Of a stretch of 64,000 nt of DNA, positions 1 to 64,000 are shown piece after piece. The notes under the pieces are model-generated. The model had not been told where the DNA came from. It saw only the letters and a program-made list of their open reading frames with translations, and made no database searches. The stretch is from Pseudomonas sp. MPC6 (GTDB lineage Bacteria; Pseudomonadota; Gammaproteobacteria; Pseudomonadales; Pseudomonadaceae). The stretch covers positions 5,793,001-5,857,000 of the forward strand of contig NZ_CP034783.1 of assembly GCF_006094435.1 (NCBI RefSeq). The letters run 5' to 3'. Position 1 is the first letter of the stretch. Each line of letters begins with the position of its first letter. A program made the translations under genes and the position numbers.

Positions 1-34
1 TGCGTTATCATCCGGCGTTTCCGCACCTCGAGTC

Positions 35-1981
35 TTGAAACGGATGCCCATGTCTTCATCCTTGTCTGACGCTGATCAACCCCTGCCCCCTGTCCTCGTC
101 GGCCCGCTATTGCGGCGTCTGGAGCCCAAGCGGTTGGTGTTGTGGCTGGTGGGGTCGCGGGCATTGTCGCTGACGTTGCGGTTGCAGAATGTCGGCGATA
201 TCCGCCTGGACGACACGCAGTGCACGGTGGTCCCGGTCGGCACTCGCGCCTTTGTGCATTTGATCGATGTGCCACTGGACAGCCCCCTGCCCTGCGACAC
301 GCTGATCGAATACGACCTGCTGATCGACAAAGGCGAAGACGACGACGTCGAGTCGGGCATCGCCGCTTGGGCCCCGCACTTGCTGTACGGCGAGGCCGGT
401 TGCCCGAATTTCGTCCTGCGCTCACGGGTTGATCAACTGTTGCACGGTTCCTGCCGCAAGCCGCACTTTCCGGCGCCGGATGGTCTGCTTTGTGTCGATC
501 GCTTGCTGGAGGCCGAGCCGGAGGCAGAAAAACGCCCGGCGCTATTGATGATGAGCGGTGATCAGGTGTACGCCGACGATGTCGCGGGGCCGACGTTGCG
601 GGCCATTCATGCCCTGATCGAGCGACTGGGGCTGTTCGAGGAGCACCTCGAAGGGGCGGTGGTCAGCGACAGCGCCAAACTCTACAACCACCCGGCCAGT
701 TACTACCATCGTGCGGATTTGTTACCGGCGCTGCAAAGCAACGACACCCTGCGAGACCGGTTTTTCGGCGGCGCGCGCAAGCCGATTTTCACCAGCAGCA
801 GTGCTGACAACCATCTGGTGAGCTTCGCCGAGGTCATGGCCATGTACCTGCTGGTGTGGTCGCCGACGCCCTGGACGTTGATCGCGCCGAAACCGCCGAA
901 ATTGATTCCCGAACGGCGCGAGCGGTATGCGCTGGAGCAGACCCGGGTCGACGGCTTCAAGGCCGGTCTCGGCAACGTGGCCCGAGCGCTGGCACATCTG
1001 CCGTGCCTGATGATTTTCGATGACCACGACATTACCGATGACTGGAATCTTTCCGCACAGTGGGAGGAAACGGCCTACGGCCATCCGTTCTCCAAGCGCA
1101 TCATCGGCAATGCGTTGATCGCCTACATGCTGTGTCAGGGCTGGGGCAATAATCCGGATGCGTTCAGCGGCGTGCTGGAGAAAACCCGTTTATTGAGTGC
1201 CACGGGGCAGGACCACTACCTCGACAGTGAAGTCCAGGATGAGTTGATCGATGAACTGTTGCGGTTCCAGAACTGGCATTTCGTGCTGCCCACCACCCCG
1301 GCGATCGTAGTGCTCGACACCCGCACCCGGCGCTGGCGCAGCGAGATGACGCTCAAGCAGCCATCAGGCCTGATGGATTGGGAAGCGCTCAGCGAACTGC
1401 AACAGGAACTGCTGGATCATCCTTCGGCGATCATCGTTTCGCCGGCGCCGATCTTCGGCGTCAAACTGATCGAAACCGTACAGCGCGTCTTCAGCTGGTT
1501 AGGCTACCCCTTGCTGGTTGACGCAGAAAACTGGATGGCCCATCGCGGCGCGGCACAGGTGATCCTGAACATTTTCCGACACTCGCGTACACCCGGTAAC
1601 TACGTGGTGCTGTCAGGCGATGTGCATTATTCCTTCGTCTACGAAGTGCTGATCCGACATCGTAAAGCGGGGCCCAGGATCTGGCAGGTCACCAGCAGTG
1701 GCATCAAAAACGAATTTCCGCCGGGCCTGCTCGAGTGGTTCGACCGGCTCAACCGCTGGCTCTATTCGCCGCGCTCGCCGCTGAACTGGCTGACCAAACG
1801 CCGACGGATGCGCATTGTTCCGCATGTTCCAGAGCATGCTGAAGCCGGTGAACGGCTGTGGAATTCGGCGGGGATCGGGCAGGTGTTCTTTAATGAGAAA
1901 GGACAACCGCAGGCGATTTATCAGTTGAATGCGAATGGCGCGCCGAAGACGCGGATGGTGGCGCCTGAGGCGAGTGACTGA
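35..1981 (+). CDS. PhoD-like metallophosphatase family protein
   Basis: Probably a metal-dependent phosphodiesterase/phosphatase of the PhoD-like superfamily. Three family motifs are visible in order: a GDQVYADD block near residue 176, an FDDHDITDDWN block near residue 328, and SGDVHYSF near residue 530. These would supply the metal-binding Asp and His residues. The protein is about 645 residues. It lacks an obvious Tat or Sec signal, unlike secreted Bacillus PhoD, so a cytoplasmic or membrane-surface enzyme is more likely. The frame opens with TTG at 35; ATG codons at 44 and 50 are equally plausible starts. Upstream context lies outside the window. The substrate cannot be told from sequence; the family call is firm. 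Confidence 0.8.
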   Translation: MKRMPMSSSLSDADQPLPPVLVGPLLRRLEPKRLVLWLVGSRALSLTLRLQNVGDIRLDDTQCTVVPVGTRAFVHLIDVPLDSPLPCDTLIEYDLLIDKGEDDDVESGIAAWAPHLLYGEAGCPNFVLRSRVDQLLHGSCRKPHFPAPDGLLCVDRLLEAEPEAEKRPALLMMSGDQVYADDVAGPTLRAIHALIERLGLFEEHLEGAVVSDSAKLYNHPASYYHRADLLPALQSNDTLRDRFFGGARKPIFTSSSADNHLVSFAEVMAMYLLVWSPTPWTLIAPKPPKLIPERRERYALEQTRVDGFKAGLGNVARALAHLPCLMIFDDHDITDDWNLSAQWEETAYGHPFSKRIIGNALIAYMLCQGWGNNPDAFSGVLEKTRLLSATGQDHYLDSEVQDELIDELLRFQNWHFVLPTTPAIVVLDTRTRRWRSEMTLKQPSGLMDWEALSELQQELLDHPSAIIVSPAPIFGVKLIETVQRVFSWLGYPLLVDAENWMAHRGAAQVILNIFRHSRTPGNYVVLSGDVHYSFVYEVLIRHRKAGPRIWQVTSSGIKNEFPPGLLEWFDRLNRWLYSPRSPLNWLTKRRRMRIVPHVPEHAEAGERLWNSAGIGQVFFNEKGQPQAIYQLNANGAPKTRMVAPEASD

Positions 1982-2002
1982 CGGGGTGAGACCGAGTCGC
2001 CT

Positions 2003-2037
2003 GCTTCGTCGGAACGCCGCCCGGCGCCGGCTCGCTC
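2003..2037. repeat. Short dispersed repeat, copy 1 (CGGAACGCCGCCCGG core)
   Basis: The 15-base core CGGAACGCCGCCCGG and its flanks (CTTCG before it, GCCGGCTC after it) recur almost unchanged at 36127-36162. It sits just after the phosphatase stop codon. It differs from the REP families found elsewhere in the window. Confidence 0.45.
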
Positions 2038-2082
2038 CCTGCGCTGAGAATGGCCCTGCAGATCATTTGATCGGTGCCGCTT

Positions 2083-2586
2083 ATGGATTTCACCAGAACC
2101 CTGATCATTGGCAACTCCGGTTCCGGCAAAAGCTGGCTGGCCGAGCGATTGGCCAGCCATCTGCTAGTGCCGTGGATTGATCTGGATTCGATTCACTGGC
2201 TATCCGACGAACACAGTATCGCGCGTCCCCGCGGCGAGGCATTGGCGATGGCGCGGATTGCGGCCAGTCAAGAGTGCTGGGTGATCGAGGGCGTTTACGG
2301 CTGGATGGTAAGCGAGCTTATACACCGGGCCACGGCGCTGATCTGGCTGTGTATTAGAGATGAAGAATGCGTCGCCAATATTCGCCAGCGAGAAGCCGGG
2401 CGCGATGATAATGATGAGTTGTTGATTGCCTTGCTGGACTGGGCCGGCAGTTATCGGACGCGTGATGACTCCAGTGGATATGCCGCGCATAAGCGATTGT
2501 TCAAGGGATTTACCAGCGCGAAACTTCAACTGATGGACCGCACTGAGGCGTTGGCTTTCGCGAGTAGGATGCGACGAACCCACTGA
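2083..2586 (+). CDS. Small P-loop ATPase / adenylate kinase-like protein
   Basis: A 167-residue cytoplasmic protein beginning with a strand and a Walker A loop, GNSGSGKS (residues 10-17). It is followed by WIDLDSIHW, the acidic strand seen in adenylate kinase-like and 'topology modulation' FlaR-type P-loop proteins. A later TALIWLCIRDEE stretch resembles the conserved strand before the lid region. This suggests a nucleotide or small-molecule kinase; the substrate is unknown. An in-frame GTG at 2074 lies three codons upstream, but ATG 2083 is preferred because the P-loop follows it closely. Likely cotranscribed with, or independent of, the phosphatase 100 bp upstream. Confidence 0.65.
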   Translation: MDFTRTLIIGNSGSGKSWLAERLASHLLVPWIDLDSIHWLSDEHSIARPRGEALAMARIAASQECWVIEGVYGWMVSELIHRATALIWLCIRDEECVANIRQREAGRDDNDELLIALLDWAGSYRTRDDSSGYAAHKRLFKGFTSAKLQLMDRTEALAFASRMRRTH

Positions 2587-2806
2587 TATCACCGGCATAA
2601 CCCTTTCACGGCCGAAGCTGAATGGCCGTTGTTCCCCACCTGCACCAATATCCGGCGCTTAAATCGGAACGGGATTACATCGTTCCCGGAAACGTCTTTT
2701 AGAACGCGGCCCCATACTGCGCGCCTATCGGAATGCGGAGAAGACGATGCGAACCCCTAGTCGAGCCCAACACGTCTTGAACCCTGGGTGCCATGCCTCT
2801 GTCGAC

Positions 2807-3514
2807 TCATGGCCCTGCCTTCACCAACACCGGTTTTTCCTGATACCGATCCGGATACAGCCGCTTCAACTGCGCCACCTTCGGCAAGTCGTTGATCACG
2901 ATGTAGGGATAGGTCGGGTGTTCGGTCAGAAAGTCCTGATGCTCCTCCTCTGCCGGGTAGAAACCGTTGTACTTTTCCAGCTTGGTCGCAATGGGCTTGT
3001 TGAACGAACGGGCGGTGTCGAGCTGGGCGATGTAGGCCTGAGCCACGCGCTGCTGTTCGCTGCTTTGCGGGAAAATCGCCGATCGGTACTGGGTTCCGGT
3101 GTCCGGCCCCTGACGATTGAGTTCGGTCGGATCATGGGCCACGGAGAAATAGATTTGCAGCAAGGTGCCATAACTGACCTGAGTCGGATCGAAGGTCACT
3201 TCGACAGACTCCGCATGGCCGGTATCACCCTCGCTGACCCGCTCATATCGAGCCGTGTCGGCTGTCCCGCCAGCGTAACCGGAGACGGCCTGCTTCACGC
3301 CTTTGACATGCTGGAACACCCCCTGGACGCCCCAGAAGCAGCCGCCGGCAAGGACCACGGTTTCGCTACGGGCCTGGGTCGTTTCATCGAGGGTCGGAGG
3401 TGGAATGAGCACGGCTTGTTCAGCGGCACCGAAAGAGAATGCCGCGCATTGACCGATGACGCCAGCGGCGGCCAGCCCCAACAGGGCGCGACGCCAGGTG
3501 AACAGGGTTTTCAT
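2807..3514 (-). CDS. msrA: Peptide methionine sulfoxide reductase MsrA, exported form
   Basis: Reduces methionine-S-sulfoxide in oxidised proteins. The signature GGCFWG is at residues 57-62 with catalytic Cys59, followed by the SGYAGG and HAESVEV motifs and a typical C-terminal half. The first 30 residues (RR near position 8, then an Ala/Leu/Gly-rich core) look like a signal sequence, so it probably works in the periplasm. ATG 3514 was chosen because AGGAG lies 8 nt upstream and the signal starts there; the frame itself opens further upstream. It is third in an msrB / deleted-dipZ / msrA series, so its usual electron donor gene is missing (see 3546-3668). Confidence 0.92.
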   Translation of the reverse strand: MKTLFTWRRALLGLAAAGVIGQCAAFSFGAAEQAVLIPPPTLDETTQARSETVVLAGGCFWGVQGVFQHVKGVKQAVSGYAGGTADTARYERVSEGDTGHAESVEVTFDPTQVSYGTLLQIYFSVAHDPTELNRQGPDTGTQYRSAIFPQSSEQQRVAQAYIAQLDTARSFNKPIATKLEKYNGFYPAEEEHQDFLTEHPTYPYIVINDLPKVAQLKRLYPDRYQEKPVLVKAGP

Positions 3515-3545
3515 GAGGCGGACTCCTGGGTGAATGTAAGGGCGA

Positions 3546-3668
3546 TCAACCGAAGGTAAAGGCATAGGCCGAGACACCCGGATCGAGAAACTCGATGCTG
3601 AAGGTCCGGTCCTTGACGCTGCCGGTCTGGCGCACCAGTTGGTACAGGCGTTGCCCGGTCACATAACG
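3546..3668 (-). pseudogene. C-terminal stub of a DipZ/CcdA-type thiol-disulfide protein
   Basis: Reading the minus strand from 3668 to the TGA at 3546 gives about 40 codons ending in RTFSIEFLDPGVSAYAFTFG, which resembles the conserved C-terminus of DipZ-type cytochrome c biogenesis/thioredoxin fusion proteins. An in-frame TGA (3669-3671) closes the upstream side, and there is no start codon or ribosome site. In related pseudomonads dipZ commonly sits between msrB and msrA (recalled from family context, not checked). The best explanation is an internal deletion that removed nearly the whole gene. Confidence 0.6.
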
Positions 3669-3697
3669 TCAACCTGCATAACAAGTGAGAGAAAGGA

Positions 3698-4216
3698 TCA
3701 AGCCACCTGTGGCTTGAAGGTCAGCGCCAGACCGTTCATGCAATAACGCAGGCCGGTGGGCTTGGGCCCGTCATCGAAGACATGCCCCAGGTGACCGCCG
3801 CAACGCCGGCAGTGCACCTCTTCGCGCACAACGCCGAAGGAGCGGTCCTGACGGGTGGCCACGGCTTTGTCCAGCGGCGCCCAGAAGCTCGGCCAGCCGG
3901 TGCGGCTGTCAAACTTCGTTTCGGAGGAAAACAGCGGCAGATCGCAGCCGGCGCAAGCAAAAATGCCGTCACGGTGCTCGTTGTTCAGCGGGCTGCTGTA
4001 GGCCCGTTCGGTGCCTTCTTCACGCAGGATTTCGTACTGCCCGTCGCTGAGCATGGCGCGCCACTCGCTGTCGCTGTGGCTCACCTCGAAAACCTCCGCC
4101 GCGCTGACGTCACTGACCAGGGCAGAGCTTGCGGCAAATTTTGGCAATACACCGACCACCAGGGCTGCAGCCCCCAGCCCGCCGCACGTTCCAAGAAACT
4201 GCCGCCGTGAAAACAT
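3698..4216 (-). CDS. msrB: Peptide methionine-R-sulfoxide reductase MsrB, Tat-exported
   Basis: Reduces methionine-R-sulfoxide, complementing MsrA. The protein has 172 residues. It begins SRRQFLGTCGG, a twin-arginine motif followed by a hydrophobic stretch, so export to the periplasm by Tat is likely. Two zinc CxxC pairs are visible (CAGC and CRRC), plus TGWPSF and the C-terminal RYCMN carrying the catalytic Cys. ATG 4216 is preferred over the longer frame because GGAGAAG lies upstream and the Tat motif follows at once. It starts a minus-strand unit with msrA and is divergent from the two-component system at 4368, which may regulate it. Confidence 0.92.
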   Translation of the reverse strand: MFSRRQFLGTCGGLGAAALVVGVLPKFAASSALVSDVSAAEVFEVSHSDSEWRAMLSDGQYEILREEGTERAYSSPLNNEHRDGIFACAGCDLPLFSSETKFDSRTGWPSFWAPLDKAVATRQDRSFGVVREEVHCRRCGGHLGHVFDDGPKPTGLRYCMNGLALTFKPQVA

Positions 4217-4367
4217 GATCTTCTCCGATAAATCCAGGTACCTGACATGGAACACAGCGTAGGCTTGGTTTGATCGCCAAACCCTCACGGAGAGTTAAAT
4301 AATTCGTGATAACTCCAGCCGAGAAAAACCCGCACAATGCGCTCATCGCGCCGAAGGATTGAGCTTG

Positions 4368-5078
4368 ATGGAACCCGCCAAACGCATCCTCGTGGTCGAG
4401 GACGACCTGCCTATCGCCGACCTTATCTGCCTGCATCTGCGCGATGAGCAGTTCGAGGTGGTGCACTGCGCCAACGGCGACGAAGGCATGCGCCTGCTGC
4501 AGCAAGGAGGCTGGGACGCACTGATCCTCGACCTGATGCTGCCCGGTGTCGACGGCCTGGAAATCTGCCGCCGCGCCCGCGCCATGGCCCGTTACACACC
4601 GATCATCATCACCAGTGCACGCTCCAGCGAGGTCCACCGGATTCTCGGGCTCGAACTCGGCGCAGACGACTACCTGGCCAAACCCTTTTCCATGCTGGAG
4701 CTGGTCGCCCGGGTCAAGGCACTGCTGCGACGGGTCGACGCCATGGCCCGCAACCTGAAAATGGACGCCGGCAGCCTGATCGTGGACGGCCTTTCCATCG
4801 ACCCGATTACCCGCGAGGTGTCCCTTGACGGTCGGCGCCTCGACCTCACGCCCCGGGAGTTCGACCTGTTGTATTTTTTCGCCCGCCAGCCCGGCAAGGT
4901 GTTCTCGCGCATGGACCTGCTCAACGCCGTATGGGGTTACAGCCACGAAGGCTACGAGCACACGGTCAACACGCACATCAACCGCCTGCGGGCGAAAATC
5001 GAGGCCGATCCGGCACAACCGACACGAATCCTCACGGTATGGGGTCGTGGCTACAAGTTCGCGGCGAAGGAGTCATAG
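4368..5078 (+). CDS. OmpR/PhoB-family response regulator
   Basis: A 236-residue DNA-binding regulator. The receiver domain (about 1-120) shows the acidic pair in VVEDD, the phospho-acceptor Asp in LILDLMLPG and the conserved Lys in DYLAKPF. The C-terminal winged helix (about 140-236) shows LTPREFDLLYF and the RAKIE..P..I.TVWGRGYKF ending of the OmpR family. A TTG at 4359 opens the frame slightly earlier, but ATG 4368 sits about 10 nt after AAGGA. The sensor kinase gene starts 5 bp after its stop, so the two form an operon. Divergent orientation to msrB/msrA suggests, but does not prove, a role in periplasmic oxidative or disulfide stress. Confidence 0.88.
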   Translation: MEPAKRILVVEDDLPIADLICLHLRDEQFEVVHCANGDEGMRLLQQGGWDALILDLMLPGVDGLEICRRARAMARYTPIIITSARSSEVHRILGLELGADDYLAKPFSMLELVARVKALLRRVDAMARNLKMDAGSLIVDGLSIDPITREVSLDGRRLDLTPREFDLLYFFARQPGKVFSRMDLLNAVWGYSHEGYEHTVNTHINRLRAKIEADPAQPTRILTVWGRGYKFAAKES

Positions 5079-5083
5079 CGCTC

Positions 5084-6604
5084 ATGAGGCTAACGCTGAC
5101 GCAACGCCTGTCCCTGGTCTTCGCCGTGCTGTTGCTGGTGTGCTGCGGTACCTCGGCGTGGATGCAGGTGCGCTCCAGCCAGATGCATGAACTGGAGGTG
5201 GTGCAAGGGCTGTCGCGCAATCTGGCGCAGCATATTGCCCAGGACACGGTACTGATGGATGCCAATGGCCTGATGCCCGATGCCGTGCGCGAGTTGTTCA
5301 GCAAGCTGATGCAAGTCAACCCCAGCGTCGAGGTCTATCTGCTGGACACCGAAGGCGCGCTTGTCGGCAGCGCGGCACCCGAGGGGCGGATACGCCGGCA
5401 GCGGGTTGACCTGGCGCCGATCCAGCGCCTGCTCCGAGGGGATGCCCTGCCGATCGTCGGCGACGACCCGCGCAGCGCCGATGGCCGCAAGGTGTTCAGC
5501 GCCGCGCCGTTGCAGGTCAACGGCAAACCGGCAGGCTACCTGTATGTCGTGTTGCTCAGCGAAGAGCGCGACCGCCTCGCCGAACGCGGCGCCACCAGCG
5601 CAGCGCTCAATACCGCCCTGGTGTCCATCGGGCTCGCCGCCCTGTTGTGCCTGATTGCCGGCCTGACGGCCTTTGCACTGATCACCCGCCCCTTGCGACG
5701 TTTGACCGAAACAGTCAGCCGGTTCGACATCGACGGCGTCCCAGTCGCGCCGGCCGTGCCCGCCCCGGTAGAAAAAGCCGCCAGCCACGATGAGATCGCG
5801 GTCCTCGACGCCGCCTTCCGGCAGATGCAGGCACGCCTCAGCGAACAATGGCGCTCGCTGACCCGCCAGGATCAGGAACGCCGCGAACTGGTGGCCAATA
5901 TTTCCCACGACCTGCGCACACCATTAGCCTCGCTGCACGGTTACCTGGAAACCCTTTCATTGAAGGATGCAACGTTATCCCCCGCCGATCGCCGCCGCTA
6001 CCTGGGCATCGCCCTGGATCAAAGCCGCAAGGTCGGGGGCCTGGCGCAGTCGCTATTGGAACTGGTGCGCCTGGAACACGGTTTCGTGCAACCGGTGCTG
6101 GAACGCTTCTCCCTGACCGACCTGGTGCAGGACATCTTCCAGAAATTCGAACTGACGGCCGAGGCCCGGCAAGTGCAACTCGAGGCCAGCTTTGCACCGA
6201 CGGTATCCGGGGTGTTTGCCGACCTGGGGCTGATCGAGCGTGTACTGACCAACCTGTTCGACAACGCCTTGCGGCACACACCACCTGGAGGAACCATCGG
6301 CATCAGCCTCGTTGCGCAAGGCAAGTTCGTCGAAATCACCGTCCGCGACAGCGGGCCGGGCATCCCGGCAGAACTACGGGAAGGTCTGTTCCTGAGGCCG
6401 TTCAACATTGGTGGGGCACGACGTGACGGGGGACTGGGTTTGCGCATCGTGCAGCGGATCCTGCAGCTGCATGGCCGTGAGATTCGTCTGGTGGATGTGC
6501 CTGGGCAAGGTGCTACGTTTATCTTTTCGCTGCCCCGGGATGAAGAAACCGCGACCGCCTTGGCGGTGCGCTCGATGAACCTGAATACACCGGGACAGGC
6601 CTGA
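5084..6604 (+). CDS. Membrane sensor histidine kinase
   Basis: A 506-residue inner-membrane kinase paired with the upstream regulator. A first transmembrane segment is near residues 9-27. A periplasmic sensor of about 150 residues follows, then a second membrane segment near residues 180-205 (ALVSIGLAALLCLIAGLTAF) and a HAMP linker. The HisKA box reads VANISHDLRTPLASLHGY, with the phospho-accepting His. The ATPase domain has the N box (NLFDNALRHTPPGG), a DSGPGIP box and GGLGLRIV. Start ATG 5084 has AAGGAG upstream and begins directly with the membrane anchor. The ligand is unknown. Confidence 0.88.
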   Translation: MRLTLTQRLSLVFAVLLLVCCGTSAWMQVRSSQMHELEVVQGLSRNLAQHIAQDTVLMDANGLMPDAVRELFSKLMQVNPSVEVYLLDTEGALVGSAAPEGRIRRQRVDLAPIQRLLRGDALPIVGDDPRSADGRKVFSAAPLQVNGKPAGYLYVVLLSEERDRLAERGATSAALNTALVSIGLAALLCLIAGLTAFALITRPLRRLTETVSRFDIDGVPVAPAVPAPVEKAASHDEIAVLDAAFRQMQARLSEQWRSLTRQDQERRELVANISHDLRTPLASLHGYLETLSLKDATLSPADRRRYLGIALDQSRKVGGLAQSLLELVRLEHGFVQPVLERFSLTDLVQDIFQKFELTAEARQVQLEASFAPTVSGVFADLGLIERVLTNLFDNALRHTPPGGTIGISLVAQGKFVEITVRDSGPGIPAELREGLFLRPFNIGGARRDGGLGLRIVQRILQLHGREIRLVDVPGQGATFIFSLPRDEETATALAVRSMNLNTPGQA

Positions 6605-6758
6605 TGAACCCTGCTCGCGAAGACGACAGACCATTCAATGCGGCGGACAAACGGGCGCAGAAATGGCTGCATCCGTGAAGGTACCGGGAAATAGTCGACT
6701 GCTTCTAGCGAAGCACGGCTATTATCCCCGCATCTTTTTTTGGCAAGGACGCTGCAAG

Positions 6759-7259
6759 ATGTTCAACGCCCTGCAAAATACCCCGTTGTGGGTTTATGCG
6801 ATCTTTGTGCTGCTCTGCTGCCTCGGCATCAAAGCCCTCTCCCCAACCCGCGAAAGCAAAACGTCGTTGTTGATCACACCACCGATTGTGCTCGGCTGGT
6901 CCCTGTATTCGCTGAACCTGTCGTTCCATCCATCGTTATCGGTAGGTTACTGGATAGTCGCCGTAATGGTGGGGTGCGCCGCCGCGCTGGTGATTTTTTC
7001 ACCCAAGGGTATCTCGCTGGATGACACGGGAACCGCGTTGATCCTGCCGGGCACGATCAAAACCCTGGCGCTTTATCTGCTGTTTTTTGCGGTTAGCTAC
7101 TACTTTGGCTACGAGGCCGAGGTTCACCCGCAACAATCGAAGACCCTGCCGGTCATGTTGCTCAAGGCATGTGCGTCGGGCGTTGCCAGCGGTTTGTTCT
7201 GTGGGCGTTCGATCAGGTTTTACCAGACTTTCCGCTCACTGAAGATAGCCCCCCTGTAG
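6759..7259 (+). CDS. Hypothetical multi-pass membrane protein
   Basis: A 166-residue protein with about four or five hydrophobic segments (around residues 9-22, 36-50, 60-80, 95-115 and 130-150), so an integral inner-membrane protein. I do not recognise a family. ATG 6759 is preferred to the upstream in-frame ATG at 6663 because AAGGA lies nine bases before it and the predicted protein then begins with a membrane segment. Its stop codon TAG is part of the CTGTAGGAG head of the REPIN that starts at 7254, so the last codons are REP-derived. Confidence 0.55.
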   Translation: MFNALQNTPLWVYAIFVLLCCLGIKALSPTRESKTSLLITPPIVLGWSLYSLNLSFHPSLSVGYWIVAVMVGCAAALVIFSPKGISLDDTGTALILPGTIKTLALYLLFFAVSYYFGYEAEVHPQQSKTLPVMLLKACASGVASGLFCGRSIRFYQTFRSLKIAPL

Positions 7260-7338
7260 GAGCTGGCTTGCCAGCGAAGGAGTGTCAGCTACATTGATGT
7301 CGACTGACACTCCATCGCTGGCGAGCCAGCTCCTACAC
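7254..7338. repeat. REPIN (inverted REP pair)
   Basis: Two REP palindromes in inverted orientation: CTGTAGGAGCTGGCTTGCC at 7254-7273 and its complement GAGCCAGCTCCTAC at 7322-7336, separated by about 45 bases. It also supplies the stop codon of the preceding gene. Confidence 0.85.
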
Positions 7339-7457
7339 AAGGGGGTGTTTTGTCCAACACCCGTGACAACGCAGCGCAGGTCCAATAGATTAGGCGGCCT
7401 GAAAAGGCTCCGCGCTTTCTCGCCTCAATCCAAGTTAAAAGAAGTAGTGAAATTTCA

Positions 7458-8162
7458 ATGTCCGATTCCAATACCGCTGAATCCGTAGTCACCTTGTCGT
7501 CCAAAGCGGAATACGAAAACTCCATCAATCTTTCACAGCATGTATCCCAGGCCAAGACCATCAGCGAGATGGTCCTGGACGCTTTCCAGTCCACCCGGGA
7601 AAGCGACCAGATCCGTGAGCTGCGTGCCGCGATTCGCCAGGCGCACGACCGCTTCGACGACGACACCGCCTACGAACTGATGGGTGAACTCAAGCAGCTC
7701 AAGGACGCTGAGGCCGCCGACATCGCCGCCCTGGAAGACCTGAGCGGCAAGTTCCCGATCAGCCGTATCCTGTCCAGCTTCAAGGACGATCCGGCCTTTC
7801 AGGAAATCGTCTACGGCCTGGCGCTGAAGGTGCTGAACCAGACCCATCAGGCCATCAGCAACCCGACCAGTGGCAAGAGCAAGGCTGCCCGGGCCAAGAA
7901 GGACGGCGAAGTGTTTATCATCAGCAAAGACGGGATCAGCGTCACGCTGCCGCTGCGGACTCCGCGTTCGCGTCTGAACGTAGACCGTAAAGCCCTGGAG
8001 TTCCTCGGCCTGGCCTTCGTCGGCGAAGGCGATGAAGCGGAGCTGGAAAGCGCGACGTTCCTGGACAATGCGGGGGCCGAGCAAGCGGTCAACCGTAAAA
8101 ACATCATCACCGCGCTTCAGCAGCAAACCGCGTTCGAAGGCTACAGCATCACCGCCCAGTAA
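7458..8162 (+). CDS. Conserved hypothetical protein, soluble, helical
   Basis: A 234-residue cytoplasmic protein of unknown function. The first 110 residues are strongly helical and charged (for example IRELRAAIRQAHDRF and ELMGELKQLKDAEAADIAAL), suggesting coiled coil or oligomerisation. A Lys/Ala-rich linker (GKSKAARAKKDG, around 140-151) follows. The C-terminal part carries a short strand-rich segment, EVFIISKDGISVTLPL. There is no signal peptide or membrane segment. The ribosome site is weak (AAGAAG). It is followed by a clear terminator at 8217, so it is probably monocistronic. Confidence 0.6.
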   Translation: MSDSNTAESVVTLSSKAEYENSINLSQHVSQAKTISEMVLDAFQSTRESDQIRELRAAIRQAHDRFDDDTAYELMGELKQLKDAEAADIAALEDLSGKFPISRILSSFKDDPAFQEIVYGLALKVLNQTHQAISNPTSGKSKAARAKKDGEVFIISKDGISVTLPLRTPRSRLNVDRKALEFLGLAFVGEGDEAELESATFLDNAGAEQAVNRKNIITALQQQTAFEGYSITAQ

Positions 8163-8216
8163 CACCCCCTGCCGGCGGCGCTTCAGACGCCACTGAGCCA
8201 AGAGCCCCGCCCAGGA

Positions 8217-8243
8217 GCCCCGCCCTAGAGCGGGGCTTTTTAT
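8217..8243 (+). terminator. Rho-independent terminator
   Basis: Perfect 8-bp stem AGCCCCGC / GCGGGGCT with a six-base loop followed by TTTTTA, 55 bp after the stop of the hypothetical gene at 7458-8162. Confidence 0.9.
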
Positions 8244-8396
8244 TGCCCGCGACTCCAGCAAAAGCACGATTACTCTCTCAGTATCGACACCAGAAAGAAC
8301 ACTTCCCTTAACCCTTGAACACCACGGGTCCGCCTGCGGGGAGCGTCAACTCACTTTCCAGCCCAAGACTTCAGTGGTGCGATTGCTGAGGTCATC

Positions 8397-9827
8397 ATGC
8401 ACACGCTCCCCTTGTACCGTCAGTTAGCCAACCACTACCTCGATGCGATCCGCAGCGGCACCTTGAAAACGGGGGAGCGGTTTCCCTCCATTCGGCTGAT
8501 GATGGAAAAACACGCCGTCAGCCTGTCGACCGCGGTTCAGGTATGCCGGGAACTCGAGGATTGCGGCGTGCTGGAAGCCCGTCCGCGCTCCGGCAACTAC
8601 ATTCGCCAGCCCGTCGACTTGCCTAAACCTGGCGCCATCACCCCTCTCCCGCCCGTGGACACCGGTGTCTATATCGGCATTCACGAACAAGTGTCGTGGG
8701 TACTCAAGGCCAGCCAGCGTGCGACGATCAAGGTTAATTTGGCCACTGCCTACTGCGCGCCGGAACTCTATCCGCTGAAGACGTTGCAGGACCATATGCT
8801 CAAGGCGCTGCGCCAGGATCAGCATTTGCTCGACGCGGCAGGGCCGACCTGCGGTCATAGCGCCTTGCGCAGCATCCTTGCCCGCCGGGCGCTGACCGCC
8901 AAAGCGAACCTGAGCGCGGAGCGGATTGTCATCACCAATGGCGCGACCGAAGCGATCAACCTGGCTTTGCGCGCGGTCACCCAGCCCGGTGACACCGTGG
9001 CGGTCGAGTCGCCAACCTTCTACGGCCTGCTGCAAATTCTCGAAAGCCTGAACCTGCGGGTACTGGAAGTCCCGGCGACGGCGCATGCCGGGATCAATCT
9101 GTTGGCCCTCGACCAACTGTTGCAAGGCCCCGAAAAAATTCGGGCGCTGATTGTCATTCCCAACCTGCAAAATCCGTTGGGCAGCATCATGCCCGACGCC
9201 AATAAGGCGCGGTTGGTGCAGCTGTGTGCGCAGCACAATACGGTGCTGATCGAAGACGACACCTATGGCGACCTGGTGGATACCGAGCAGCCGTTGTCCA
9301 CCCTCAAACACTGGGACCGAACCGACAATGTGATCTATTGCGCGTCGCTCAACAAAACCCTGGCACCGGGCATGCGCCTGGGTTGGATCAGTGCGGGCAA
9401 ATGGCACCACCGCGTGGAAATGCTCAAGCACACCCAATCCCGCGCTTGCGAAGCGTTGTCGCAACTGGCGGTCAGTGCGTTCATGAAGACCCCGTCCTAC
9501 GAACGTTACCTGCGCCGGTTAAGGAAAACCCTCACGCAACAACGCCAGCAGATGAGCGCGGGGATCAGCCGCTATTTTCCCCCGGGCACCTGCGTGACCA
9601 CCCCTCAGGGCGGGACGTTGCTGTGGGTGGAATTGCCTCGCCACCACTCGTCACTGGCGCTGTTCCATGAAGGGCTGAAGGCGGGTATCCAGATTTCACC
9701 TGGGGATATCTTTTCCAATACCAAGCGGTTTGACCACTTTGTGCGCATTGGTTGCGGCGCGCCGTATTCACCGAAGATAGACGAAGCCCTGGCGACGCTC
9801 GGTCAACTGCTGAAAAACCAGGGCTGA
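8397..9827 (+). CDS. MocR-type GntR regulator with aminotransferase domain
   Basis: A 476-residue transcription factor. Residues about 1-75 form a GntR winged helix (GERFPSIRLMMEKHAVSLST, then LEARPRSGNYI). The remainder is a fold-type I aminotransferase domain in which the PLP lysine is expected in SLNKTLAPGMRLGW, with the preceding IEDDTYGDL and NLQNPLGS motifs. MocR proteins usually sense an amino acid or vitamin B6 compound through this domain. It is convergent with the cluster A operon end, separated by a REPIN. Its target is unclear; the second MocR at 19375 is better placed to control cluster A. Confidence 0.85.
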   Translation: MHTLPLYRQLANHYLDAIRSGTLKTGERFPSIRLMMEKHAVSLSTAVQVCRELEDCGVLEARPRSGNYIRQPVDLPKPGAITPLPPVDTGVYIGIHEQVSWVLKASQRATIKVNLATAYCAPELYPLKTLQDHMLKALRQDQHLLDAAGPTCGHSALRSILARRALTAKANLSAERIVITNGATEAINLALRAVTQPGDTVAVESPTFYGLLQILESLNLRVLEVPATAHAGINLLALDQLLQGPEKIRALIVIPNLQNPLGSIMPDANKARLVQLCAQHNTVLIEDDTYGDLVDTEQPLSTLKHWDRTDNVIYCASLNKTLAPGMRLGWISAGKWHHRVEMLKHTQSRACEALSQLAVSAFMKTPSYERYLRRLRKTLTQQRQQMSAGISRYFPPGTCVTTPQGGTLLWVELPRHHSSLALFHEGLKAGIQISPGDIFSNTKRFDHFVRIGCGAPYSPKIDEALATLGQLLKNQG

Positions 9828-9833
9828 CCCATA

Positions 9834-9928
9834 CCCTGTAGGAGCTGGCTTGCCAGCGAAGGCGTCCTTCCAGCGAACACTTTATTGACTGACACACCGC
9901 ATTCGCTGGCAAGCCAGCTCCTACAGGG
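9834..9928. repeat. REPIN between convergent genes
   Basis: Inverted pair: CCTGTAGGAGCTGGCTTGCC at 9834-9855 and GGCAAGCCAGCTCCTACAGG at 9908-9927. It lies between the MocR stop and the MBL hydrolase stop. Confidence 0.88.
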
Positions 9929-9935
9929 GGAGTCG

Positions 9936-10736
9936 TCAAGCTGGGCGTTGGTGCAGGCAGATAATGTGCGGATCGTCATTCCAGTGCGGGAAACGTTCGG
10001 CGATCAGCGGGTCGTGGCCGGGAATGACGTGGTCTTCGCTGTCGGCCAGACGATCGATTTCGATGAAAGCCTCAAGGGTTTGCGCCAGATCATCCAGAAT
10101 CGGAAAAGGGCTACGCTCACGGATGTTGGCCCACAAATGCGCAGCATCCGAAGCCAGTACAATCCACCCACGCTCAGTGTTCACCCGCACCACCTGGCTA
10201 CCCGGCGTATGCCCGCCCACCGGGTGCAAGGTCACTCCGGGCATCACCTCGACCGTGCCGTTATGCAAGCGCATCCGTCCTTCAAACAACGGCGGCAACG
10301 CCGACATCACATCATCGACCTCGTAGGTTTTATTCACCGTGCGATGGGTCATTTTCGGTCCGGTGCAGAAGCGCAATTCCGCTTCCTGCAGATGCACGGA
10401 GGCCTTCGGAAACAGCCCGAGGTTACCGGCGTGGTCCCAGTGCAAATGGGTGAGGATCAGGTTGTCCACGTGCGCCGGATCAATGTCCAACTGGCGCAGG
10501 GATTCTTCCGGCAGGCGGTACATCTGACGGTTGCGCCGATCCGCCGTGGCCGGTTGAAAACAGGTGTCGACCACGATCACCTGCTGCGCGTTGCGGATGA
10601 CCCAGAAGTAGTAATCCAGCGGCATGGACGCATCGGGATCACCGCAGCACGCATCGTAGAGAAAATTCTCCCGGGCGGTGCGCTGGGCATTGGCGCCGAC
10701 TCGGATGGCGAACACTTCGTACACAGGAATGGACAT
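9936..10736 (-). CDS. Metallo-beta-lactamase-fold hydrolase, AHL-lactonase-like
   Basis: A 266-residue di-zinc hydrolase. The HxHxDH metal motif is HLHWDH at residues 97-102. It is followed by GGHTPGS, LASDAAH and IPGHDP, which supply the remaining His and Asp ligands, in the order seen in N-acyl-homoserine lactonases (AttM/AiiB type). ATG 10736 is chosen over the GTG at 10742 because AGGAGG lies six bases before it. It is last in the operon, 14 bp after the AurF-like gene. It could be a lactonase, a tailoring hydrolase or a self-resistance enzyme for cluster A; substrate not known. Confidence 0.78.
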   Translation of the reverse strand: MSIPVYEVFAIRVGANAQRTARENFLYDACCGDPDASMPLDYYFWVIRNAQQVIVVDTCFQPATADRRNRQMYRLPEESLRQLDIDPAHVDNLILTHLHWDHAGNLGLFPKASVHLQEAELRFCTGPKMTHRTVNKTYEVDDVMSALPPLFEGRMRLHNGTVEVMPGVTLHPVGGHTPGSQVVRVNTERGWIVLASDAAHLWANIRERSPFPILDDLAQTLEAFIEIDRLADSEDHVIPGHDPLIAERFPHWNDDPHIICLHQRPA

Positions 10737-10750
10737 ATTCACCTCCTGAT

Positions 10751-11710
10751 TCAGGCCGCTGCCGTGGCGTTGAGGGTCGGACGAAAGTCGAAATCGATCT
10801 CGTCGCTGATGCCCAGGTCCTGGGCCAGTCGATGCAGGCCGCTGTAGTCACGCATGATCGTGGCGTTCTTGTTGCTCTCCCGGGTGTCGGCAATGATCAG
10901 CGCGGCGTCCTCGACCCCGAGCTGCGTCAGAATCGCCTCCCACATCGAGTAGTCCTGAGCGATGAAGGCACTCAGCGCCACCGACAAGGTGCGTGCGAAA
11001 AATGCCCGCTGGGGCGGTTGCATGTTGGCGTACATGACCTTCGCCACTTCGGCGAGAATCTTGCTGTGGGCATACTCGTCGCGATTATGCAGCTCGGCCA
11101 CCCGACGGTTTTGCGGCTGAATGCTCTGATCGTCGGCCAGCAGATCCAGATAGGCGTTGACGCTGATCTCGGCCACCACCGCAAACGTGATCGCCGCCAG
11201 ATCCCGCTGCCATTGCTCGGGCAATTCTTCACGCAGGGCAAGCAGGCGCAGGTAGGTGACCGACGGTGGCAAGTCCAGATCCTGATCGAGTGCGCGTTCC
11301 TCCCTGGTGCGCTCAATGGCCCGCAGGTGCATGAGCGTGTGGTAGTGCTCGTCGATGAGGGTCTGCTGCATCGCCTCGCGAAAATGCCAGTCGTTCTTGC
11401 CCAGGTACTGATTGGCGATGACGCTCAGCGCCGGGTTCACCACATGTTCTTCGGCGGTCACCGTGCGCAGGTTGTAGCCGATCCAGCCCCAGGTCACCAC
11501 GGTGCTCTTGAGCTCGTCGCTCAGGGCCTGGAATTTCGGGTGATGGAAAAACGGCACCATGGACTCCGGATAATCCGGGCGTGCCGGGTCGAACGCTTCG
11601 CGGGGCTCGGCCTTGCCCGGTGCACACACCGAGGCTCTTTTGGTCCAGGACTGATTGAGCCGCACGATCAGTTGGTGATCGACCTTGGCGATCTCGATTG
11701 CTGTTTGCAT
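10751..11710 (-). CDS. AurF-like di-iron N-oxygenase
   Basis: A 319-residue helical protein that reads as a relative of p-aminobenzoate N-oxygenase AurF, which oxidises an amine to hydroxylamine or nitro. The metal-ligand pattern is visible: Glu in TAEEH (87/88), E121-x-x-H124 (DEHYH), E181 (VVAEIS), and H208-x3-E212-x2-H215 (HNRDEYAH). This last spacing equals the H223/E227/H230 set of AurF. The sequence is otherwise distant, so the substrate may be an aliphatic amine. It lies between TauD-like and MBL genes in one tight minus-strand operon. Related enzymes occur in clusters for nitro, azoxy and diazeniumdiolate products. Confidence 0.72.
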   Translation of the reverse strand: MQTAIEIAKVDHQLIVRLNQSWTKRASVCAPGKAEPREAFDPARPDYPESMVPFFHHPKFQALSDELKSTVVTWGWIGYNLRTVTAEEHVVNPALSVIANQYLGKNDWHFREAMQQTLIDEHYHTLMHLRAIERTREERALDQDLDLPPSVTYLRLLALREELPEQWQRDLAAITFAVVAEISVNAYLDLLADDQSIQPQNRRVAELHNRDEYAHSKILAEVAKVMYANMQPPQRAFFARTLSVALSAFIAQDYSMWEAILTQLGVEDAALIIADTRESNKNATIMRDYSGLHRLAQDLGISDEIDFDFRPTLNATAAA

Positions 11711-11777
11711 GACGCGATACCTGTAGGACGCGTACCCATCAAGGGGTACGCCAAAGGAATAATGGGCGACGGATGAA

Positions 11778-12536
11778 TCAGGCCAGCCAATAGCGGGTCA
11801 GGTGGCGCGCCGGGTCAGTGTATCGACTGCGGGCGTGGATCATTCGCCAGTTGTCCCAAATCAGCATGCACCCGTCGGGAATCAGCACCGGGGTGTTGTG
11901 CTGCACGAAATACGCTTCGCCCAGCACTGCAAACCTGGCCAGCGGCGAGTCGCTGTTGGCAACCTGGGAATGGCGTAGATCTTCCCTGGAAGGGTTCACA
12001 TCGCCGTAGTGAAACTGGTTGTAGCTGAAGCGGAAAATATCTCCTTCCTCGGTCGGCGTCAGGATGTATTCCTTGACCCGGCATTGCGCCGCTTCGCCGG
12101 GTTTGGCGGTGGCAACAAACTCCACCGCCGTGTCGTCGATCCATTCGCGCAGCTCGGGTTCGGTGCGCCCGAGAAACGCCAGGAATTCATAACCGTCCAC
12201 GAGCCCCGTATGCCCGCCACCGCACGTGGCCTGTTGATGACAATGCAATGCCAGGTAGCGCGGCGGCGGTGCATAGACCGGCGCTTCGGTGTGTGGGCCG
12301 ATGCCGTTCATGCTCTGGGAATACGGCAAGTCTTCGTACCCCGGCTTGCGGGTGATGGCGAAAGCGGTCTGGCCATTGAATTGCGGAATGACCGGGCCGA
12401 ACTCATGCAGCGTGCCGAGCACATCGTAGGCGAATTCGCCCGGTGTCAGCACCGTCCAGCCGCGCGCCGACAACTCCCCATGGCGGTGGCCCAGTGAAAC
12501 GTAAGGTGCAGACGCAACAATCCCTTGATCTGACAT
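11778..12536 (-). CDS. TauD/TfdA-like Fe(II)/2-oxoglutarate dioxygenase
   Basis: A 252-residue non-haem iron oxygenase. The iron site is H82-T-E84 (GPHTEAPVY) with distal His234 (RMIHARSRY) and a C-terminal Arg (R244 or R248) for 2-oxoglutarate. The family carboxylate is usually Asp, but Glu occurs in SyrP/TauD-like tailoring enzymes. It would hydroxylate, desaturate or otherwise oxidise an amino-acid-like substrate. AGGAA precedes ATG 12536. It is 21 bp from the aminotransferase gene upstream and 67 bp from the AurF-like gene downstream in the same operon. Confidence 0.8.
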   Translation of the reverse strand: MSDQGIVASAPYVSLGHRHGELSARGWTVLTPGEFAYDVLGTLHEFGPVIPQFNGQTAFAITRKPGYEDLPYSQSMNGIGPHTEAPVYAPPPRYLALHCHQQATCGGGHTGLVDGYEFLAFLGRTEPELREWIDDTAVEFVATAKPGEAAQCRVKEYILTPTEEGDIFRFSYNQFHYGDVNPSREDLRHSQVANSDSPLARFAVLGEAYFVQHNTPVLIPDGCMLIWDNWRMIHARSRYTDPARHLTRYWLA

Positions 12537-12557
12537 GGTGAAGTTCCTGGCTGTTTA

Positions 12558-13430
12558 TCAGGCGTTGACGGTTGAGGTGTAAGCGGCAATGAATTCGCGG
12601 CAGGCGCGGCCCGGTCGATAACGCTGCTGATCGATGCTCTGCACCGGGGTGATTTGTGCAGCGGTACCGGTAAGAAAACATTCGTCGAAGTCGCCAAGCT
12701 CCGTAGGAACAATGGTGCGTTCGAGCACCTGGTAATCCAGGGTCCTGGCCAGTTCGATAACGGTCTGGCGGGTGATGCCGTTGAGGAAGCAGTCCGGCAG
12801 CGGAGTGTGCAATATCCGGTCTTTGACGAAGAACACATTGGCGCTGGTGGCTTCGGCGACGTGGCCCCGCCAGTCGAGCATCAGGGCATCGTGATAACCG
12901 TGGTTTTCCGCGTCGTGCTTGCTCAGTGTGGCAATCTGGTAGTGCCCGGACGCCTTGGCTTCGAAGGGGCTGCAACTCGGCGGCGGACGACGCCACTCGG
13001 CGGTCTTCAAACGAATGCCGGCCATGTGCCCTGCCGGGTCGAAATAGCTTGGCCACTGCCAGCAGGCAATCGCCACGTGCACGCGATTGAAGCGCGCCGA
13101 GGTGGCAATCATTTCACTGCCGCGCCACGCCACCGGGCGCAGATAACCCTCGACTACGCTGTTGCGCTTTAACAGTTCATGGCTGGCCGCTTCCAGCTCG
13201 GCCAGTTCATGGGGAATGGCAAAATCCATCAATTGCGCCGAGCGATACAGGCGCTCGGTGTGTTCACGCAGTTTGAAAATCTTGCCGTTGTAGACGCGTT
13301 CTCCTTCATACACGGTGCTGGCGTAATGCAGACCATGGGTCAGTACATGCAGCCGCGCCTGGGACCACTCGACGAACTCGCCGTCGAGCCAGATAAACCC
13401 TTCTCGCTGATCAAACGGGATACCGCTCAT
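12558..13430 (-). CDS. Class IV PLP aminotransferase, IlvE-like
   Basis: A 290-residue aminotransferase of the branched-chain/D-amino acid fold. YEGERVYNGKIFKLREHTER, EATSANVF, GITRQTVIELA and FLTGTAAQITPV are conserved IlvE features. The PLP lysine is expected at Lys159 (EAKASGHY). ATG 13430 is preferred because AGGAG lies eight bases upstream; the ATG at 13436 is only two bases from it. In this context it is more likely a pathway transaminase than the housekeeping IlvE. It is flanked by the aminomutase and dioxygenase genes with gaps of about 20 bp. Confidence 0.82.
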   Translation of the reverse strand: MSGIPFDQREGFIWLDGEFVEWSQARLHVLTHGLHYASTVYEGERVYNGKIFKLREHTERLYRSAQLMDFAIPHELAELEAASHELLKRNSVVEGYLRPVAWRGSEMIATSARFNRVHVAIACWQWPSYFDPAGHMAGIRLKTAEWRRPPPSCSPFEAKASGHYQIATLSKHDAENHGYHDALMLDWRGHVAEATSANVFFVKDRILHTPLPDCFLNGITRQTVIELARTLDYQVLERTIVPTELGDFDECFLTGTAAQITPVQSIDQQRYRPGRACREFIAAYTSTVNA

Positions 13431-13454
13431 ATCCATATCTCCTAAAGAATCGTC

Positions 13455-14795
13455 CTACGCTGTCTCGAGCAGGACCGGTATCAATTCGGTCACTGCCACA
13501 GGCTCGGGCTGAAAGAAGAACAAGCGCTCGCCAAACGCCGGCCTCAATTCGTCGAACCAGGTCGCCTGCGGATCGAAGCGCGCATGGAAGGTGCGCAACA
13601 CCCATTGCGGATTGCGGGCCTGGAGGAACTGCAGCACGAAGACCTTTTCCCCGGCCACGGTCTCGATGCCGTTGATCAACACCTTGCCGTAGAAGGTGCT
13701 CATGGACGGCCCGCGCACCGTGCGTGCCAGCCCGGACACCGTGCGATAGGCCGCCTGGAAAATCTCGAACGCCCGCGCCAGCGGCATCGCGAAGTAATGG
13801 CTGGGCCCGGTATCGCGCTCGACGAACATGTAATAAGGCACGGCCCCGAGCCGCACGCCTTCGGTCCAGAGCGCCGCCCAATCCGCAGGGTTCTCATTGA
13901 TGTGCCGGATCACCGGCGCCTGCATGCGCAGGGTGGCCCCGGTGGAGCGAATGCGTTCGATGGCCTGGCGGGCGATGTCCTGACGGATTTCCACCGGGTG
14001 GTTGTAATGCCCCATGATCGACAGGTTTTTCCCCGCCGCGACGATCCGACTGAACAGCTCGAGCAGCTCGGGCGCATCCTTGTCGCTGACAAAGCGCTGC
14101 GGCCAATAAGCCACGGACTTGGTGCCGATGCGGATGTTTTTCAGGTCGGTCAATGCCAGCAACGGCTCGATGTAACCGGCCAGCGAACGGGTGTTCATGA
14201 TCATCGGATCGCCCCCGGTGATCAGCACATCGGTGACCTCGGGGTGCACCCGCAAGTAGCTCACCAGCTCCTGGGATTCACGGGCATTGAACTTGAGCTC
14301 TTCCTCGCCGATGAACTGCGCCCAGCGGAAACAGAAGGTGCAGTAGGCGTGACAGGTCTGGCCGGCCCCGGGAAAAAACAGCACGGTCTCGCGGTACTTG
14401 TGCTGAATGCCCGGCAGGACTTTGCCGTCGAGGGTCGCGCCGTTGTGTGTCAACTGCCCGGCCGGATGAGGGTTCATGCGCTGCCAGATCGCTTCGATCC
14501 TGCGCTTGATGGCGCCGGCATCATCCCGTTCGATCAGCTGCTTGAGCGAGGCATACTCGTCCGCCAGCAGCATGTCTTTGTGAGGAAAGGTCATGCGAAA
14601 AATCGGATCGTCCGGGATGTTGTTCCAGTCGATCAGCGTCCCCAGCACGTATTCATTGGTGCGAAACGGCATGACCCTGGCGACGACGGTCATTGCTTCC
14701 TGCAACGCTGGGGTCAGTTTGTGCCAATACGGCGTGTCGCGAATGGTGCGTGAGTTATAGGGTTTGTATCTTTCCTGCTCCGACAGTCCCTGCAT
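13455..14795 (-). CDS. KamA-family radical SAM aminomutase
   Basis: A 446-residue radical SAM enzyme with the cluster motif C148-x3-C152-x2-C155 (CHAYCTFC), followed by the SAM-binding GGDP (DVLITGGDPM). The C-terminal third has the HYFAMPLARAFEI and RTVRGPS blocks of KamA-type proteins and a Lys in STFYGKVLING that could hold PLP. Family members move an alpha-amino group to the beta position of lysine, glutamate or arginine. I cannot assign the substrate; the region usually GGGGK in lysine 2,3-aminomutase is different here. AGGAG sits seven bases before ATG 14795. Second gene of the operon, 42 bp after the GST. Confidence 0.8.
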   Translation of the reverse strand: MQGLSEQERYKPYNSRTIRDTPYWHKLTPALQEAMTVVARVMPFRTNEYVLGTLIDWNNIPDDPIFRMTFPHKDMLLADEYASLKQLIERDDAGAIKRRIEAIWQRMNPHPAGQLTHNGATLDGKVLPGIQHKYRETVLFFPGAGQTCHAYCTFCFRWAQFIGEEELKFNARESQELVSYLRVHPEVTDVLITGGDPMIMNTRSLAGYIEPLLALTDLKNIRIGTKSVAYWPQRFVSDKDAPELLELFSRIVAAGKNLSIMGHYNHPVEIRQDIARQAIERIRSTGATLRMQAPVIRHINENPADWAALWTEGVRLGAVPYYMFVERDTGPSHYFAMPLARAFEIFQAAYRTVSGLARTVRGPSMSTFYGKVLINGIETVAGEKVFVLQFLQARNPQWVLRTFHARFDPQATWFDELRPAFGERLFFFQPEPVAVTELIPVLLETA

Positions 14796-14837
14796 GGCAG
14801 CGCTCCTGATGATTGCCTGGCGGTGGCCCTGGATATT

Positions 14838-15485
14838 TCAGAGTGCGATGGCCGGCGCTGCGCGCTCCATGTCCATCCACGCCCGCACGCTGTCGCGATC
14901 CCACTGGCGGCGCACATAGGCCGCGAGTCGCGCAGGCACCTGATCGCCATTGGCGAGCAGGCGGTTGAGCATGATTGCCAGGTCGGTGTCGGCAATGCTC
15001 CAGTCGCCGAACAGGTGCTCGGCGCCTTCCTCCAGCAACCGGTCAGCCACGAAGAACAATCTGCCGACAGCGGCCAGCGCCTCGTCGGACAGCGGGTTAT
15101 CTTTTTTACCGAAGTAGATGAGGTCCGCCGGGCGTTCCCTGCGAATCACCAGCAGATCGCTGCGCAGCCAGGCCTGGAGTTGACGAGCGCGGGCGCGCTG
15201 CTTGATGTCTCGCGGGAAGAGTGTGTGATGCCCTGGTGCAACTTCTTCCAGGTATTCGGCAATGGCCGAAGATTCCGACAGGGCAAAACCTTCGTGAACC
15301 AAGGTGGGAATCTTGCAGGTCAGCGATACATCACGATAACTCGCTTGATAGTTATCACGCGCCTTTAAATCCAGCGTGACAAGTTCAAACGAAAGTTGTT
15401 TTTCTTTTAGCGCCACAAATGCCGACATTGCAAAAGCACTGACAAAATCTGCGCCGATACACAATGTAAAACTGGTACTTTCCAT
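14838..15485 (-). CDS. Glutathione S-transferase family protein
   Basis: A 215-residue two-domain GST. The thioredoxin-like N-terminal half includes CKIPTLVHEGFALSESSAI, the conserved cis-Pro and glutathione-binding SES segment. The helical C-terminal half follows. The N-terminus (SFTLCIGADFVSAF) resembles the YfcF branch. GGGAG precedes ATG 15485. It is the first gene of the transcript running to the MBL gene, so it may conjugate or isomerise a pathway intermediate, or protect the producer. The family is certain; its role in cluster A is inferred from position only. Confidence 0.82.
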   Translation of the reverse strand: MESTSFTLCIGADFVSAFAMSAFVALKEKQLSFELVTLDLKARDNYQASYRDVSLTCKIPTLVHEGFALSESSAIAEYLEEVAPGHHTLFPRDIKQRARARQLQAWLRSDLLVIRRERPADLIYFGKKDNPLSDEALAAVGRLFFVADRLLEEGAEHLFGDWSIADTDLAIMLNRLLANGDQVPARLAAYVRRQWDRDSVRAWMDMERAAPAIAL

Positions 15486-15557
15486 AGAACGCTCCCTTGC
15501 ATTAACCGTATTAATCCGTTGCCTTGGAAGCGATCCTAGTTAGTTGATCGGGCGCTG

Positions 15558-15596
15558 AACAGATACAGAAATTATCTGTTTGCATCGATACAGACA
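15558..15596. promoter_or_regulatory. Candidate operator upstream of the GST-KamA operon
   Basis: A perfect 8-bp inverted repeat, AACAGATA (15558-15565) and TATCTGTT (15573-15580), followed by a third half-site, so GATACAGA appears as a direct repeat at 15562-15569 and 15587-15594. It lies 73-111 bp before the GST start codon. MocR regulators often bind repeated half-sites, but no binding is shown. Confidence 0.45.
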
Positions 15597-15645
15597 GTGA
15601 AAAAAGCAGCTCGCCAGGAGGGTTAAGGTGGTGGGTCGCAGAAAC

Positions 15646-15676
15646 GAAAAAGGGAGTCAGCGAACGCGGACTCCCT
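15646..15676 (-). terminator. Rho-independent terminator after the cupin gene
   Basis: On the minus strand AGGGAGTC / GACTCCCT pair around a 10-base loop and are followed by a T-run (CCCTTTTTCG). It separates the MFS-ATP-grasp-RidA-cupin transcript from the GST-to-MBL transcript. Confidence 0.85.
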
Positions 15677-15712
15677 GGTGTGCAGCGGGGGGAAATAACG
15701 GCGGGCGGGTGA

Positions 15713-16174
15713 TCAGGCCATGGCTGAACTGGAGAGCAGCTCCATTTGCGGCATGTTGCTCAAATTCAGCATGGCCAGCGGTTCGGTGGTGCTGGTGTTG
15801 ACGAAGCCGTGCCGGGTCCAGGCCGGCACCAGCAACACGTCGCCCGGGCTGACGCTGACTTCATCGGCATCGCCCAAGGTCAACGCGCCGCTGCCGGACT
15901 GAATGATGAACAGATGCCACCAGGCATGTACGTGGCCGTTCAGCGCCGTGCCGGGTTTCAACCATTGCATGGACACCGCCATGCCTGGCGTCAACTTGCA
16001 ACCTTCGATAGTTTTTTCATGGGCCAGCGCGACAATATCGACTTCGCTGGTCTCGAGACGCTGGCGAACCTCTGCAAGTTCACCCGCCGTCCATACCCGA
16101 GCACCGAGCGGCGGCTGATGCAAACTCTGGCGAAAGTCTTTATATGAAAAAAACGCACCTTGAACGTTATTCAT
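15713..16174 (-). CDS. Cupin-domain protein
   Basis: A 153-residue single-domain cupin. The metal-binding motif 1 region reads NGHVHAWWHLFIIQSGSG, with HVH and a further His, and motif 2 reads PGDVLLVPAWTRHGFVN. It could be a small dioxygenase, isomerase or ligand-binding protein. Cupins occur beside AurF-like oxygenases in some N-N bond-forming pathways (fragin-type clusters), which makes its position notable, but similarity to those cupins is not established here. It is the last gene of the MFS-led transcript, before the terminator at 15646. Confidence 0.72.
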   Translation of the reverse strand: MNNVQGAFFSYKDFRQSLHQPPLGARVWTAGELAEVRQRLETSEVDIVALAHEKTIEGCKLTPGMAVSMQWLKPGTALNGHVHAWWHLFIIQSGSGALTLGDADEVSVSPGDVLLVPAWTRHGFVNTSTTEPLAMLNLSNMPQMELLSSSAMA

Positions 16175-16258
16175 CCGTGAGTTCCAACTTGTTGGGTCAA
16201 CTTGAATGGCCGAACCTTAGGCCAACCATTCAACGCTGTAAAGCCGCATGACCCACTT

Positions 16259-16753
16259 TTATAAAACAGAGGGTCTCAGCGCTGCGATCATGTCAACTTC
16301 TACCGCGGCATTTTTGGGCAGTTGATAAACACCCACGGTCGTTCGAGTATGTTTACCCGCCTCCCCCAGGACATGGCTGAATACATCCGACGCACCGTTG
16401 GCCACTTCGCTCAGGTCGACAAAATCCGCGGTGGATTTCACATAGACCGTGATCCGTATCAGCGACTTGATTTTATCCAGCGAACCAATGGCATCGACGA
16501 TCAGCGCCAGCCCGCGCATCGCGCTGATACTGGCGGCCGATTGCGCATCCGTCAGGCTGAGCTCCAGCCCGACTCTGCCGGGATACTGCATTTCTCCGTG
16601 CATGCGCGGCACCAGGCCACTGACGTACAGCTCGTCATGATGCCGAACCAGCGGAGCATAATGCCCACCGGCGGTGTTCTCGCCATAGATGTCGTAGCCG
16701 AGTTCTTTTGCCAGGGCGATGAAACGTTCATCACAGCTCATGTGCTCAATCAT
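16259..16753 (-). CDS. RidA/YjgF/YER057c-family protein
   Basis: A 164-residue protein of the RidA family, whose members hydrolyse reactive enamines/imines or act as deaminases in pathways. Visible features include YVSGLVPR, GRVGLELSLTDAQSAA, a LIRITVYVKS strand and the C-terminal RTTVGVYQLPKNAAVEVDMIA. The canonical Arg/Glu enamine-deaminase site is not fully matched, as 'A-VEVDMIA' lacks the usual IEAEA, so this is probably a divergent pathway subgroup. GAGGG lies seven bases before ATG 16753. An imine from the aminotransferase or N-oxidation step would be a natural substrate. Confidence 0.78.
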   Translation of the reverse strand: MIEHMSCDERFIALAKELGYDIYGENTAGGHYAPLVRHHDELYVSGLVPRMHGEMQYPGRVGLELSLTDAQSAASISAMRGLALIVDAIGSLDKIKSLIRITVYVKSTADFVDLSEVANGASDVFSHVLGEAGKHTRTTVGVYQLPKNAAVEVDMIAALRPSVL

Positions 16754-16800
16754 TTACCAACCCTCATGCTCAATAATACGAACAACATCGTGCCGACGGC

Positions 16801-18081
16801 TCAGCCCACTGCTCTCGACGGCGCTGCCAGGCAGGTGACCTCGACGCGTGACTCGATCGCTTCTGCCAGACGCAGCAGATTCGCACTGAGCTGCCCGTAG
16901 TCCTCGCTGAACAACACGATGTGGCCGATGAAGGAGGTGTTGTCTTTCACCAATGCCGTCACCGAATCCGTGAGGCGCTTGGCGTACACCGCTTCCACCA
17001 GCTTGATATCGAGTTCCCGGGCCAGCGACTCGATGTCCGGCACGTAGCGCAACAGACCGCCGGCCGGGGCGCGGAGCAGACGAATACCGCAAAAGCCCCG
17101 CGCGACGGGGTCGTGATGGTCGGTCTTGCCCTCCACCGCCCATCGAACCCAGCGCTCCCAGGGATCGAAGTCGACAAAGGCCAGGCGGGCCAGGTCCCAG
17201 ATGTGCATGCCGCCAGGGCGCATGTTGGTTTCCACCGCCGAGGTCAGGCCGTCGCTGCGCAGGAAAATTTCGTTGTGGTAAGCGCCGTTGTCCAGCGAAA
17301 CCAGGCCGGACATATGCTGGCCGGCTGCTGCCAGGCGCGCCTGCACCTCAGTCGTCAAGGGTGCGGGCACCACTTGCTGGATTTCCGCGCGATAGGCACC
17401 TTCGGTGGTAGTTTTCTCGGTCACCCAGGTGCTGCCGGCCACGTAATCCCAGCTGTATTCCCGGGCGTTCTGGATCAGTTCTTCGAGGACGATGCCGCCT
17501 TCGCGGTAGGGCTTGAGCGCCAGCCACGCCTCATCGCATTCGGACGGATGACGGATGACCCGGCAGCCTCTGCTCGCGCCTTCGCAAGCAGGCTTGATGA
17601 AGGCCCTGCCGCCGAGTTCGACGACCCGCTGGCGCAACTCGCCCAGGCTTTCGATCCGGGCGGAAAACACCGCTCGGTAATGATCTGGCGACGTGCGCGC
17701 CGTCGCTTCCAGTTGGCGAAAAATCTGTTTATCCAGCCCCGCCCGCGCCGCGCCGGGGGTGATGCCGGGCAAGCCGTAATAGGTCGCCAGCGCCGCGCCC
17801 AGCAGCACGCCACGATCGGAAAAGGGCAGCACCCCGATCAACTTCCAGCGGTCTGCCGCCAGGCAACCCGCCACCAGTTCGAGCGAGTCCGCCACATCGT
17901 CCGGCGCCAGGGAGGTGCAACACACGTGATCCGCCACCTGATCGTCATCTGGCTGAATCTGCTCGACCAGCAAAATCAACCGGGCGTTATAGCGCTTTCG
18001 GCAAAGGTCGCGCAGCTTCTGGATATCGTGAACCCGATTGCCGTTGTACCCGACCACTACCACGCAAGACGTCGTATTCAT
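16801..18081 (-). CDS. ATP-grasp carboxylate-amine ligase
   Basis: A 426-residue ATP-grasp enzyme, probably joining an acyl phosphate to an amine (dipeptide-type ligase). The central region shows the nucleotide-binding strand RAFIKPACEGASRG and EGGIVLEELIQNAREYSWDYV. The metal-binding end reads AVETNMRPGGMHIWDL (E-x-N-x-RPGG), typical of BacD/carnosine-synthase-like amino acid ligases. The N-terminal 100 residues form a Rossmann-like preATP-grasp domain. It lies between RidA and MFS genes with 43-47 bp gaps. Its presence makes a small peptide the most likely cluster A product. Confidence 0.85.
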   Translation of the reverse strand: MNTTSCVVVVGYNGNRVHDIQKLRDLCRKRYNARLILLVEQIQPDDDQVADHVCCTSLAPDDVADSLELVAGCLAADRWKLIGVLPFSDRGVLLGAALATYYGLPGITPGAARAGLDKQIFRQLEATARTSPDHYRAVFSARIESLGELRQRVVELGGRAFIKPACEGASRGCRVIRHPSECDEAWLALKPYREGGIVLEELIQNAREYSWDYVAGSTWVTEKTTTEGAYRAEIQQVVPAPLTTEVQARLAAAGQHMSGLVSLDNGAYHNEIFLRSDGLTSAVETNMRPGGMHIWDLARLAFVDFDPWERWVRWAVEGKTDHHDPVARGFCGIRLLRAPAGGLLRYVPDIESLARELDIKLVEAVYAKRLTDSVTALVKDNTSFIGHIVLFSEDYGQLSANLLRLAEAIESRVEVTCLAAPSRAVG

Positions 18082-18124
18082 GAAGCACCCGACCTGTGAA
18101 GAAAAAAACGCAAAACGCGATCAC

Positions 18125-19225
18125 TCAGTCCTGCAGCGACGCGTTGGATTTACGGTTGAGCCAGTACCAGGCCAGCATCCCGCCCGCGCCGATGGCGGCC
18201 AGCATCAGGGCGTTGTACGGCGCCGGCACGACCCGCATGATCAGCACCGTCAGCCCGGCGCCGACGCCCAGGGATACTTCCTTGACGAACATGTTGTTCT
18301 GCTTGACCGAGAAGTAATCGAGGTAGCTGAACGCACATTCGGCGACGGACAGCAGCGCCACCCAGATCAACGCGCCAACCAGGGTCTCGACGTGGAAGGC
18401 GGCCGGCGACGAGAGCACCGCAAAGCCGCCGATGATAATCCCGATCACCGCGATCACCTTGAAGCGCCCGGTGCGCTCGATCAGCTTCATCACCGGCACC
18501 TGGGCGAACACCACCACTGCGCTGTTGAGGATCAGCATCAGGCCATACCAGGCCGGCAACTCACCGGTCTCGAGCAGGATCGCCTGGGGCAGGATCGAGA
18601 ACACGCCGAACAGCTTGATCCCCATGATGATCCCGGCGATCACCCACGGCAGTTTGTTGCGCCAGCCACTGCCATGGTGGGCAGCCGGGCTGGCCGCCAC
18701 CGTTTGGGTGGTGAAGGTGGCGCCCATGGCGATCGGCAGGCACAGCAGGACGAAACTCGCGGCGCCAAGGAAAAACATGGTCGGGGTCAGCAGCGGCGAC
18801 AGCAGGATCAGCCCCGCCACCAGGCTGCCCATGTTCATGGCGACCCGGTTGTAGGCTGCTCCTTCCTTGGTCTGGGCCGCTTCGCTCTTGATCAGGTAAC
18901 CGGCGATGGCGATGCCATAGGCAAACAACGCCGCGGCGAACATCACCATGCCCTGGTTGCTGGTCACCGCCAACAGCACCAGCCCGAGGGCGGCGCACAA
19001 CAGCGTGACGCTCAGGGAGCGCCGGCCGAGCACCAGCAACGTCAGGGGCAGGAGCAACAACAAGGCCCGGTAACCGAGGGCGAGAATGCTGTTGGTGGCA
19101 GTGTCGAGCCACACGTTGGCCTTGCCCAGCACGGCAAACAGCGACACCGCGGTGATGATCCTGATCGTGAACAGGCGGATGTTGTTCACCGGTTTGGCGA
19201 CGGCGACCGTTGTTTGAACACTCAT
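18125..19225 (-). CDS. MFS transporter, probable product exporter
   Basis: A 366-residue integral membrane protein with about ten to eleven hydrophobic helices, slightly short for a 12-helix major facilitator. Charged loops such as MKLIERTGRF are in typical MFS positions. Start ATG 19225 is preferred over the longer frame at 19273 because AGAGGTG lies just before it. It is the first gene of the minus-strand transcript, divergent from the MocR regulator. Export of, or immunity to, the cluster A product is the simplest role; uptake of a precursor is the alternative. Confidence 0.75.
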   Translation of the reverse strand: MSVQTTVAVAKPVNNIRLFTIRIITAVSLFAVLGKANVWLDTATNSILALGYRALLLLLPLTLLVLGRRSLSVTLLCAALGLVLLAVTSNQGMVMFAAALFAYGIAIAGYLIKSEAAQTKEGAAYNRVAMNMGSLVAGLILLSPLLTPTMFFLGAASFVLLCLPIAMGATFTTQTVAASPAAHHGSGWRNKLPWVIAGIIMGIKLFGVFSILPQAILLETGELPAWYGLMLILNSAVVVFAQVPVMKLIERTGRFKVIAVIGIIIGGFAVLSSPAAFHVETLVGALIWVALLSVAECAFSYLDYFSVKQNNMFVKEVSLGVGAGLTVLIMRVVPAPYNALMLAAIGAGGMLAWYWLNRKSNASLQD

Positions 19226-19326
19226 GCAACACCTCTGGAACCAGCGATCGCCAAGGCCAAAAGGCACCGACAATCCGGAAAGTCTGTAAGGTGATGGTAG
19301 AGACGAAGGCTTGTTCTGATCAGGGC

Positions 19327-19374
19327 AAGTTCGTATAGAATCAAACGAACTTTACTGTCGGAGAGACCAGTAAA
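19327..19374. promoter_or_regulatory. Two adjacent inverted repeats in the MFS/MocR divergent promoter
   Basis: AAGTTCGT (19327-19334) pairs with ACGAACTT (19345-19352). Overlapping its end, TTTACTG (19351-19357) pairs with CAGTAAA (19368-19374), which abuts the MocR ATG and holds the GGAG ribosome site in its loop. The first is a candidate operator. The second could also be an mRNA hairpin limiting MocR translation. Confidence 0.5.
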
Positions 19375-20784
19375 ATGCAGGTTCAACGCGCAGTCATCGC
19401 CGCCATCGAATTCCAGCCCGGCGCGCCGCTGGTGCAGCAGATCGTCGATCAGCTGACCGCTGCGATCAGCCAGGGCGGCCTGCCCCACGGCTCCAGACTG
19501 CCGCCGATTCGCGAACTCTCCGATTTGATGAACGTCGGCAAGTCCACGGTGGTCGATGCCCTGGACCGCCTGCGGGCCAAGGGACTGGTGGTGTCACGCC
19601 AGGGTTCAGGGCATTTCGTGCACCGTTCCAGCCTGCCGATCCAGGCCGATGCCGGCCCCGACCTGCAACCTCAAGACACCCTCAGCGTGGTTCGCCGCGC
19701 GGTGCTGCTGGACAATGGCGCGCTGCGCCCCGGCGCCGGTTTCCTGCCGTCCTCGTGGCTGCCGGCCGACGAGTTGCTTAAAGCCGTGCGCGGCACCCTG
19801 CGCGCAACCTCCCTGCGCATGGGCGAATACGGCGTTGCCGGCGGTTACCTGCCACTGCGCGAGGCGTTGCGGGTGAAGCTGTCGACCCACGGCATCGAAG
19901 TGCCGGTAGACCAGATCATCACCACGGCCAACACTGTGCAAGCCATCGACATGCTGATGCGCCTGCTGGTCAAACCCGGCGATACAGTGCTGCTCGACGA
20001 CCCCTGTTACTTCACCATGCACGCCAACCTGGCCTTGCACGGAGCCAAGGTCATCACCATCCCCCGGGATTGTGACGGCATGGACCTGGAGGCCTTCGAG
20101 CAATTGCTGATCGCCCATCGTCCCGTGCTCTACATGACCAACAACGCCCTGCATAACCCGACCGGGCACTCGTTCTCTCCGGCACAGGTTTATCGCTTGC
20201 TGGAGTTGAGCCACCGTTACGGTTTCCACATCCTCGAAGACGATTTGTATTGCGACATGCAGCAACGCATGACGCCACGCCTGGCCGCGGGCGGGCTGGA
20301 CAACGTCAGTTACGTGTCTGGCTTCTCCAAGACCCTGACGGCCAACAGTCGGGTCAGCTATGCGGTGCTTTCGCCCCAACTGGCCGCACGGATGATCACC
20401 CTGAAAATGACCTGCGGTGGCATGACGTCGGAATTGGCGGAACAGATTATCTGCACGATGCTCAGCGATGGCAGTTATGCCAAACACACCCGGCGCACCG
20501 TGGACCGGCTCTACGAGTCGAGCAGTCGGGTGACGCGCTGGCTGCTGGAGGCCGGTTGCTCGGTGTCATCGCTGCCCCATGAAGGGTTGTTCATCTGGAC
20601 GCGATTGCCCGAAGGGCATCATGCCGAAACCCTGGCGAGGAAAGGCCTGGAGATCGATCTGGTGCTGGCGCCCGGCACGTTGCTCAGTAAGGCGCCGGAT
20701 GCGAGCCACTACCTGCGCTTCAACGTCGCTCACAGCGATAACACCCAGGTGCGCGAGCGGTTCTTGCGATTGCTCGACAGCTGA
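19375..20784 (+). CDS. MocR-type GntR regulator, likely cluster A regulator
   Basis: A 469-residue regulator with an N-terminal GntR winged helix (SRLPPIRELSDLMNVGKSTV, then VVSRQGSGHFVH). It is followed by a full aminotransferase-like domain with NPTGHSFS, ILEDDLYCD and the PLP-lysine segment SGFSKTLTANSRVSYAV. It is transcribed divergently from the MFS-led operon across a 149-bp gap containing two inverted repeats, the usual arrangement for a pathway-specific MocR regulator that is also self-regulated. An amino-acid-like pathway intermediate is the probable effector. Confidence 0.86.
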   Translation: MQVQRAVIAAIEFQPGAPLVQQIVDQLTAAISQGGLPHGSRLPPIRELSDLMNVGKSTVVDALDRLRAKGLVVSRQGSGHFVHRSSLPIQADAGPDLQPQDTLSVVRRAVLLDNGALRPGAGFLPSSWLPADELLKAVRGTLRATSLRMGEYGVAGGYLPLREALRVKLSTHGIEVPVDQIITTANTVQAIDMLMRLLVKPGDTVLLDDPCYFTMHANLALHGAKVITIPRDCDGMDLEAFEQLLIAHRPVLYMTNNALHNPTGHSFSPAQVYRLLELSHRYGFHILEDDLYCDMQQRMTPRLAAGGLDNVSYVSGFSKTLTANSRVSYAVLSPQLAARMITLKMTCGGMTSELAEQIICTMLSDGSYAKHTRRTVDRLYESSSRVTRWLLEAGCSVSSLPHEGLFIWTRLPEGHHAETLARKGLEIDLVLAPGTLLSKAPDASHYLRFNVAHSDNTQVRERFLRLLDS

Positions 20785-20800
20785 CACCCCCCTGTCGAGG

Positions 20801-21568
20801 CTAGAAATTGTCCAGATAGGCTGTTGGGGCTTGCCCCAATATCCTACGAAACATTGTTGAAAACGCAGCAGGGCTTTCATACCCAAAATCAAGGGCTATC
20901 CGTGTAATGGATGCTCCGGCGGACAACCTTGCCAATGCAAGGACAACGCAGGCACGCTGACGCCACTGACCGAAGCTCATCGTAGTCTGCTCGCGGAACA
21001 GACGGCTGAACGAGCGCTCACTCATATATAGGTCACGCGCCCAGTCTTGGGGCGATTGATGAATGTCGGGCATCTGAAGAAATGCCTGGCACCGGGACAA
21101 TAAACGCGGATCAATCGGCAGCGGGATATGAAAAGGTAATTCTGTGGCCCGGGCCAATTCATGTAGCAAAAGACTCATCAACGCGCCATCCCGGCCCTGT
21201 TCTTCATATTCAAGCGGTACGTCTACGGACTCCATCAGCAACTGGCGCATCAACGGAGAGACGCTGATGACTTGGCAGTCGGTTCTGGTTGAAGGAATGG
21301 AAGCGGGCTCAATATAGAGGCTTCTGGTACTCACCCCAAAGTACAGCACCTCATGCGCAACCTGCGGCGGGATCCACACTGCACGCTGGGGTGGAACGAT
21401 CCAGTTGCCACCCTTTGTCACGACCTTCATTACCCCTTTGGCGCCATAGAGGAGCTGTGCGCGCCGATGGGTATGGCTGGGATGCAAAAATCCATCGGGA
21501 TAGTCGGATCCGATGGCAACAACGGAGCGAGGGGTAGCATCCAGCACGTGGATCGGAATGTTTCGCAT
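20801..21568 (-). CDS. AraC-family transcription regulator with cupin-type sensor domain
   Basis: A 255-residue regulator. The N-terminal part has the AraC ligand-binding cupin pattern (HPSHTHRRAQLLYGAKGVM, VPPQRAVWIPPQVAHEV). The C-terminal 100 residues carry two helix-turn-helix units (MSERSFSRLFREQT and ITRIALDFGYESPAAFSTMF). An earlier in-frame ATG at 21616 exists, but 21568 matches the family start. It is divergent from the TSUP permease gene 112 bp away and probably controls it. Its gene is convergent with the MocR gene. Confidence 0.86.
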   Translation of the reverse strand: MRNIPIHVLDATPRSVVAIGSDYPDGFLHPSHTHRRAQLLYGAKGVMKVVTKGGNWIVPPQRAVWIPPQVAHEVLYFGVSTRSLYIEPASIPSTRTDCQVISVSPLMRQLLMESVDVPLEYEEQGRDGALMSLLLHELARATELPFHIPLPIDPRLLSRCQAFLQMPDIHQSPQDWARDLYMSERSFSRLFREQTTMSFGQWRQRACVVLALARLSAGASITRIALDFGYESPAAFSTMFRRILGQAPTAYLDNF

Positions 21569-21680
21569 GGGATGTCTTATCGGAAAGTGGCTGAAACTCA
21601 AACATAGTTGGCTCAAATGCTCAAGCCGCTCGCAATCGAGTGACCTATCTTACGCCGCGATTCTTATTGGATTAAGCGTA

Positions 21681-22496
21681 ATGAGCTATATTTTGCTGGG
21701 TTTTTTTGGTTGTTTTGCAGGCGTCACCACCGTTTTATTCGGATTTGGGGGCGGTTTTGTAATAGTGCCTGTCCTCTATCGGGTTTTGTTAGCCATGCAT
21801 GGTGCCGATGACATCATCGCCCAGTCAGCAATGCATATTGCTGTGGCTACCTCTACCTGCGTCATGATTGTAAATGCATCCATTAGTACAAGAAAACATG
21901 CGCGTTCCGGCACTCTATTAATGCCTTATCTGTGGCCTCTTGCCGGCTACATTGGTCTCGGGGCAATTGCCGGAGCTATTACCGCGCAGCTGTTCAATAG
22001 CGAAATGTTACGCATGGCGTTCGTAGTATATTTAGCGATCACTATTGTTGATTGTCTGTTCCGCCGTGGCTTCATTGAGCAAATAGCAAACAACCAACCC
22101 AAAGAGCTGAGCAAACTCGCCACGATACCGGGCGGCATGGGCATTGGAGCCATTGCAACTGTCCTCGGGGTCGGCGGCAGTGTCATGACGGTTCCCTTGC
22201 TTCGGCGCTGCGGCTTGAGCATGACTCAGGCCACCTCAATGGCCAATCCTCTTAGTCTACCGGTAGCGCTGGCAGGAACAGTGACATACGTACTGGTAGC
22301 GGAAGTTGGAGGTTACGACTTTGGAGCCGGATACCTCGGTTATGTCGATCTTCTCGCGTTTGGTATATTAACGCTGGGGGCTGTGTTTGGCATCCGGCTG
22401 GCGACCCCATTGATCGGGAAGACGCCGGATCGCATTCACGCGATTGTGTATATAAGTCTCCTCGTGCTTGTCCTGTTGAGCATGGTATTTAAGTAA
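21681..22496 (+). CDS. TSUP (TauE/SafE) family permease
   Basis: A 271-residue membrane protein with about eight hydrophobic helices. The two repeated TSUP signatures are visible: FGFGGGFVIVPVL near residue 20 and GVGGSVMTVPLL near residue 160. The family moves sulfonates, sulfite or other small anions. ATG 21681 begins directly with a membrane helix; the frame extends upstream without a convincing start. It is paired with a divergent AraC gene and probably belongs to that unit rather than to cluster B, which begins 142 bp downstream. Base composition is already lower in GC here than in cluster A. Confidence 0.8.
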   Translation: MSYILLGFFGCFAGVTTVLFGFGGGFVIVPVLYRVLLAMHGADDIIAQSAMHIAVATSTCVMIVNASISTRKHARSGTLLMPYLWPLAGYIGLGAIAGAITAQLFNSEMLRMAFVVYLAITIVDCLFRRGFIEQIANNQPKELSKLATIPGGMGIGAIATVLGVGGSVMTVPLLRRCGLSMTQATSMANPLSLPVALAGTVTYVLVAEVGGYDFGAGYLGYVDLLAFGILTLGAVFGIRLATPLIGKTPDRIHAIVYISLLVLVLLSMVFK

Positions 22497-22638
22497 TGTA
22501 ATTCCACGCTCCGAACATTTAACGTCGTGCACAGCACTTGCTCGCAAAATTCACGTGCGCGACAAACACGAAACATCAAATTTTCGATGGACTTCCAAGT
22601 CTGGGGATCCATGCACATCATTGAAAAAGGCATAGAGC

Positions 22639-23796
22639 ATGAGCCGCATCAGACCTCAGATTTCACATCTGCTGGATCAACTACAACAGTTGAACATCGT
22701 CCTCCTTCCTATTGAAGAACGGATTGAAAAACTGGTCGAACTAAAAATCCATTCGCTCCCGGTTATTTTTCACAATATGACGGCAGAAGAGTACATGGCT
22801 GTGATTGCGAATCTGGCGCAATTGGATGCATCGTCTGCCCTGAGCCTGTCCATGCATCTTTATACGTTATGGGGCATCGCCACACGCCAGGGAGAAACGT
22901 TCTCCAGCGTCCTCGACGATGTATCAACTCATGGTCATTTGATGGGCTCGTTAAACGAGCCGGGGTTGTATTTTTTGAAACCTGGTCAGTTGAACATAGA
23001 AACGTACCCCATCAGGGCCAGAAAAGTCGAAGGCGGGTATCGAGTAACGGGGTTAAAGAATTTTGTATCGCTGGAGCCTTTTGTTTCTTACCTGCCAGTG
23101 TACTGCATGGTCGAAAACTACTCGGGGAACGACCTTGGTGTCATTGCGTTGATGTTAAGCAAAAATGGCGAGGGCGTTTCAGTTGTTGAGGACTGGAACA
23201 GCGTTGCCATGCAGGATACTCACAGCAACAGTGTGAAATTTGATAACGCATTTTGTCCTGATGCGTTTGTAATCTGTGACGAAAACACCCCTATATCTAC
23301 GCTGGCCATCCAAGGCTACCTGTTCCGTTTTAACGTGTGCTGCGTGTATCTCGGCATCTCGCGTCAAGTACTCGACTTGGCAATCAATACCGCCAGCACA
23401 AAACGCCCACCCAACGGAAGCAATGTCCTGGCGAAGTACCCCGGCGTGCAGTTTTCAATTGCTGAAATGCTGATTTCAATGGAAGTCATGGAGTCGCAGA
23501 TGCGCTCCTTCTGCTCCGTGCTGGATGATTTCCTGGCCAGCAAGGAGGATCTAGATTTAAACGTCAACAGAATCAGTCTCATTGCCAAGGAAGTCATCGC
23601 CCGCGAGTCAGAGTTGTTAGTTTCAAGCGCCATGAAAATAACCGGAATCAACAGCCTGTCAAATGAAAATCCGTTATCGAGTATCTTCAAGGATATAAAA
23701 GCTGCGCAATTTCATCCACCACAACGCGATGTAACGTATGAAATTCTGGCCAAAGAAAAACTCGGCGTAATATCTTACAAACAACGGTGGATGTAA
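22639..23796 (+). CDS. Acyl-CoA dehydrogenase-like flavoenzyme acting on a carrier-bound substrate
   Basis: A 385-residue protein of the acyl-CoA dehydrogenase superfamily. Residues 40-75 are the helical N-terminal domain (MAVIANLAQLDASSALSLSM). Residues 110-200 are the beta domain (YRVTGLKNFVSL, DWNSVAMQDTHSNSVKF). The end is the C-terminal helical bundle with FHPPQRDVTYEILAKEKLG. Divergent members in peptide antibiotic clusters oxidise aminoacyl or hydroxyacyl groups held on a carrier protein (ZmaI type). AAAAGG precedes ATG 22639. Only one base separates it from the ligase gene, so it is the first gene of the cluster B operon. Confidence 0.78.
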   Translation: MSRIRPQISHLLDQLQQLNIVLLPIEERIEKLVELKIHSLPVIFHNMTAEEYMAVIANLAQLDASSALSLSMHLYTLWGIATRQGETFSSVLDDVSTHGHLMGSLNEPGLYFLKPGQLNIETYPIRARKVEGGYRVTGLKNFVSLEPFVSYLPVYCMVENYSGNDLGVIALMLSKNGEGVSVVEDWNSVAMQDTHSNSVKFDNAFCPDAFVICDENTPISTLAIQGYLFRFNVCCVYLGISRQVLDLAINTASTKRPPNGSNVLAKYPGVQFSIAEMLISMEVMESQMRSFCSVLDDFLASKEDLDLNVNRISLIAKEVIARESELLVSSAMKITGINSLSNENPLSSIFKDIKAAQFHPPQRDVTYEILAKEKLGVISYKQRWM

Positions 23797-23797
23797 A

Positions 23798-24949
23798 ATG
23801 AATATGTTTGCAAAGCAGATTCCAAGCAGCGACTTGAACCAAATAAAAGCGGCACTACCCGCCAAAATAATGAACGGGCGACTGAGTGAGTTGCTGGAGC
23901 GCATTCCGTACATCAGCGAATCGGTGAAAAGTGTTAAATACCTCGAACGTGAGCACGCCACACTAATCGATATTGACACTCAAGATTTGGCAGAACGGGA
24001 CAAGATCAACGTTGATCTGGACGAACTCATCGACGCTTTGCTGGTGTCGAAAATATCTGCTCAAAAAACATTAAAAGTCCATGCGCGCCCGAATGGCGAA
24101 TCCAAGACCAAATACCCTGACAACTCCGCAGACTATTACGATGGAAATGATGTACGCCTGATGGAGGCCATAGACAGGTTACTGCTTGAAGTAGCGGTTC
24201 GTCACGGTGCCCAGGTGCGGGAATATCCATCGATTTATACAGCTGACATAATGGAAAGAAATGGCTACCATAAAAACTTCCCGCAGAATGTTTATGGTGT
24301 CACGCAAATACCCCATAACTACACCCTGATTAAAGAAATTCGCGAATCCCAGTCATCGACCATTCCTGCTAATTTATTTCAGAATCATGGCGCCTTCTTA
24401 CAGCCATGTGTTTGCTACCACTGTTACGCAGAAACCCAGCAAACCGTGCAATCGGAAATCATGTTTACGTTGAAGGGGCGATGCTTTCGACATGAGATTC
24501 AGTGGCGACTCAACACCTTCCGTCGCAACGAATTCACCATGCGTGAAATAGTGTTCATGGGCAGCCAAGCGTACGTGGAAAGCAAGCGACTGGGCATCAT
24601 GGATGAAATCTGGGACCTTTTTTGCTCGCTTGGTCTTTATGGTCAGGTCGTGACCGCTCGCGATCCCTTTTTTCATTATGACGACATGAAAACCAAAGGC
24701 GCGGTGCAATTAATGGCGGACGCAAAGTACGAACTGGAATTCATTTCTGCCAACGGCAACGCGAGTTCCATAGCGTCGTTCAACAATTGCCAGGATACGT
24801 TATGTGAAAAGTTTGAAGTCACCAATGATGAAAAAAACTTTTTGCATTCTGGCTGTGTAGCTTTCGGAATTGATCGATGGCGTGCAGCTTTGCATGAACA
24901 GTATGGTCCTGATAATCGTAACTGGCCTGAAAAACTAAAAAATGCGTAA
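23798..24949 (+). CDS. SerRS-like amino acid:carrier protein ligase
   Basis: A 383-residue class II aminoacyl-tRNA-synthetase core without a tRNA-binding domain. Motif 2 is at residues 228-255 (RCFRHEIQWRL, then EFTMREIVFMG) and motif 3 at 350-365 (HSGCVAFGIDRWRAAL). C204 (LQPCVCYHC), E250 and C331 are candidate zinc ligands, as in the methanogen-type SerRS family. Such truncated SerRS homologues activate a small amino acid with ATP and load it onto a carrier protein instead of tRNA. A carrier protein gene follows 27 bp downstream, which supports this role. The amino acid (Gly, Ala or other) cannot be told by eye. Confidence 0.82.
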   Translation: MNMFAKQIPSSDLNQIKAALPAKIMNGRLSELLERIPYISESVKSVKYLEREHATLIDIDTQDLAERDKINVDLDELIDALLVSKISAQKTLKVHARPNGESKTKYPDNSADYYDGNDVRLMEAIDRLLLEVAVRHGAQVREYPSIYTADIMERNGYHKNFPQNVYGVTQIPHNYTLIKEIRESQSSTIPANLFQNHGAFLQPCVCYHCYAETQQTVQSEIMFTLKGRCFRHEIQWRLNTFRRNEFTMREIVFMGSQAYVESKRLGIMDEIWDLFCSLGLYGQVVTARDPFFHYDDMKTKGAVQLMADAKYELEFISANGNASSIASFNNCQDTLCEKFEVTNDEKNFLHSGCVAFGIDRWRAALHEQYGPDNRNWPEKLKNA

Positions 24950-24976
24950 CGGAATCTAAAAAAGGAACATTGTGCT

Positions 24977-25228
24977 ATGGACTTGATTCAAGAAACCGTA
25001 TTTCGGGTGATCGGGAACGTTATAGGTTCTGCGCTGGCGGTCGATATGGATTCATCCCTATCCGAAATGCGGGTCAACTCTATAAAAATCATCCAAATCA
25101 TTGCCATGCTGGAGAACGAACTCAACTTCGAACTCGACGAGGAGGATTTGATCATGAGCAATTTTACTACACCTCGGCAAACAATCAACTTGCTTCGCGA
25201 AAAATACGGCTCGGTAGAATTAGCATGA
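24977..25228 (+). CDS. Acyl/aminoacyl carrier protein
   Basis: An 83-residue acidic four-helix carrier protein. The phosphopantetheine attachment serine is Ser35 in EMRVNSIKIIQI. The usual Asp before it is Asn here, a mild deviation from the D-S-L/I motif. Helix 3 and the ending TPRQTINLLREKY fit the family. It lies between the SerRS-like ligase and the formyltransferase and overlaps the latter by four bases (ATGA), implying translational coupling. The PPTase at 28394 is the presumed activating enzyme. It probably carries a single amino acid through oxidation and formylation. Confidence 0.88.
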   Translation: MDLIQETVFRVIGNVIGSALAVDMDSSLSEMRVNSIKIIQIIAMLENELNFELDEEDLIMSNFTTPRQTINLLREKYGSVELA

Positions 25229-26103
25229 CTTGTCGCATCGCCTACATATGTGGGATACAGGGATTGTCATTGGTCCCTCTCTTACAGGGCATTACTGAGC
25301 CTGAAGACCTGATGGTTTTTGCCTCGCAATCTGCCTGTAAGGAATGGGAGGGTAACGCCCAACATATAGAGCCTATTGAGTCCGCCGAGAGGTTAAAAGC
25401 GGCCTTGGTGACTTTCCAACCTGACATGATTCTTGTAATGACTTACCTTTCGAAATTAGATGTATCACTTTCGGAATTAAGCAAGTACGGCATGGTTAAC
25501 ATCCACCCTTCCCTGTTACCTGAATATCGCGGAGGAGCACCAATCTTTTATGCTCTGCAAAATGGCGAAGAACACGTAGGCGTGACTTATCATTTCATGA
25601 CCGAGGTGTTTGACCAAGGCGATATCATTGAACAAGCATCCATAAAAGTAACCCCCACGGACTGTGCCAGTTCGGTGTGGTTAAAGGTGATAAAGAAGAT
25701 ATTCGCTGGCCTGCCCCATGTTATCGAAAATCGAAGCCAGTGGAATTCAATGGCAAGAAAGCAGGATGAAAACGTTGCCACTACGATAGGATTTCCTTCA
25801 TTGGGGGAACGGAGTTTAAGCAAACTAAAAACCGTATCGGAGAACCTTAGTATCATCAGAGCGTGTGGCCGAGCTACGGGGGCACGGTTATCCCTGGAAG
25901 GCAATATAATTTTTGTCACCGAAGCAAGCGTGGCGCCGGCAAACGCCACATTGAATGAAAGCCCAGAGACCTGGATAGATAATGGAAGTACGCTTCTATT
26001 CAAGGTGCTTGACGGCTGGCTGGAAATCAACGCAGCGAAGCTCGACGGACTAAAAATATCTTCGTGGAGGTTTTTGATGGAAGCATTAGCCCATGGCGCT
26101 TAA
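25225..26103 (+). CDS. Fmt-like formyltransferase
   Basis: A 292-residue 10-formyltetrahydrofolate-dependent formyltransferase. The catalytic triad is visible: Asn92 and His94 in VNIHPSLLPEYRGGAP, and Asp130 in FDQGDI. The C-terminal 60 residues (KVLDGWLEINAAKLDGLKIS) resemble the OB-like domain of methionyl-tRNA formyltransferase. Start ATG 25225 overlaps the carrier protein stop. Context suggests that it formylates the amine of an aminoacyl carrier protein rather than initiator tRNA or a nucleotide sugar. Its 3' end overlaps the next gene by 11 bases. Function as a formyltransferase is well supported; the substrate is inferred. Confidence 0.85.
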   Translation: MTCRIAYICGIQGLSLVPLLQGITEPEDLMVFASQSACKEWEGNAQHIEPIESAERLKAALVTFQPDMILVMTYLSKLDVSLSELSKYGMVNIHPSLLPEYRGGAPIFYALQNGEEHVGVTYHFMTEVFDQGDIIEQASIKVTPTDCASSVWLKVIKKIFAGLPHVIENRSQWNSMARKQDENVATTIGFPSLGERSLSKLKTVSENLSIIRACGRATGARLSLEGNIIFVTEASVAPANATLNESPETWIDNGSTLLFKVLDGWLEINAAKLDGLKISSWRFLMEALAHGA

Positions 26104-27067
26104 TCAGAAAACATTGGACATCGAAAGCCAGCCATTCCCCTATGACACTGAACATTATGACAGGCGTTTTCTGGATTGCTGGCGAAGACAAGCCGTCGTA
26201 TTTCTGGACAAGTGTGGCGCTGACGTCGATCTGCTATTTTATAATTCACTTGCTTCGACAGACCGTATTTTTGAAGACCATATCCTGAATCACAAACCCA
26301 AGTATGCTTTTTTGACGCCCTCAATAGATAACGAGGGACTGTCTTTGACAGGCTGGCAACAAAACCTGAAGACGTACGAAACGTTCGAGGCGGCGGGCGA
26401 CGATCTAAGTGAGCACTTTGAGAAGGTTCCATTCGCCATCGTCATGGGCAGTGTATTTTATTTACCACATTGCCCTGAATACCACATGGAACATCTTAAC
26501 CACTCGATTGTGCTATCCGGACAACGCGCACACTCCGTTTGGGAGGTGATTGATGATGACCCCTCCTCTATATTGAGAACGTATCGCTACGATAAAAGCT
26601 ACATCGAGAGGTATTTCAACAACAATGGCGCACGCCTGATCAGATATTTCAATCCGGTCAAGATCGACACCACTGAGAGCGGACGTGACGCCGCCATTAA
26701 AAAGTGCGCAACTTACTTATCTTCAATGGAGGATAGTTACAAACTGCTTACGGAAATAGAATGGATTGCGAACAACCCATACGAATCGGTTAGCATTCGC
26801 GCAAAAAAAATACATGAGGCATTTTCAATATACTCCGGGTCGCGAAGTTTGTTTTCAAGATTTGCCGAACGTGTCTTGGGGGATCAAGTCGCTGCTTCCC
26901 ACTTAAATGACATCGCTGCTGAGGCAATGGTCATAAAATACGCCATGGCCAAGGCTGAAATCACACGCCGCATAAATGTCGGATCAATCGTATCGAGATG
27001 CGAAAAGCTGGCAGTTCAAGAACGCCGCACCCTTTCGCTGTTAAGAAAAAACCTGGGATGTTCTTAA
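26093..27067 (+). CDS. Unrecognised protein, possible acyl-carrier acyltransferase
   Basis: A 324-residue soluble protein with no family I can name with confidence. The middle contains a His-rich core, LPHCPEYHMEHLNHSIVLSG, followed by WEVIDDDPSS. Together these resemble the core of BtrH-like/DUF6005-type proteins found in natural-product clusters, some of which move an acyl group from a carrier protein to an amine. The C-terminal 100 residues are helical. It overlaps the formyltransferase by 11 bases and touches the MFS gene without a gap, so it is an integral operon member. The role as release or transfer enzyme is inference. Confidence 0.5.
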   Translation: MALNQKTLDIESQPFPYDTEHYDRRFLDCWRRQAVVFLDKCGADVDLLFYNSLASTDRIFEDHILNHKPKYAFLTPSIDNEGLSLTGWQQNLKTYETFEAAGDDLSEHFEKVPFAIVMGSVFYLPHCPEYHMEHLNHSIVLSGQRAHSVWEVIDDDPSSILRTYRYDKSYIERYFNNNGARLIRYFNPVKIDTTESGRDAAIKKCATYLSSMEDSYKLLTEIEWIANNPYESVSIRAKKIHEAFSIYSGSRSLFSRFAERVLGDQVAASHLNDIAAEAMVIKYAMAKAEITRRINVGSIVSRCEKLAVQERRTLSLLRKNLGCS

Positions 27068-28336
27068 ATGGCTTTAGACATAAAACTGGAAACGGACGAG
27101 TTAAGTTACAGAAAGCTTCTTGTTCAACCGAACTTCACAAGATTTTTTCTAAGCCAGGTACTGGTGAGCGTTGGCGACGGTTTTTTTGGAGTGCTGGTAA
27201 CATTTTTAGCGCTGACGATGGGAGCGTCAGCAAGTACGTTGGGTATCGTCGCGTTTTGTGTGACCTTTCCAAGAGGTGTCCTGGGCATTTTGGGCGGTGC
27301 GGTTGCCGACCAATATGATCGCAGAAAGCTGATGGTATTTTGTGATGTAGTCCGTGGGTCAGGTGTACTGATTCTAGCGTTGCTTGTGTTCATGAATGCT
27401 CTGGACATCTTCTTTCTTACGCTCATTGGCGCCGTTGTGACATCCACCTACGCTCTGTCGAAACCGGCAAGCAAAGCCTATGTTCCCAGTATTGTGGAAA
27501 AGAAAGAGTTAATACTCGCTAATGGACTGGTGCAAAGTGTGCTTTGGCCTTGTTTTTTTCTGGGAGCTGGTTTAGTAGGTTTTACAGGCGCGCTAAACGT
27601 AGCGCCGGCCAACGCCCTGATTGTCTGTGCGTTAATATTCTTTTTCTCGCAAATAGCCCTGACGAGCATCAAGGGGCACGTGACGCGCACTGCCGCTCGA
27701 ACTGCATTTTCCATGCTGCAACAGTTACGCGGTGGCTGGGAAGAGTTACTCAAGCATCGAGCGTTAATGGTAAGAATCACCAGCTATTTTCTTTACACAG
27801 TGTCCTGGCGCGGCACCCTGCAAATAGCGCTTCCTCTGTATGCAGTCAATACACTGAATCAACCTGCTACATTTTATAGCAGCCTGATGGTAGCTTGTGG
27901 GATCGGCGAGCTTATTAGCTCTTTGATTATTGGTAAATTACGGATCTCGAATAATTTGAGACTGGCGTTCTGCGGAGAAATAATTCTTGCTCTGGCACTT
28001 ATCATTCTCGTCGTGAATTCTTTTACAGGCATGCCTGCCTTAGTACTGGCGCTTATTGCCAGCCTGTTGATAGGGCTCTCAGCTACTGTCATTGACATCC
28101 CCCTGATCACAGCCATTCAGCACGACATAGACGATGACAAATCCGGAAAAATATTCAGTTACTGGAGCGCGCTAGGTGCACTAGGAGGAAGCGTAGGCAC
28201 CTTGATAGTCAGTGGACTCATCTATTTGATTGGTCTTCAAAATGCAATTATTTTCATGACGGCCTGGCTGACGCTCTCAGCAGTGGTCGCTTATGGAATC
28301 GCTTATACCAAGGTGCGAGGTGAGGGAAAGCAATAA
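27068..28336 (+). CDS. MFS exporter, EntS-like
   Basis: A 422-residue, 12-helix major facilitator protein. The loop between helices 2 and 3 carries GGAVADQYDRRKLM, the MFS motif A region, and the N-terminal PNFTRFFLSQVLVSVGD resembles the EntS/MFS_3 branch that exports siderophores and macrolides. It begins immediately after the stop of the preceding gene. In cluster B it most likely exports the finished small molecule and gives self-protection. A clear terminator lies only after the following PPTase gene. Confidence 0.85.
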   Translation: MALDIKLETDELSYRKLLVQPNFTRFFLSQVLVSVGDGFFGVLVTFLALTMGASASTLGIVAFCVTFPRGVLGILGGAVADQYDRRKLMVFCDVVRGSGVLILALLVFMNALDIFFLTLIGAVVTSTYALSKPASKAYVPSIVEKKELILANGLVQSVLWPCFFLGAGLVGFTGALNVAPANALIVCALIFFFSQIALTSIKGHVTRTAARTAFSMLQQLRGGWEELLKHRALMVRITSYFLYTVSWRGTLQIALPLYAVNTLNQPATFYSSLMVACGIGELISSLIIGKLRISNNLRLAFCGEIILALALIILVVNSFTGMPALVLALIASLLIGLSATVIDIPLITAIQHDIDDDKSGKIFSYWSALGALGGSVGTLIVSGLIYLIGLQNAIIFMTAWLTLSAVVAYGIAYTKVRGEGKQ

Positions 28337-28393
28337 ACTCAAGCTTCCACCGCGCGAACTACCGCTCATTGGCATCAACCACTAAACACCTCT

Positions 28394-29122
28394 ATGCCTG
28401 ACCTGAATGTATTCGCAGTAGCCGCCCCCACTTTCAAGCTCAAGCACTGCGGCTTGCCCTCGTATTTGGAATCGCTCTTGTCAGATGATGAGTTGCTTCG
28501 TGCCCATGGCATCAAAGACGAAACAAGCAGAACGGAATTCATACTAGGAAGAGCCCTCCTTCGCAGTGTGATATCCAGTTTACTCAACTCGGTGCCGCGC
28601 CATTTACCCATTCTTATCGAACACAATGGCAGGCCCTATTTAGATGGGCACAGCCTGCAATTCAGCTTGAGTCATGCTTGTGGGTACGTCTGTGTTGCAG
28701 CGTCAAGGAACAGCAGGGTTGGCGTCGATATCGAAGGCGGGGGCCTGTTGGAAAGGAGCGGTGTTTTGAACAAGTATCTTCGCAAGACATTCCTTGACGA
28801 CGAGGGCTCCTGCCTGACCTCAGCCGATTCCGATATCGTAGGCCATTGGTGTATGTGCGAAGCCTATGCCAAGTGTTCAGGCCAGGACATGCTTACCTCA
28901 ATGCGTTCTCAAGAGTTACGTAAACTGATCCGGCAGACACCAAGGTCTAGTTGGCATGTCGGTTCGAGTCACTCAATATGCCTGACGTCCGTTGCTAATG
29001 GCCAAATACCGCTCGCCCTGTGTGTGGATGCACTTCCAATGCCTTTCAGCGTTGTTGAAATTGACCTATCCGATGAGTTGTTCTTGAGCAAGCTACATCA
29101 GGAGTTGCACCAGACGGCGTAA
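28394..29122 (+). CDS. Sfp/EntD-type 4'-phosphopantetheinyl transferase, variant active site
   Basis: A 242-residue PPTase that would transfer phosphopantetheine from CoA to the carrier protein Ser35. FSLSHACGYV (90-99) and VGVDIEG (109-115, with magnesium ligands Asp112 and Glu114) are conserved. The third motif, usually W-x-x-KE-A-x-x-K, reads WCMCEAYAK at 152-160: Glu156 and Lys160 are kept, but the first Lys is Cys155. It is 57 bp downstream of the MFS gene and last in the cluster. It may serve only this carrier protein. Confidence 0.82.
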   Translation: MPDLNVFAVAAPTFKLKHCGLPSYLESLLSDDELLRAHGIKDETSRTEFILGRALLRSVISSLLNSVPRHLPILIEHNGRPYLDGHSLQFSLSHACGYVCVAASRNSRVGVDIEGGGLLERSGVLNKYLRKTFLDDEGSCLTSADSDIVGHWCMCEAYAKCSGQDMLTSMRSQELRKLIRQTPRSSWHVGSSHSICLTSVANGQIPLALCVDALPMPFSVVEIDLSDELFLSKLHQELHQTA

Positions 29123-29198
29123 TATTTCTTCACCGTCCCACTGAACGAAAATGTGTCCCTCGCCGTACGCTATTTGTCCCACCAGGCTTTAGAAATAA

Positions 29199-29230
29199 AA
29201 AAACCGCCCATCTTTCGAAGGGCGGTTTTT
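29199..29230. terminator. Bidirectional terminator after cluster B
   Basis: Perfect 9-bp stem AAACCGCCC (29201-29209) / GGGCGGTTT (29220-29228) with A-rich and T-rich flanks, so it can stop transcription from either side. It closes cluster B 78 bp after the PPTase stop. Confidence 0.88.
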
Positions 29231-29483
29231 CGATCCGATACCCGCAGATCAGAAACGCAGGCAAAGCGAGTAATTCGTTCGAGCAGATACCCTGCGCGTC
29301 TAACCTCCACTTCATCGGAGTGGCGGCTCAGAAATGCTGTTACTTCGCTTTCAAGGTTCGAATTCGAGTACCAAACAGCTTTGGCCGCGCTCACAAGCGC
29401 AGCTTCATCTGCCTGATTTAAAGGGTTTTGACCAGTGTGTCCAAGGCGGTTGAGAGGACGTGGCCGCTAAGGGGCTTCGTCAT
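29229..29483 (-). pseudogene. Possible degraded small gene
   Basis: A 21-codon reading frame (29483 to 29418, starting MTKPLSG) has a well-spaced GGAG ribosome site. It ends in a stop, and a second frame immediately continues with protein-like sequence (ADEAALVSAAKAVWYSNSN, then LERITRFACVSD) up to the terminator at 29199. This could be one small gene broken by a frameshift, or chance. No family recognised. Confidence 0.25.
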
Positions 29484-29599
29484 CTGAGCTCTCCAGAGTT
29501 GCTAACGTCCCGAGGTTAGAGAGGTGATTTCTGACCGACAACCTGAAAGCTTCGTGGGAAATTTCTGCTGTTTACCTGCCCATTTATTGCCGCCTGTAA

Positions 29600-29704
29600 G
29601 ACCGCCTTCGCGAGCAAGCTTGCTCCTACAGAAGTTCAGCGCCGTACTCAGCATGAGGGGCTGACCCCGATCTGCTGTAGGAGCAAGCTTGCTCGCGAAG
29701 GCGG
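29600..29704. repeat. REPIN, third sequence type (GTAGGAGCAAGCTTGCTCGC)
   Basis: Inverted pair: GCGAGCAAGCTTGCTCCTAC around 29610-29629 and GTAGGAGCAAGCTTGCTCGC at 29678-29697, with GCCTTCGC/GCGAAGGC extensions. The REP core differs from the two other types in the window by its AAGCTT centre. Confidence 0.85.
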
Positions 29705-29732
29705 CAACCCGGTCCACCAGTAAACCGCCCAT

Positions 29733-29768
29733 AAAAAACCCCGCACTTCTCTCGAAGGCGGGGTTTTT
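29733..29768 (-). terminator. Terminator of the cyo operon
   Basis: AAAAACCCCGC / GCGGGGTTTTT stem with a 13-base loop, 20 bp beyond the cyoE stop on the minus strand. Confidence 0.9.
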
Positions 29769-29787
29769 CTTTTACAGCATCCGACGC

Positions 29788-30675
29788 TTAAGGCGCGTAA
29801 GTCAGCAACAACTCACTCGGCACCTGGAAGTCCAGCGACATCATCACGCTCAACGCGGTAATGGTGAAGATCGAGAACACGAACAGCTTGCGTGCCCAGA
29901 CCGTGTCATCCACTGCCTTGTAGCCGGTCCAGGCCATGTACAACCAGTACATGCCCATGGCCGCGGCGACGGCGAGGTAGCTCATGCCGGCGTAGCCGCT
30001 GAAGGTCAGCATCAAGGTCGCCACGAGGAACGCCAGGATGTAGAGCAGGATGTGCTTCTTCGCCACTTCAATCCCGCGCTTCACCGGCAGCACCGGGATC
30101 GATGCGGCCAGGTAATCGTTGAAGCGGAAGATCGCAATGGCGTAGGAATGCGGCATCTGCCACAGGCTGAACATCACCAGCAGCGTCAGGGCGGCCATGT
30201 CGAAGCTGTTGGTCACAGCGACGTAGCCAATCACCGGCGGCATCGCCCCCGACAGACTGCCCACCAGCGTGCCGTGGACCGACTTGCGCTTGAGGTACAG
30301 GCTGTAGAAGCCGACGTAGATGACGAAGCCGATTACCGCGAACAAAGCGGCCAACGGGTTGGCCACCTTGTACAACAGCGCAACGCCGAAAACACCCAGG
30401 ACGGTCGCAAAGGCCAGGGCCAGTTTCAGGGAGATCAAGCCCTGGACCAGCGCCCGGTTCTTGGTGCGTTCCATCTTCAGGTCGATGTCGCGGTCGATGC
30501 AGTTGTTGAACACGCAACCGGAAGCCACTACCAGGGACGTGCCGATCATCGCAGCCAGGAAGATGGCCAGATCGACATGCCCTTTGGAGGCCAGGAAAAA
30601 TCCGCCTGCCACTGAAAGCACGTTACCGAAAATGATCCCCGGCTTGGTGATTTGGATAAAGTGCTTCAAGGACAT
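29788..30675 (-). CDS. cyoE: Protohaem IX farnesyltransferase CyoE (haem O synthase)
   Basis: Attaches a farnesyl group to haem b to make haem O for the CyoB catalytic site. The 295-residue protein has multiple membrane helices and the prenyltransferase motif [18 protein letters not shown] (N-x3-D-x3-D). It is the last gene of cyoABCDE, 11 bp after cyoD, and is followed by a strong terminator. Length and order match the standard operon. Confidence 0.95.
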
Positions 30676-30686
30676 CCGGACTTACC

Positions 30687-31022
30687 TCAGTGCGCCATCA
30701 TGTTGGTGTGGATGCTGAACATGATCCACAGCGACAGGCCTACCAACAGGACGATTACCAATGCTGCGAAAACAAACGCGATCACGTTGTTACGCTGGGC
30801 GGCGGAGCGGTCCAGGTGGAGGAAGTACACCAGGTGCACCAGCACCTGGATGACTGCGAAAGCCAGCACGATCCACAGGGTCATGGCTTTCGGCAGCGAC
30901 GGGTACATCACCAGGCCGAAAGGAATGACGGTCAGGATCACCGACAGGATGAAGCCGATCGCGTAGGACTTGACGCTGCCGTGGCTGGCGTCATGGGCGT
31001 CATGGGCGTGTGCGTTAGCCAT
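30687..31022 (-). CDS. cyoD: Cytochrome bo3 ubiquinol oxidase subunit IV
   Basis: A 111-residue small subunit with three membrane helices (about 20-40, 48-68 and 80-105) and the conserved HLVYFLHLDRS loop. The N-terminus is His/Asp/Ala-rich (AHAHDAHDASHGS). It helps assemble the CuB site of subunit I. It starts immediately after the cyoC stop. Confidence 0.94.
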   Translation of the reverse strand: MANAHAHDAHDASHGSVKSYAIGFILSVILTVIPFGLVMYPSLPKAMTLWIVLAFAVIQVLVHLVYFLHLDRSAAQRNNVIAFVFAALVIVLLVGLSLWIMFSIHTNMMAH

Positions 31023-31649
31023 TTACATAGTCCCCATCAGATAAACAACGGTGAATACGCAGATCCACACCACGTCCAGGAAGTGCCAGAACAGGCTCAG
31101 GCAGCTCAGACGGGTCTTGTTGGTGGCCGTCAGGCCGTTTTTCTGCACCTGGTACATCATGATCGCCATCCAGATCAGACCGCTGGTCACGTGCAGACCG
31201 TGGGTGCCGACCAGGGTGAAGAACCCGGACAGGAAGCCGGAACGACTAGGGCCGAAGCCTTCGGAGATCAGCAGGTGGAACTCGTTGATCTCCATGGCGA
31301 TAAAGCCGGCGCCCAACAGGAAGGTCATGCCCAGCCAAGCCAGCACCTGATTCTTCTTGCCCTTGAACAACGCCAGCATGGCGAAGCCGTAGGTGATCGA
31401 ACTGAACAACAGCAGAGCGGTTTCGCCCAGCACGTATGGCAGCTCGAAAATGTCGGCGCCCGACGGGCCGCCCGCTACGTTGTTAACCAGTACCGCGTAC
31501 ACCGCGAAGATCGACGCAAACAGAATGCAGTCGGTCATCAGGTAGAGCCAGAAACCGAATACGGTCATCTCGCCCGAGTCGTGGTGATGGTCATCATGCC
31601 CATGTCCATCGACATGGGTGTGTCCAGCATTGGTCACTAAGTTCGACAT
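31023..31649 (-). CDS. cyoC: Cytochrome bo3 ubiquinol oxidase subunit III
   Basis: A 208-residue five-helix subunit of the haem-copper oxidase. [20 protein letters not shown] at the first helix, [14 protein letters not shown] and [18 protein letters not shown] near the end are typical. The His-rich cytosolic N-terminus ([14 protein letters not shown]) is common in this branch. Gaps of 3 bp and 0 bp to cyoB and cyoD show tight coupling. Confidence 0.95.
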
Positions 31650-31652
31650 GGT

Positions 31653-33683
31653 TTAAGCCTGTTCCAACGAGGTTTCAACACGGGTGGCGGTGGCTGGGAC
31701 TTTCCCGGCCGCTACCAGACGTTTGTGCTGCTCGGCTTCGATGCGCTCGATGACATCCACCGGCACCATGTAGCCCTGATCGTCTCGGGCGGCATGGATG
31801 GTGAAATACACCACGGTGCCAACCAGACCGACGATGGCCAGCCACCAGATGTGCCAGATCATCGCGAAACCGAACACGGTCAACAGCGCGCCCATGACCA
31901 CACCGGTCGCGGTGTTGTTAGGCATGTGGATCGGCTCGTACTTGGCCGGAGCCTTGTACGCGGTGCCGTCTTCCTTGGCCTCGGTGAACGGGTCGATGCA
32001 GTCGGCTTTCGGCAGCACGGCAAAGTTGTAGAACGGTGGTGGCGACGAGGTCGACCATTCCAGGGTATGGGCATTCCACGGGTCACCGTGTTCGCACATG
32101 TTCTCTGGCTTGTTGCGGTCACGCACACTGACGTAGAGCTGGATCAGCTGGCAGGCGATACCGACGGCGATCATCACCGCACCGAACATGGCAACGTACA
32201 GGTACGGTACCCACTCAGGGTTGGTGGTGGCGTTCAGACGACGGGTCATGCCCATGAAGCCCAGGACATAGAGCGGCATGAACGCGACGAAGAAGCCGGT
32301 GATCCAGAACCAGAATGCAGCCTTGCCCCAGCCTTCGTGCAGCTTGAAGCCGAACGCTTTCGGGAAGTAGAACGCAAAGCCTGCGATGTAGCCGAATACC
32401 GCGCCGCCGATGATCACGTTATGGAAGTGCGCGATCACGAACAGGCTGTTGTGCAGCACGAAGTCAGCACCCGGGATGGCCAGCAGTACGCCGGTCATGC
32501 CGCCGATGGCGAAGGTCACCATGAAGCCCAGGGTCCACAGCACCTGGCTGGTGAAACGCAGACGGCCCTGGTAGATGGTGAACAGCCAGTTGAATAGCTT
32601 CACCCCCGTCGGGATCGAAATCAGCATCGTCGCCAGACCGAAGAAGGCGTTGACGCTGGCACCCGACCCCATGGTGAAGAAGTGGTGCAGCCAGACCATG
32701 AAGCCCAGGATCGAGATTGCGCCCGACGCGTAGACCATCGAGTGGTGGCCGAACAGTTTCTTGCCGGTGAAGGTCGAGATGACTTCCGAGAAAATGCCGA
32801 ACGCCGGCAGGATCAGGATGTACACCTCGGGGTGACCCCAGGCCCAGAACAGGTTGACGTACATCATTGGATTGCCACCAAGTTCATTGGTGAAAATGTG
32901 GAAATCCATGTAACGGTCAAGCGTCAGCAGCGCCAGGGTAGCGGTCAGGATCGGGAACGAGGCTACGATCAGGACGTTGGCCCAGGTGCAGGTCCAGGTG
33001 AAGATCGGCATGTCCATCAGCTTCATGCCAGGGGTACGCATTTTCAGCACGGTGGCCAGGAAGTTGACCCCCGTCAGCGTCGTACCCAACCCGGATAGCT
33101 GGAGCGCCCAGATGTAGTAATCCATCCCCACGCCCGGACTGTATTGCAGCCCCGACAGCGGCGGATAGGCAACCCAACCGGTCTTGGCGAATTCGCCGAC
33201 GCCCAGGGACAGGTTGATCAGCACCACGCCGGACACCAGCAGCCAGAAGCTCAGGGAGTTCAGGAACGGGTACGCAACGTCACGCGCGCCGATCTGCAGC
33301 GGCACTGCCAGGTTCATCAGGCCGGTGAAGAATGGCATCGCCATGAAGATGATCATGATCACACCGTGGGCGGTGAAGATCTGGTCATAGTGTTCAGGCG
33401 GCAGGTAGCCAGGCGAACCCTCGGTGGCCATGGCCAACTGGGTACGCATCATGATGGCGTCGGCAAAACCGCGCAGCAGCATGACCATGGCGACGATGAT
33501 GTACATCACGCCGATTTTCTTGTGGTCGACCGACGTCAGCCACTCGGTCCACAGGTAGGTCCACTTCTTGAAGTAGGTGATTGCAGCGAACAGCGCCAGA
33601 CCACCGAGCGCGATCATGGCGATGGTTATCATCACGATCGGTTCATGGAACGGGACCGCTTCCCAACTTAATTTACCAAACAT
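31653..33683 (-). CDS. cyoB: Cytochrome bo3 ubiquinol oxidase subunit I
   Basis: The catalytic, proton-pumping subunit that reduces oxygen with electrons from ubiquinol. It has 676 residues, as expected. Haem and copper ligands are seen in [15 protein letters not shown] (low-spin haem His), [16 protein letters not shown] (CuB His, cross-linked Tyr), VWLHHFFT (two CuB His) and the [11 protein letters not shown] segment (high-spin and low-spin haem His). It lies 3 bp after cyoA. Confidence 0.97.
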
Positions 33684-33686
33684 CGT

Positions 33687-34634
33687 TTACTCCTCTGCCC
33701 CGGCAGCTGAATGCGAACTCATGTCCATCCCTTCCATGTTGTGGGCCACTTCTTTCTCTTTCTTCTCGTGGTGCATCGGCTTGCCCGGATTCATGCCTTC
33801 GTACTTGTCGACGATGATCTGGAACAGGTTCGGCGTGACCGAGGAGTAGAGTTCGACTGGGTTGTTCTGGCTTGGCTTGGAAAGGGCTTCGTATTCAGCT
33901 TTTTCCAGCTGTTTAGGTGCCTTTTTGACTTCGCTTACCCAGGCGTCGAAATTTTCCTGAGAAGTTGAGATCGCTTTGAATTTCATGCCGGTGAAACCTG
34001 CGCCGCTGTAGTTGGCGGAGATGCCTTCCATTTCAGCGTCACGGTTGGCAATCAGGTGCAACTTGGTCTGCATGCCGGCCATCGCGTAGATCTGGCCGCC
34101 CAGGCCCGGAATGAAGAACGAGTTCATTACCGAGTCCGACGTCACCTTGAAGTTGACCGGGGTATTCGTCGGGAACACGATCTTGTTGACCGTGGCGATG
34201 CCCTGCTCCGGGTAGATGAACACCCACTTCCAGTCCAGCGCGACCACTTCAATGGTGATCGGCTTGACGTCGGATTCCAGCGGCTTGTAAGGGTCCAGAG
34301 CGTGGGTCGACACGTAGGTGACGTAACCCAGGGCAATGATGATCAGCACTGGAACAGCCCACACCGCGATCTCGATCTTGGTGGAGTGCGACCACTTCGG
34401 CGTGTACACCGCGTCAGTGTTGGTCGCGCGGTATTTCCAGGCGAACAGGAAGGTCATGACGATGACCGGGACCACGACCAACAGCATCAGCAACGTTGCG
34501 GTGATGATCAGGTTGCGCTGCTCCAGGCCAACCTGGCCTGTTGGATTGAGCAAGGTCATGTTGCAGCCTGACAGCAGCAACGCGCCGATCAGCGGCAATA
34601 AGCCTAGTAGTCTGGGGTACCTGTTTTTACTCAT
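33687..34634 (-). CDS. cyoA: Cytochrome bo3 ubiquinol oxidase subunit II, lipoprotein
   Basis: A 315-residue subunit with a lipoprotein signal ending LLLSGC, two membrane helices and a periplasmic cupredoxin domain. The CuA ligands of cytochrome c oxidases are absent, as expected for a quinol oxidase. The C-terminal tail is His/Met/Glu-rich (PMHHEKKEKEVAHNMEGMDM). ATG 34634 is chosen because AGAGGT precedes it and the signal begins there. First gene of the operon, so its promoter lies in the 34.6-35 kb gap. Confidence 0.95.
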   Translation of the reverse strand: MSKNRYPRLLGLLPLIGALLLSGCNMTLLNPTGQVGLEQRNLIITATLLMLLVVVPVIVMTFLFAWKYRATNTDAVYTPKWSHSTKIEIAVWAVPVLIIIALGYVTYVSTHALDPYKPLESDVKPITIEVVALDWKWVFIYPEQGIATVNKIVFPTNTPVNFKVTSDSVMNSFFIPGLGGQIYAMAGMQTKLHLIANRDAEMEGISANYSGAGFTGMKFKAISTSQENFDAWVSEVKKAPKQLEKAEYEALSKPSQNNPVELYSSVTPNLFQIIVDKYEGMNPGKPMHHEKKEKEVAHNMEGMDMSSHSAAGAEE

Positions 34635-34729
34635 CTCACGACCTCTAAAGCAGCTTGCGCAATGCAGTTGGGTTTTGATCGCCAACACTTCACCCTGCCA
34701 AGGGTTGGCATTTTTCTTGGATTGAATAA

Positions 34730-35002
34730 GGGCTGCCCGTCGCGCGTCAGACGCTGCTCGACAAATCCTGGGACAGCGGTGAGTTCTTATTCGAATTCGT
34801 GGTCAAAGGCCTTGTTACAGACCAATTCCATTTGGTGCGGATAGTGGAAGGCACCGACACCTGGGAGTCGCATGAAGCCATCCGGCCTCTCGACGCCCTA
34901 TTCCTGCTCGTGCACCTGTGTAAGGGTGAGCAGTGCCGGGAATTCAGTGCGGGCGATTGTAGTGACGTAGCGATTCATAAACCATGTCTCATCCCGAAAT
35001 AA
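34730..35002 (+). pseudogene. Doubtful open frame with coding-like composition
   Basis: A 90-codon plus-strand frame, open from 34730 to the TAA at 35002, with mostly G/C third positions and protein-like content (DKSWDSGEFLFEFVVKG, then RIVEGTDTWESHEAIRPLDA). No ATG or clear ribosome site exists; the only early start is GTG 34799. It may be the remnant of a deleted gene. Confidence 0.25.
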
Positions 35003-35391
35003 TTTTTATCCATTTCAGCAACAATCATTCACGAATTTCGCAAAAGTCCGGCATGTTATCGAAATTGATTCGCAACAAAAACACCAAAAATAGTAGGTCT
35101 ACCGCGCTCAGTTCAGACAGTATCGAAGGCTCTACGTCGTCCTTCGACCCGCCCCTAACCCCTATGCGACAAGGGCTCCGGCAATTCGCCGAGCCCTGTT
35201 AAAACTGCCTGTTCGGGCGTTTCAAGGTCGCAGCCGCCGGCTGTTGAAAAACCGGCTTTTTGTTTCGTAGACTGGCGCGAATTCACGGTCTGGAAATGTC
35301 CTGCGACACTTGCGCTGTGACAACATGTCGCACACATGCCGCCGCCCGACTTGTCGCGCATCAAGGTCTTTTCGCCTGCCCTCTGCCATGC

Positions 35392-35431
35392 AAAACGCCC
35401 CGGCGCTCTTGACGAGGACCGGGGCGTTTTT
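35392..35431 (-). terminator. dsbB terminator
   Basis: 12-bp stem AAAACGCCCCGG / CCGGGGCGTTTT around a 15-base loop, 30 bp beyond the dsbB stop on the minus strand. The T-rich and A-rich ends make it usable in both directions. Confidence 0.88.
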
Positions 35432-35460
35432 GGCTTTTTACGCAGTAGGCGCAGCAGGGC

Positions 35461-35970
35461 TTAGCGCAACCCTCTGCGGTTACGCGAAGTGAGCAGCGGC
35501 ACAAGAATGACCACCAGTACAAAGGCGACCAGCGCCCATTGGGCGAGGGACAGGCCGAGAATCGGCGGGTACGGCGTCGAGCAGAAGCCGTCGACCTGGA
35601 AGCCCAGCGGGAAAAGCTTCGCCAGCGGCAAACCGTCGACAATCGGTTGCAGCACATCGATGCCGCAGCTGACGGTCGGATAGAACTGGGTGTAGACGTG
35701 ATGCCCGGCCACCCCGACGCCCGCCAGGGCGCTGATCACCACCAGGGTTTCGAACCCCGTGATGCTGCGGCGGGTGCGCATGGCCGCGCCGATGAAGGCG
35801 AAGATCGCAATCAGCAGCAAGGCGTAGCGTTGCAGGATGCACAGCGGGCACGGCGCCTCGCCCAGGACGATTTGCATGTACAGCGCGCCGCCGATCAGCG
35901 CCAGGCAGATGGCGCCGAGTAACACCAGATAGCGCCGTTCCCGGCCCAACCGCATTGTTTCCTCGCTCAT
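35461..35970 (-). CDS. dsbB: Disulfide bond formation protein DsbB
   Basis: An inner-membrane protein of 169 residues that reoxidises DsbA and passes electrons to quinone. It has four membrane helices. The first periplasmic cysteine pair is CPLC in APCPLCILQRYALL and the second is in TVSCGID and DGFCSTPY. Both pairs required for activity are present. It lies upstream of the cyo operon in the same orientation but is separated by a terminator and an 826-bp gap. Confidence 0.94.
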   Translation of the reverse strand: MSEETMRLGRERRYLVLLGAICLALIGGALYMQIVLGEAPCPLCILQRYALLLIAIFAFIGAAMRTRRSITGFETLVVISALAGVGVAGHHVYTQFYPTVSCGIDVLQPIVDGLPLAKLFPLGFQVDGFCSTPYPPILGLSLAQWALVAFVLVVILVPLLTSRNRRGLR

Positions 35971-36126
35971 TGCGTTTCCCTTCTGAATATCGATTGCCCA
36001 AAGTCTACACGCTGGCCCCGACCTTTGAGAGTCTGGCGCGCACGGGTGGGTATCGGGGAATAGACGACAGGCCGGTTAAGCAGGGATTAAAATTTCGGTG
36101 ATGTCCTGAATTTTGAATAAGCCAAA

Positions 36127-36162
36127 GGCCTCTTCGCCGGAACGCCGCCCGGAGCCGGCTCA
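36127..36162. repeat. Short dispersed repeat, copy 2 (CGGAACGCCGCCCGG core)
   Basis: Shares the core CGGAACGCCGCCCGG and flanks with 2003-2037, in the same orientation and 34 kb away. It lies just upstream of the large REPIN array. Confidence 0.45.
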
Positions 36163-36199
36163 CGCATTTTCTATTGGCTGTGTGTGCGTCGCAGCCCCC

Positions 36200-36606
36200 C
36201 CTGCAGGAGCTGGCTTGCCAGCGAAAGCGGTCTGTCAGCCAACACCTCTACTGAATGTACCGCCGTCTTCGCCAGCAAGCCGGCTCCTACACGGAATCCG
36301 CGTCGTTCAGCAACTTGGCGTTCCCTGAAGATCCCCTGTAGGAGCTGGCTTGCCAGCGAAAGCGGTCTGTCAGCCAACACCTCTACTGAATGTACCGCCG
36401 TCTTCGCCAGCAAGCCGGCTCCTACACGGAATCCGCGTCGTTCAGCAACTTGGCGCTCACTGAAGATCCCCTGTAGGAGCTGGCTTGCCAGCGAAAGCGG
36501 TCTGTCAGCCAACACCTCTACTGAATGTACCGCCGTCTTCGCCAGCAAGCCGGCTCCTACACGGAATCCGCGTCGTTCAGCAACTTGGCGCTCACTGAAG
36601 ATCCCC
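36200..36606. repeat. 135-bp tandem REPIN array, left part (3 units)
   Basis: Units begin at CTGTAGGAG (CTGCAGGAG in unit 1) at 36200, 36336 and 36471, each about 135 bp. Each holds a complete inverted REP pair (CTGGCTTGCCAGCGAAAGCGG, cut here for length, and its counterpart GCCAGCAAGCCGGCTCCTAC), plus a linker ending in GAAGATCCC. All three have the same inner spacer (GCCAACACCTCTACTGAATG, variant A). The array is interrupted at 36606 by an IS3-family element. Confidence 0.95.
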
Positions 36607-36657
36607 TGAACTGCCCCCCAAAAGTTGGACACAGATCCTGACTTTTGGGGTGTTCCA

Positions 36658-37185
36658 ATGGGCAAGTATTCCGTGCAGTTCAAAATCACAGCCGTTGAGG
36701 CCTACATCAACGGCGACGATGGGTTTCGAAAAATCGCCAATCGCTACTCGATTGATTGCAGTCTTCTGCGACGTTGGGTTGCCGCTTTTCAAGCCCGTGG
36801 CAGCGCGGGTCTGCGAGCGAATGGTCACCACTACAGTGCGGTGTTCAAGCTTTCGGTTGTTGAATGTATGCACAAAGAACGACTTTCCTGTCGCGAGGCC
36901 GCCACCCGGTTTGGGCTCGGACAGTCTTCGCAGGTGGGCATTTGGGAGCGCCAGTATTACAGTGGCGGTCTAGATGTACCCAAGAGAAAAAAGACTGTCT
37001 CCATGCCAAAAAAATCGCCTGTCCCACCCCAGTCCCCGTTTGTAGATGATGATTCGAAAAGTCGGGAACAATTCAAGGCTGAGCTTGAATACCTGCGCAT
37101 GGAGAACGCCTATCTAAAAAAGCTCGAGGAAATAAGGGAGGCTCCGAACAGGAGCCGTCCCCCCAAGAAAAAACGCTCACCGTGA
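36658..37185 (+). CDS. IS3-family transposase OrfA
   Basis: A 175-residue DNA-binding protein with two helix-turn-helix segments (FRKIANRYSIDCSLLRRWV and CREAATRFGLGQSSQVGIWE) and a C-terminal coiled coil (ELEYLRMENAYLKKLEEI), the usual OrfA layout of the IS150-like branch. An A-run at 37167-37173, next to the end of the gene, is a possible -1 frameshift site: the -1 frame runs on without a stop (SEQEPSPQEKTLTVIALRS) directly into OrfB. A fused OrfAB transposase is therefore expected. Confidence 0.9.
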   Translation: MGKYSVQFKITAVEAYINGDDGFRKIANRYSIDCSLLRRWVAAFQARGSAGLRANGHHYSAVFKLSVVECMHKERLSCREAATRFGLGQSSQVGIWERQYYSGGLDVPKRKKTVSMPKKSPVPPQSPFVDDDSKSREQFKAELEYLRMENAYLKKLEEIREAPNRSRPPKKKRSP

Positions 37186-38012
37186 TAGCGCTGCGCTCGA
37201 GGTTTCCTTTGGATGGTCTGCTCAAACTGGCCAATCTCGCGCGCAGTACCTTTTATTACCAAGTCGGCGCCCTCCAGAAACCTGACAAGCATGCTGACCT
37301 GAAAGCCACCATTCAGGGGCTCTATCATGAGCATGAGGGCCGTTACGGTTATAGACGCATTACCTTGGCGATCCGCAAAAAAGAGCCCGTCAACGAAAAA
37401 AGGGTACAGCGTTTGATGGAAGACATGAATCTGAAGTCGCTCGTGCGACCAAAAAGGTATCGTTCTTACAAAGGCCTGGTCGGCAAAATAGCGCCGAATC
37501 TGCTGGAGCGTAACTTTCTCGCGCAACGGCCCAACCAGAAGTGGGTGACCGATGTTACGGAATTTAAGGTCGGGCTGAAGAAGCTCTATTTGTCGCCCGT
37601 CATGGATCTCTACAACGGCGAGATCCTGGCCTACCAGATCGATACGCGACCGAGTTTTGCCTTGGTAACCGAGATGCTGGATAAGGCTATTGAGCAGCTG
37701 CAAGGCCCGGTCAATTTAGTGATCCACTCCGACCAGGGCTGGCAATACCAACAGCCCCGATACCGGCATGCACTGAAGGATCGAGGAATAAAGCAAAGCA
37801 TGTCGAGAAAGGGGAACTGCTTGGACAATGCTGTGATCGAGAGCTTTTTCGGAACACTGAAGTCCGAGTTTTTCTACCTCAACCGTTTTGAAAGCATAGA
37901 AGAACTCCAGGCAGGCCTGGACAAATACATCCGTTACTACAACCATGACCGCATCAAATCGAAGCTCGGCGGACTGAGCCCTGTGGAATACAGAACACAA
38001 TCCGCTGGCTAG
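37182..38012 (+). CDS. IS3-family transposase OrfB (DDE integrase domain)
   Basis: A 276-residue catalytic part of the transposase. The DDE triad is visible in WVTDVTEFKV, VIHSDQGWQYQ and NAVIESFFGTLKSE, with the expected spacing to Glu. GRYGYRRITLAI and YIRYYNHDRIKSKLGGLSP are typical flanking motifs. It overlaps OrfA as GTGA at 37182 and is most likely made as the -1 frameshift fusion. No stop or truncation is seen, so the element may be active. Confidence 0.93.
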   Translation: MIALRSRFPLDGLLKLANLARSTFYYQVGALQKPDKHADLKATIQGLYHEHEGRYGYRRITLAIRKKEPVNEKRVQRLMEDMNLKSLVRPKRYRSYKGLVGKIAPNLLERNFLAQRPNQKWVTDVTEFKVGLKKLYLSPVMDLYNGEILAYQIDTRPSFALVTEMLDKAIEQLQGPVNLVIHSDQGWQYQQPRYRHALKDRGIKQSMSRKGNCLDNAVIESFFGTLKSEFFYLNRFESIEELQAGLDKYIRYYNHDRIKSKLGGLSPVEYRTQSAG

Positions 38013-38048
38013 CGACAAAAGACCGTCCAACATTTTGGGGTCAGTTCA

Positions 38049-38465
38049 CCCCTGTAGGAGCTGGCTTGCCAGCGAAAGCGGTCTGTCAGCCAACACCTCT
38101 ACTGAATGTACCGCCGTCTTCGCCAGCAAGCCGGCTCCTACACGGAATCCGCGTCGTTCAGCAACTTGGCGCTCACTGAAGATCCCCTGTAGGAGCTGGC
38201 TTGCCAGCGAAAGCGGTCTGTCAGTCACCACTTCTATCGACTGTGCCGCCGTCTTCGCCAGCAAGCCGGCTCCTACACGGAATCCGCGTCGTTCAGCAAC
38301 TTGGCGTTCACTGAAGATCCCCTGTAGGAGCTGGCTTGCCAGCGAAAGCGGTCTGTCAGTCACCACCTCTACTGACTGTACCGCCGTCTTCGCCAGCAAG
38401 CCGGCTCCTACACGGAATCCGCGTCGTTCAGCAACTTGGCGTTCACTGAAGATCCCCTGTAGGAG
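38049..38465. repeat. 135-bp tandem REPIN array, middle part
   Basis: Units begin at 38052, 38187 and 38322, and a fourth begins at 38457 and is cut after CTGTAGGAG by the IS110-family element. The inner spacers differ: unit 38052 is variant A. Units 38187 and 38322 are variant B (GTCACCACTTCTATCGACTG) and an intermediate form (GTCACCACCTCTACTGACTG). Confidence 0.95.
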
Positions 38466-38468
38466 ATT

Positions 38469-39431
38469 CTATGTTTGGGGGGAAGCCCCAAAAACTGGAT
38501 TTGGCTGATATTCGCTCTGGTTCTTCATCAGGGCGAATGCCACCCGTGCCAGCTTGCGAGCCAGGATGACCAGCACTTGAGTCGTCTTTAATCCCCGCTC
38601 CAGATAGCGTTCGTAAAACGGCTTCCAGGTCTTTGAGCGACTGGCAGCCATCGCCGCGTTATGCAGCAGGCGCCGTATCTCTGAGTCACCTTTCTTGGTC
38701 AGCTTTCGACGTCCGTTCATCTGCCCCGAATCAGAGACTCTCAAATCCATTCCAAGAAACGCGATATAGGCGTCACCACTGGCGAAATCGCCGCGTTGAA
38801 ATGCCATCGTCAGTGCGGTGGCGGTAAGAAAACCGACCCCCTCTACGGCCTGGCAGCGTTTGACTTGCTCGAGCAGACCCGCCTCTTTTACGACGTCCAA
38901 CAGCTTCTTCTGGATGAGTAAATCCAATCGGCCCATGGCAGCGATCTGTTGTTTGAATGCCGCTTTCAGCAGCGGTTCGTCGTTCCAGCTTTGAGTCAAA
39001 CTGACACGCGCCTGGACCAATGTCGCTCGTCTTCGAAGCAGGCTTTGAAGCTTGGTATAGACCTTCGGCGGCGGGCTCCAAGGACGTAGCTCTTCCTCTT
39101 CGTTCTTCAAGTAACGCGCCAGTAAACGGGCGTCGCTGGCATCTGTTTTGGCGCGGCCACCCACTCCTTTGCGGTAATTACTCAAACGGAAGCCGTCGAT
39201 GACATAGACGGTATGTCCCATTGCATGAGCCAGCTCAACCGTATCCAGGTGATAGATATTGGTGGCTTCAATAGCGATGGCGCTGTTTGCAGGTAACGTT
39301 TTCAGCCACTTTGTAAGAGACGGTTTATCGTTTGACACGGCCAACAGCAGATCCGTGTCGGCCTGATAGACCACCACTTCGGCCTTGGCGACATCCACTC
39401 CGACTACAGAACGCGAGACACTCATTGCCAC
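38469..39431 (-). CDS. IS110-family transposase (DEDD RuvC-like + Tnp20)
   Basis: A 320-residue recombinase. The N-terminal RuvC-like domain shows the first Asp in VVGVDVAKAEV, Glu in AIAIEATNIYHL and two Asp in KTDASDARLLARY (DEDD set). The C-terminal Tnp20 domain has VEGVGFLTATALTMAF, FLGMDLRVSDSGQ, RRKLTKKGDSEIRRLLHNAA and the serine-containing region after it. The family cuts and rejoins DNA under guidance of a bridge RNA. The gene appears intact and runs opposite to the IS3 element. Confidence 0.92.
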   Translation of the reverse strand: MAMSVSRSVVGVDVAKAEVVVYQADTDLLLAVSNDKPSLTKWLKTLPANSAIAIEATNIYHLDTVELAHAMGHTVYVIDGFRLSNYRKGVGGRAKTDASDARLLARYLKNEEEELRPWSPPPKVYTKLQSLLRRRATLVQARVSLTQSWNDEPLLKAAFKQQIAAMGRLDLLIQKKLLDVVKEAGLLEQVKRCQAVEGVGFLTATALTMAFQRGDFASGDAYIAFLGMDLRVSDSGQMNGRRKLTKKGDSEIRRLLHNAAMAASRSKTWKPFYERYLERGLKTTQVLVILARKLARVAFALMKNQSEYQPNPVFGASPQT

Positions 39432-39629
39432 AAAGAAAGCTCCGGGTTAGGGTTTAAAGGCTTGTCGGGGCTTCACCATTGCGCTGGCTTGCTTCTATCG
39501 TCGGTCATGGCCGATGCATTCCTTATCGGCGCTTTGGTGAAGGGGTGGGGCGAAGTCTCCCACGGTCTGTACTGGCTAGAGTCAGATGCTGGCTTTTAGT
39601 CCCACCACCCCTACAAGTCTAAACATACA
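39432..39629 (-). ncRNA. Putative bridge RNA region of the IS110 element
   Basis: 198 non-coding bases between the transposase start and the element end, GC-rich with self-complementary pieces (for example CACCATTGCGC and GCGCTTTGGTG at 39472-39542). In the IS110 group this end gives rise to the bridge RNA whose loops pair with target and donor DNA. If so, one loop should match the REP around GTAGGAGCTGG. Boundaries and folding were not computed; the assignment rests on family layout. Confidence 0.5.
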
Positions 39630-40608
39630 AGCTGGCTTGCCAGCGAAAGCGGTCTGTCAGTCACCACTTCTATCGACTGTACCGCCGTCTTCGCCAGCAA
39701 GCCGGCTCCTACACGGAATCCGCGTCGTTCAGCAACTTGGCGTTCACTGAAGATCCCCTGTAGGAGCTGGCTTGCCAGCGAAAGCGGTCTGTCAGCCAAC
39801 ACCTCTACTGAATGTACCGCCGTCTTCGCCAGCAAGCCGGCTCCTACACGGAATCCGCGTCGTTCAGCAACTTGGCGCTCACTGAAGATCCCCTGTAGGA
39901 GCTGGCTTGCCAGCGAAAGCGGTCTGTCAGCCAACACCTCTACTGAATGTACCGCCGTCTTCGCCAGCAAGCCGGCTCCTACACGGAATCCGCGTCGTTC
40001 AGCAACTTGGCGTTCCCTGAAGATCCCCTGTAGGAGCTGGCTTGCCAGCGAAAGCGGTCTGTCAGTCACCACTTCTATCGACTGTGCCGCCGTCTTCGCC
40101 AGCAAGCCGGCTCCTACACGGAATCCGCGTCGTTCAGCAACTTGGCGCTCACTGAAGATCCCCTGTAGGAGCTGGCTTGCCAGCGAAAGCGGTCTGTCAG
40201 CCAACACCTCTACTGAATGTACCGCCGTCTTCGCCAGCAAGCCGGCTCCTACACGGAATCCGCGTCGTTCAGCAACTTGGCGCTCACTGAAGATCCCCTG
40301 TAGGAGCTGGCTTGCCAGCGAAAGCGGTCTGTCAGTCACCACTTCTATCGACTGTGCCGCCGTCTTCGCCAGCAAGCCGGCTCCTACACGGAATCCGCGT
40401 CGTTCAGCAACTTGGCGCTCACTGAAGATCCCCTGTAGGAGCTGGCTTGCCAGCGAAAGCGGTCTGTCAGTCACCACTTCTATCGACTGTACCGCCGTCT
40501 TCGCCAGCAAGCCGGCTCCTACACGGAATCCGCGTCGTTCAGCAACTTGGCGTTCACTGAAGATCCCCTGTAGGAGCCGGCTTGCTGGCGAAGGCGGTCT
40601 ATCAGTCG
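39630..40608. repeat. 135-bp tandem REPIN array, right part
   Basis: Continues the unit split by the IS110 element, then units at 39758, 39893, 40028, 40163, 40298 and 40433, ending in a partial, diverged unit at 40568 (GTAGGAGCCGGCTTGCTGGC). The spacers mix variants A and B in the order B, A, A, B, A, B, B. Over the whole array 13 full units are counted. Because 135 is divisible by three, long spurious reading frames cross it on both strands. Confidence 0.95.
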
Positions 40609-41378
40609 CCGTAGATATCAGACTTGAAGTACTTCTCGGAAATCTTCTGGTATTCACCACTGGCGCGAATACCGTCGATGGCCGTGTTCAGTTGGGTGAC
40701 CAATTCGGCGTTGCCTTTGCGCACCGCAATCCCGGCGCCCTCGCCCACGTATTTCGGATCCTTGAGCTCCGGCCCGACAAACGCATAGCCTTTGCCACGG
40801 GGCATCGTCAGGAAGTCATTCAGCGGAATGGTGTCGGCGAAAATCGCGTCGAGGCGACCGGCCGCCAGGTCCATGTAGATCTCTTCGTTGTTGCTGTAAC
40901 GCTTGACGTTGACGCCTTTGGGCTCAAACACCTCGGTGGCGTAACGATCGGTGGTGGTTGCGCGTTGCACGCCGATTGTCTTGCCTTTGAGGCTGGCGTA
41001 CTGGTCATCCACCACCGCCCCTTCCTTCATCACCAGGCGCGATGAGGTGAAGTAGTACTTGTGGGTGAAATCCACCGACTTCTTGCGGTCTTCGTTGATG
41101 GTCATGGACGACAGCGCCATGTCGATCTTCTTCACCTTCAAGGAAGGAATCAGGCCATCGAACTCGCCTTCGACCCACTGGCACTTGACCTGCATCTGCG
41201 CGCACAGGGCATTGCCGATGTCATAGTCGAAACCGACGATCTTGCCTTCGGCGTTTTTCGATGCGAACGGTGGATAGGCCGCCTCGATACCGATGCGCAG
41301 GGTTTTCTCGGCGGCAAACAGCGTGCTGCACGCCAACAGGCTCAGGGCCAGACCGGTGATGAGGGGGAATTTCTTCAT
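40602..41378 (-). CDS. Periplasmic amino-acid-binding protein of an ABC transporter
   Basis: A 258-residue family 3 solute-binding protein with a Sec signal ([20 protein letters not shown], cleaved after FAA). It has [31 protein letters not shown] and [17 protein letters not shown], typical of basic amino acid binders (HisJ/ArgT/AotJ branch). No permease or ATPase gene is adjacent, so it is an orphan that may feed a transporter encoded elsewhere. The last codons lie beside the partial REP at the end of the array. Confidence 0.88.
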
Positions 41379-41698
41379 GTTCGTTCTCTCGCGGGTTGTT
41401 GTTGGTTTGGCAAGACAGAAGAAAGAGCAGAAACGGGGGGGAGGCCTTTTTTGTACTTATAAATCCATACTGGACTTTTATGTATTAGGCGTCAATTGGG
41501 GGGAGTAAAGATGTGCCGGCCGGTGGTCGGGAGGTGGTCGGGAGGTGGGTCAGGCGGAAATCGGGTGTTGCGGATGGCCTCTTCGCTGGCAAGCCAGCTC
41601 CTACAGGTAGGGTGTCAATCGCATGATAGGTGGTGCACGACACAAAACCTGTAGGAGCTGGCTTGCCAGCGAAGGCGTACTGGAAAGCGCCACAGAAC
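41379..41698. other. Gap between the binding-protein promoter and moaE
   Basis: 320 bp containing the upstream region of the binding-protein gene, a run of G at about 41436-41442, a duplicated GGTCGGGAGGTGG motif near 41526-41546, and the REP pair at 41579-41678. No gene seen. Confidence 0.5.
41579..41678. repeat. Inverted REP pair, outward-facing order
   Basis: CTTCGCTGGCAAGCCAGCTC at 41581-41600 followed by CTACAGG, and CCTGTAGGAGCTGGCTTGCC at 41648-41667. The orientation is the opposite of the other pairs: the two CTGTAGGAG heads face each other. Confidence 0.85.
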
Positions 41699-42151
41699 TT
41701 ACTGCTTCCAGCGATCCGCCGCCGCATGATCACTGTCACGCCCTTCCACCCAACGCGCGCCATCGCTGGTGTGTTCCTTCTTCCAGAACGGCGCGCGGGT
41801 TTTCAGGTAGTCCATGACAAAGGCGCAGGCGTCGAATGCCGCCTGGCGGTGGGCGCTGGCGGCGCCGACGAAGACGATCGGCTCGCCCGGTTCCAGGGCG
41901 CCGATACGATGCAGCACTTCCAGCTTGAGCAACGGCCAGCGCTGCTGCGCCTCAACCGCGATCTTGCCGAGGGCTTTTTCGGTCATGCCGGGGTAGTGCT
42001 CCAGAAACATCCCGGCCACATCCAGCCCCTCATTGAAGTCGCGCACGTAGCCGACAAAACTCACCACCGCACCGACGCCGACATTGGCGGCATGCATGGC
42101 GTTGACTTCAGCACCCGGATCGAACGCCGTGGACTGCACGCGAATCGCCAT
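41699..42151 (-). CDS. moaE: Molybdopterin synthase catalytic subunit MoaE
   Basis: A 150-residue enzyme that transfers sulfur from MoaD thiocarboxylate to precursor Z (cPMP) to give molybdopterin. VGAVVSFVGYVRDFNEG, LEHYPGM, HRIGALEPGEPIVFVG and SAHRQAAFDACAFVMDYLKTRAPFWKKE (given here only as a landmark; key Lys in the final KK) are conserved. It lies 3 bp after moaD, in the order moaC-moaD-moaE on the minus strand. Confidence 0.95.
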   Translation of the reverse strand: MAIRVQSTAFDPGAEVNAMHAANVGVGAVVSFVGYVRDFNEGLDVAGMFLEHYPGMTEKALGKIAVEAQQRWPLLKLEVLHRIGALEPGEPIVFVGAASAHRQAAFDACAFVMDYLKTRAPFWKKEHTSDGARWVEGRDSDHAAADRWKQ

Positions 42152-42154
42152 GAC

Positions 42155-42397
42155 TCAGCCTCCGGTTACCGTCGGGAAAAACGCCACTTCGTCGCCATCG
42201 CTCACCGGCTCGTCGAGCTGGCACAGGTCTTCGTTGCGCGCGCACATCAGGTTCTGCTCGCTCAGCACTTCGGCACCGTCACGCTGGACCAGCAGTGCGC
42301 GCACGTCATCAACGGTGGCGAAGTCGCCTTCAACCCTCACAGAGTCGACGCCCAGCGCTTCTCTATAACGAGCGAAAAACTTCACGGTGACGTTCAT
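42155..42397 (-). CDS. moaD: Molybdopterin synthase sulfur carrier subunit MoaD
   Basis: An 80-residue ubiquitin-fold protein ending in the required Gly-Gly (FFPTVTGG), which is adenylated and thiocarboxylated. The start at ATG 42397 overlaps the moaC stop by four bases. The frame extends upstream inside moaC but without family similarity. It begins [16 protein letters not shown], the normal MoaD N-terminus. Confidence 0.95.
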
Positions 42398-42867
42398 GGC
42401 TGATCCGCCTGGAAATGGCCGCTCTTGCCGCCGAGTTTCTCCAGCAAACGTACGCTTTCGATGGTCATGCCGCGATCCACGGCCTTGCACATGTCATAGA
42501 TCGTCAGCGCCGCCACACTGGCGGCGGTCAGGGCTTCCATCTCGACGCCGGTCTGCCCGGACAACTTGCAGCGCGCGACGATGCGCACCGTATCGTCGCC
42601 TTCGGCACTGAGTTCGACCTTGACGCCGGTGAGCAGCAACGGATGACACAGGGGGATCAGATCGCTGGTTTTCTTCGCCGCCTGAATGCCGGCGATGCGC
42701 GCCACGGCAAACACATCACCCTTGGGATGACCGCCGCTGACGATCATTTGCAGGGTGTCGGGCAGCATGCGCACCAGCGCCTGGGCCGTGGCTTCGCGGA
42801 ACGTCACGGCTTTTTCGGTGACGTCGACCATGTTGGCGCGACCTTGGGAATCGAGATGAGTCAGCAC
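42394..42867 (-). CDS. moaC: Cyclic pyranopterin monophosphate synthase MoaC
   Basis: A 157-residue enzyme converting the MoaA product to cPMP in molybdenum cofactor synthesis. [53 protein letters not shown] and [10 protein letters not shown] are conserved, including the catalytic Asp and Lys region. It is the first gene of the moaCDE unit. No moaA or moaB is present nearby. Confidence 0.96.
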
Positions 42868-42950
42868 AGGGATACTCCTGATCAGGAGTCCCGATTGTAA
42901 ACCTGTGGGTCAGATTTCCGCACCTTTGATTATCAGAGTCACCACCCCCC

Positions 42951-43040
42951 CTGTGGGAGCGGGCTTGCTCGCGAATGCGGTGTGTCAGTCGCCACAGATA
43001 GAGACTGTCACCCCGCATTCGCGAGCAAGCCCGCTCCCCC
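42951..43040. repeat. REPIN (GTGGGAGCGGGCTTGCTCGC type)
   Basis: Inverted pair with CTGTGGGAGCGGGCTTGCTC at 42951-42970 and GAGCAAGCCCGCTCCCCC at 43023-43040. It lies between moaC and the phoH-like gene terminator. Confidence 0.88.
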
Positions 43041-43064
43041 ATTTCGATTTGAGTAAGGCATAAA

Positions 43065-43096
43065 AAAACCGGACGACCTGGAAGTCGCCCGGTTTT
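43065..43096 (-). terminator. Terminator of the PIN-PhoH gene
   Basis: AAAACCGG-ACGAC / GTCGC-CCGGTTTT hairpin, with one mismatch, 13 bp beyond the stop codon on the minus strand. Confidence 0.85.
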
Positions 43097-43108
43097 CGGG
43101 TTACGTGG

Positions 43109-44503
43109 TTACAAATGCGATTCGGCGTATTCGGCCAGAATCGAACGCGGCACCCCTTGCAGGGTGATGTGCACACCATTCGGGAAATCTTTGAAACGTT
43201 CGGTCAAGTACGTCAGCCCGGAGCTGGTCGCGGACAGGTAAGGGGTGTCGATCTGCGCCAGGTTGCCCAGGCACACCACTTTGGAACCGGCGCCGGCACG
43301 GGTGATGATGGTTTTCATCTGGTGCGGCGTGAGGTTCTGGCATTCATCGATCAGGATCAGGCTCTGCTGGAAGCTGCGACCCCGAATGTAGTTGAGGGAT
43401 TTGAACTGCAGCGGCACCTTGCTGAGGATGTAGTCGACGCTGCCATGGGTGTTTTCGTCATCCATGTGCAAGGCTTCGAGGTTGTCGGTGATGGCGCCCA
43501 GCCAGGGCTCCATTTTTTCCGCTTCGGTGCCGGGCAGGAAACCGATCTCCTGGTCCAGGCCCTGCACGCTACGGGTCGCGATGATCCGGCGGTAGCGTTT
43601 GCTGACCATGGTCTGCTCGATCGCCGCCGCCAGGGCCAGGATGGTTTTACCCGAGCCGGCGGCCCCGGTCAGGTTGACCAGGTGGATATCCGGATCGAGC
43701 AAGGCGTACAGCGCCAGGCTCTGATAGATGTCACGCGGTTTCAGGCCCCAGGCTTCCTGGTGCAACAGGGGTTCCTGGTGCAGGTCGAGAATCAGCAGCC
43801 GGTCTTCCTCGATCTCCTTGATCCAGCCGACAAAGCCCTGTTCGTCGATGATGAACTCATTGATGTGCACCGCCGGCAGGTTGTCGATCAACTGCACCTG
43901 GTGCCAGGTGCGACCGTGGTCCTGACGGGTTTCGACATTCTTCACGCGGTCCCAGAACGAGCCGTCCATGTTGTGATAACCATTGGGCAGCAGCGAGACG
44001 TCGTCAACCAGTTGGTCGGTGCTGTAGTCCTCGGCCGCGATCCCGCACGCCCGGGCCTTGAGGCGCATGTTGATGTCTTTGGTGACCAGCACCACGGGCA
44101 GCTTGGGCTCGCGCGCGTGCAGGTCGATCAGCTGGTTGATGATGATGTTGTCGTTCAGGTGCTCGGGCAGAATGATGTTCGGTTCGGCGCGCTTGCTCAT
44201 CAGGATCGACAGCAAACCCTTGGGCCCGCTTTTGCCCCGCTGGATCGGCACACCGAGCTCGACGTCTTCAGGGCTGGCGTCGCCCAGGGTCTTGTCGATC
44301 AGCCGAATGGCCTGGCGGCATTCCGCGGCCACGCTGTGATGCCCGCTCTTGAGCTTGTCCAGCTCTTCAAGCACGGTCATGGGGATGGCAACGTGGTGTT
44401 CTTCGAAATTAAGCAGGGCGTTTGGATCGTGGATCAATACGTTGGTATCGAGTACATAAAGGATTGGCTGGTTGGAGGAAAAACTACGTCCGTGATCATC
44501 CAT
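43109..44503 (-). CDS. PIN-PhoH ATPase/ribonuclease family protein
   Basis: A 464-residue fusion of an N-terminal PIN nuclease domain (YVLDTNVLIHDPNALL; further acidic residues in LVTKDINMRLKAR) and a C-terminal PhoH ATPase domain. The ATPase has Walker A GAAGSGKT near residue 283 and Walker B SLILIDECQNL near residue 385. Such proteins (the YlaK/PhoH2 type) are thought to unwind and cut RNA. Gene length and domain order are normal. It stands alone between a REPIN/terminator and the deacetylase gene. Confidence 0.88.
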   Translation of the reverse strand: MDDHGRSFSSNQPILYVLDTNVLIHDPNALLNFEEHHVAIPMTVLEELDKLKSGHHSVAAECRQAIRLIDKTLGDASPEDVELGVPIQRGKSGPKGLLSILMSKRAEPNIILPEHLNDNIIINQLIDLHAREPKLPVVLVTKDINMRLKARACGIAAEDYSTDQLVDDVSLLPNGYHNMDGSFWDRVKNVETRQDHGRTWHQVQLIDNLPAVHINEFIIDEQGFVGWIKEIEEDRLLILDLHQEPLLHQEAWGLKPRDIYQSLALYALLDPDIHLVNLTGAAGSGKTILALAAAIEQTMVSKRYRRIIATRSVQGLDQEIGFLPGTEAEKMEPWLGAITDNLEALHMDDENTHGSVDYILSKVPLQFKSLNYIRGRSFQQSLILIDECQNLTPHQMKTIITRAGAGSKVVCLGNLAQIDTPYLSATSSGLTYLTERFKDFPNGVHITLQGVPRSILAEYAESHL

Positions 44504-44839
44504 ACTCGGTCACCTTTGTGGGAGCCAGTCGACGCAATACCGTGACAGTGCTGCGCCTCGAAGTGGCCACCGAATTCACCTGCGAGGGTTCAAGTGAACT
44601 GCGAACAAGCTGGGTCTTGGAAGACGCCACCTGTGTTGCAGGTTTCGGCGGTCTGTCTTCGTAATACTCCAAAACCTGTGACAGTAAAAAGTACTTTGAC
44701 GCTTTTTTGAAGTTTATTTTTCAGAGTGACGAATAGCCCTTGGCGTGCAGGCAATGTGCCGTTAAAGTCGGAAGTCCGCCTGCACCGAATTCCCTCCTGA
44801 AATCGCCCTCCGCCCAATGTTTACGGGATTTTGCCGTTT
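44504..44839. other. Upstream region of the PIN-PhoH gene
   Basis: 336 bp between the PIN-PhoH start and the deacetylase stop, both on the minus strand. It presumably carries the PIN-PhoH promoter. I see no gene, REP element or clear terminator in it. Confidence 0.4.
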
Positions 44840-45964
44840 TCAGCGAAACCCGTCCTGACAGTCTTCCCAACCGATCCCGCTCTGCGCCGTTTGCGTGACG
44901 AGCCAGGGCATCGCTGTTTTCACGCCATCTTGCTTGACGTTGAAATTGATCACGCCGTGGCGCCACAACAGCATCAGGGTCAACACCCGTTGCGCGCTCT
45001 GGTCGGGCTTGAGCTTGCCCGCGCCGTCCTGGGCATCGATGTCCCACAGCGCCACTTGCAGGCCCTGGGCGTTGAAGAAGGTTTCGGCGTCCGCACGACG
45101 CTGACCGTCAGGCGGGCGGAACAGCGGCAGGTAATTCTCCGGCAGTTTGCCTTTGACCAGTTCGACGCTGCGTCGTACCGAGTCCTGCCAGTCCTGCCAG
45201 TGGCTGTGGGAACGGAACTCCCAGCCTTGCACGCCGATGCATTGCATTGAATAAGTGGCTTGCAGGCTGGCGACCGAACGCTCGGCCAGGCGCGCCTGGA
45301 TGTCCTTGCCGAGGACGAAGAAGGTGCCGCTGATGTTCGACTTGCGCAGGTACTCGGTGACCCAGGCGGTGTTGTCCGGGGTGGCATTGGCGGCGCTGTC
45401 GAAGGTCAGCAGGAACAGCCGGTCATTCATCTGCTCGCCGTTGCGCTCATGCTCGCCAAAACGATCGACTTCGCTGCTGGTCTGAGGAAACAGTGCAGCC
45501 TTGCGCAATTGCTCGTCCAGGTAGCGGGCATGGAACAACCGACTCGGCTCGGCCCACTTGATGTAGTAGCTGTCGTCACTGACCTGAAACTTGGCCGCCT
45601 GCTGGCGCAAGGTGTCCAGGTCCTCGACCAGGAAACAGAAGGAGGCATCCTGATCGCAGCTTTGCTGGGCGAAGTTGTAGTTGCCCAGCAAGCGTTGCCA
45701 CAGGCGCTGACGCAGGTGGTTGACCGACGCCAGGTTGATCGTGCGCAGGCCCAGGCGCTGGGCCAGGCTCGGTTCGTCCAGGGATTCGCTGGCCAGCAGG
45801 ACGCTGGCGAACATCAGAATCTCGGCGCGCGAGGCGACGTCGAACAGGGTCGGGTTGTTGAGCTGTTCGGGCCAGGTAGTGCGATCCAGCGTCGCCGCCT
45901 CGCCCGGTGCCGCCAGGGCGCTGAAGCTCAAGAGCCAGGCCGAGAATAGAAAAGCGATGCGCAA
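44840..45964 (-). CDS. Secreted polysaccharide deacetylase-like protein, TTG start
   Basis: A 374-residue protein with a Sec signal (MRIAFLFSAWLLSFSALAAP) and a C-terminal NodB-like region: LLTFDSAANATPDNT corresponds to the TFDD strand, then GTFFVLGKDI, FRSHSHWQDW (H-x3-H) and FRPPDGQ. The first half is an unrecognised helical domain. TTG 45964 is chosen as the start because GGAG lies seven bases before it and the signal begins there. The frame continues upstream to 46138 only by running through a REPIN. The metal Asp is partly replaced (FDS instead of FDD), so activity is uncertain. Confidence 0.7.
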   Translation of the reverse strand: MRIAFLFSAWLLSFSALAAPGEAATLDRTTWPEQLNNPTLFDVASRAEILMFASVLLASESLDEPSLAQRLGLRTINLASVNHLRQRLWQRLLGNYNFAQQSCDQDASFCFLVEDLDTLRQQAAKFQVSDDSYYIKWAEPSRLFHARYLDEQLRKAALFPQTSSEVDRFGEHERNGEQMNDRLFLLTFDSAANATPDNTAWVTEYLRKSNISGTFFVLGKDIQARLAERSVASLQATYSMQCIGVQGWEFRSHSHWQDWQDSVRRSVELVKGKLPENYLPLFRPPDGQRRADAETFFNAQGLQVALWDIDAQDGAGKLKPDQSAQRVLTLMLLWRHGVINFNVKQDGVKTAMPWLVTQTAQSGIGWEDCQDGFR

Positions 45965-46027
45965 TGGGATGTCTCCATAACAAAACCCGGGCGGCACTAT
46001 AGCTGATGCCGAGGGTGCCACGGCCTC

Positions 46028-46119
46028 CTGTGGGAGCGGGCTCGCTCGCGAAGGCGGCGTGTCAGTCGGCATCATCGGAAACTGACACACCGCCTTCGCG
46101 AGCAAGCCCGCTCCCACAA
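46028..46119. repeat. REPIN (GTGGGAGCGGGCT type) upstream of yaaA
   Basis: CTGTGGGAGCGGGCTCGCTC at 46028-46047 and GAGCAAGCCCGCTCCCAC at 46100-46117, inverted, with GAAGGCGG/CCGCCTTC extensions. It lies between divergent genes. Confidence 0.88.
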
Positions 46120-46218
46120 GGGGATAGCGGATAGCCACCGATCACCTATCACACCCATAGCTGGAGTCAACACGAACAACCCCCTAGAATCGCCCCCACG
46201 ATTAAAGGAGACGACTTC

Positions 46219-46998
46219 ATGCTGATGGTGATTTCCCCCGCCAAGACCCTCGACTACGAAACACCGCCGGCAACCCAGCGCTTCACCCAGCCGCAATACC
46301 TCGACCATTCCCAGGAGCTGATCCTGCAGTTGCGCGAGCTGAGCCCGATGCAGATCAGCGAGTTGATGCATGTCTCCGACAAGATCGGCGGGCTCAACGC
46401 CGCGCGTTTCGGCAGCTGGACGCCGGCCTTTACCCCCGCCAACGCCAAACAGGCACTGCTGGCATTCAAGGGTGACGTGTACACCGGGCTGAACGCGCAA
46501 ACCTTCAGCGAAGCCGATTTCGATTATGCCCAGCAGCACCTGCGCATGCTGTCGGGCCTCTACGGCTTGTTGCGTCCACTCGACCTGATGCAACCGTATC
46601 GCCTGGAAATGGGCACCAAACTGGCCAATGCCCGCGGCAAGGACCTGTATGCGTTCTGGGGGACGCGGATCAGCGAATGGTTGAACGAAGCCCTGGCGGA
46701 TCAAGGCGACGACGTGCTGCTGAACCTGGCCTCCAATGAGTATTTCAGCGCGGTCAAGCGCAACGCGCTGAACGCGCGCATCATCAATACCGAGTTCAAG
46801 GACCTGAAAAACGGCCAGTACAAGATCATCAGCTTCTACGCAAAAAAAGCCCGCGGAATGATGAGCCGGTTTGTCATTGAAGAGCGGGTCAACGACCCGG
46901 CTGCCCTCAAACAGTTCGACGTGCAGGGCTATCGCTACAGCGCCGAGCAGTCCTCAGCGAACAAGCTGGTCTTTCTGCGCGATCACGCGCCAGAGTAG
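46219..46998 (+). CDS. yaaA: Peroxide stress protein YaaA (DUF328)
   Basis: A 259-residue cytoplasmic protein. Family hallmarks are [16 protein letters not shown] at the start, [33 protein letters not shown] and [11 protein letters not shown]. In E. coli YaaA limits intracellular iron damage during hydrogen peroxide stress and binds DNA. AAAGGAGA lies before ATG 46219. A GTCGGCGCA/TGCGCCGAC inverted repeat at 47006-47043 follows the gene. Confidence 0.94.
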
Positions 46999-47819
46999 TC
47001 ACCCGGTCGGCGCACGACACTTCATGAGCCGTCATGCGCCGACGTCTGATCGTCGAACAATCCCCCGCCCACTTCGACGTCTTATTGACGTCAGAAATCC
47101 AGCGCTCATTTCTCTAACTTTAGTTTCACTCGACTTCGCCGATTTTTTTCCGTAGTGGCACCGAAAATTTTCAGCGGTAGTGGCACATTCCTATCTATTG
47201 CGCTCATAGCCCTATGTATCAAGGGTGAAACAGACGTTGCTAGCAATATGAAAGCAGTGCCATCTCAGTCAATATTTCAAGAAATTTCAGGATTCGCGAT
47301 GAGCGGGCCGGAACTATGTCCAGATGCGTAGTTCATACCACCGGTAACGATTCTCACGGTGCATGTACGAGATAACTTACGCAGAACAGTGATTCACCCA
47401 GCGAAGTTGTCACATTAACTTCCGCGACTAATCCCTGATTTGCGCAATACCTGAAGGACAGGAGATAACGCATCAACACTATCCACTGTCAGGCCAAGGC
47501 CACGCCCCTATAAACGTGCTCGCCTGAGCACCCAACCGCTTGATTTACGGGCTATTTGCCTGGCATTGAGCGCGCAAGACCTTTGCACCCGTGACTTCCG
47601 CAGAGAAGCTCGGCTGCATGACAGGGCATATCATAATAACAAGGCCTAGTTCGCACATCCTGAGTGTACTTATTTAGACACTCGGAACTTATTTTGCCTG
47701 AGCGCTGCAGTATGGCGCCGATAAGGCCGCACTTGCGAGTGCACTACCGCTTAACACCATTAATTCCGGCCATGTAATGGCTTGATGAAACAGACTTGAT
47801 TAACTGAGAGGTAAATGCG
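46999..47819. other. Long regulatory gap upstream of algD
   Basis: 821 bp without a gene. It holds a 9-bp inverted repeat (47006-47043), GACGTC repeated either side of TTATT (about 47075-47091), a direct repeat TAGTGGCAC (47153-47161 and 47178-47186) that looks like a leftover transposon end, and a candidate AlgU promoter at 47684. The algD upstream region of P. aeruginosa is likewise long and binds several activators; I could not place AlgR or AmrZ sites here with confidence. Confidence 0.6.
47684..47712 (+). promoter_or_regulatory. Candidate AlgU (sigma-22/RpoE-like) promoter of the alginate operon
   Basis: GGAACTT at 47684-47690 matches the AlgU -35 element found before algD in other pseudomonads and lies about 130 bp before the algD start. 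The -10 part (CAGTA or TATGG, 17-20 bases further) is a poor match, so the call rests on the -35 element and position. Confidence 0.45.
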
Positions 47820-49136
47820 ATGCGCATCAGCATATTTGGTTTGGGTTACGTCGGTGCAGTCTGTGCCGGATGCCTGTCTGCACGGGGCCATGACGTCGTT
47901 GGCGTCGATGTCGCCAAAGACAAGATCGATATGATCAATGCCGGCAAATCGCCGATCGTTGAACCGGGTCTGGGCGAATTGCTGCAGAAGGGTATCGAGA
48001 CGGGCCGCCTGCGCGGCACGACCAACTTCGCCGAAGCGATTCGCGACACCGACTTGTCGATGATTTGCGTCGGCACGCCGAGCAAGAAGAACGGCGACCT
48101 GGAACTGAACTACATCGAAGCCGTGTGCCGCGAGATCGGTTTTGTCCTGCGTGACAAGACCACCCGCCACACCATCGTGGTTCGCAGCACCGTACTGCCG
48201 GGCACCGTGGCCAACGTCGTGATCCCGATCCTGGAAGACTGCTCCGGCAAGAAAGCCGGTGTCGATTTCGGTGTCGCGGTGAACCCTGAATTCCTGCGTG
48301 AAAGCACCGCGATCGCCGACTACGACCTGCCACCGATGACCGTCATCGGCGAGTTCGACAAAGCGTCGGGCGATGTCCTGCAATCGCTGTACGAAGAACT
48401 CGACGCACCGATCATCCGCAAGGACATCGCTGTCGCCGAGATGATCAAGTACACCTGCAACGTGTGGCACGCCACCAAGGTGACCTTCGCCAACGAAATC
48501 GGCAACATCGCCAAGGCTGTCGGCGTCGATGGTCGTGAAGTGATGGAAGTGGTCTGCCAGGACAAGACGCTGAACCTGTCCCAGTACTACATGCGCCCTG
48601 GCTTCGCGTTCGGCGGCTCCTGCCTGCCGAAAGACGTGCGCGCCCTGACCTACCGCGCCGGTTCCCTGGACGTGGAAGCGCCGCTGCTCAACTCGCTGAT
48701 GCGCAGCAACGTGTCCCAGGTGCAGAACGCCTTCGACATCGTCTCCAGCCACGGCAAACGCAAAGTCGCCCTGCTGGGCCTGAGCTTCAAGGCCGGCACC
48801 GACGACCTGCGCGAAAGCCCGCTGGTTGACCTGGCGGAAATGCTGATCGGCAAGGGCTACGACCTGAGCATCTACGACAGCAACGTCGAATACGCCCGTG
48901 TTCACGGCGCGAACAAGGACTACATCGAGTCGAAGATCCCTCACGTCTCGTCCTTGCTCAACGCCGATTTCGACAGCGTGATCGACAACTGCGACGTGAT
49001 CATCCTCGGCAACCGTGACGAGAAATTCCGCGCACTGGCGCAACAAGCGCCACAGGGCAAGCAAGTGATCGACCTGGTCGGTTTCATGTCCCAAGCCACC
49101 AGCGTCAGTGGCCGCACCGAAGGCATCTGCTGGTAA
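47820..49136 (+). CDS. algD: GDP-mannose 6-dehydrogenase AlgD
   Basis: Oxidises GDP-mannose to GDP-mannuronic acid, the committed and rate-limiting step of alginate synthesis. The 438-residue protein has the NAD fold ISIFGLGYVGAV at its N-terminus and the catalytic Cys268 in AFGGSCLPKDVRAL, plus NPEFLRESTAI. It is the first gene of the alginate operon and about 160 bp from alg8, a larger gap than elsewhere in the operon because a REP fragment lies there. Confidence 0.97.
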   Translation: MRISIFGLGYVGAVCAGCLSARGHDVVGVDVAKDKIDMINAGKSPIVEPGLGELLQKGIETGRLRGTTNFAEAIRDTDLSMICVGTPSKKNGDLELNYIEAVCREIGFVLRDKTTRHTIVVRSTVLPGTVANVVIPILEDCSGKKAGVDFGVAVNPEFLRESTAIADYDLPPMTVIGEFDKASGDVLQSLYEELDAPIIRKDIAVAEMIKYTCNVWHATKVTFANEIGNIAKAVGVDGREVMEVVCQDKTLNLSQYYMRPGFAFGGSCLPKDVRALTYRAGSLDVEAPLLNSLMRSNVSQVQNAFDIVSSHGKRKVALLGLSFKAGTDDLRESPLVDLAEMLIGKGYDLSIYDSNVEYARVHGANKDYIESKIPHVSSLLNADFDSVIDNCDVIILGNRDEKFRALAQQAPQGKQVIDLVGFMSQATSVSGRTEGICW

Positions 49137-49163
49137 CCGGCGGGTTGTAAGCGCTTCGCGCTG

Positions 49164-49210
49164 ATCGCCAGCAAGCCGGCTCCTACGGGGGCCGGCTTAC
49201 CCGCGAACGC
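49164..49210. repeat. REP fragment between algD and alg8
   Basis: CGCCAGCAAGCCGGCTCCTAC at 49166-49186 is one arm of the REP (listed without its last base in consensus form). It is followed by GCCGGCTTACCCGCGAAC, a diverged second arm with almost no spacer. It looks like a collapsed pair. Confidence 0.7.
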
Positions 49211-49296
49211 GTTATCACGGGCGCCGCAACCTTCGGCATTTACGCCTGCCTTAACCCCATCGGGCCACCCCACAGGCTCGCCCGAGATCGAGACGG

Positions 49297-50787
49297 ATGC
49301 AGATTATGCACAGGCTAAAGCACGGCCTACTTCAGGCCGCCGGTTGGCTGTTTTACCTAAGTTTATTGATGGGCATCGCCATGGCGTTGCCTGCGTCCAC
49401 ATTCGACTCCGAGTCGAGGGACTTTATCTTCCTGATCGGTATCGTCGGTATCTGGCGCTACTCGATGGGTGCCACGCACTTTCTGCGCGGCATGCTGTTT
49501 CTGTACGTGGTCTACCCGCACCTGCGGCGCAAAGTGCGCAAGCTGGGTAAAGCGGCAGACCCGTCCCATGTGTTCCTGATGGTCACCAGTTTTCGAATCG
49601 ACGCGCTGACCACCGCCCAGGTCTACGCCTCGGTGATTCGCGAAGCGATCGACTGCGGCCTGCCGACCACCATGGTCTGCTCCATCGTGGAAATGTCCGA
49701 TGAGAAGCTGGTGAAAAGCCTGTGGTCGCGGATGAACCCACCGGACCGCGTCAAGCTCGACTTCGTGCGCATTCCCGGCACCGGCAAGCGCGACGGCCTG
49801 GCCTACGGTTTCCGCGCCATCTCCCGCCACTTGCCGGACGACCGCGCCGTGGTTGCAGTGATCGATGGCGACACCGTGCTGGCCGAAGGCGTCGTGCTCA
49901 AGACCGTGCCGTGGTTCCAGCTGTTCGGCAATGTCGGCGGCCTGACCACCAACGAGTTCTGCGAAGTGCGCGGCGGCTACATCATGAGCGAATGGCACAA
50001 ACTGCGCTTCGCCCAGCGCCACATCAACATGTGCTCGATGGCCTTGTCCAAGCGCGTACTGACCATGACCGGCCGGATGTCGGTATTCCGCGCCTCCGTG
50101 GTCACCAACCCGGACTTCATCGCCGACGTCGAAAGCGATTCGCTGCAACACTGGCGCCTGGGTCGCTTCAAGTTCCTCACCGGTGATGACAAGTCGAGCT
50201 GGTTCAGCCTGATGCGCCTGGGCTACGACACGTTCTACGTGCCGGATGCCGCGATCCACACCGTGGAACACCCGCCGGAAAAAAGCTTCATCAAGGCCAG
50301 CCGCAAACTGATGTTCCGCTGGTACGGCAACAACCTGCGCCAAAACTCCCGCGCCCTGGGCCTGGGGATGAAACGCCTCGGCCTGTTCACGTCGGTGGTG
50401 CTGTTCGACCAGCGTGTGTCGATGTGGACGTCGCTGCTTGGCCTGACGGTCGCGCTCATCGCCACCGTCAAGTACGGCGCCGCGTTCATCCTGGTTTACC
50501 TGCTGTGGATCGGCATTACCCGCCTGATCCTGACCGTGCTGCTGTCGTTGTCCGGTCACACGATCGGCCCGGCCTACCCGGCGATTCTCTATTACAACCA
50601 GATCGTCGGCGCACTGGTGAAGATCTACGTGTTCTTCCGCCTCGACCGACAGTCCTGGAGTCGCCAGCCCACTTCCCTGACCCGTGATCTCGCCAGCTTT
50701 CAAGGTTGGTTCAACACTTGGTCGTCTCGGACCATGACCTTCTCCGCCGGCAGCATTTTTGTTGCCGTGCTGCTGATGATGGTCTGA
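49297..50787 (+). CDS. alg8: Alginate polymerase glycosyltransferase Alg8
   Basis: An inner-membrane family 2 glycosyltransferase of about 494 residues that polymerises mannuronate from GDP-mannuronate. Two membrane helices lie at the N-terminus and several at the C-terminus. The catalytic loop has VIDGDTVL (nucleotide-sugar Asp) and the acidic [17 protein letters not shown] segment with the Q-x-x-RW-like motif. Starts at ATG 49297 or 49306 are both possible. It works with Alg44, which makes it responsive to c-di-GMP. Confidence 0.95.
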
Positions 50788-50822
50788 CCGAACTCGCCTG
50801 AATTAACTAGGAAATCGTCTAT

Positions 50823-51992
50823 ATGAATACCGCCGTCAACGCCAACGTAGTGCATGAATCAGAAGCCCAGCGCCAACACGCCCGAGTGAAAATCCCGGCC
50901 AAGCTGCGTTTCTTCGGTCCTGACCGGACTCCGGTTGAAGCCCGGGTCATCGACCTCTCCGCTGGCGGCCTGGCCTTCAACGCCGGTCAGTTGCCACTCA
51001 AGGTCGGCGAGGTTTACAAGGCTCGCCTGCAATTCGTCATCGATAACCTCGGCCTGGCCATGGACGTGGAGCTGCAAGTGCGCTCCTTCGATCGCGAGAC
51101 CGGCCGCGTCGGTTGCCAGTTCCAGAACCTGGAGCAGCAGGACATTTCCACCCTGCGCCACCTGATCACCTCGCACCTGGCCGGCGACATCGTCAGCGTC
51201 GGTGAGATGCTGGCGACCCTGCAGCGCGACAACTTCACCAAGGCGCGCAAGGTCAAGGATGGCGGCCACGGCATGACCCCGTTCGGCCGTCTGCGCGCAG
51301 TGACCTTCAGCCTGGCGATTTTCCTCGTCGGCCTGACGGCCTTCGGTTTCATCTTCAAGTCGGTGTACGGCATGTACTTCGTCAGCCACGCCCAGGCCGG
51401 CCTGGTCAGCGTGCCGGCGATGAACATCACCATGCCGCGCGACGGCACCGTGCAGAGCCTGGTCAAAGACGACGGCGTTGCTGCAAAAGGCGCCCCGCTG
51501 GCGACCTTCAGCACCAGCATGCTCGACGTGCTCAAGGGCCATCTGGACGACAACCAACTGCAGCCGGCCAAGGTTGAAGAGCTGTTCGGCAAGCAGATGA
51601 CCGGCACCCTGACCTCGCCATGCGATTGCACCGTGGCGCAGCAACTGGTTGCCGACGGCCAGTACGCCAGCAAGGGTGACGTGATCTTCCAACTGGTGCC
51701 GCGTAACAGCGAAGCCAACGTCGAAGCGCGCTTCTCCTATCGCCAGTTCGGCGACGTGTTGCCAGGCAGCACTGTCAGCTTCCAGATCGCCGGCGAAGAC
51801 AAAGTTCGCAGCGGCAAAATCGTCAGCAGCACCAGCCTGAACAGCGCCGACCTGTCGTCCGACATCCGCGTCCAGATCAAGCCTGACGAGCCGTTGAACA
51901 GTGCTTTCGCCGGTCGCCCGGTCGAAGTGAACAGCACCCGTGGTCCGAACCTGAACTGGCTGATCGACAAAGCCATGGCCGCCGGTCTTTAA
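50823..51992 (+). CDS. alg44: Alginate co-polymerase Alg44 (PilZ c-di-GMP receptor)
   Basis: A 389-residue inner-membrane protein. The cytoplasmic PilZ domain has Arg17 and Arg21 (EAQRQHARVK) and Asp44-x-Ser46 (VIDLSAGGL), the c-di-GMP-binding set needed for polymerisation. One membrane helix lies near residues 157-180. The rest is a periplasmic, membrane-fusion-like domain (MTGTLTSPCDCTVAQQLVADG) that probably links Alg8 to the secretion complex. It starts 35 bp after alg8. Confidence 0.96.
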   Translation: MNTAVNANVVHESEAQRQHARVKIPAKLRFFGPDRTPVEARVIDLSAGGLAFNAGQLPLKVGEVYKARLQFVIDNLGLAMDVELQVRSFDRETGRVGCQFQNLEQQDISTLRHLITSHLAGDIVSVGEMLATLQRDNFTKARKVKDGGHGMTPFGRLRAVTFSLAIFLVGLTAFGFIFKSVYGMYFVSHAQAGLVSVPAMNITMPRDGTVQSLVKDDGVAAKGAPLATFSTSMLDVLKGHLDDNQLQPAKVEELFGKQMTGTLTSPCDCTVAQQLVADGQYASKGDVIFQLVPRNSEANVEARFSYRQFGDVLPGSTVSFQIAGEDKVRSGKIVSSTSLNSADLSSDIRVQIKPDEPLNSAFAGRPVEVNSTRGPNLNWLIDKAMAAGL

Positions 51993-52001
51993 GTCGAGGA
52001 C

Positions 52002-53513
52002 ATGCCTGTGATGACTCCAAACCTCAGAACACCGCAACCCCTGTGGGAGCGGGCTTGCTCGCGAATGCGGTTTAACATTCAGAATCAATGCTGGCTGACA
52101 CACCGCTTTCGCGAGCAAGCCCGCTCCCACACTGGTTATGCGTTGTGCGCAATCGCGTTGGCAGTCAGCCTCAGCGGTTGCGCCGGCCTGCCCGACCAGC
52201 GCCTGGCCAACGAAGCCCTCAAGCGCGGCGATACCGCGCTGGCGGCGCAGAACTACAAGCAACTGGCAGACCTGGGCTACAGCGAAGCCCAGGTCGGCCT
52301 GGCTGATATCCAGGTCGACAGCCATGACCCGGCGCAGATGAAACAGGCCGAGGCGACTTACCGCGCCGCGGCCAGCGTCTCGCCGCGGGCCCAGGCGCGC
52401 CTGGGTCGTCTGTTGGTGGCCAAGCCCGGTGCCACCGAAGCCGAACAGCAGGAAGCCGAAGGCCTGTTGAAAAAAGCGTCCGCCGCCGGGGAACGCAATA
52501 CCCTGATCCCGTTGGCGATGCTGTACCTGCAATTCCCCCACAGTTTCCCCAACGTCAATGCACAGCAGCAGATCAGCCAGTGGCGCGCCGAAGGCAAGCC
52601 GGAAGCGGGCCTGGCCCAGGTGCTGCTGTATCGCACCCAGGGCACTTACGACCAGCATCTGGACGAAGTGGAAAGCATCTGCAAGGCCGCGTTGGCCACC
52701 ACCGACATCTGCTACGTCGAACTGGCCACGGTCTATCAGAAAAAAGCCGCGCCCGAGCAACAGGCCGAGCTGATCAAGCAGATGCAAGCCGCCCAGGCGC
52801 GCGGTGCAGTGTCCGCTCAGCGCGTGGACAGCGTCGCTCGCGTACTGGGTGATGCAACCCTGGGCGCGACCGACGAGAAAACCGCGCAGTCGCTGCTCGA
52901 AGGCATCGCACCCGGCTACCCCGCTTCCTGGGTCAGCCTGGCGCAATTGCTCTACGACTTCCCGGAACTCGGCGACGTCGACACCCTGATGAAGTACCTG
53001 GACAACGGCCGTGCCGCCGACCAGCCCCGCGCCGAACTGTTGCTGGGCAAGCTCTACTACGAAGGCAAGATAGTCCCGGCCGACGCCAAGGTCGCCGAAG
53101 AGCACTTCAAGAAAGCCGTCGGCCGTGAAGTGGCCGCCGACTACTACCTCGGCCAGATCTACCGCCGTGGCTACCTGGGCAAGGTTTACTCGCAAAAAGC
53201 GCTGGACCACCTGCTGACCGCTGCGCGCAACGGCCAGAACAGCGCGGACTTCGCCATCGCCCAATTGTTCTCCCAAGGCAAGGGCACCAAGCCCGACCCG
53301 CTTAACGCCTACGTCTTCAGCCAATTGGCCAAGGCCCAGAACACCCCGCAAGCCACCGAGCTTGCGCAAACACTCGAAGCCCAGCTGCCGCCTGCCCAGC
53401 TTGCCGAGGCCCAACGCCTGTTGAAACAAGAACAGGCCGTTCGTGGTGCCTTGAGCCAGAACACGCTGGAACTGCATGCCCTGGAAGAAGAAGACGGCGA
53501 GGAATCCCTATGA
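52002..53513 (+). CDS. algK: Alginate secretion lipoprotein AlgK with REPIN-coded N-terminus
   Basis: A TPR/Sel1-repeat outer-membrane lipoprotein that helps assemble the AlgE pore. From [20 protein letters not shown] onward it is a normal AlgK, including [17 protein letters not shown] repeats, with lipobox Cys60 in the frame starting at ATG 52002. Residues about 14-44 are encoded by a REPIN inserted in frame (52041-52131), so the usual short n-region of the signal peptide is replaced by REP-coded sequence. ATG 52065 inside the REPIN is an alternative start. The next gene, algE, overlaps its stop by four bases. Confidence 0.9.
52041..52131. repeat. REPIN inside the 5' coding part of algK
   Basis: CTGTGGGAGCGGGCTTGCTC at 52041-52060 and GAGCAAGCCCGCTCCCAC at 52113-52130, inverted. 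The 91-bp element carries no stop in the algK frame. Confidence 0.92.
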
Positions 53514-54997
53514 AGTTGAATCCATTCGTTAAGGCCGGTATCGGCCTGTCATTCGCCCTGTTGTGGTCGTGCCCGACCCTGGCGGCCCTGACCGAAAGCA
53601 AGAACTACGGCCTTGACGTAAAAATCACCGCCCAGTCCGAAGACGATACCGACCTGGGTACGGCGAGCGGCGGCGACGTCAATGGCGTCGGCCTTGACCT
53701 GCGTCCATGGATCTATGGCGAAAGCGGCGCGTGGAGCGGCTACGCCATGGGTCAGGCCGTGACGTCCACCGACATCATCGAGACCGACACCCTGCAGCAG
53801 TCCGACAGCGACGGCACCCTGGCCACCGAAAACGGTGATCGCAAGAGCAAGAAGAACTACCTGGCGATGCGTGAGTTCTGGGTCGGCTACAGCGGTCTGA
53901 CGCCCTACCCCGGCGAGATCCTCAAGCTCGGTCGCCAGCGCCTGCGCAATGACGACGGCCAATGGCGCGACACCAACATCGAAGCCCTGAACTGGACCTT
54001 CGACACCACCCTGTTGCGCGCCAACGCCGGTGTGGCCGAACGCTTCAGCGAATACCGCACCGACCTCACCGAACTCGCGCCCAAGGACAAGGATCGCCTG
54101 CACGCCTACGCCGATGCGGCGTATCAGTGGAACCCGGGCAACTGGGTCGGCATTCGCGGGCATCACACCCACGATGACGGCAAGCTGGACTACGCGCAGC
54201 CGGGTGTGGCCGCCGATTCCCTGGACAAGAAAGAAAACGGCGACATCAGCTGGATCGGCCTCACCGCCGACAGCGATGCCTATAACTGGCGCAACACCAA
54301 CACCGTCAATTACTGGGGCAGCATCACCGGCATGAGCGGCGACCGCGACCGGGTCAACCCGCTGAACGCCGACGGCACAGCGCCCGCACAAGCCAAGAAC
54401 AGTGGCGATGTCGATGGCTGGGCCACTGACCTGGGCGTGCGCCTGCGCCTCGATCCGCAATGGCAAGTCGGTGCAGCCTATGCCCGTGCCAGCGCCGATT
54501 ACGAACAGAACGGCCTGCAAAGCAACCGCTCGAACTACACCGGTACCCGCTCGCGGGTTCACCGTTATGGCGAGGCGTTCCGTGGCGAAATGAACAACAT
54601 GCAGAGCGCTTCCCTGTTCGGCTCGTGGATGCTCAACGACGAATACGACGCCAGCGTGATCTACCACAAGTTCTGGCGCGTCGACGGCAACAAGCCGGTC
54701 GGCAGCAACGGCATCAACGCCGTGCAGAACGACACCGATGACGTGACCGGCGCCGTGCTCTCCAGCACCTCGCTGCCGCTGGAAGATGGCAACAAGGACC
54801 TCGGCCAGGAAATGGACGTGGTCGTCACCAAGTACTTCAAGCAGGGCCTGCTGCCCGCAGCCTTGAGTCAATCGATCGATGAGCCTTCGGCCCTGGTGCG
54901 TTTGCGTGGCGGTGTGTTCAAGCCGGGCGATGCCTACGGCAAAGGCGTCGACTCGTACATGCACCGTGCATTCATCGACGTGATCTGGCGCTTCTGA
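53510..54997 (+). CDS. algE: Alginate outer-membrane porin AlgE
   Basis: An 18-strand beta-barrel that exports alginate. The 495-residue precursor has a signal peptide ([18 protein letters not shown], cleaved near LAA) and many alternating amphipathic strands rich in Arg/Asp/Trp, such as [20 protein letters not shown] and [20 protein letters not shown]. The C-terminus ends [12 protein letters not shown], the terminal Phe expected for barrel insertion. It overlaps algK by four bases. Confidence 0.95.
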
Positions 54998-55023
54998 TGC
55001 GAACAGCGAAGGGAGTTCCTTAC

Positions 55024-56610
55024 ATGAACAGTCCGAAGAGAGGCTCGATCACCTTGCTGGCCGGCGCGATGCTGCTGGCAAGCTCGGCGGCCTTCGCCAG
55101 CGTGGCACCGGCAACCCCTCAAACAGGGAAGCCGGCCACCGTGGCCAAGGAACTGCAACAGGCCAAGACCTATACCGTCAGCAGCGCACCCACCGCGCCC
55201 CTGGAGTTGGAAAAGCCGAAACTGCCGGACACCTCCGGCTACACCGCCGAAGCCATCGCCGCGAAAATCGTGCGCACCAAGCCCGGCAAAGTCAGCGTGC
55301 GCCGGATGATGCAGGAAGACGCCCTGAAGGACTTCATCGGCGGTGACAACAAGATGGCCGAATGGGTGGTGCGTCAGCACGGCATCCCGCAGGCGATCTT
55401 CATCGACGACGGCTACATGAACCTCAAGGACCTGGTCAAGAAGGTGCCCAAGCAGTACTTCAGCGAAACCTCGCCGGGCGTGTTCCTGGCGAAGTTGCCG
55501 ATCGTGGTCGGGCACAAGGGCATCCTGGAAATCGACAAGCAGACCCAGGAATTGCGCCTGTCCCAGGAGGCCGGTTCGTTCCTGGTCAACGACGGCCAGC
55601 TGTTTGTGCGCGATACCAAGATCACCGGCTGGCGCGAGAAGGAAAACGGTCCGGCAACCTTTAAGTCGGCCAAGGAATTCCGTCCATTCCTGCTGTCCTG
55701 GGGCGGTACCGAGACCTATATCGCCAACAGCAAGATCGCCAGTTTCGGCTATGCCAACAGTAAGTCCTACGGCGTGAGTATTTCCCAGTACACGCCGAAC
55801 ATGGCCAAGGTGCTCAAGCGCCCGGAACCGACTGGCTGGATCGTCGGTTCCGAGTTCTCGGACATGTGGTACGGCTTCTACTGTTACGAAGCCGAAGACT
55901 TCGTGGTCAAGGGCAACACCTACAAAGACAACATCGTCTACGGCATCGACCCCCATGACCGTTCCCACGGCCTGATCATTGCCGACAACACGGTGTTCGG
56001 GACCAAGAAGAAGCACGGGATCATCATTTCCCGTGAGGTCAACGACAGCTTCATCTTCAACAACCGCAGCTACGACAACAAGCTCTCGGGCCTGGTGATC
56101 GACCGTAACAGCGTGAACAACGTGGTCGCCTACAACGAGATCTACAAGAACCACACCGACGGCATCACCCTCTACGAGAGTGGCAACAACCTGCTGTGGG
56201 GCAACAAGGTGATCAGCAACCGCCGCCACGGCATCCGGATTCGTAACAGCGTGAACATCCGCCTGTACGAAAACCTGGCCATGGCCAACGGCCTGACCGG
56301 TGTCTACGGCCACATCAAGGACCTGACCGACACCGACCGGGACATCGACCTCGATCCGTTCGACGCACAGGTTTCCCTGATCATCGTCGGTGGCGAACTG
56401 GCCGGCAACGGCAGCGGACCGCTGTCCATCGACTCGCCGCTGAGCGTCGAGTTGTATCGCGTGTCCATGCTCGCGCCGACCAAATCCAGCGGCATCAGCT
56501 TCAACGGGATTCTTGGCGAGCGCCAGGATGAAATTCTCGACCTGCTGGTGCGCCAGCAGAAAGCCGTGCTGATCGACCCGGTCGAACGCCAGACCGAAAT
56601 GCAGGACTGA
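55024..56610 (+). CDS. algG: Periplasmic mannuronan C-5 epimerase AlgG
   Basis: Converts mannuronate residues of the growing polymer to guluronate. The 528-residue protein has a signal peptide and a right-handed beta-helix with the catalytic D309-P-H311-D312 motif (YGIDPHDRSH). Carbohydrate-binding repeats (ISREVNDSFIFNN, IDRNSVNNVVAYNEI) follow. ATG 55024 is preferred to 54997 because AGGGAG lies eight bases before it and the signal starts there. Part of the periplasmic secretion complex with AlgX and AlgK. Confidence 0.95.
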   Translation: MNSPKRGSITLLAGAMLLASSAAFASVAPATPQTGKPATVAKELQQAKTYTVSSAPTAPLELEKPKLPDTSGYTAEAIAAKIVRTKPGKVSVRRMMQEDALKDFIGGDNKMAEWVVRQHGIPQAIFIDDGYMNLKDLVKKVPKQYFSETSPGVFLAKLPIVVGHKGILEIDKQTQELRLSQEAGSFLVNDGQLFVRDTKITGWREKENGPATFKSAKEFRPFLLSWGGTETYIANSKIASFGYANSKSYGVSISQYTPNMAKVLKRPEPTGWIVGSEFSDMWYGFYCYEAEDFVVKGNTYKDNIVYGIDPHDRSHGLIIADNTVFGTKKKHGIIISREVNDSFIFNNRSYDNKLSGLVIDRNSVNNVVAYNEIYKNHTDGITLYESGNNLLWGNKVISNRRHGIRIRNSVNIRLYENLAMANGLTGVYGHIKDLTDTDRDIDLDPFDAQVSLIIVGGELAGNGSGPLSIDSPLSVELYRVSMLAPTKSSGISFNGILGERQDEILDLLVRQQKAVLIDPVERQTEMQD

Positions 56611-56620
56611 GGATAATTTT

Positions 56621-58069
56621 ATGCGCCCACACTTGATCAAATTACTCAGCCTGTCGGCCCTGGCCGCCGGCATTCTCGCGGCCAGCGGCGGCGCTCGCGC
56701 GGACGAAGCCAAGGCGCCCTCTTTCAGCGCCGAGCCGTGCTGCAACCTGTGCCCCGAAGCCCACGACGCCAAGAACTACACCACGCGCTACCAGCAGAAC
56801 TTCACCACGCTGGTACAGGCCCAGGGTGACTGGCTGTTCCGGACCCAGGAAGACTTGCGCACCGAATTCGATACCACCCCCGCCGGCTACAAACGCATGA
56901 AAGAGCTGCACGATGCGTTCAAGAGCAAAGGCGTGGAGCTCGTTGTTGTTTATCAACCCACTCGTGGCCTGGTGAACCGCAACAAGCTGAACCCGGAAGA
57001 AAAAGCCCAATTCGATTTCGACAAGGCGCTGAAGAACTACAAGACCATGCTCGGCCGTTTCGCGCAGATGGGTTACGTCGTTCCAGACCTGTCGCCACTG
57101 ACCAACGAATCGCTGCCTGACACCCTGCCCGCCCACGACTTCTACTTCCGCGGCGACCAGCACTGGACACCGTATGGCGCCCAGCGCACGGCGAAGATCG
57201 TGGCCGAGAAGGTCAAGCAGATTCCGGGCTTCGCCGACATTCCCAAGCGTGAATTCGAGACCCATAAGTCGGGTCGCATGGGCAAGACCGGAACATTACA
57301 CAATATGGCCGGTCAACTCTGTGGCACCAGCTACGCGATCCAGTACATGGATCAATTCACCACCGAGCCTAAAGGCGAAGCCGGCGATGGCGATCTGTTC
57401 AGTGATGCCGGGAATCCGGAGATCACCCTGGTCGGCACCAGCCACAGTGGCAAGAACTATAACTTCGCCGGTTTCCTCCAGGAGGCCATCGGCGCCGACA
57501 TCCTCAACGTGGCGTTCCCCGGCGGTGGCCTGGAAGGTTCGATGCTGCAGTACCTGGGCAGCGAAGAGTTCCAGACCAAGCCGCCGAAGATTCTGATCTG
57601 GGAATTCTCGCCGCTCTATCGCCTCGACCAGGAAACCACCTACCGCCAGATGATGGCGCTGCTGGACAACGGTTGCGAAGGAAAGGATGCACAGATGACC
57701 GGCAGCACCACGTTGAAACCGGGCAAGAACGAATTGATGGTCAACAGCAAGAACCTGAACCTGCAGAACAGCAGCCACCAGGTTGATATCCGCTTCGCCG
57801 ATCCGTCGGTGAAAACCCTGCAAGCCACCCTCTGGTACATGAACGGTCGCCACGAGGACATCAAGATCGAAAAACCGGAAACCTCCGACACCGACGGGCG
57901 TTTCGCCTTTGAGTTGCGCACGGACGAAGACTGGGGCTCGCAGAATCTGCTGGCCGTCGAAGTCCAGGGCCCTGAAGCAGGTGCCGCGCCGCAGAAAGTC
58001 GAAGCGAAAATCTGCAAACGCAACGTGTTCCCTGGCGTTGGGCAGCGTACCGCTCAAGCCGGGCAATGA
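56621..58069 (+). CDS. algX: Alginate O-acetyltransferase AlgX
   Basis: A 482-residue periplasmic protein with an SGNH-like acetyltransferase domain and a C-terminal carbohydrate-binding domain. Catalytic-site candidates are Asp179 and His181 in FRGDQHWTP and Ser274 in [11 protein letters not shown]. Cysteines near the N-terminus (PCCNLCPEA) and at QLCGTS/NGCEG can form disulfides. It performs the final acetylation of the polymer and is also needed for secretion. Its stop overlaps the frame of algL. Confidence 0.95.
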
Positions 58070-58080
58070 GGCAACCTCTT

Positions 58081-59211
58081 ATGAGATGCATGCAAACCCG
58101 AACTTTGAAAAGATTGATCGCACCGTCCCTGTTGACCCTGGCCATGTTTGCCGGGGCGACTCAGGCCGCCGCGCCCCTGCGTCCACCCCAGGGTTATTTC
58201 GCGCCGATCGAAAAAGTCAAAACCGGTGACAAGAGCGAAGGCTGTGACGCAATGCCGACGCCCTACACCGGCTCGCTGCAATTTCGCAGCAAGTACGAAG
58301 GCTCCGACAAGGCCCGTTCGACCCTGAACGAGGCCTCGGAAAAAGCCTTCCGCGAGACCACTGCCGACATCACCAAGATCGAGCGCGCCACCAGCAAGCA
58401 CGTGATGCAGTACATGCGTGACGGTCGCCCGGAACAGCTGGAATGCACCCTGAACTGGTTGACCGCCTGGGCCAAGGCCGATGCCTTGATGTCCAAGGAT
58501 TTCAACCACACCGGCAAGTCCATGCGCAAATGGGCGCTGGGCAGCATGGCATCGTCCTACGTCCGCCTGAAGTTCTCCGACTCTCATCCGTTGGCGAACC
58601 ATCAGCAGGAATCGCAACTGATCGAAGCATGGTTCAGCAAGATGGCTGATCAAGTGGTCAGCGATTGGGACAACCTGCCGCTGGAAAAAACCAACAACCA
58701 CTCGTACTGGTCCGCCTGGTCGGTGATGGCAACCTCCATCGCCACCAACCGCCGCGACTTGTTCGATTGGTCGGTGAAGGAATTCAAGGTCGGCGCCAAT
58801 CAAATCGACGCCGAGGGTTTCCTGCCCAACGAGCTCAAGCGCAAGCAACGTGCCCTCGCCTACCACAACTATGCCCTGCCGCCGCTGGCGATGATCGCCA
58901 GTTTCGCCCAGGTCAACGGTGTGGATTTGCGCCAGGAAAACAACGGCGCGTTGAAACGTTTGGGTGACCGCGTGCTCGCCGGCGTTGAAGACCAGGACGA
59001 GTTCGAAGAGAAGAGCGGCAAGGAACAGGACATGACCGACCTCAAGGTCGACTCGAAATTCGCCTGGCTTGAACCGTTCTGCTCGCTCTACACCTGCTCG
59101 CCGGATGTGCTGGAGAAGAAGCACGAGATGCAGCCGTTCAAGACTTTCCGCCTCGGGGGTGACCTGACCAAGGTCTACGACCCGGCTTACGAGAAAGGCA
59201 AAGGCTCCTAG
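58081..59211 (+). CDS. algL: Periplasmic alginate lyase AlgL
   Basis: A family 5 polysaccharide lyase that degrades alginate accumulating in the periplasm. The signature [15 protein letters not shown] contains the catalytic Asn and His, and a later [13 protein letters not shown] block contains the Tyr region. [20 protein letters not shown] is typical of the N-terminal part. Three starts are possible: ATG 58066 (overlapping the algX stop), ATG 58081 and ATG 58090. 58081 is chosen because GAGG lies at a suitable distance. A signal peptide follows each. Confidence 0.94.
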
Positions 59212-59227
59212 GACAAACGCAAAACCC

Positions 59228-59319
59228 CTGTAGGAGCTGGCTTGCCAGCGAAAGCGTCTGCACATCCGATAAAGATGTCGACTGACACACCGCTTTCGCG
59301 AGCAAGCCCGCTCCCACAG
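59228..59319. repeat. Chimeric REPIN between algL and algI
   Basis: The left arm is the CTGTAGGAGCTGGCTTGCCA type (59228-59247), but the right arm is the other type, GCGAGCAAGCCCGCTCCCAC (59298-59317). The two arms pair only partly. Confidence 0.85.
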
Positions 59320-59423
59320 GGTCAGTGCAAGATTTGAGTTGAGTGATATTCCCCCGTTTTTTGGGTGGGGGGTTTGGGGGGGCCGTTGGCCTCTGACTGT
59401 TGGTTAAACACGGAGAGATCGGG

Positions 59424-60989
59424 ATGGTATTTTCGTCCAATGTATTCCTGTTTTTGTTCTTGCCGATCTTTCTCGGCCTGTACTACCTGAGCGGAATACG
59501 TTATCGCAACCTGCTGCTGCTGCTCGCCAGCTATATGTTCTACGCCTGGTGGCGTGTGGACTTCCTGGCGCTGTTCGCCGCCGTCACGCTGTGGAACTAC
59601 TGGATCGGCCTCAAAGTCGGTGCGGCAGGCGTCAGGACCAAACCGGCGCAGCGCTGGTTGCTCCTGGGCGTGGGCGTCGACCTGTGCATTCTCGGCTACT
59701 TCAAGTACGCCAACTTCGGCGTCGACAGCATCAACGCGATGATGACCTCGGTCGGCCTGTCGCCGTTCATCCTGACCCACGTGCTGTTGCCGATCGGGAT
59801 CTCGTTCTACATCTTCGAGTCCATCAGCTACATCATCGACGTCTACCGCGGCGACACCCCGGCGACCCGCAACCTGATCGACTTTGCGGCATTCGTGGCG
59901 ATCTTCCCGCACCTGATCGCCGGCCCGGTATTGCGTTTTCGCGACCTCGCCGATCAGTTCAACAACCGCACCCACACCCTCGACAAGTTCTCCGAGGGCT
60001 GCACGCGGTTCATGCAGGGTTTCATCAAGAAAGTCTTCATCGCCGACACCCTGGCGGTGGTGGCCGACCATTGCTTCGCCCTGCAGAACCCGACCACGGG
60101 CGATGCCTGGCTCGGGGCCCTGGCCTACACCGCGCAGCTGTATTTCGACTTCTCCGGTTACAGCGACATGGCCATCGGCCTGGGCTTGATGATGGGTTTC
60201 CGCTTCATGGAAAACTTCAAGCAGCCGTACATCAGCCAGTCGATCACCGAGTTCTGGCGGCGCTGGCACATCAGCCTGTCCACCTGGCTGCGTGACTACC
60301 TGTACATCACCCTCGGCGGTAACCGCAAGGGCACGCTGATGACCTATCGCAACCTGTTCCTGACCATGCTGCTCGGTGGCCTGTGGCACGGTGCGAACAT
60401 CACCTACATCATCTGGGGTGCGTGGCACGGCATGTGGCTGGCGATCGAAAAGGCCCTGGGCCTGAACACTTCGCCACGCAGCATCAACCCGATCCGCTGG
60501 GCGCTGACCTTCCTGCTGGTGGTGATGGGCTGGGTGATCTTCCGCTCGGAAAACCTGCACGTCGCCGGCCGTATGTACGGCGCAATGTTCAGCTTCGGCG
60601 AATGGTCGCTGTCGGAACTCAACCAGGCCAGCCTGACCGGCCTGCAAGTGGCGACTCTGGTGGTGGCGTACGCAACCCTGGCGTTCTTCGGCATCCGCGA
60701 TTTCTACAGCAACCTGCCACCGGAAAAAACCAAGCCTGCGGCGAACGTCGAGGCCAATGGCCCGGCCACTGCACAGCCAGGAATGATCAAGGCCGTACCG
60801 GGCGACGACCCGGCCAGCATCCATGAACCGGGCTACACCGTCGGCGTTGAAGCGACCGTGCAACCGGCCTACTGGACCGCCAACTGGTCGCGTTATGTGA
60901 TGCGCGCCCTGGTACTGCTGCTGTTCATTGCCTCGATCCTGAAACTCTCGGCGCAAAGCTTCTCGCCGTTCCTTTACTTCCAGTTCTGA
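59424..60989 (+). CDS. algI: Alginate O-acetylation membrane protein AlgI (MBOAT)
   Basis: A 521-residue multi-pass membrane-bound O-acyltransferase that passes acetyl groups to the periplasm for AlgJ/AlgX. The MBOAT core is visible: FPHLIAGPVLRFRDLADQF, QSITEFWRRWHISLSTWLRD and the active-site His in GGLWHGANITYIIWG. ATG 59424 is preferred to the TTG at 59400 because GGAGAG precedes it and the first helix starts there. It is separated from algL by a chimeric REPIN. Confidence 0.95.
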   Translation: MVFSSNVFLFLFLPIFLGLYYLSGIRYRNLLLLLASYMFYAWWRVDFLALFAAVTLWNYWIGLKVGAAGVRTKPAQRWLLLGVGVDLCILGYFKYANFGVDSINAMMTSVGLSPFILTHVLLPIGISFYIFESISYIIDVYRGDTPATRNLIDFAAFVAIFPHLIAGPVLRFRDLADQFNNRTHTLDKFSEGCTRFMQGFIKKVFIADTLAVVADHCFALQNPTTGDAWLGALAYTAQLYFDFSGYSDMAIGLGLMMGFRFMENFKQPYISQSITEFWRRWHISLSTWLRDYLYITLGGNRKGTLMTYRNLFLTMLLGGLWHGANITYIIWGAWHGMWLAIEKALGLNTSPRSINPIRWALTFLLVVMGWVIFRSENLHVAGRMYGAMFSFGEWSLSELNQASLTGLQVATLVVAYATLAFFGIRDFYSNLPPEKTKPAANVEANGPATAQPGMIKAVPGDDPASIHEPGYTVGVEATVQPAYWTANWSRYVMRALVLLLFIASILKLSAQSFSPFLYFQF

Positions 60990-61000
60990 GGGATCTGACC

Positions 61001-62176
61001 ATGACCCGCTCATTACGCATCTTCTACATCGCCCTGTTCATGCTGACCCTGACGGCATTGGGCCTGTGGTCTACGCGCAGCTTCCTCGGCTTCAGTACCA
61101 ATGCCGATACGACGGTGCTCAACGGCCGCTGGTCCAAGGCCGTGGAAACGCACTACGACGAAGAGTTCCCGATCAAGCGCCTGGGCACCAACCTCTGGGC
61201 CGCGCTGGATTTCAAGCTGTTCAACGAAGGTCGTCCGGGCGTCGTGCTCGGTCGCGACCAGTGGTTGTACAGCGATGAGGAATTCAATCCGATCGTCAAC
61301 GAAGAGCTGAACCTGCAAGGCAACTACGCGCTGGTCGAAGGCGTGCGCCAGACCCTGAAAGAGAAAGGCGTGAAACTGGTGATGGCGATCGTGCCGGCCA
61401 AGACTCGCCTGTACCCGGAACACCTGGGTGACGTGAAGCCTTCGAGCATCCACGCCAATCTCTATCAGGACTTCCACGCCCAGGTCGCGGCCAACAAGGT
61501 GATTGCCCCCGACCTGCTCGGCCCGATGCTCAAGGGCAAGCTGGACGGTCAGCAAGTGTTCTTGCGCACCGACACCCACTGGACTCCGGAAGGCGCGCAA
61601 ATCGCTGCCCAGACCCTGGCCAAGACCATTGCCGACAAGACGCCGCTGAGCGGTGAGCCGCAAAACTTCGTGACCGAACCTGCGGAAAAGGTCACGCACA
61701 AGGGCGACTTGCGTCTGTTCCTGCCGCTGGATCCGCTGTTCGAAAACCTGATGCCGGCCACCGAGCCGTTGCAGAAGCGCAACACCGTGGTTGCTGATGG
61801 CCAGGCTGGCGGTGATGACGCGCTGTTTGCCAACACCGAAGTACCGGTAGCCCTGATCGGCACCAGCTACAGCGCCAACCCTAACTGGAACTTCGTCGGT
61901 GCGCTCAAAGAAGCGCTGCACAGCGACGTGGTCAATTACGCCGAAGACGGCCACGGCCCGATTCTGCCGATGCTCAGCTATCTGCAAAGCGATGCTTTCA
62001 AGAACAGCCCGCCACAGGTGCTGATCTGGGAGTTTCCTGAACGTTATCTGCCTGTGAACAACGAAATCGGTGACGCCGACCCGCAGTGGGTCGCAGAGCT
62101 CAAAGAAGCTGGCGTTCGCCAACAAAACGTAGCCGCAAACACTAAATCCGAGACGCCCGACCGGGCGCAAAACTGA
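61001..62176 (+). CDS. algJ: Alginate O-acetyltransferase AlgJ
   Basis: A 391-residue, membrane-anchored periplasmic SGNH-like acetyltransferase related to AlgX. An N-terminal anchor (IFYIALFMLTLTALGLW) is followed by the catalytic candidates in LRTDTHWTPEGAQ (Asp, His) and ALIGTSYSANPNW (Ser). It relays acetyl from AlgI. It starts 11 bp after algI and is followed 14 bp later by algF. Confidence 0.94.
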   Translation: MTRSLRIFYIALFMLTLTALGLWSTRSFLGFSTNADTTVLNGRWSKAVETHYDEEFPIKRLGTNLWAALDFKLFNEGRPGVVLGRDQWLYSDEEFNPIVNEELNLQGNYALVEGVRQTLKEKGVKLVMAIVPAKTRLYPEHLGDVKPSSIHANLYQDFHAQVAANKVIAPDLLGPMLKGKLDGQQVFLRTDTHWTPEGAQIAAQTLAKTIADKTPLSGEPQNFVTEPAEKVTHKGDLRLFLPLDPLFENLMPATEPLQKRNTVVADGQAGGDDALFANTEVPVALIGTSYSANPNWNFVGALKEALHSDVVNYAEDGHGPILPMLSYLQSDAFKNSPPQVLIWEFPERYLPVNNEIGDADPQWVAELKEAGVRQQNVAANTKSETPDRAQN

Positions 62177-62190
62177 AAGAGAGGTACACC

Positions 62191-62844
62191 ATGACTTTCA
62201 CTACTACTCCTCGCCGTCTCGCTAAGACTTTGGCTCTTGTTGCTGGCATGAGCGTGTTGTCCATGCAAGCCTTCGCCGGCGACGCCGCGCTCTACGGCCC
62301 GACCGCTCCAAAAGGCTCGAGCTTCGTGCGGGTCTACAACGCCGGTAACGCTGAAGTCAGCGCCACGGTTGGCACCACCAACCTGGCCGAAGTCGCGCCG
62401 CTGTCCAGCACCGACTTCAGCTTCATGCCCGGCGGCGACTACAGCGCCAAGGTCGGCAGCCAGTCCCTGCCGGTGAAACTGGCCGGTGATCACTATTACA
62501 CCCTGGTCAACAACGCCAGCGGCGCGCCGCAACTGATCGAAGAGCCGCCGTTCAAGAACAAGCAGAAATCCCTGGTTCGCGTACAGAACCTGAGCGACAA
62601 GGCCCTGACCCTGAAAACCGCCGACGGCAAGACCGAAGTGGTGCCGAACGTGGCCGCCAAGGGCCGTGGCGAGCGTGAAATCAACCCAGTCAAAGTCAGC
62701 CTGGCGCTATACGATGGCGACAAGAAAGTCGGCGACGTGAAACCGGTTGCCCTGGAACGCGGTGAAGCCGCCGTGCTGTACGTCACCGGCAACGGCAGCA
62801 GCCTGTCGCCAGTCTGGGTAAAACGCCCGGTTTCGACGCGCTAA
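62191..62844 (+). CDS. algF: Alginate O-acetylation protein AlgF
   Basis: A 217-residue periplasmic protein with a cleavable signal (TLALVAGMSVLSMQAFAGD) and two beta-rich domains (RVYNAGNAEVSATVG and LVRVQNLSDKALTLKTADG) of repeated design. It acts with AlgI and AlgJ in acetylation, probably as an adaptor. GAGAGG lies before the ATG. The gap to algA contains a REPIN. Confidence 0.94.
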   Translation: MTFTTTPRRLAKTLALVAGMSVLSMQAFAGDAALYGPTAPKGSSFVRVYNAGNAEVSATVGTTNLAEVAPLSSTDFSFMPGGDYSAKVGSQSLPVKLAGDHYYTLVNNASGAPQLIEEPPFKNKQKSLVRVQNLSDKALTLKTADGKTEVVPNVAAKGRGEREINPVKVSLALYDGDKKVGDVKPVALERGEAAVLYVTGNGSSLSPVWVKRPVSTR

Positions 62845-62900
62845 AACATTTGCCTGATTGCCGGGATTTCACCCACAGGACCGCTGAGTAAACGCGGTCC

Positions 62901-62972
62901 CCTGTAGGAGCTGGCTTGCCAGCGAAGGCGCCCTCAAGGACGCCATCGCCAGCAAGCCGGCTCCTACACAGG
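62901..62972. repeat. Compact REPIN between algF and algA
   Basis: CCTGTAGGAGCTGGCTTGCC at 62901-62920 and GCCAGCAAGCCGGCTCCTAC at 62948-62967, inverted, with a spacer of only about 27 bases, shorter than in the other pairs. Confidence 0.88.
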
Positions 62973-63061
62973 GCGAAGGCAATCCGGACACGAAACAAGA
63001 AAAAGAGTGAAACGACAGAACGCAGTAGCTCTGACCCATACGATTTTCAAGGAGTAACAAA

Positions 63062-64000
63062 ATGATTCCGGTGATCTTGTCAGGTGGTAGCGGCTCACGT
63101 CTTTGGCCGCTTTCGCGCAAGCAGTTCCCCAAGCAATTCCTCGCCCTGACCGGCGAACACACGCTGTTCCAGCAAACCCTGGAACGCCTGGTGTTCGAAG
63201 GCATGGACACCCCGATCGTGGTCTGCAACAAGGACCATCGCTTTATCGTCAACGAGCAGCTGCTGGCCCGTAACCTGGACACCCAGCGCATCCTGATGGA
63301 ACCTTTCGGTCGCAACACTGCGCCGGCGGTGGCCCTGACCGCGATGATGCTGGTCAATGAAGGTCGCGATGAATTGATGCTGGTCCTGCCGGCCGACCAC
63401 GTGCTCGAAGACCAGAAAGCCCTGCAACGCGCCCTGGCCCTGGCCACCGTCGCCGCCGAAAACGGCGAAATGGTGCTGTTCGGCGTACCGGCCACCAAAC
63501 CGGAAACCGGCTACGGCTACATCAAGTCGACCAACGACTCGCTGCTGCCCGAAGGCGTCAGCCGTGTGTCGCAGTTCGTCGAAAAACCGGACGTGAAACG
63601 CGCCACCGAGTTCGTCCAGTCCGGCGGTTACTTCTGGAACAGCGGCATGTTCCTGTTCCGCGCCAGCCGCTTCCTCGAAGAGCTGAAAAAACACGATCCG
63701 GACATCTACGACACCTGCGTCCTGACCCTGGAACGCAGCGAACAGGATGCCGACACCGTCGACATCGATTCTGCGACCTTCGCCTGCTGCCCGGACAACT
63801 CCATCGACTATTCGGTGATGGAAAAAACCCAGCGCGCCTGTGTCGTGCCACTGACTGCGGGCTGGAGCGATGTCGGCTGCTGGTCGTCGTTGTGGGAAGT
63901 GAACAAGAAAGATGCCAACGGCAACGTCACCAAAGGCGACGTGGTCATCCAGGACAGCAAGAACTGCATGATCCACGGCAACGGCAAGCTGGTGTCGGTG
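63062..64000 (+). CDS. algA: Bifunctional mannose-6-phosphate isomerase/GDP-mannose pyrophosphorylase AlgA (partial)
   Basis: Supplies GDP-mannose for AlgD. The window contains the first 313 codons, with the pyrophosphorylase part intact: LSGGSGSRLWPLSRKQFPKQ signature loop, PFGRNTAPAVAL, LPADHV and QFVEKPD. The C-terminal isomerase domain lies beyond the window. AAGGAG is located before ATG 63062. As elsewhere in Pseudomonas it is the last gene of the alginate operon, here set off from algF by a 217-bp gap holding a REPIN. Confidence 0.96.
   Translation, partial: MIPVILSGGSGSRLWPLSRKQFPKQFLALTGEHTLFQQTLERLVFEGMDTPIVVCNKDHRFIVNEQLLARNLDTQRILMEPFGRNTAPAVALTAMMLVNEGRDELMLVLPADHVLEDQKALQRALALATVAAENGEMVLFGVPATKPETGYGYIKSTNDSLLPEGVSRVSQFVEKPDVKRATEFVQSGGYFWNSGMFLFRASRFLEELKKHDPDIYDTCVLTLERSEQDADTVDIDSATFACCPDNSIDYSVMEKTQRACVVPLTAGWSDVGCWSSLWEVNKKDANGNVTKGDVVIQDSKNCMIHGNGKLVSV

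Follow-up and report, generated by a model that had tools for sequence, protein, structure and literature searches.

Seven genes of Pseudomonas sp. MPC6 form a compact operon that, at what we regard as even chances, directs the synthesis and export of a small molecule: an amino acid would be loaded onto a carrier protein, oxygenated and N-formylated there, transferred through Cys29 of a cysteine enzyme and exported. The operon lies in a stretch of 64,000 nucleotides (the window) of the 7.2 Mb genome, and the open reading frame listing of the window places seven co-directional, nearly gapless open reading frames at positions 22639-29122 on the + strand. The intergenic distances are, in gene order, 1, 27, -4, -11, 0 and 57 bases. 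The G+C content is 47% in this region and 60% in the window outside positions 20001-30000, confirming the tight, AT-rich operon of seven genes described by an earlier examination of the letters (the sequence-only reading). A scan for promoters and terminators against shuffled sequences yielded no usable signal (7 versus 10.9 and 12 versus 8.5, respectively). The gene set, its conservation and the residues discussed below are read directly from the sequence, and the folds are predictions.

In the proposed pathway, a phosphopantetheinyl transferase would arm the carrier, and a Zn-dependent SerRS-like ligase would use ATP to load it with a small amino acid, which by analogy with known relatives may be glycine, alanine or serine. 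A flavin-dependent monooxygenase would oxygenate the tethered amino acid, most likely at nitrogen and perhaps at carbon, and an Fmt-like enzyme would N-formylate it from 10-formyl-tetrahydrofolate. The acyl group would move to Cys29 of the cysteine enzyme, from which an amine acceptor (or water) would receive it, and an MFS protein would export the product. Substrates, order of steps, acceptor and product are what we infer in this scheme.

The sequence-only reading had proposed to look for the same gene order elsewhere, and the full seven-gene order recurs in four other genomes. Three belong to the same genus (P. fluorescens PS645, P. graminis UASWS1507 and a genome designated G660) and one to the distantly related Roseobacter sp. 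HKCCD6576-2. A contig scan with the ligase, which used six exact peptide patterns and thus reaches close relatives only, returned three relatives, all with the full order; their ligases are 76% (PS645), 66% (P. graminis) and 54% (Roseobacter) identical to that of the window. The whole cluster of G660 is 90-97% identical to the window cluster. Loci L051 and L052 were examined by profile scan and L053 and L054 by open reading frame calling, with six L053 proteins family-scanned. Across the seven genes dN/dS is about 0.10-0.36 against G660, on which the estimate rests since dS was mostly saturated or not computable against the more distant clusters; all seven genes are under purifying selection. 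The recurrence of the order in PS645, P. graminis, Roseobacter and G660, together with this constraint, rules out a chance juxtaposition of the seven genes.

The cluster is rare. A cysteine-enzyme profile matched 8 of 398 genus genomes, four closely (MPC6 itself, PS645, P. graminis and G660) and four distantly, and among 398 phylum and 312 class genomes the sole match was the own genome. Among 57 near relatives the ligase occurs in one, which is the own genome, and is missing from the other 56. Although a ligase query matched 44 of 398 phylum genomes, the other 43 matches are at 25-31% identity, and no further cluster gene was recognized in the 29 of these loci that were retrieved (about 2-4 kb each). 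Taken together, the counts for the genus, the phylum and class samples and the near relatives describe a rare and patchy cluster, fitting horizontal spread. Two integrase genes lie upstream of the Roseobacter cluster.

Upstream of the operon are two genes of uncertain membership: a TauE/SafE-family permease (21513-22496, + strand; PF01925, 132 bits), the true start of which is probably further downstream, and a divergent AraC-type regulator (20801-21616, - strand), the family of which was named from its sequence. The TauE gene precedes the cluster of the window as well as all three other same-genus clusters, beside which the AraC regulator is 78-98% identical; TauE was not found at the Roseobacter cluster locus. 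Of the 58 other genus genomes searched, 19 carry TauE, each time adjoined by AraC, and none of these 19 loci (about 3.8 kb seen each) contains a cluster gene. The pair was therefore rejected as an obligate part of the cluster.

The putative amino acid:[carrier protein] ligase (23798-24949, + strand; 383 aa; PF00587) matches PRK07080, amino acid--[ACP] ligase, with 110.5 bits, below the NCBIfam equivalog cut-off of 357, and the solved structure of the amino acid:[carrier protein] ligase Bll0957 with an E-value of 2.5e-15; it also matches archaeal-type serS, more weakly than Bll0957. Residues C206, E250 and C353 align with the Cys, Glu and Cys of Bll0957, which we take to be its Zn ligands, and are identical in all five clusters. 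A synthetase core without a tRNA-binding domain had been claimed, and this stands in part: the first ~100 residues are without a family match, in agreement with the claim, but the protein carries an N-terminal extension of ~110 residues with conserved stretches. In a midpoint-rooted tree of 37 rows, which leaves out loci L011, L021, L023 and L027 and the phylum matches without a locus, the ligases of the five clusters fall together (support 99/96). Their wider branch (100/99) includes ligases of Alkalihalophilus, Priestia and Streptomyces decoyicus plasmids, and ligases of Azospirillum, three other Streptomyces and other proteobacteria fall apart from it; deeper placements are unsure because of the midpoint root and several long branches. 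Beside the ligase, Alkalihalophilus and Priestia have genes for a carrier and for a BtrH-type protein. Ligases of the Bll0957 type load glycine or alanine onto a carrier; no amino acid specificity was readable from the ligase alignment.

The carrier protein (24977-25228, + strand; 83 aa; PF00550, E-value 3.3e-8) keeps its attachment serine, Ser35 in an NSI/NSV motif, in all five clusters. The predicted 4'-phosphopantetheinyl transferase (28394-29122, + strand; 242 aa) matches the HetI family with 55 bits (cut-off 370) and PF01648 with 21.7 bits (cut-off 25), both weakly. The last four bases of the carrier gene (ATGA) contain the start of the formyltransferase gene, an overlap already reported for the window and now seen in all five clusters; this conservation suggests translational coupling of the two genes. 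The sequence-only reading had further proposed that the carrier takes the place of tRNA. The operon's anatomy favors this part of the proposal: on account of the Zn site, the place of the carrier gene, which directly follows the ligase gene and overlaps that of the formyltransferase, the phosphopantetheinyl transferase and the conserved order, the carrier seems, from sequence, to serve the synthetase-like ligase as well as the Fmt-like enzyme in place of tRNA.

The stand-alone Fmt-like formyltransferase (25225-26103, + strand; 292 aa) matches PF00551 with 82.4 bits and the Fmt equivalog TIGR00460 with 89.5 bits, the cut-off of 201.5 not being reached; for none of the seven families listed, among them Fmt and ArnA, does its score attain the curated cut-off. 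N92, H94 and D130, the catalytic Asn, His and Asp of Fmt, had been described as intact and are identical in all five clusters, and the OB-like tail that was also claimed is weakly supported (PF02911, 14.7 bits, cut-off 21.1). Among the 20 plasmid relatives listed of 175 records, which are 27-31% identical, the annotations are ArnA, formyltransferase or none. LgrA scores weakly, at 33 bits. Since the enzyme resembles Fmt, ArnA and sugar formyltransferases about equally, it might instead formylate the acceptor amine or another metabolite, such as an amino sugar or a free amino acid, which would then be acylated by the cysteine enzyme. We regard this as unlikely, as the seven genes include no sugar-nucleotide family and the four-base overlap ties the formyltransferase gene to the carrier gene in every cluster.

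The first gene of the operon encodes a flavoprotein of the acyl-CoA dehydrogenase fold (22639-23796, + strand; 385 aa; PF00441/PF08028). Its best solved relatives by sequence are 5z8t, titled a flavin-containing monooxygenase, and 5gj7, titled a putative acyl-CoA dehydrogenase, both with 91 bits, followed by KijD3, DnmZ and DszC with 33-40 bits. We placed the catalytic Glu of the MCAD and IVD types at the positions presumed for these enzymes: the MCAD-type position is a Pro and the IVD-type position a gap in all five cluster flavoproteins, the alignment being less sure at the gapped column. The ZmaI-like dehydrogenase that had been named for this gene was rejected, because both canonical Glu are missing, in an alignment of the cluster proteins with four comparison flavoproteins, ZmaI not among them. 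Of these four, which come from other ligase-carrier loci, three keep one Glu (Alkalihalophilus and two Streptomyces) and that of Azospirillum has neither.

The P. graminis operon contains an extra flavin reductase gene (PF01613) between exporter and phosphopantetheinyl transferase, the product of which resembles HpaC, StyB and HsaB below their cut-offs, and at the same place the Roseobacter operon has an FMN-dependent PPOX-type protein. The window, PS645 and G660 have no gene there, so that a flavin reductase is found in one of five operons; a search of the own genome for such a reductase gave five weak matches (best E-value 5e-14, 30% identity). The best solved relatives, the missing Glu and the P. 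graminis reductase make it probable, at the level of sequence, that the flavoprotein is a two-component flavin monooxygenase. The fold search adds little, because the structure model is poor (pLDDT 59 from 4 sequences, residues 99-222 and 355-385 below 50) and dehydrogenases follow closely behind monooxygenases. The 20 plasmid relatives listed of 128 records are 26-28% identical.

The alternative for this gene is a dehydrogenase acting in the manner of ZmaI, RedW or ColB1, which would give a dehydroamino or otherwise oxidized acyl group on the carrier and, as product, an N-formyl dehydroamino acid derivative. It draws on the fold itself and its close ranking in the search, on the dehydrogenase families FadE16 (52 bits, the best) and RedW (35 bits) among the top NCBIfam matches, in which DszC comes second with 45 bits and all scores are far below cut-off, and on sets of ligase, carrier, dehydrogenase and 3-hydroxyacyl dehydrogenase on Streptomyces and Alkalihalophilus plasmids. 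However, the seven genes include no 3-hydroxyacyl dehydrogenase, neither canonical Glu is present in any of the five clusters, and the cluster profile scores the Alkalihalophilus flavoprotein with 22 bits and one from Streptomyces with 12 bits, compared with 91 bits between the window protein and 5z8t; the other Streptomyces and the Azospirillum flavoproteins were not reported by this profile. We therefore consider a dehydrogenase rather unlikely and retain the monooxygenase as the probable assignment.

The fifth gene (26093-27067, + strand; 324 aa) encodes the cysteine enzyme. Its predicted fold, with an N-terminal papain-like and a C-terminal helical part, is that of CcbD, CtaG and AziU3, a likeness in the model that the sequence-only reading had missed, and a condensing or acyl-transfer enzyme is the probable function on this basis. 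C29, H134 or H137, and D154-156 are invariant among the five clusters. C29 aligned at C11 of CtaG and, in two of four CcbD rows, at C19 of CcbD, the other two being offset by 2. The model has a pLDDT of 69 (4 sequences), with residues 1-29, and hence Cys29, below 50. BtrH_N (PF14399) matches with 16.5 bits, its gathering score of 29.7 not being reached, and a search of solved structures by sequence returned nothing useful. The cluster profile of the cysteine enzyme did not recognize the BtrH-type proteins of Alkalihalophilus and Priestia, and the DUF1839 protein of the Azospirillum ligase locus was rejected as a relative, since hhalign found no similarity. In three records with relatives of the cysteine enzyme (Vibrio, Xenorhabdus and Nonomuraea), the carrier profile of the cluster detected no carrier next to them. 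No acceptor gene for the transfer is apparent. The MFS exporter (27068-28336, + strand; 422 aa; PF07690, 106 bits) follows directly, and on a Vibrio plasmid a relative of it adjoins a relative of the cysteine enzyme.

In butirosin biosynthesis, a gamma-glutamyl group protects the side chain, and the formyl group might likewise protect the amine during transfer and be removed later, leaving an unformylated product; the BtrH-like fold group of the cysteine enzyme (by fold and a weak Pfam match) is in line with this, but neither the seven shared nor the two extra operon genes encode a deformylase, and we consider it quite improbable. A defence system was dismissed, as the five of seven operon proteins submitted to PADLOC had zero matches.

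For the preferred pathway of loading, oxygenation, formylation and transfer, one specific product can be suggested tentatively, and it falls on the unlikely side: a retro-hydroxamate resembling hadacidin, in the form of an N-formyl-N-hydroxy amino acyl unit. It would result from N-hydroxylation followed by formylation, would be built on the carrier by relatives of the charging and formylating enzymes of translation initiation, and would be passed to an amine by the CcbD-like cysteine enzyme. Should this hold, bacteria would have in this operon a route, tethered to a carrier, to a group that binds metals and inhibits enzymes. If the proposed steps are true, seven genes without an adenylation or condensation domain make up a compact assembly line, where a carrier is handled like a tRNA by a ligase of the synthetase kind and by a relative of Fmt, and the product would be exported and possibly bioactive. 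With only seven genes, and with five complete clusters to draw on, the operon lends itself to direct testing in vitro.

Every kind of enzyme in the operon is already known, and the operon would be a form of carrier-tethered amino acid tailoring; to our knowledge, the combination of these seven kinds has not been described. The ligase shares with the Bll0957 type the SerRS-like core, three Zn ligands and an adjacent carrier gene, and differs from it by its separate branch, its N-terminal extension and its score below the PRK07080 cut-off. With the monooxygenases of the acyl-CoA dehydrogenase fold (5z8t, KijD3, DnmZ and DszC), the flavoprotein has in common that they are its best solved sequence matches and the lack of the catalytic Glu; it is 15-24% identical to them in the fold alignments listed, and its presumed substrate is held on a carrier. 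The cysteine enzyme has its predicted fold in common with CcbD, CtaG and AziU3, and its likeness to BtrH comes from a weak Pfam match; its identity to the solved CcbD, CtaG and AziU3 is 10-14%. Hadacidin, N-formyl-N-hydroxyglycine, is a fungal compound and a free small molecule; a group of that sort could be made by the gene set of the operon. The initiation module of LgrA, which makes linear gramicidin, is known to formylate an amino acid bound to a carrier, a precedent that the sequence-only reading had missed. Formyl transfer to a carrier-held amino acid would be common to this formylation-adenylation-carrier module and, as proposed, to the operon, but in LgrA an adenylation domain is part of one large protein, whereas the operon encodes separate proteins and a ligase of the synthetase type.

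An AraC-type regulator and a TauE/SafE permease are encoded divergently upstream of the cluster (20801-22496 in the window). This pair was found in 19 of the 58 other genus genomes; yet in the window and at all three other same-genus clusters, including that of P. graminis, it lies immediately upstream of the seven genes. At the P. graminis locus, no cyo genes were found within the 21 kb fetched.

A SerRS-like ligase, a BtrH-type protein and a carrier together form a recurring loading-and-transfer module, encoded on an Alkalihalophilus plasmid (L037:9067-16766) and a Priestia plasmid (L039:9725-14704). The settings of this module include a polyketide-like cluster and neighbouring ATP-grasp and MurF-like genes. 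An Azospirillum plasmid (L083:3710-7039) carries genes for a carrier, an acyl-CoA-dehydrogenase-fold protein lacking both canonical catalytic glutamates, a ligase and a DUF1839 protein in a row.

A relative of the cysteine enzyme is paired with an MFS protein on a Vibrio halioticoli plasmid (L034:3158-11193), next to a Lys/Orn N-monooxygenase, an EctB-like aminotransferase, an FAD monooxygenase and an alpha/beta hydrolase. A distant relative of the window's cysteine enzyme adjoins a carrier in another cluster from the same genus as the window (L053:3023-10827 in genome G537; also L054), which contains an AMP-binding ligase, a chlorinating enzyme (TIGR01762, 409 bits) and a KAS III-like protein; this cluster appears to be a pathway for a chlorinated amino acid.

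Two Streptomyces plasmids (L081:5347-10168; L082:5287-10156) encode a 3-hydroxyacyl dehydrogenase, a carrier, an acyl-CoA dehydrogenase, a SerRS-like ligase and an acyltransferase domain. This gene set resembles that of aminomalonyl-carrier biosynthesis, the SerRS-like ligase standing where an adenylation domain would be.
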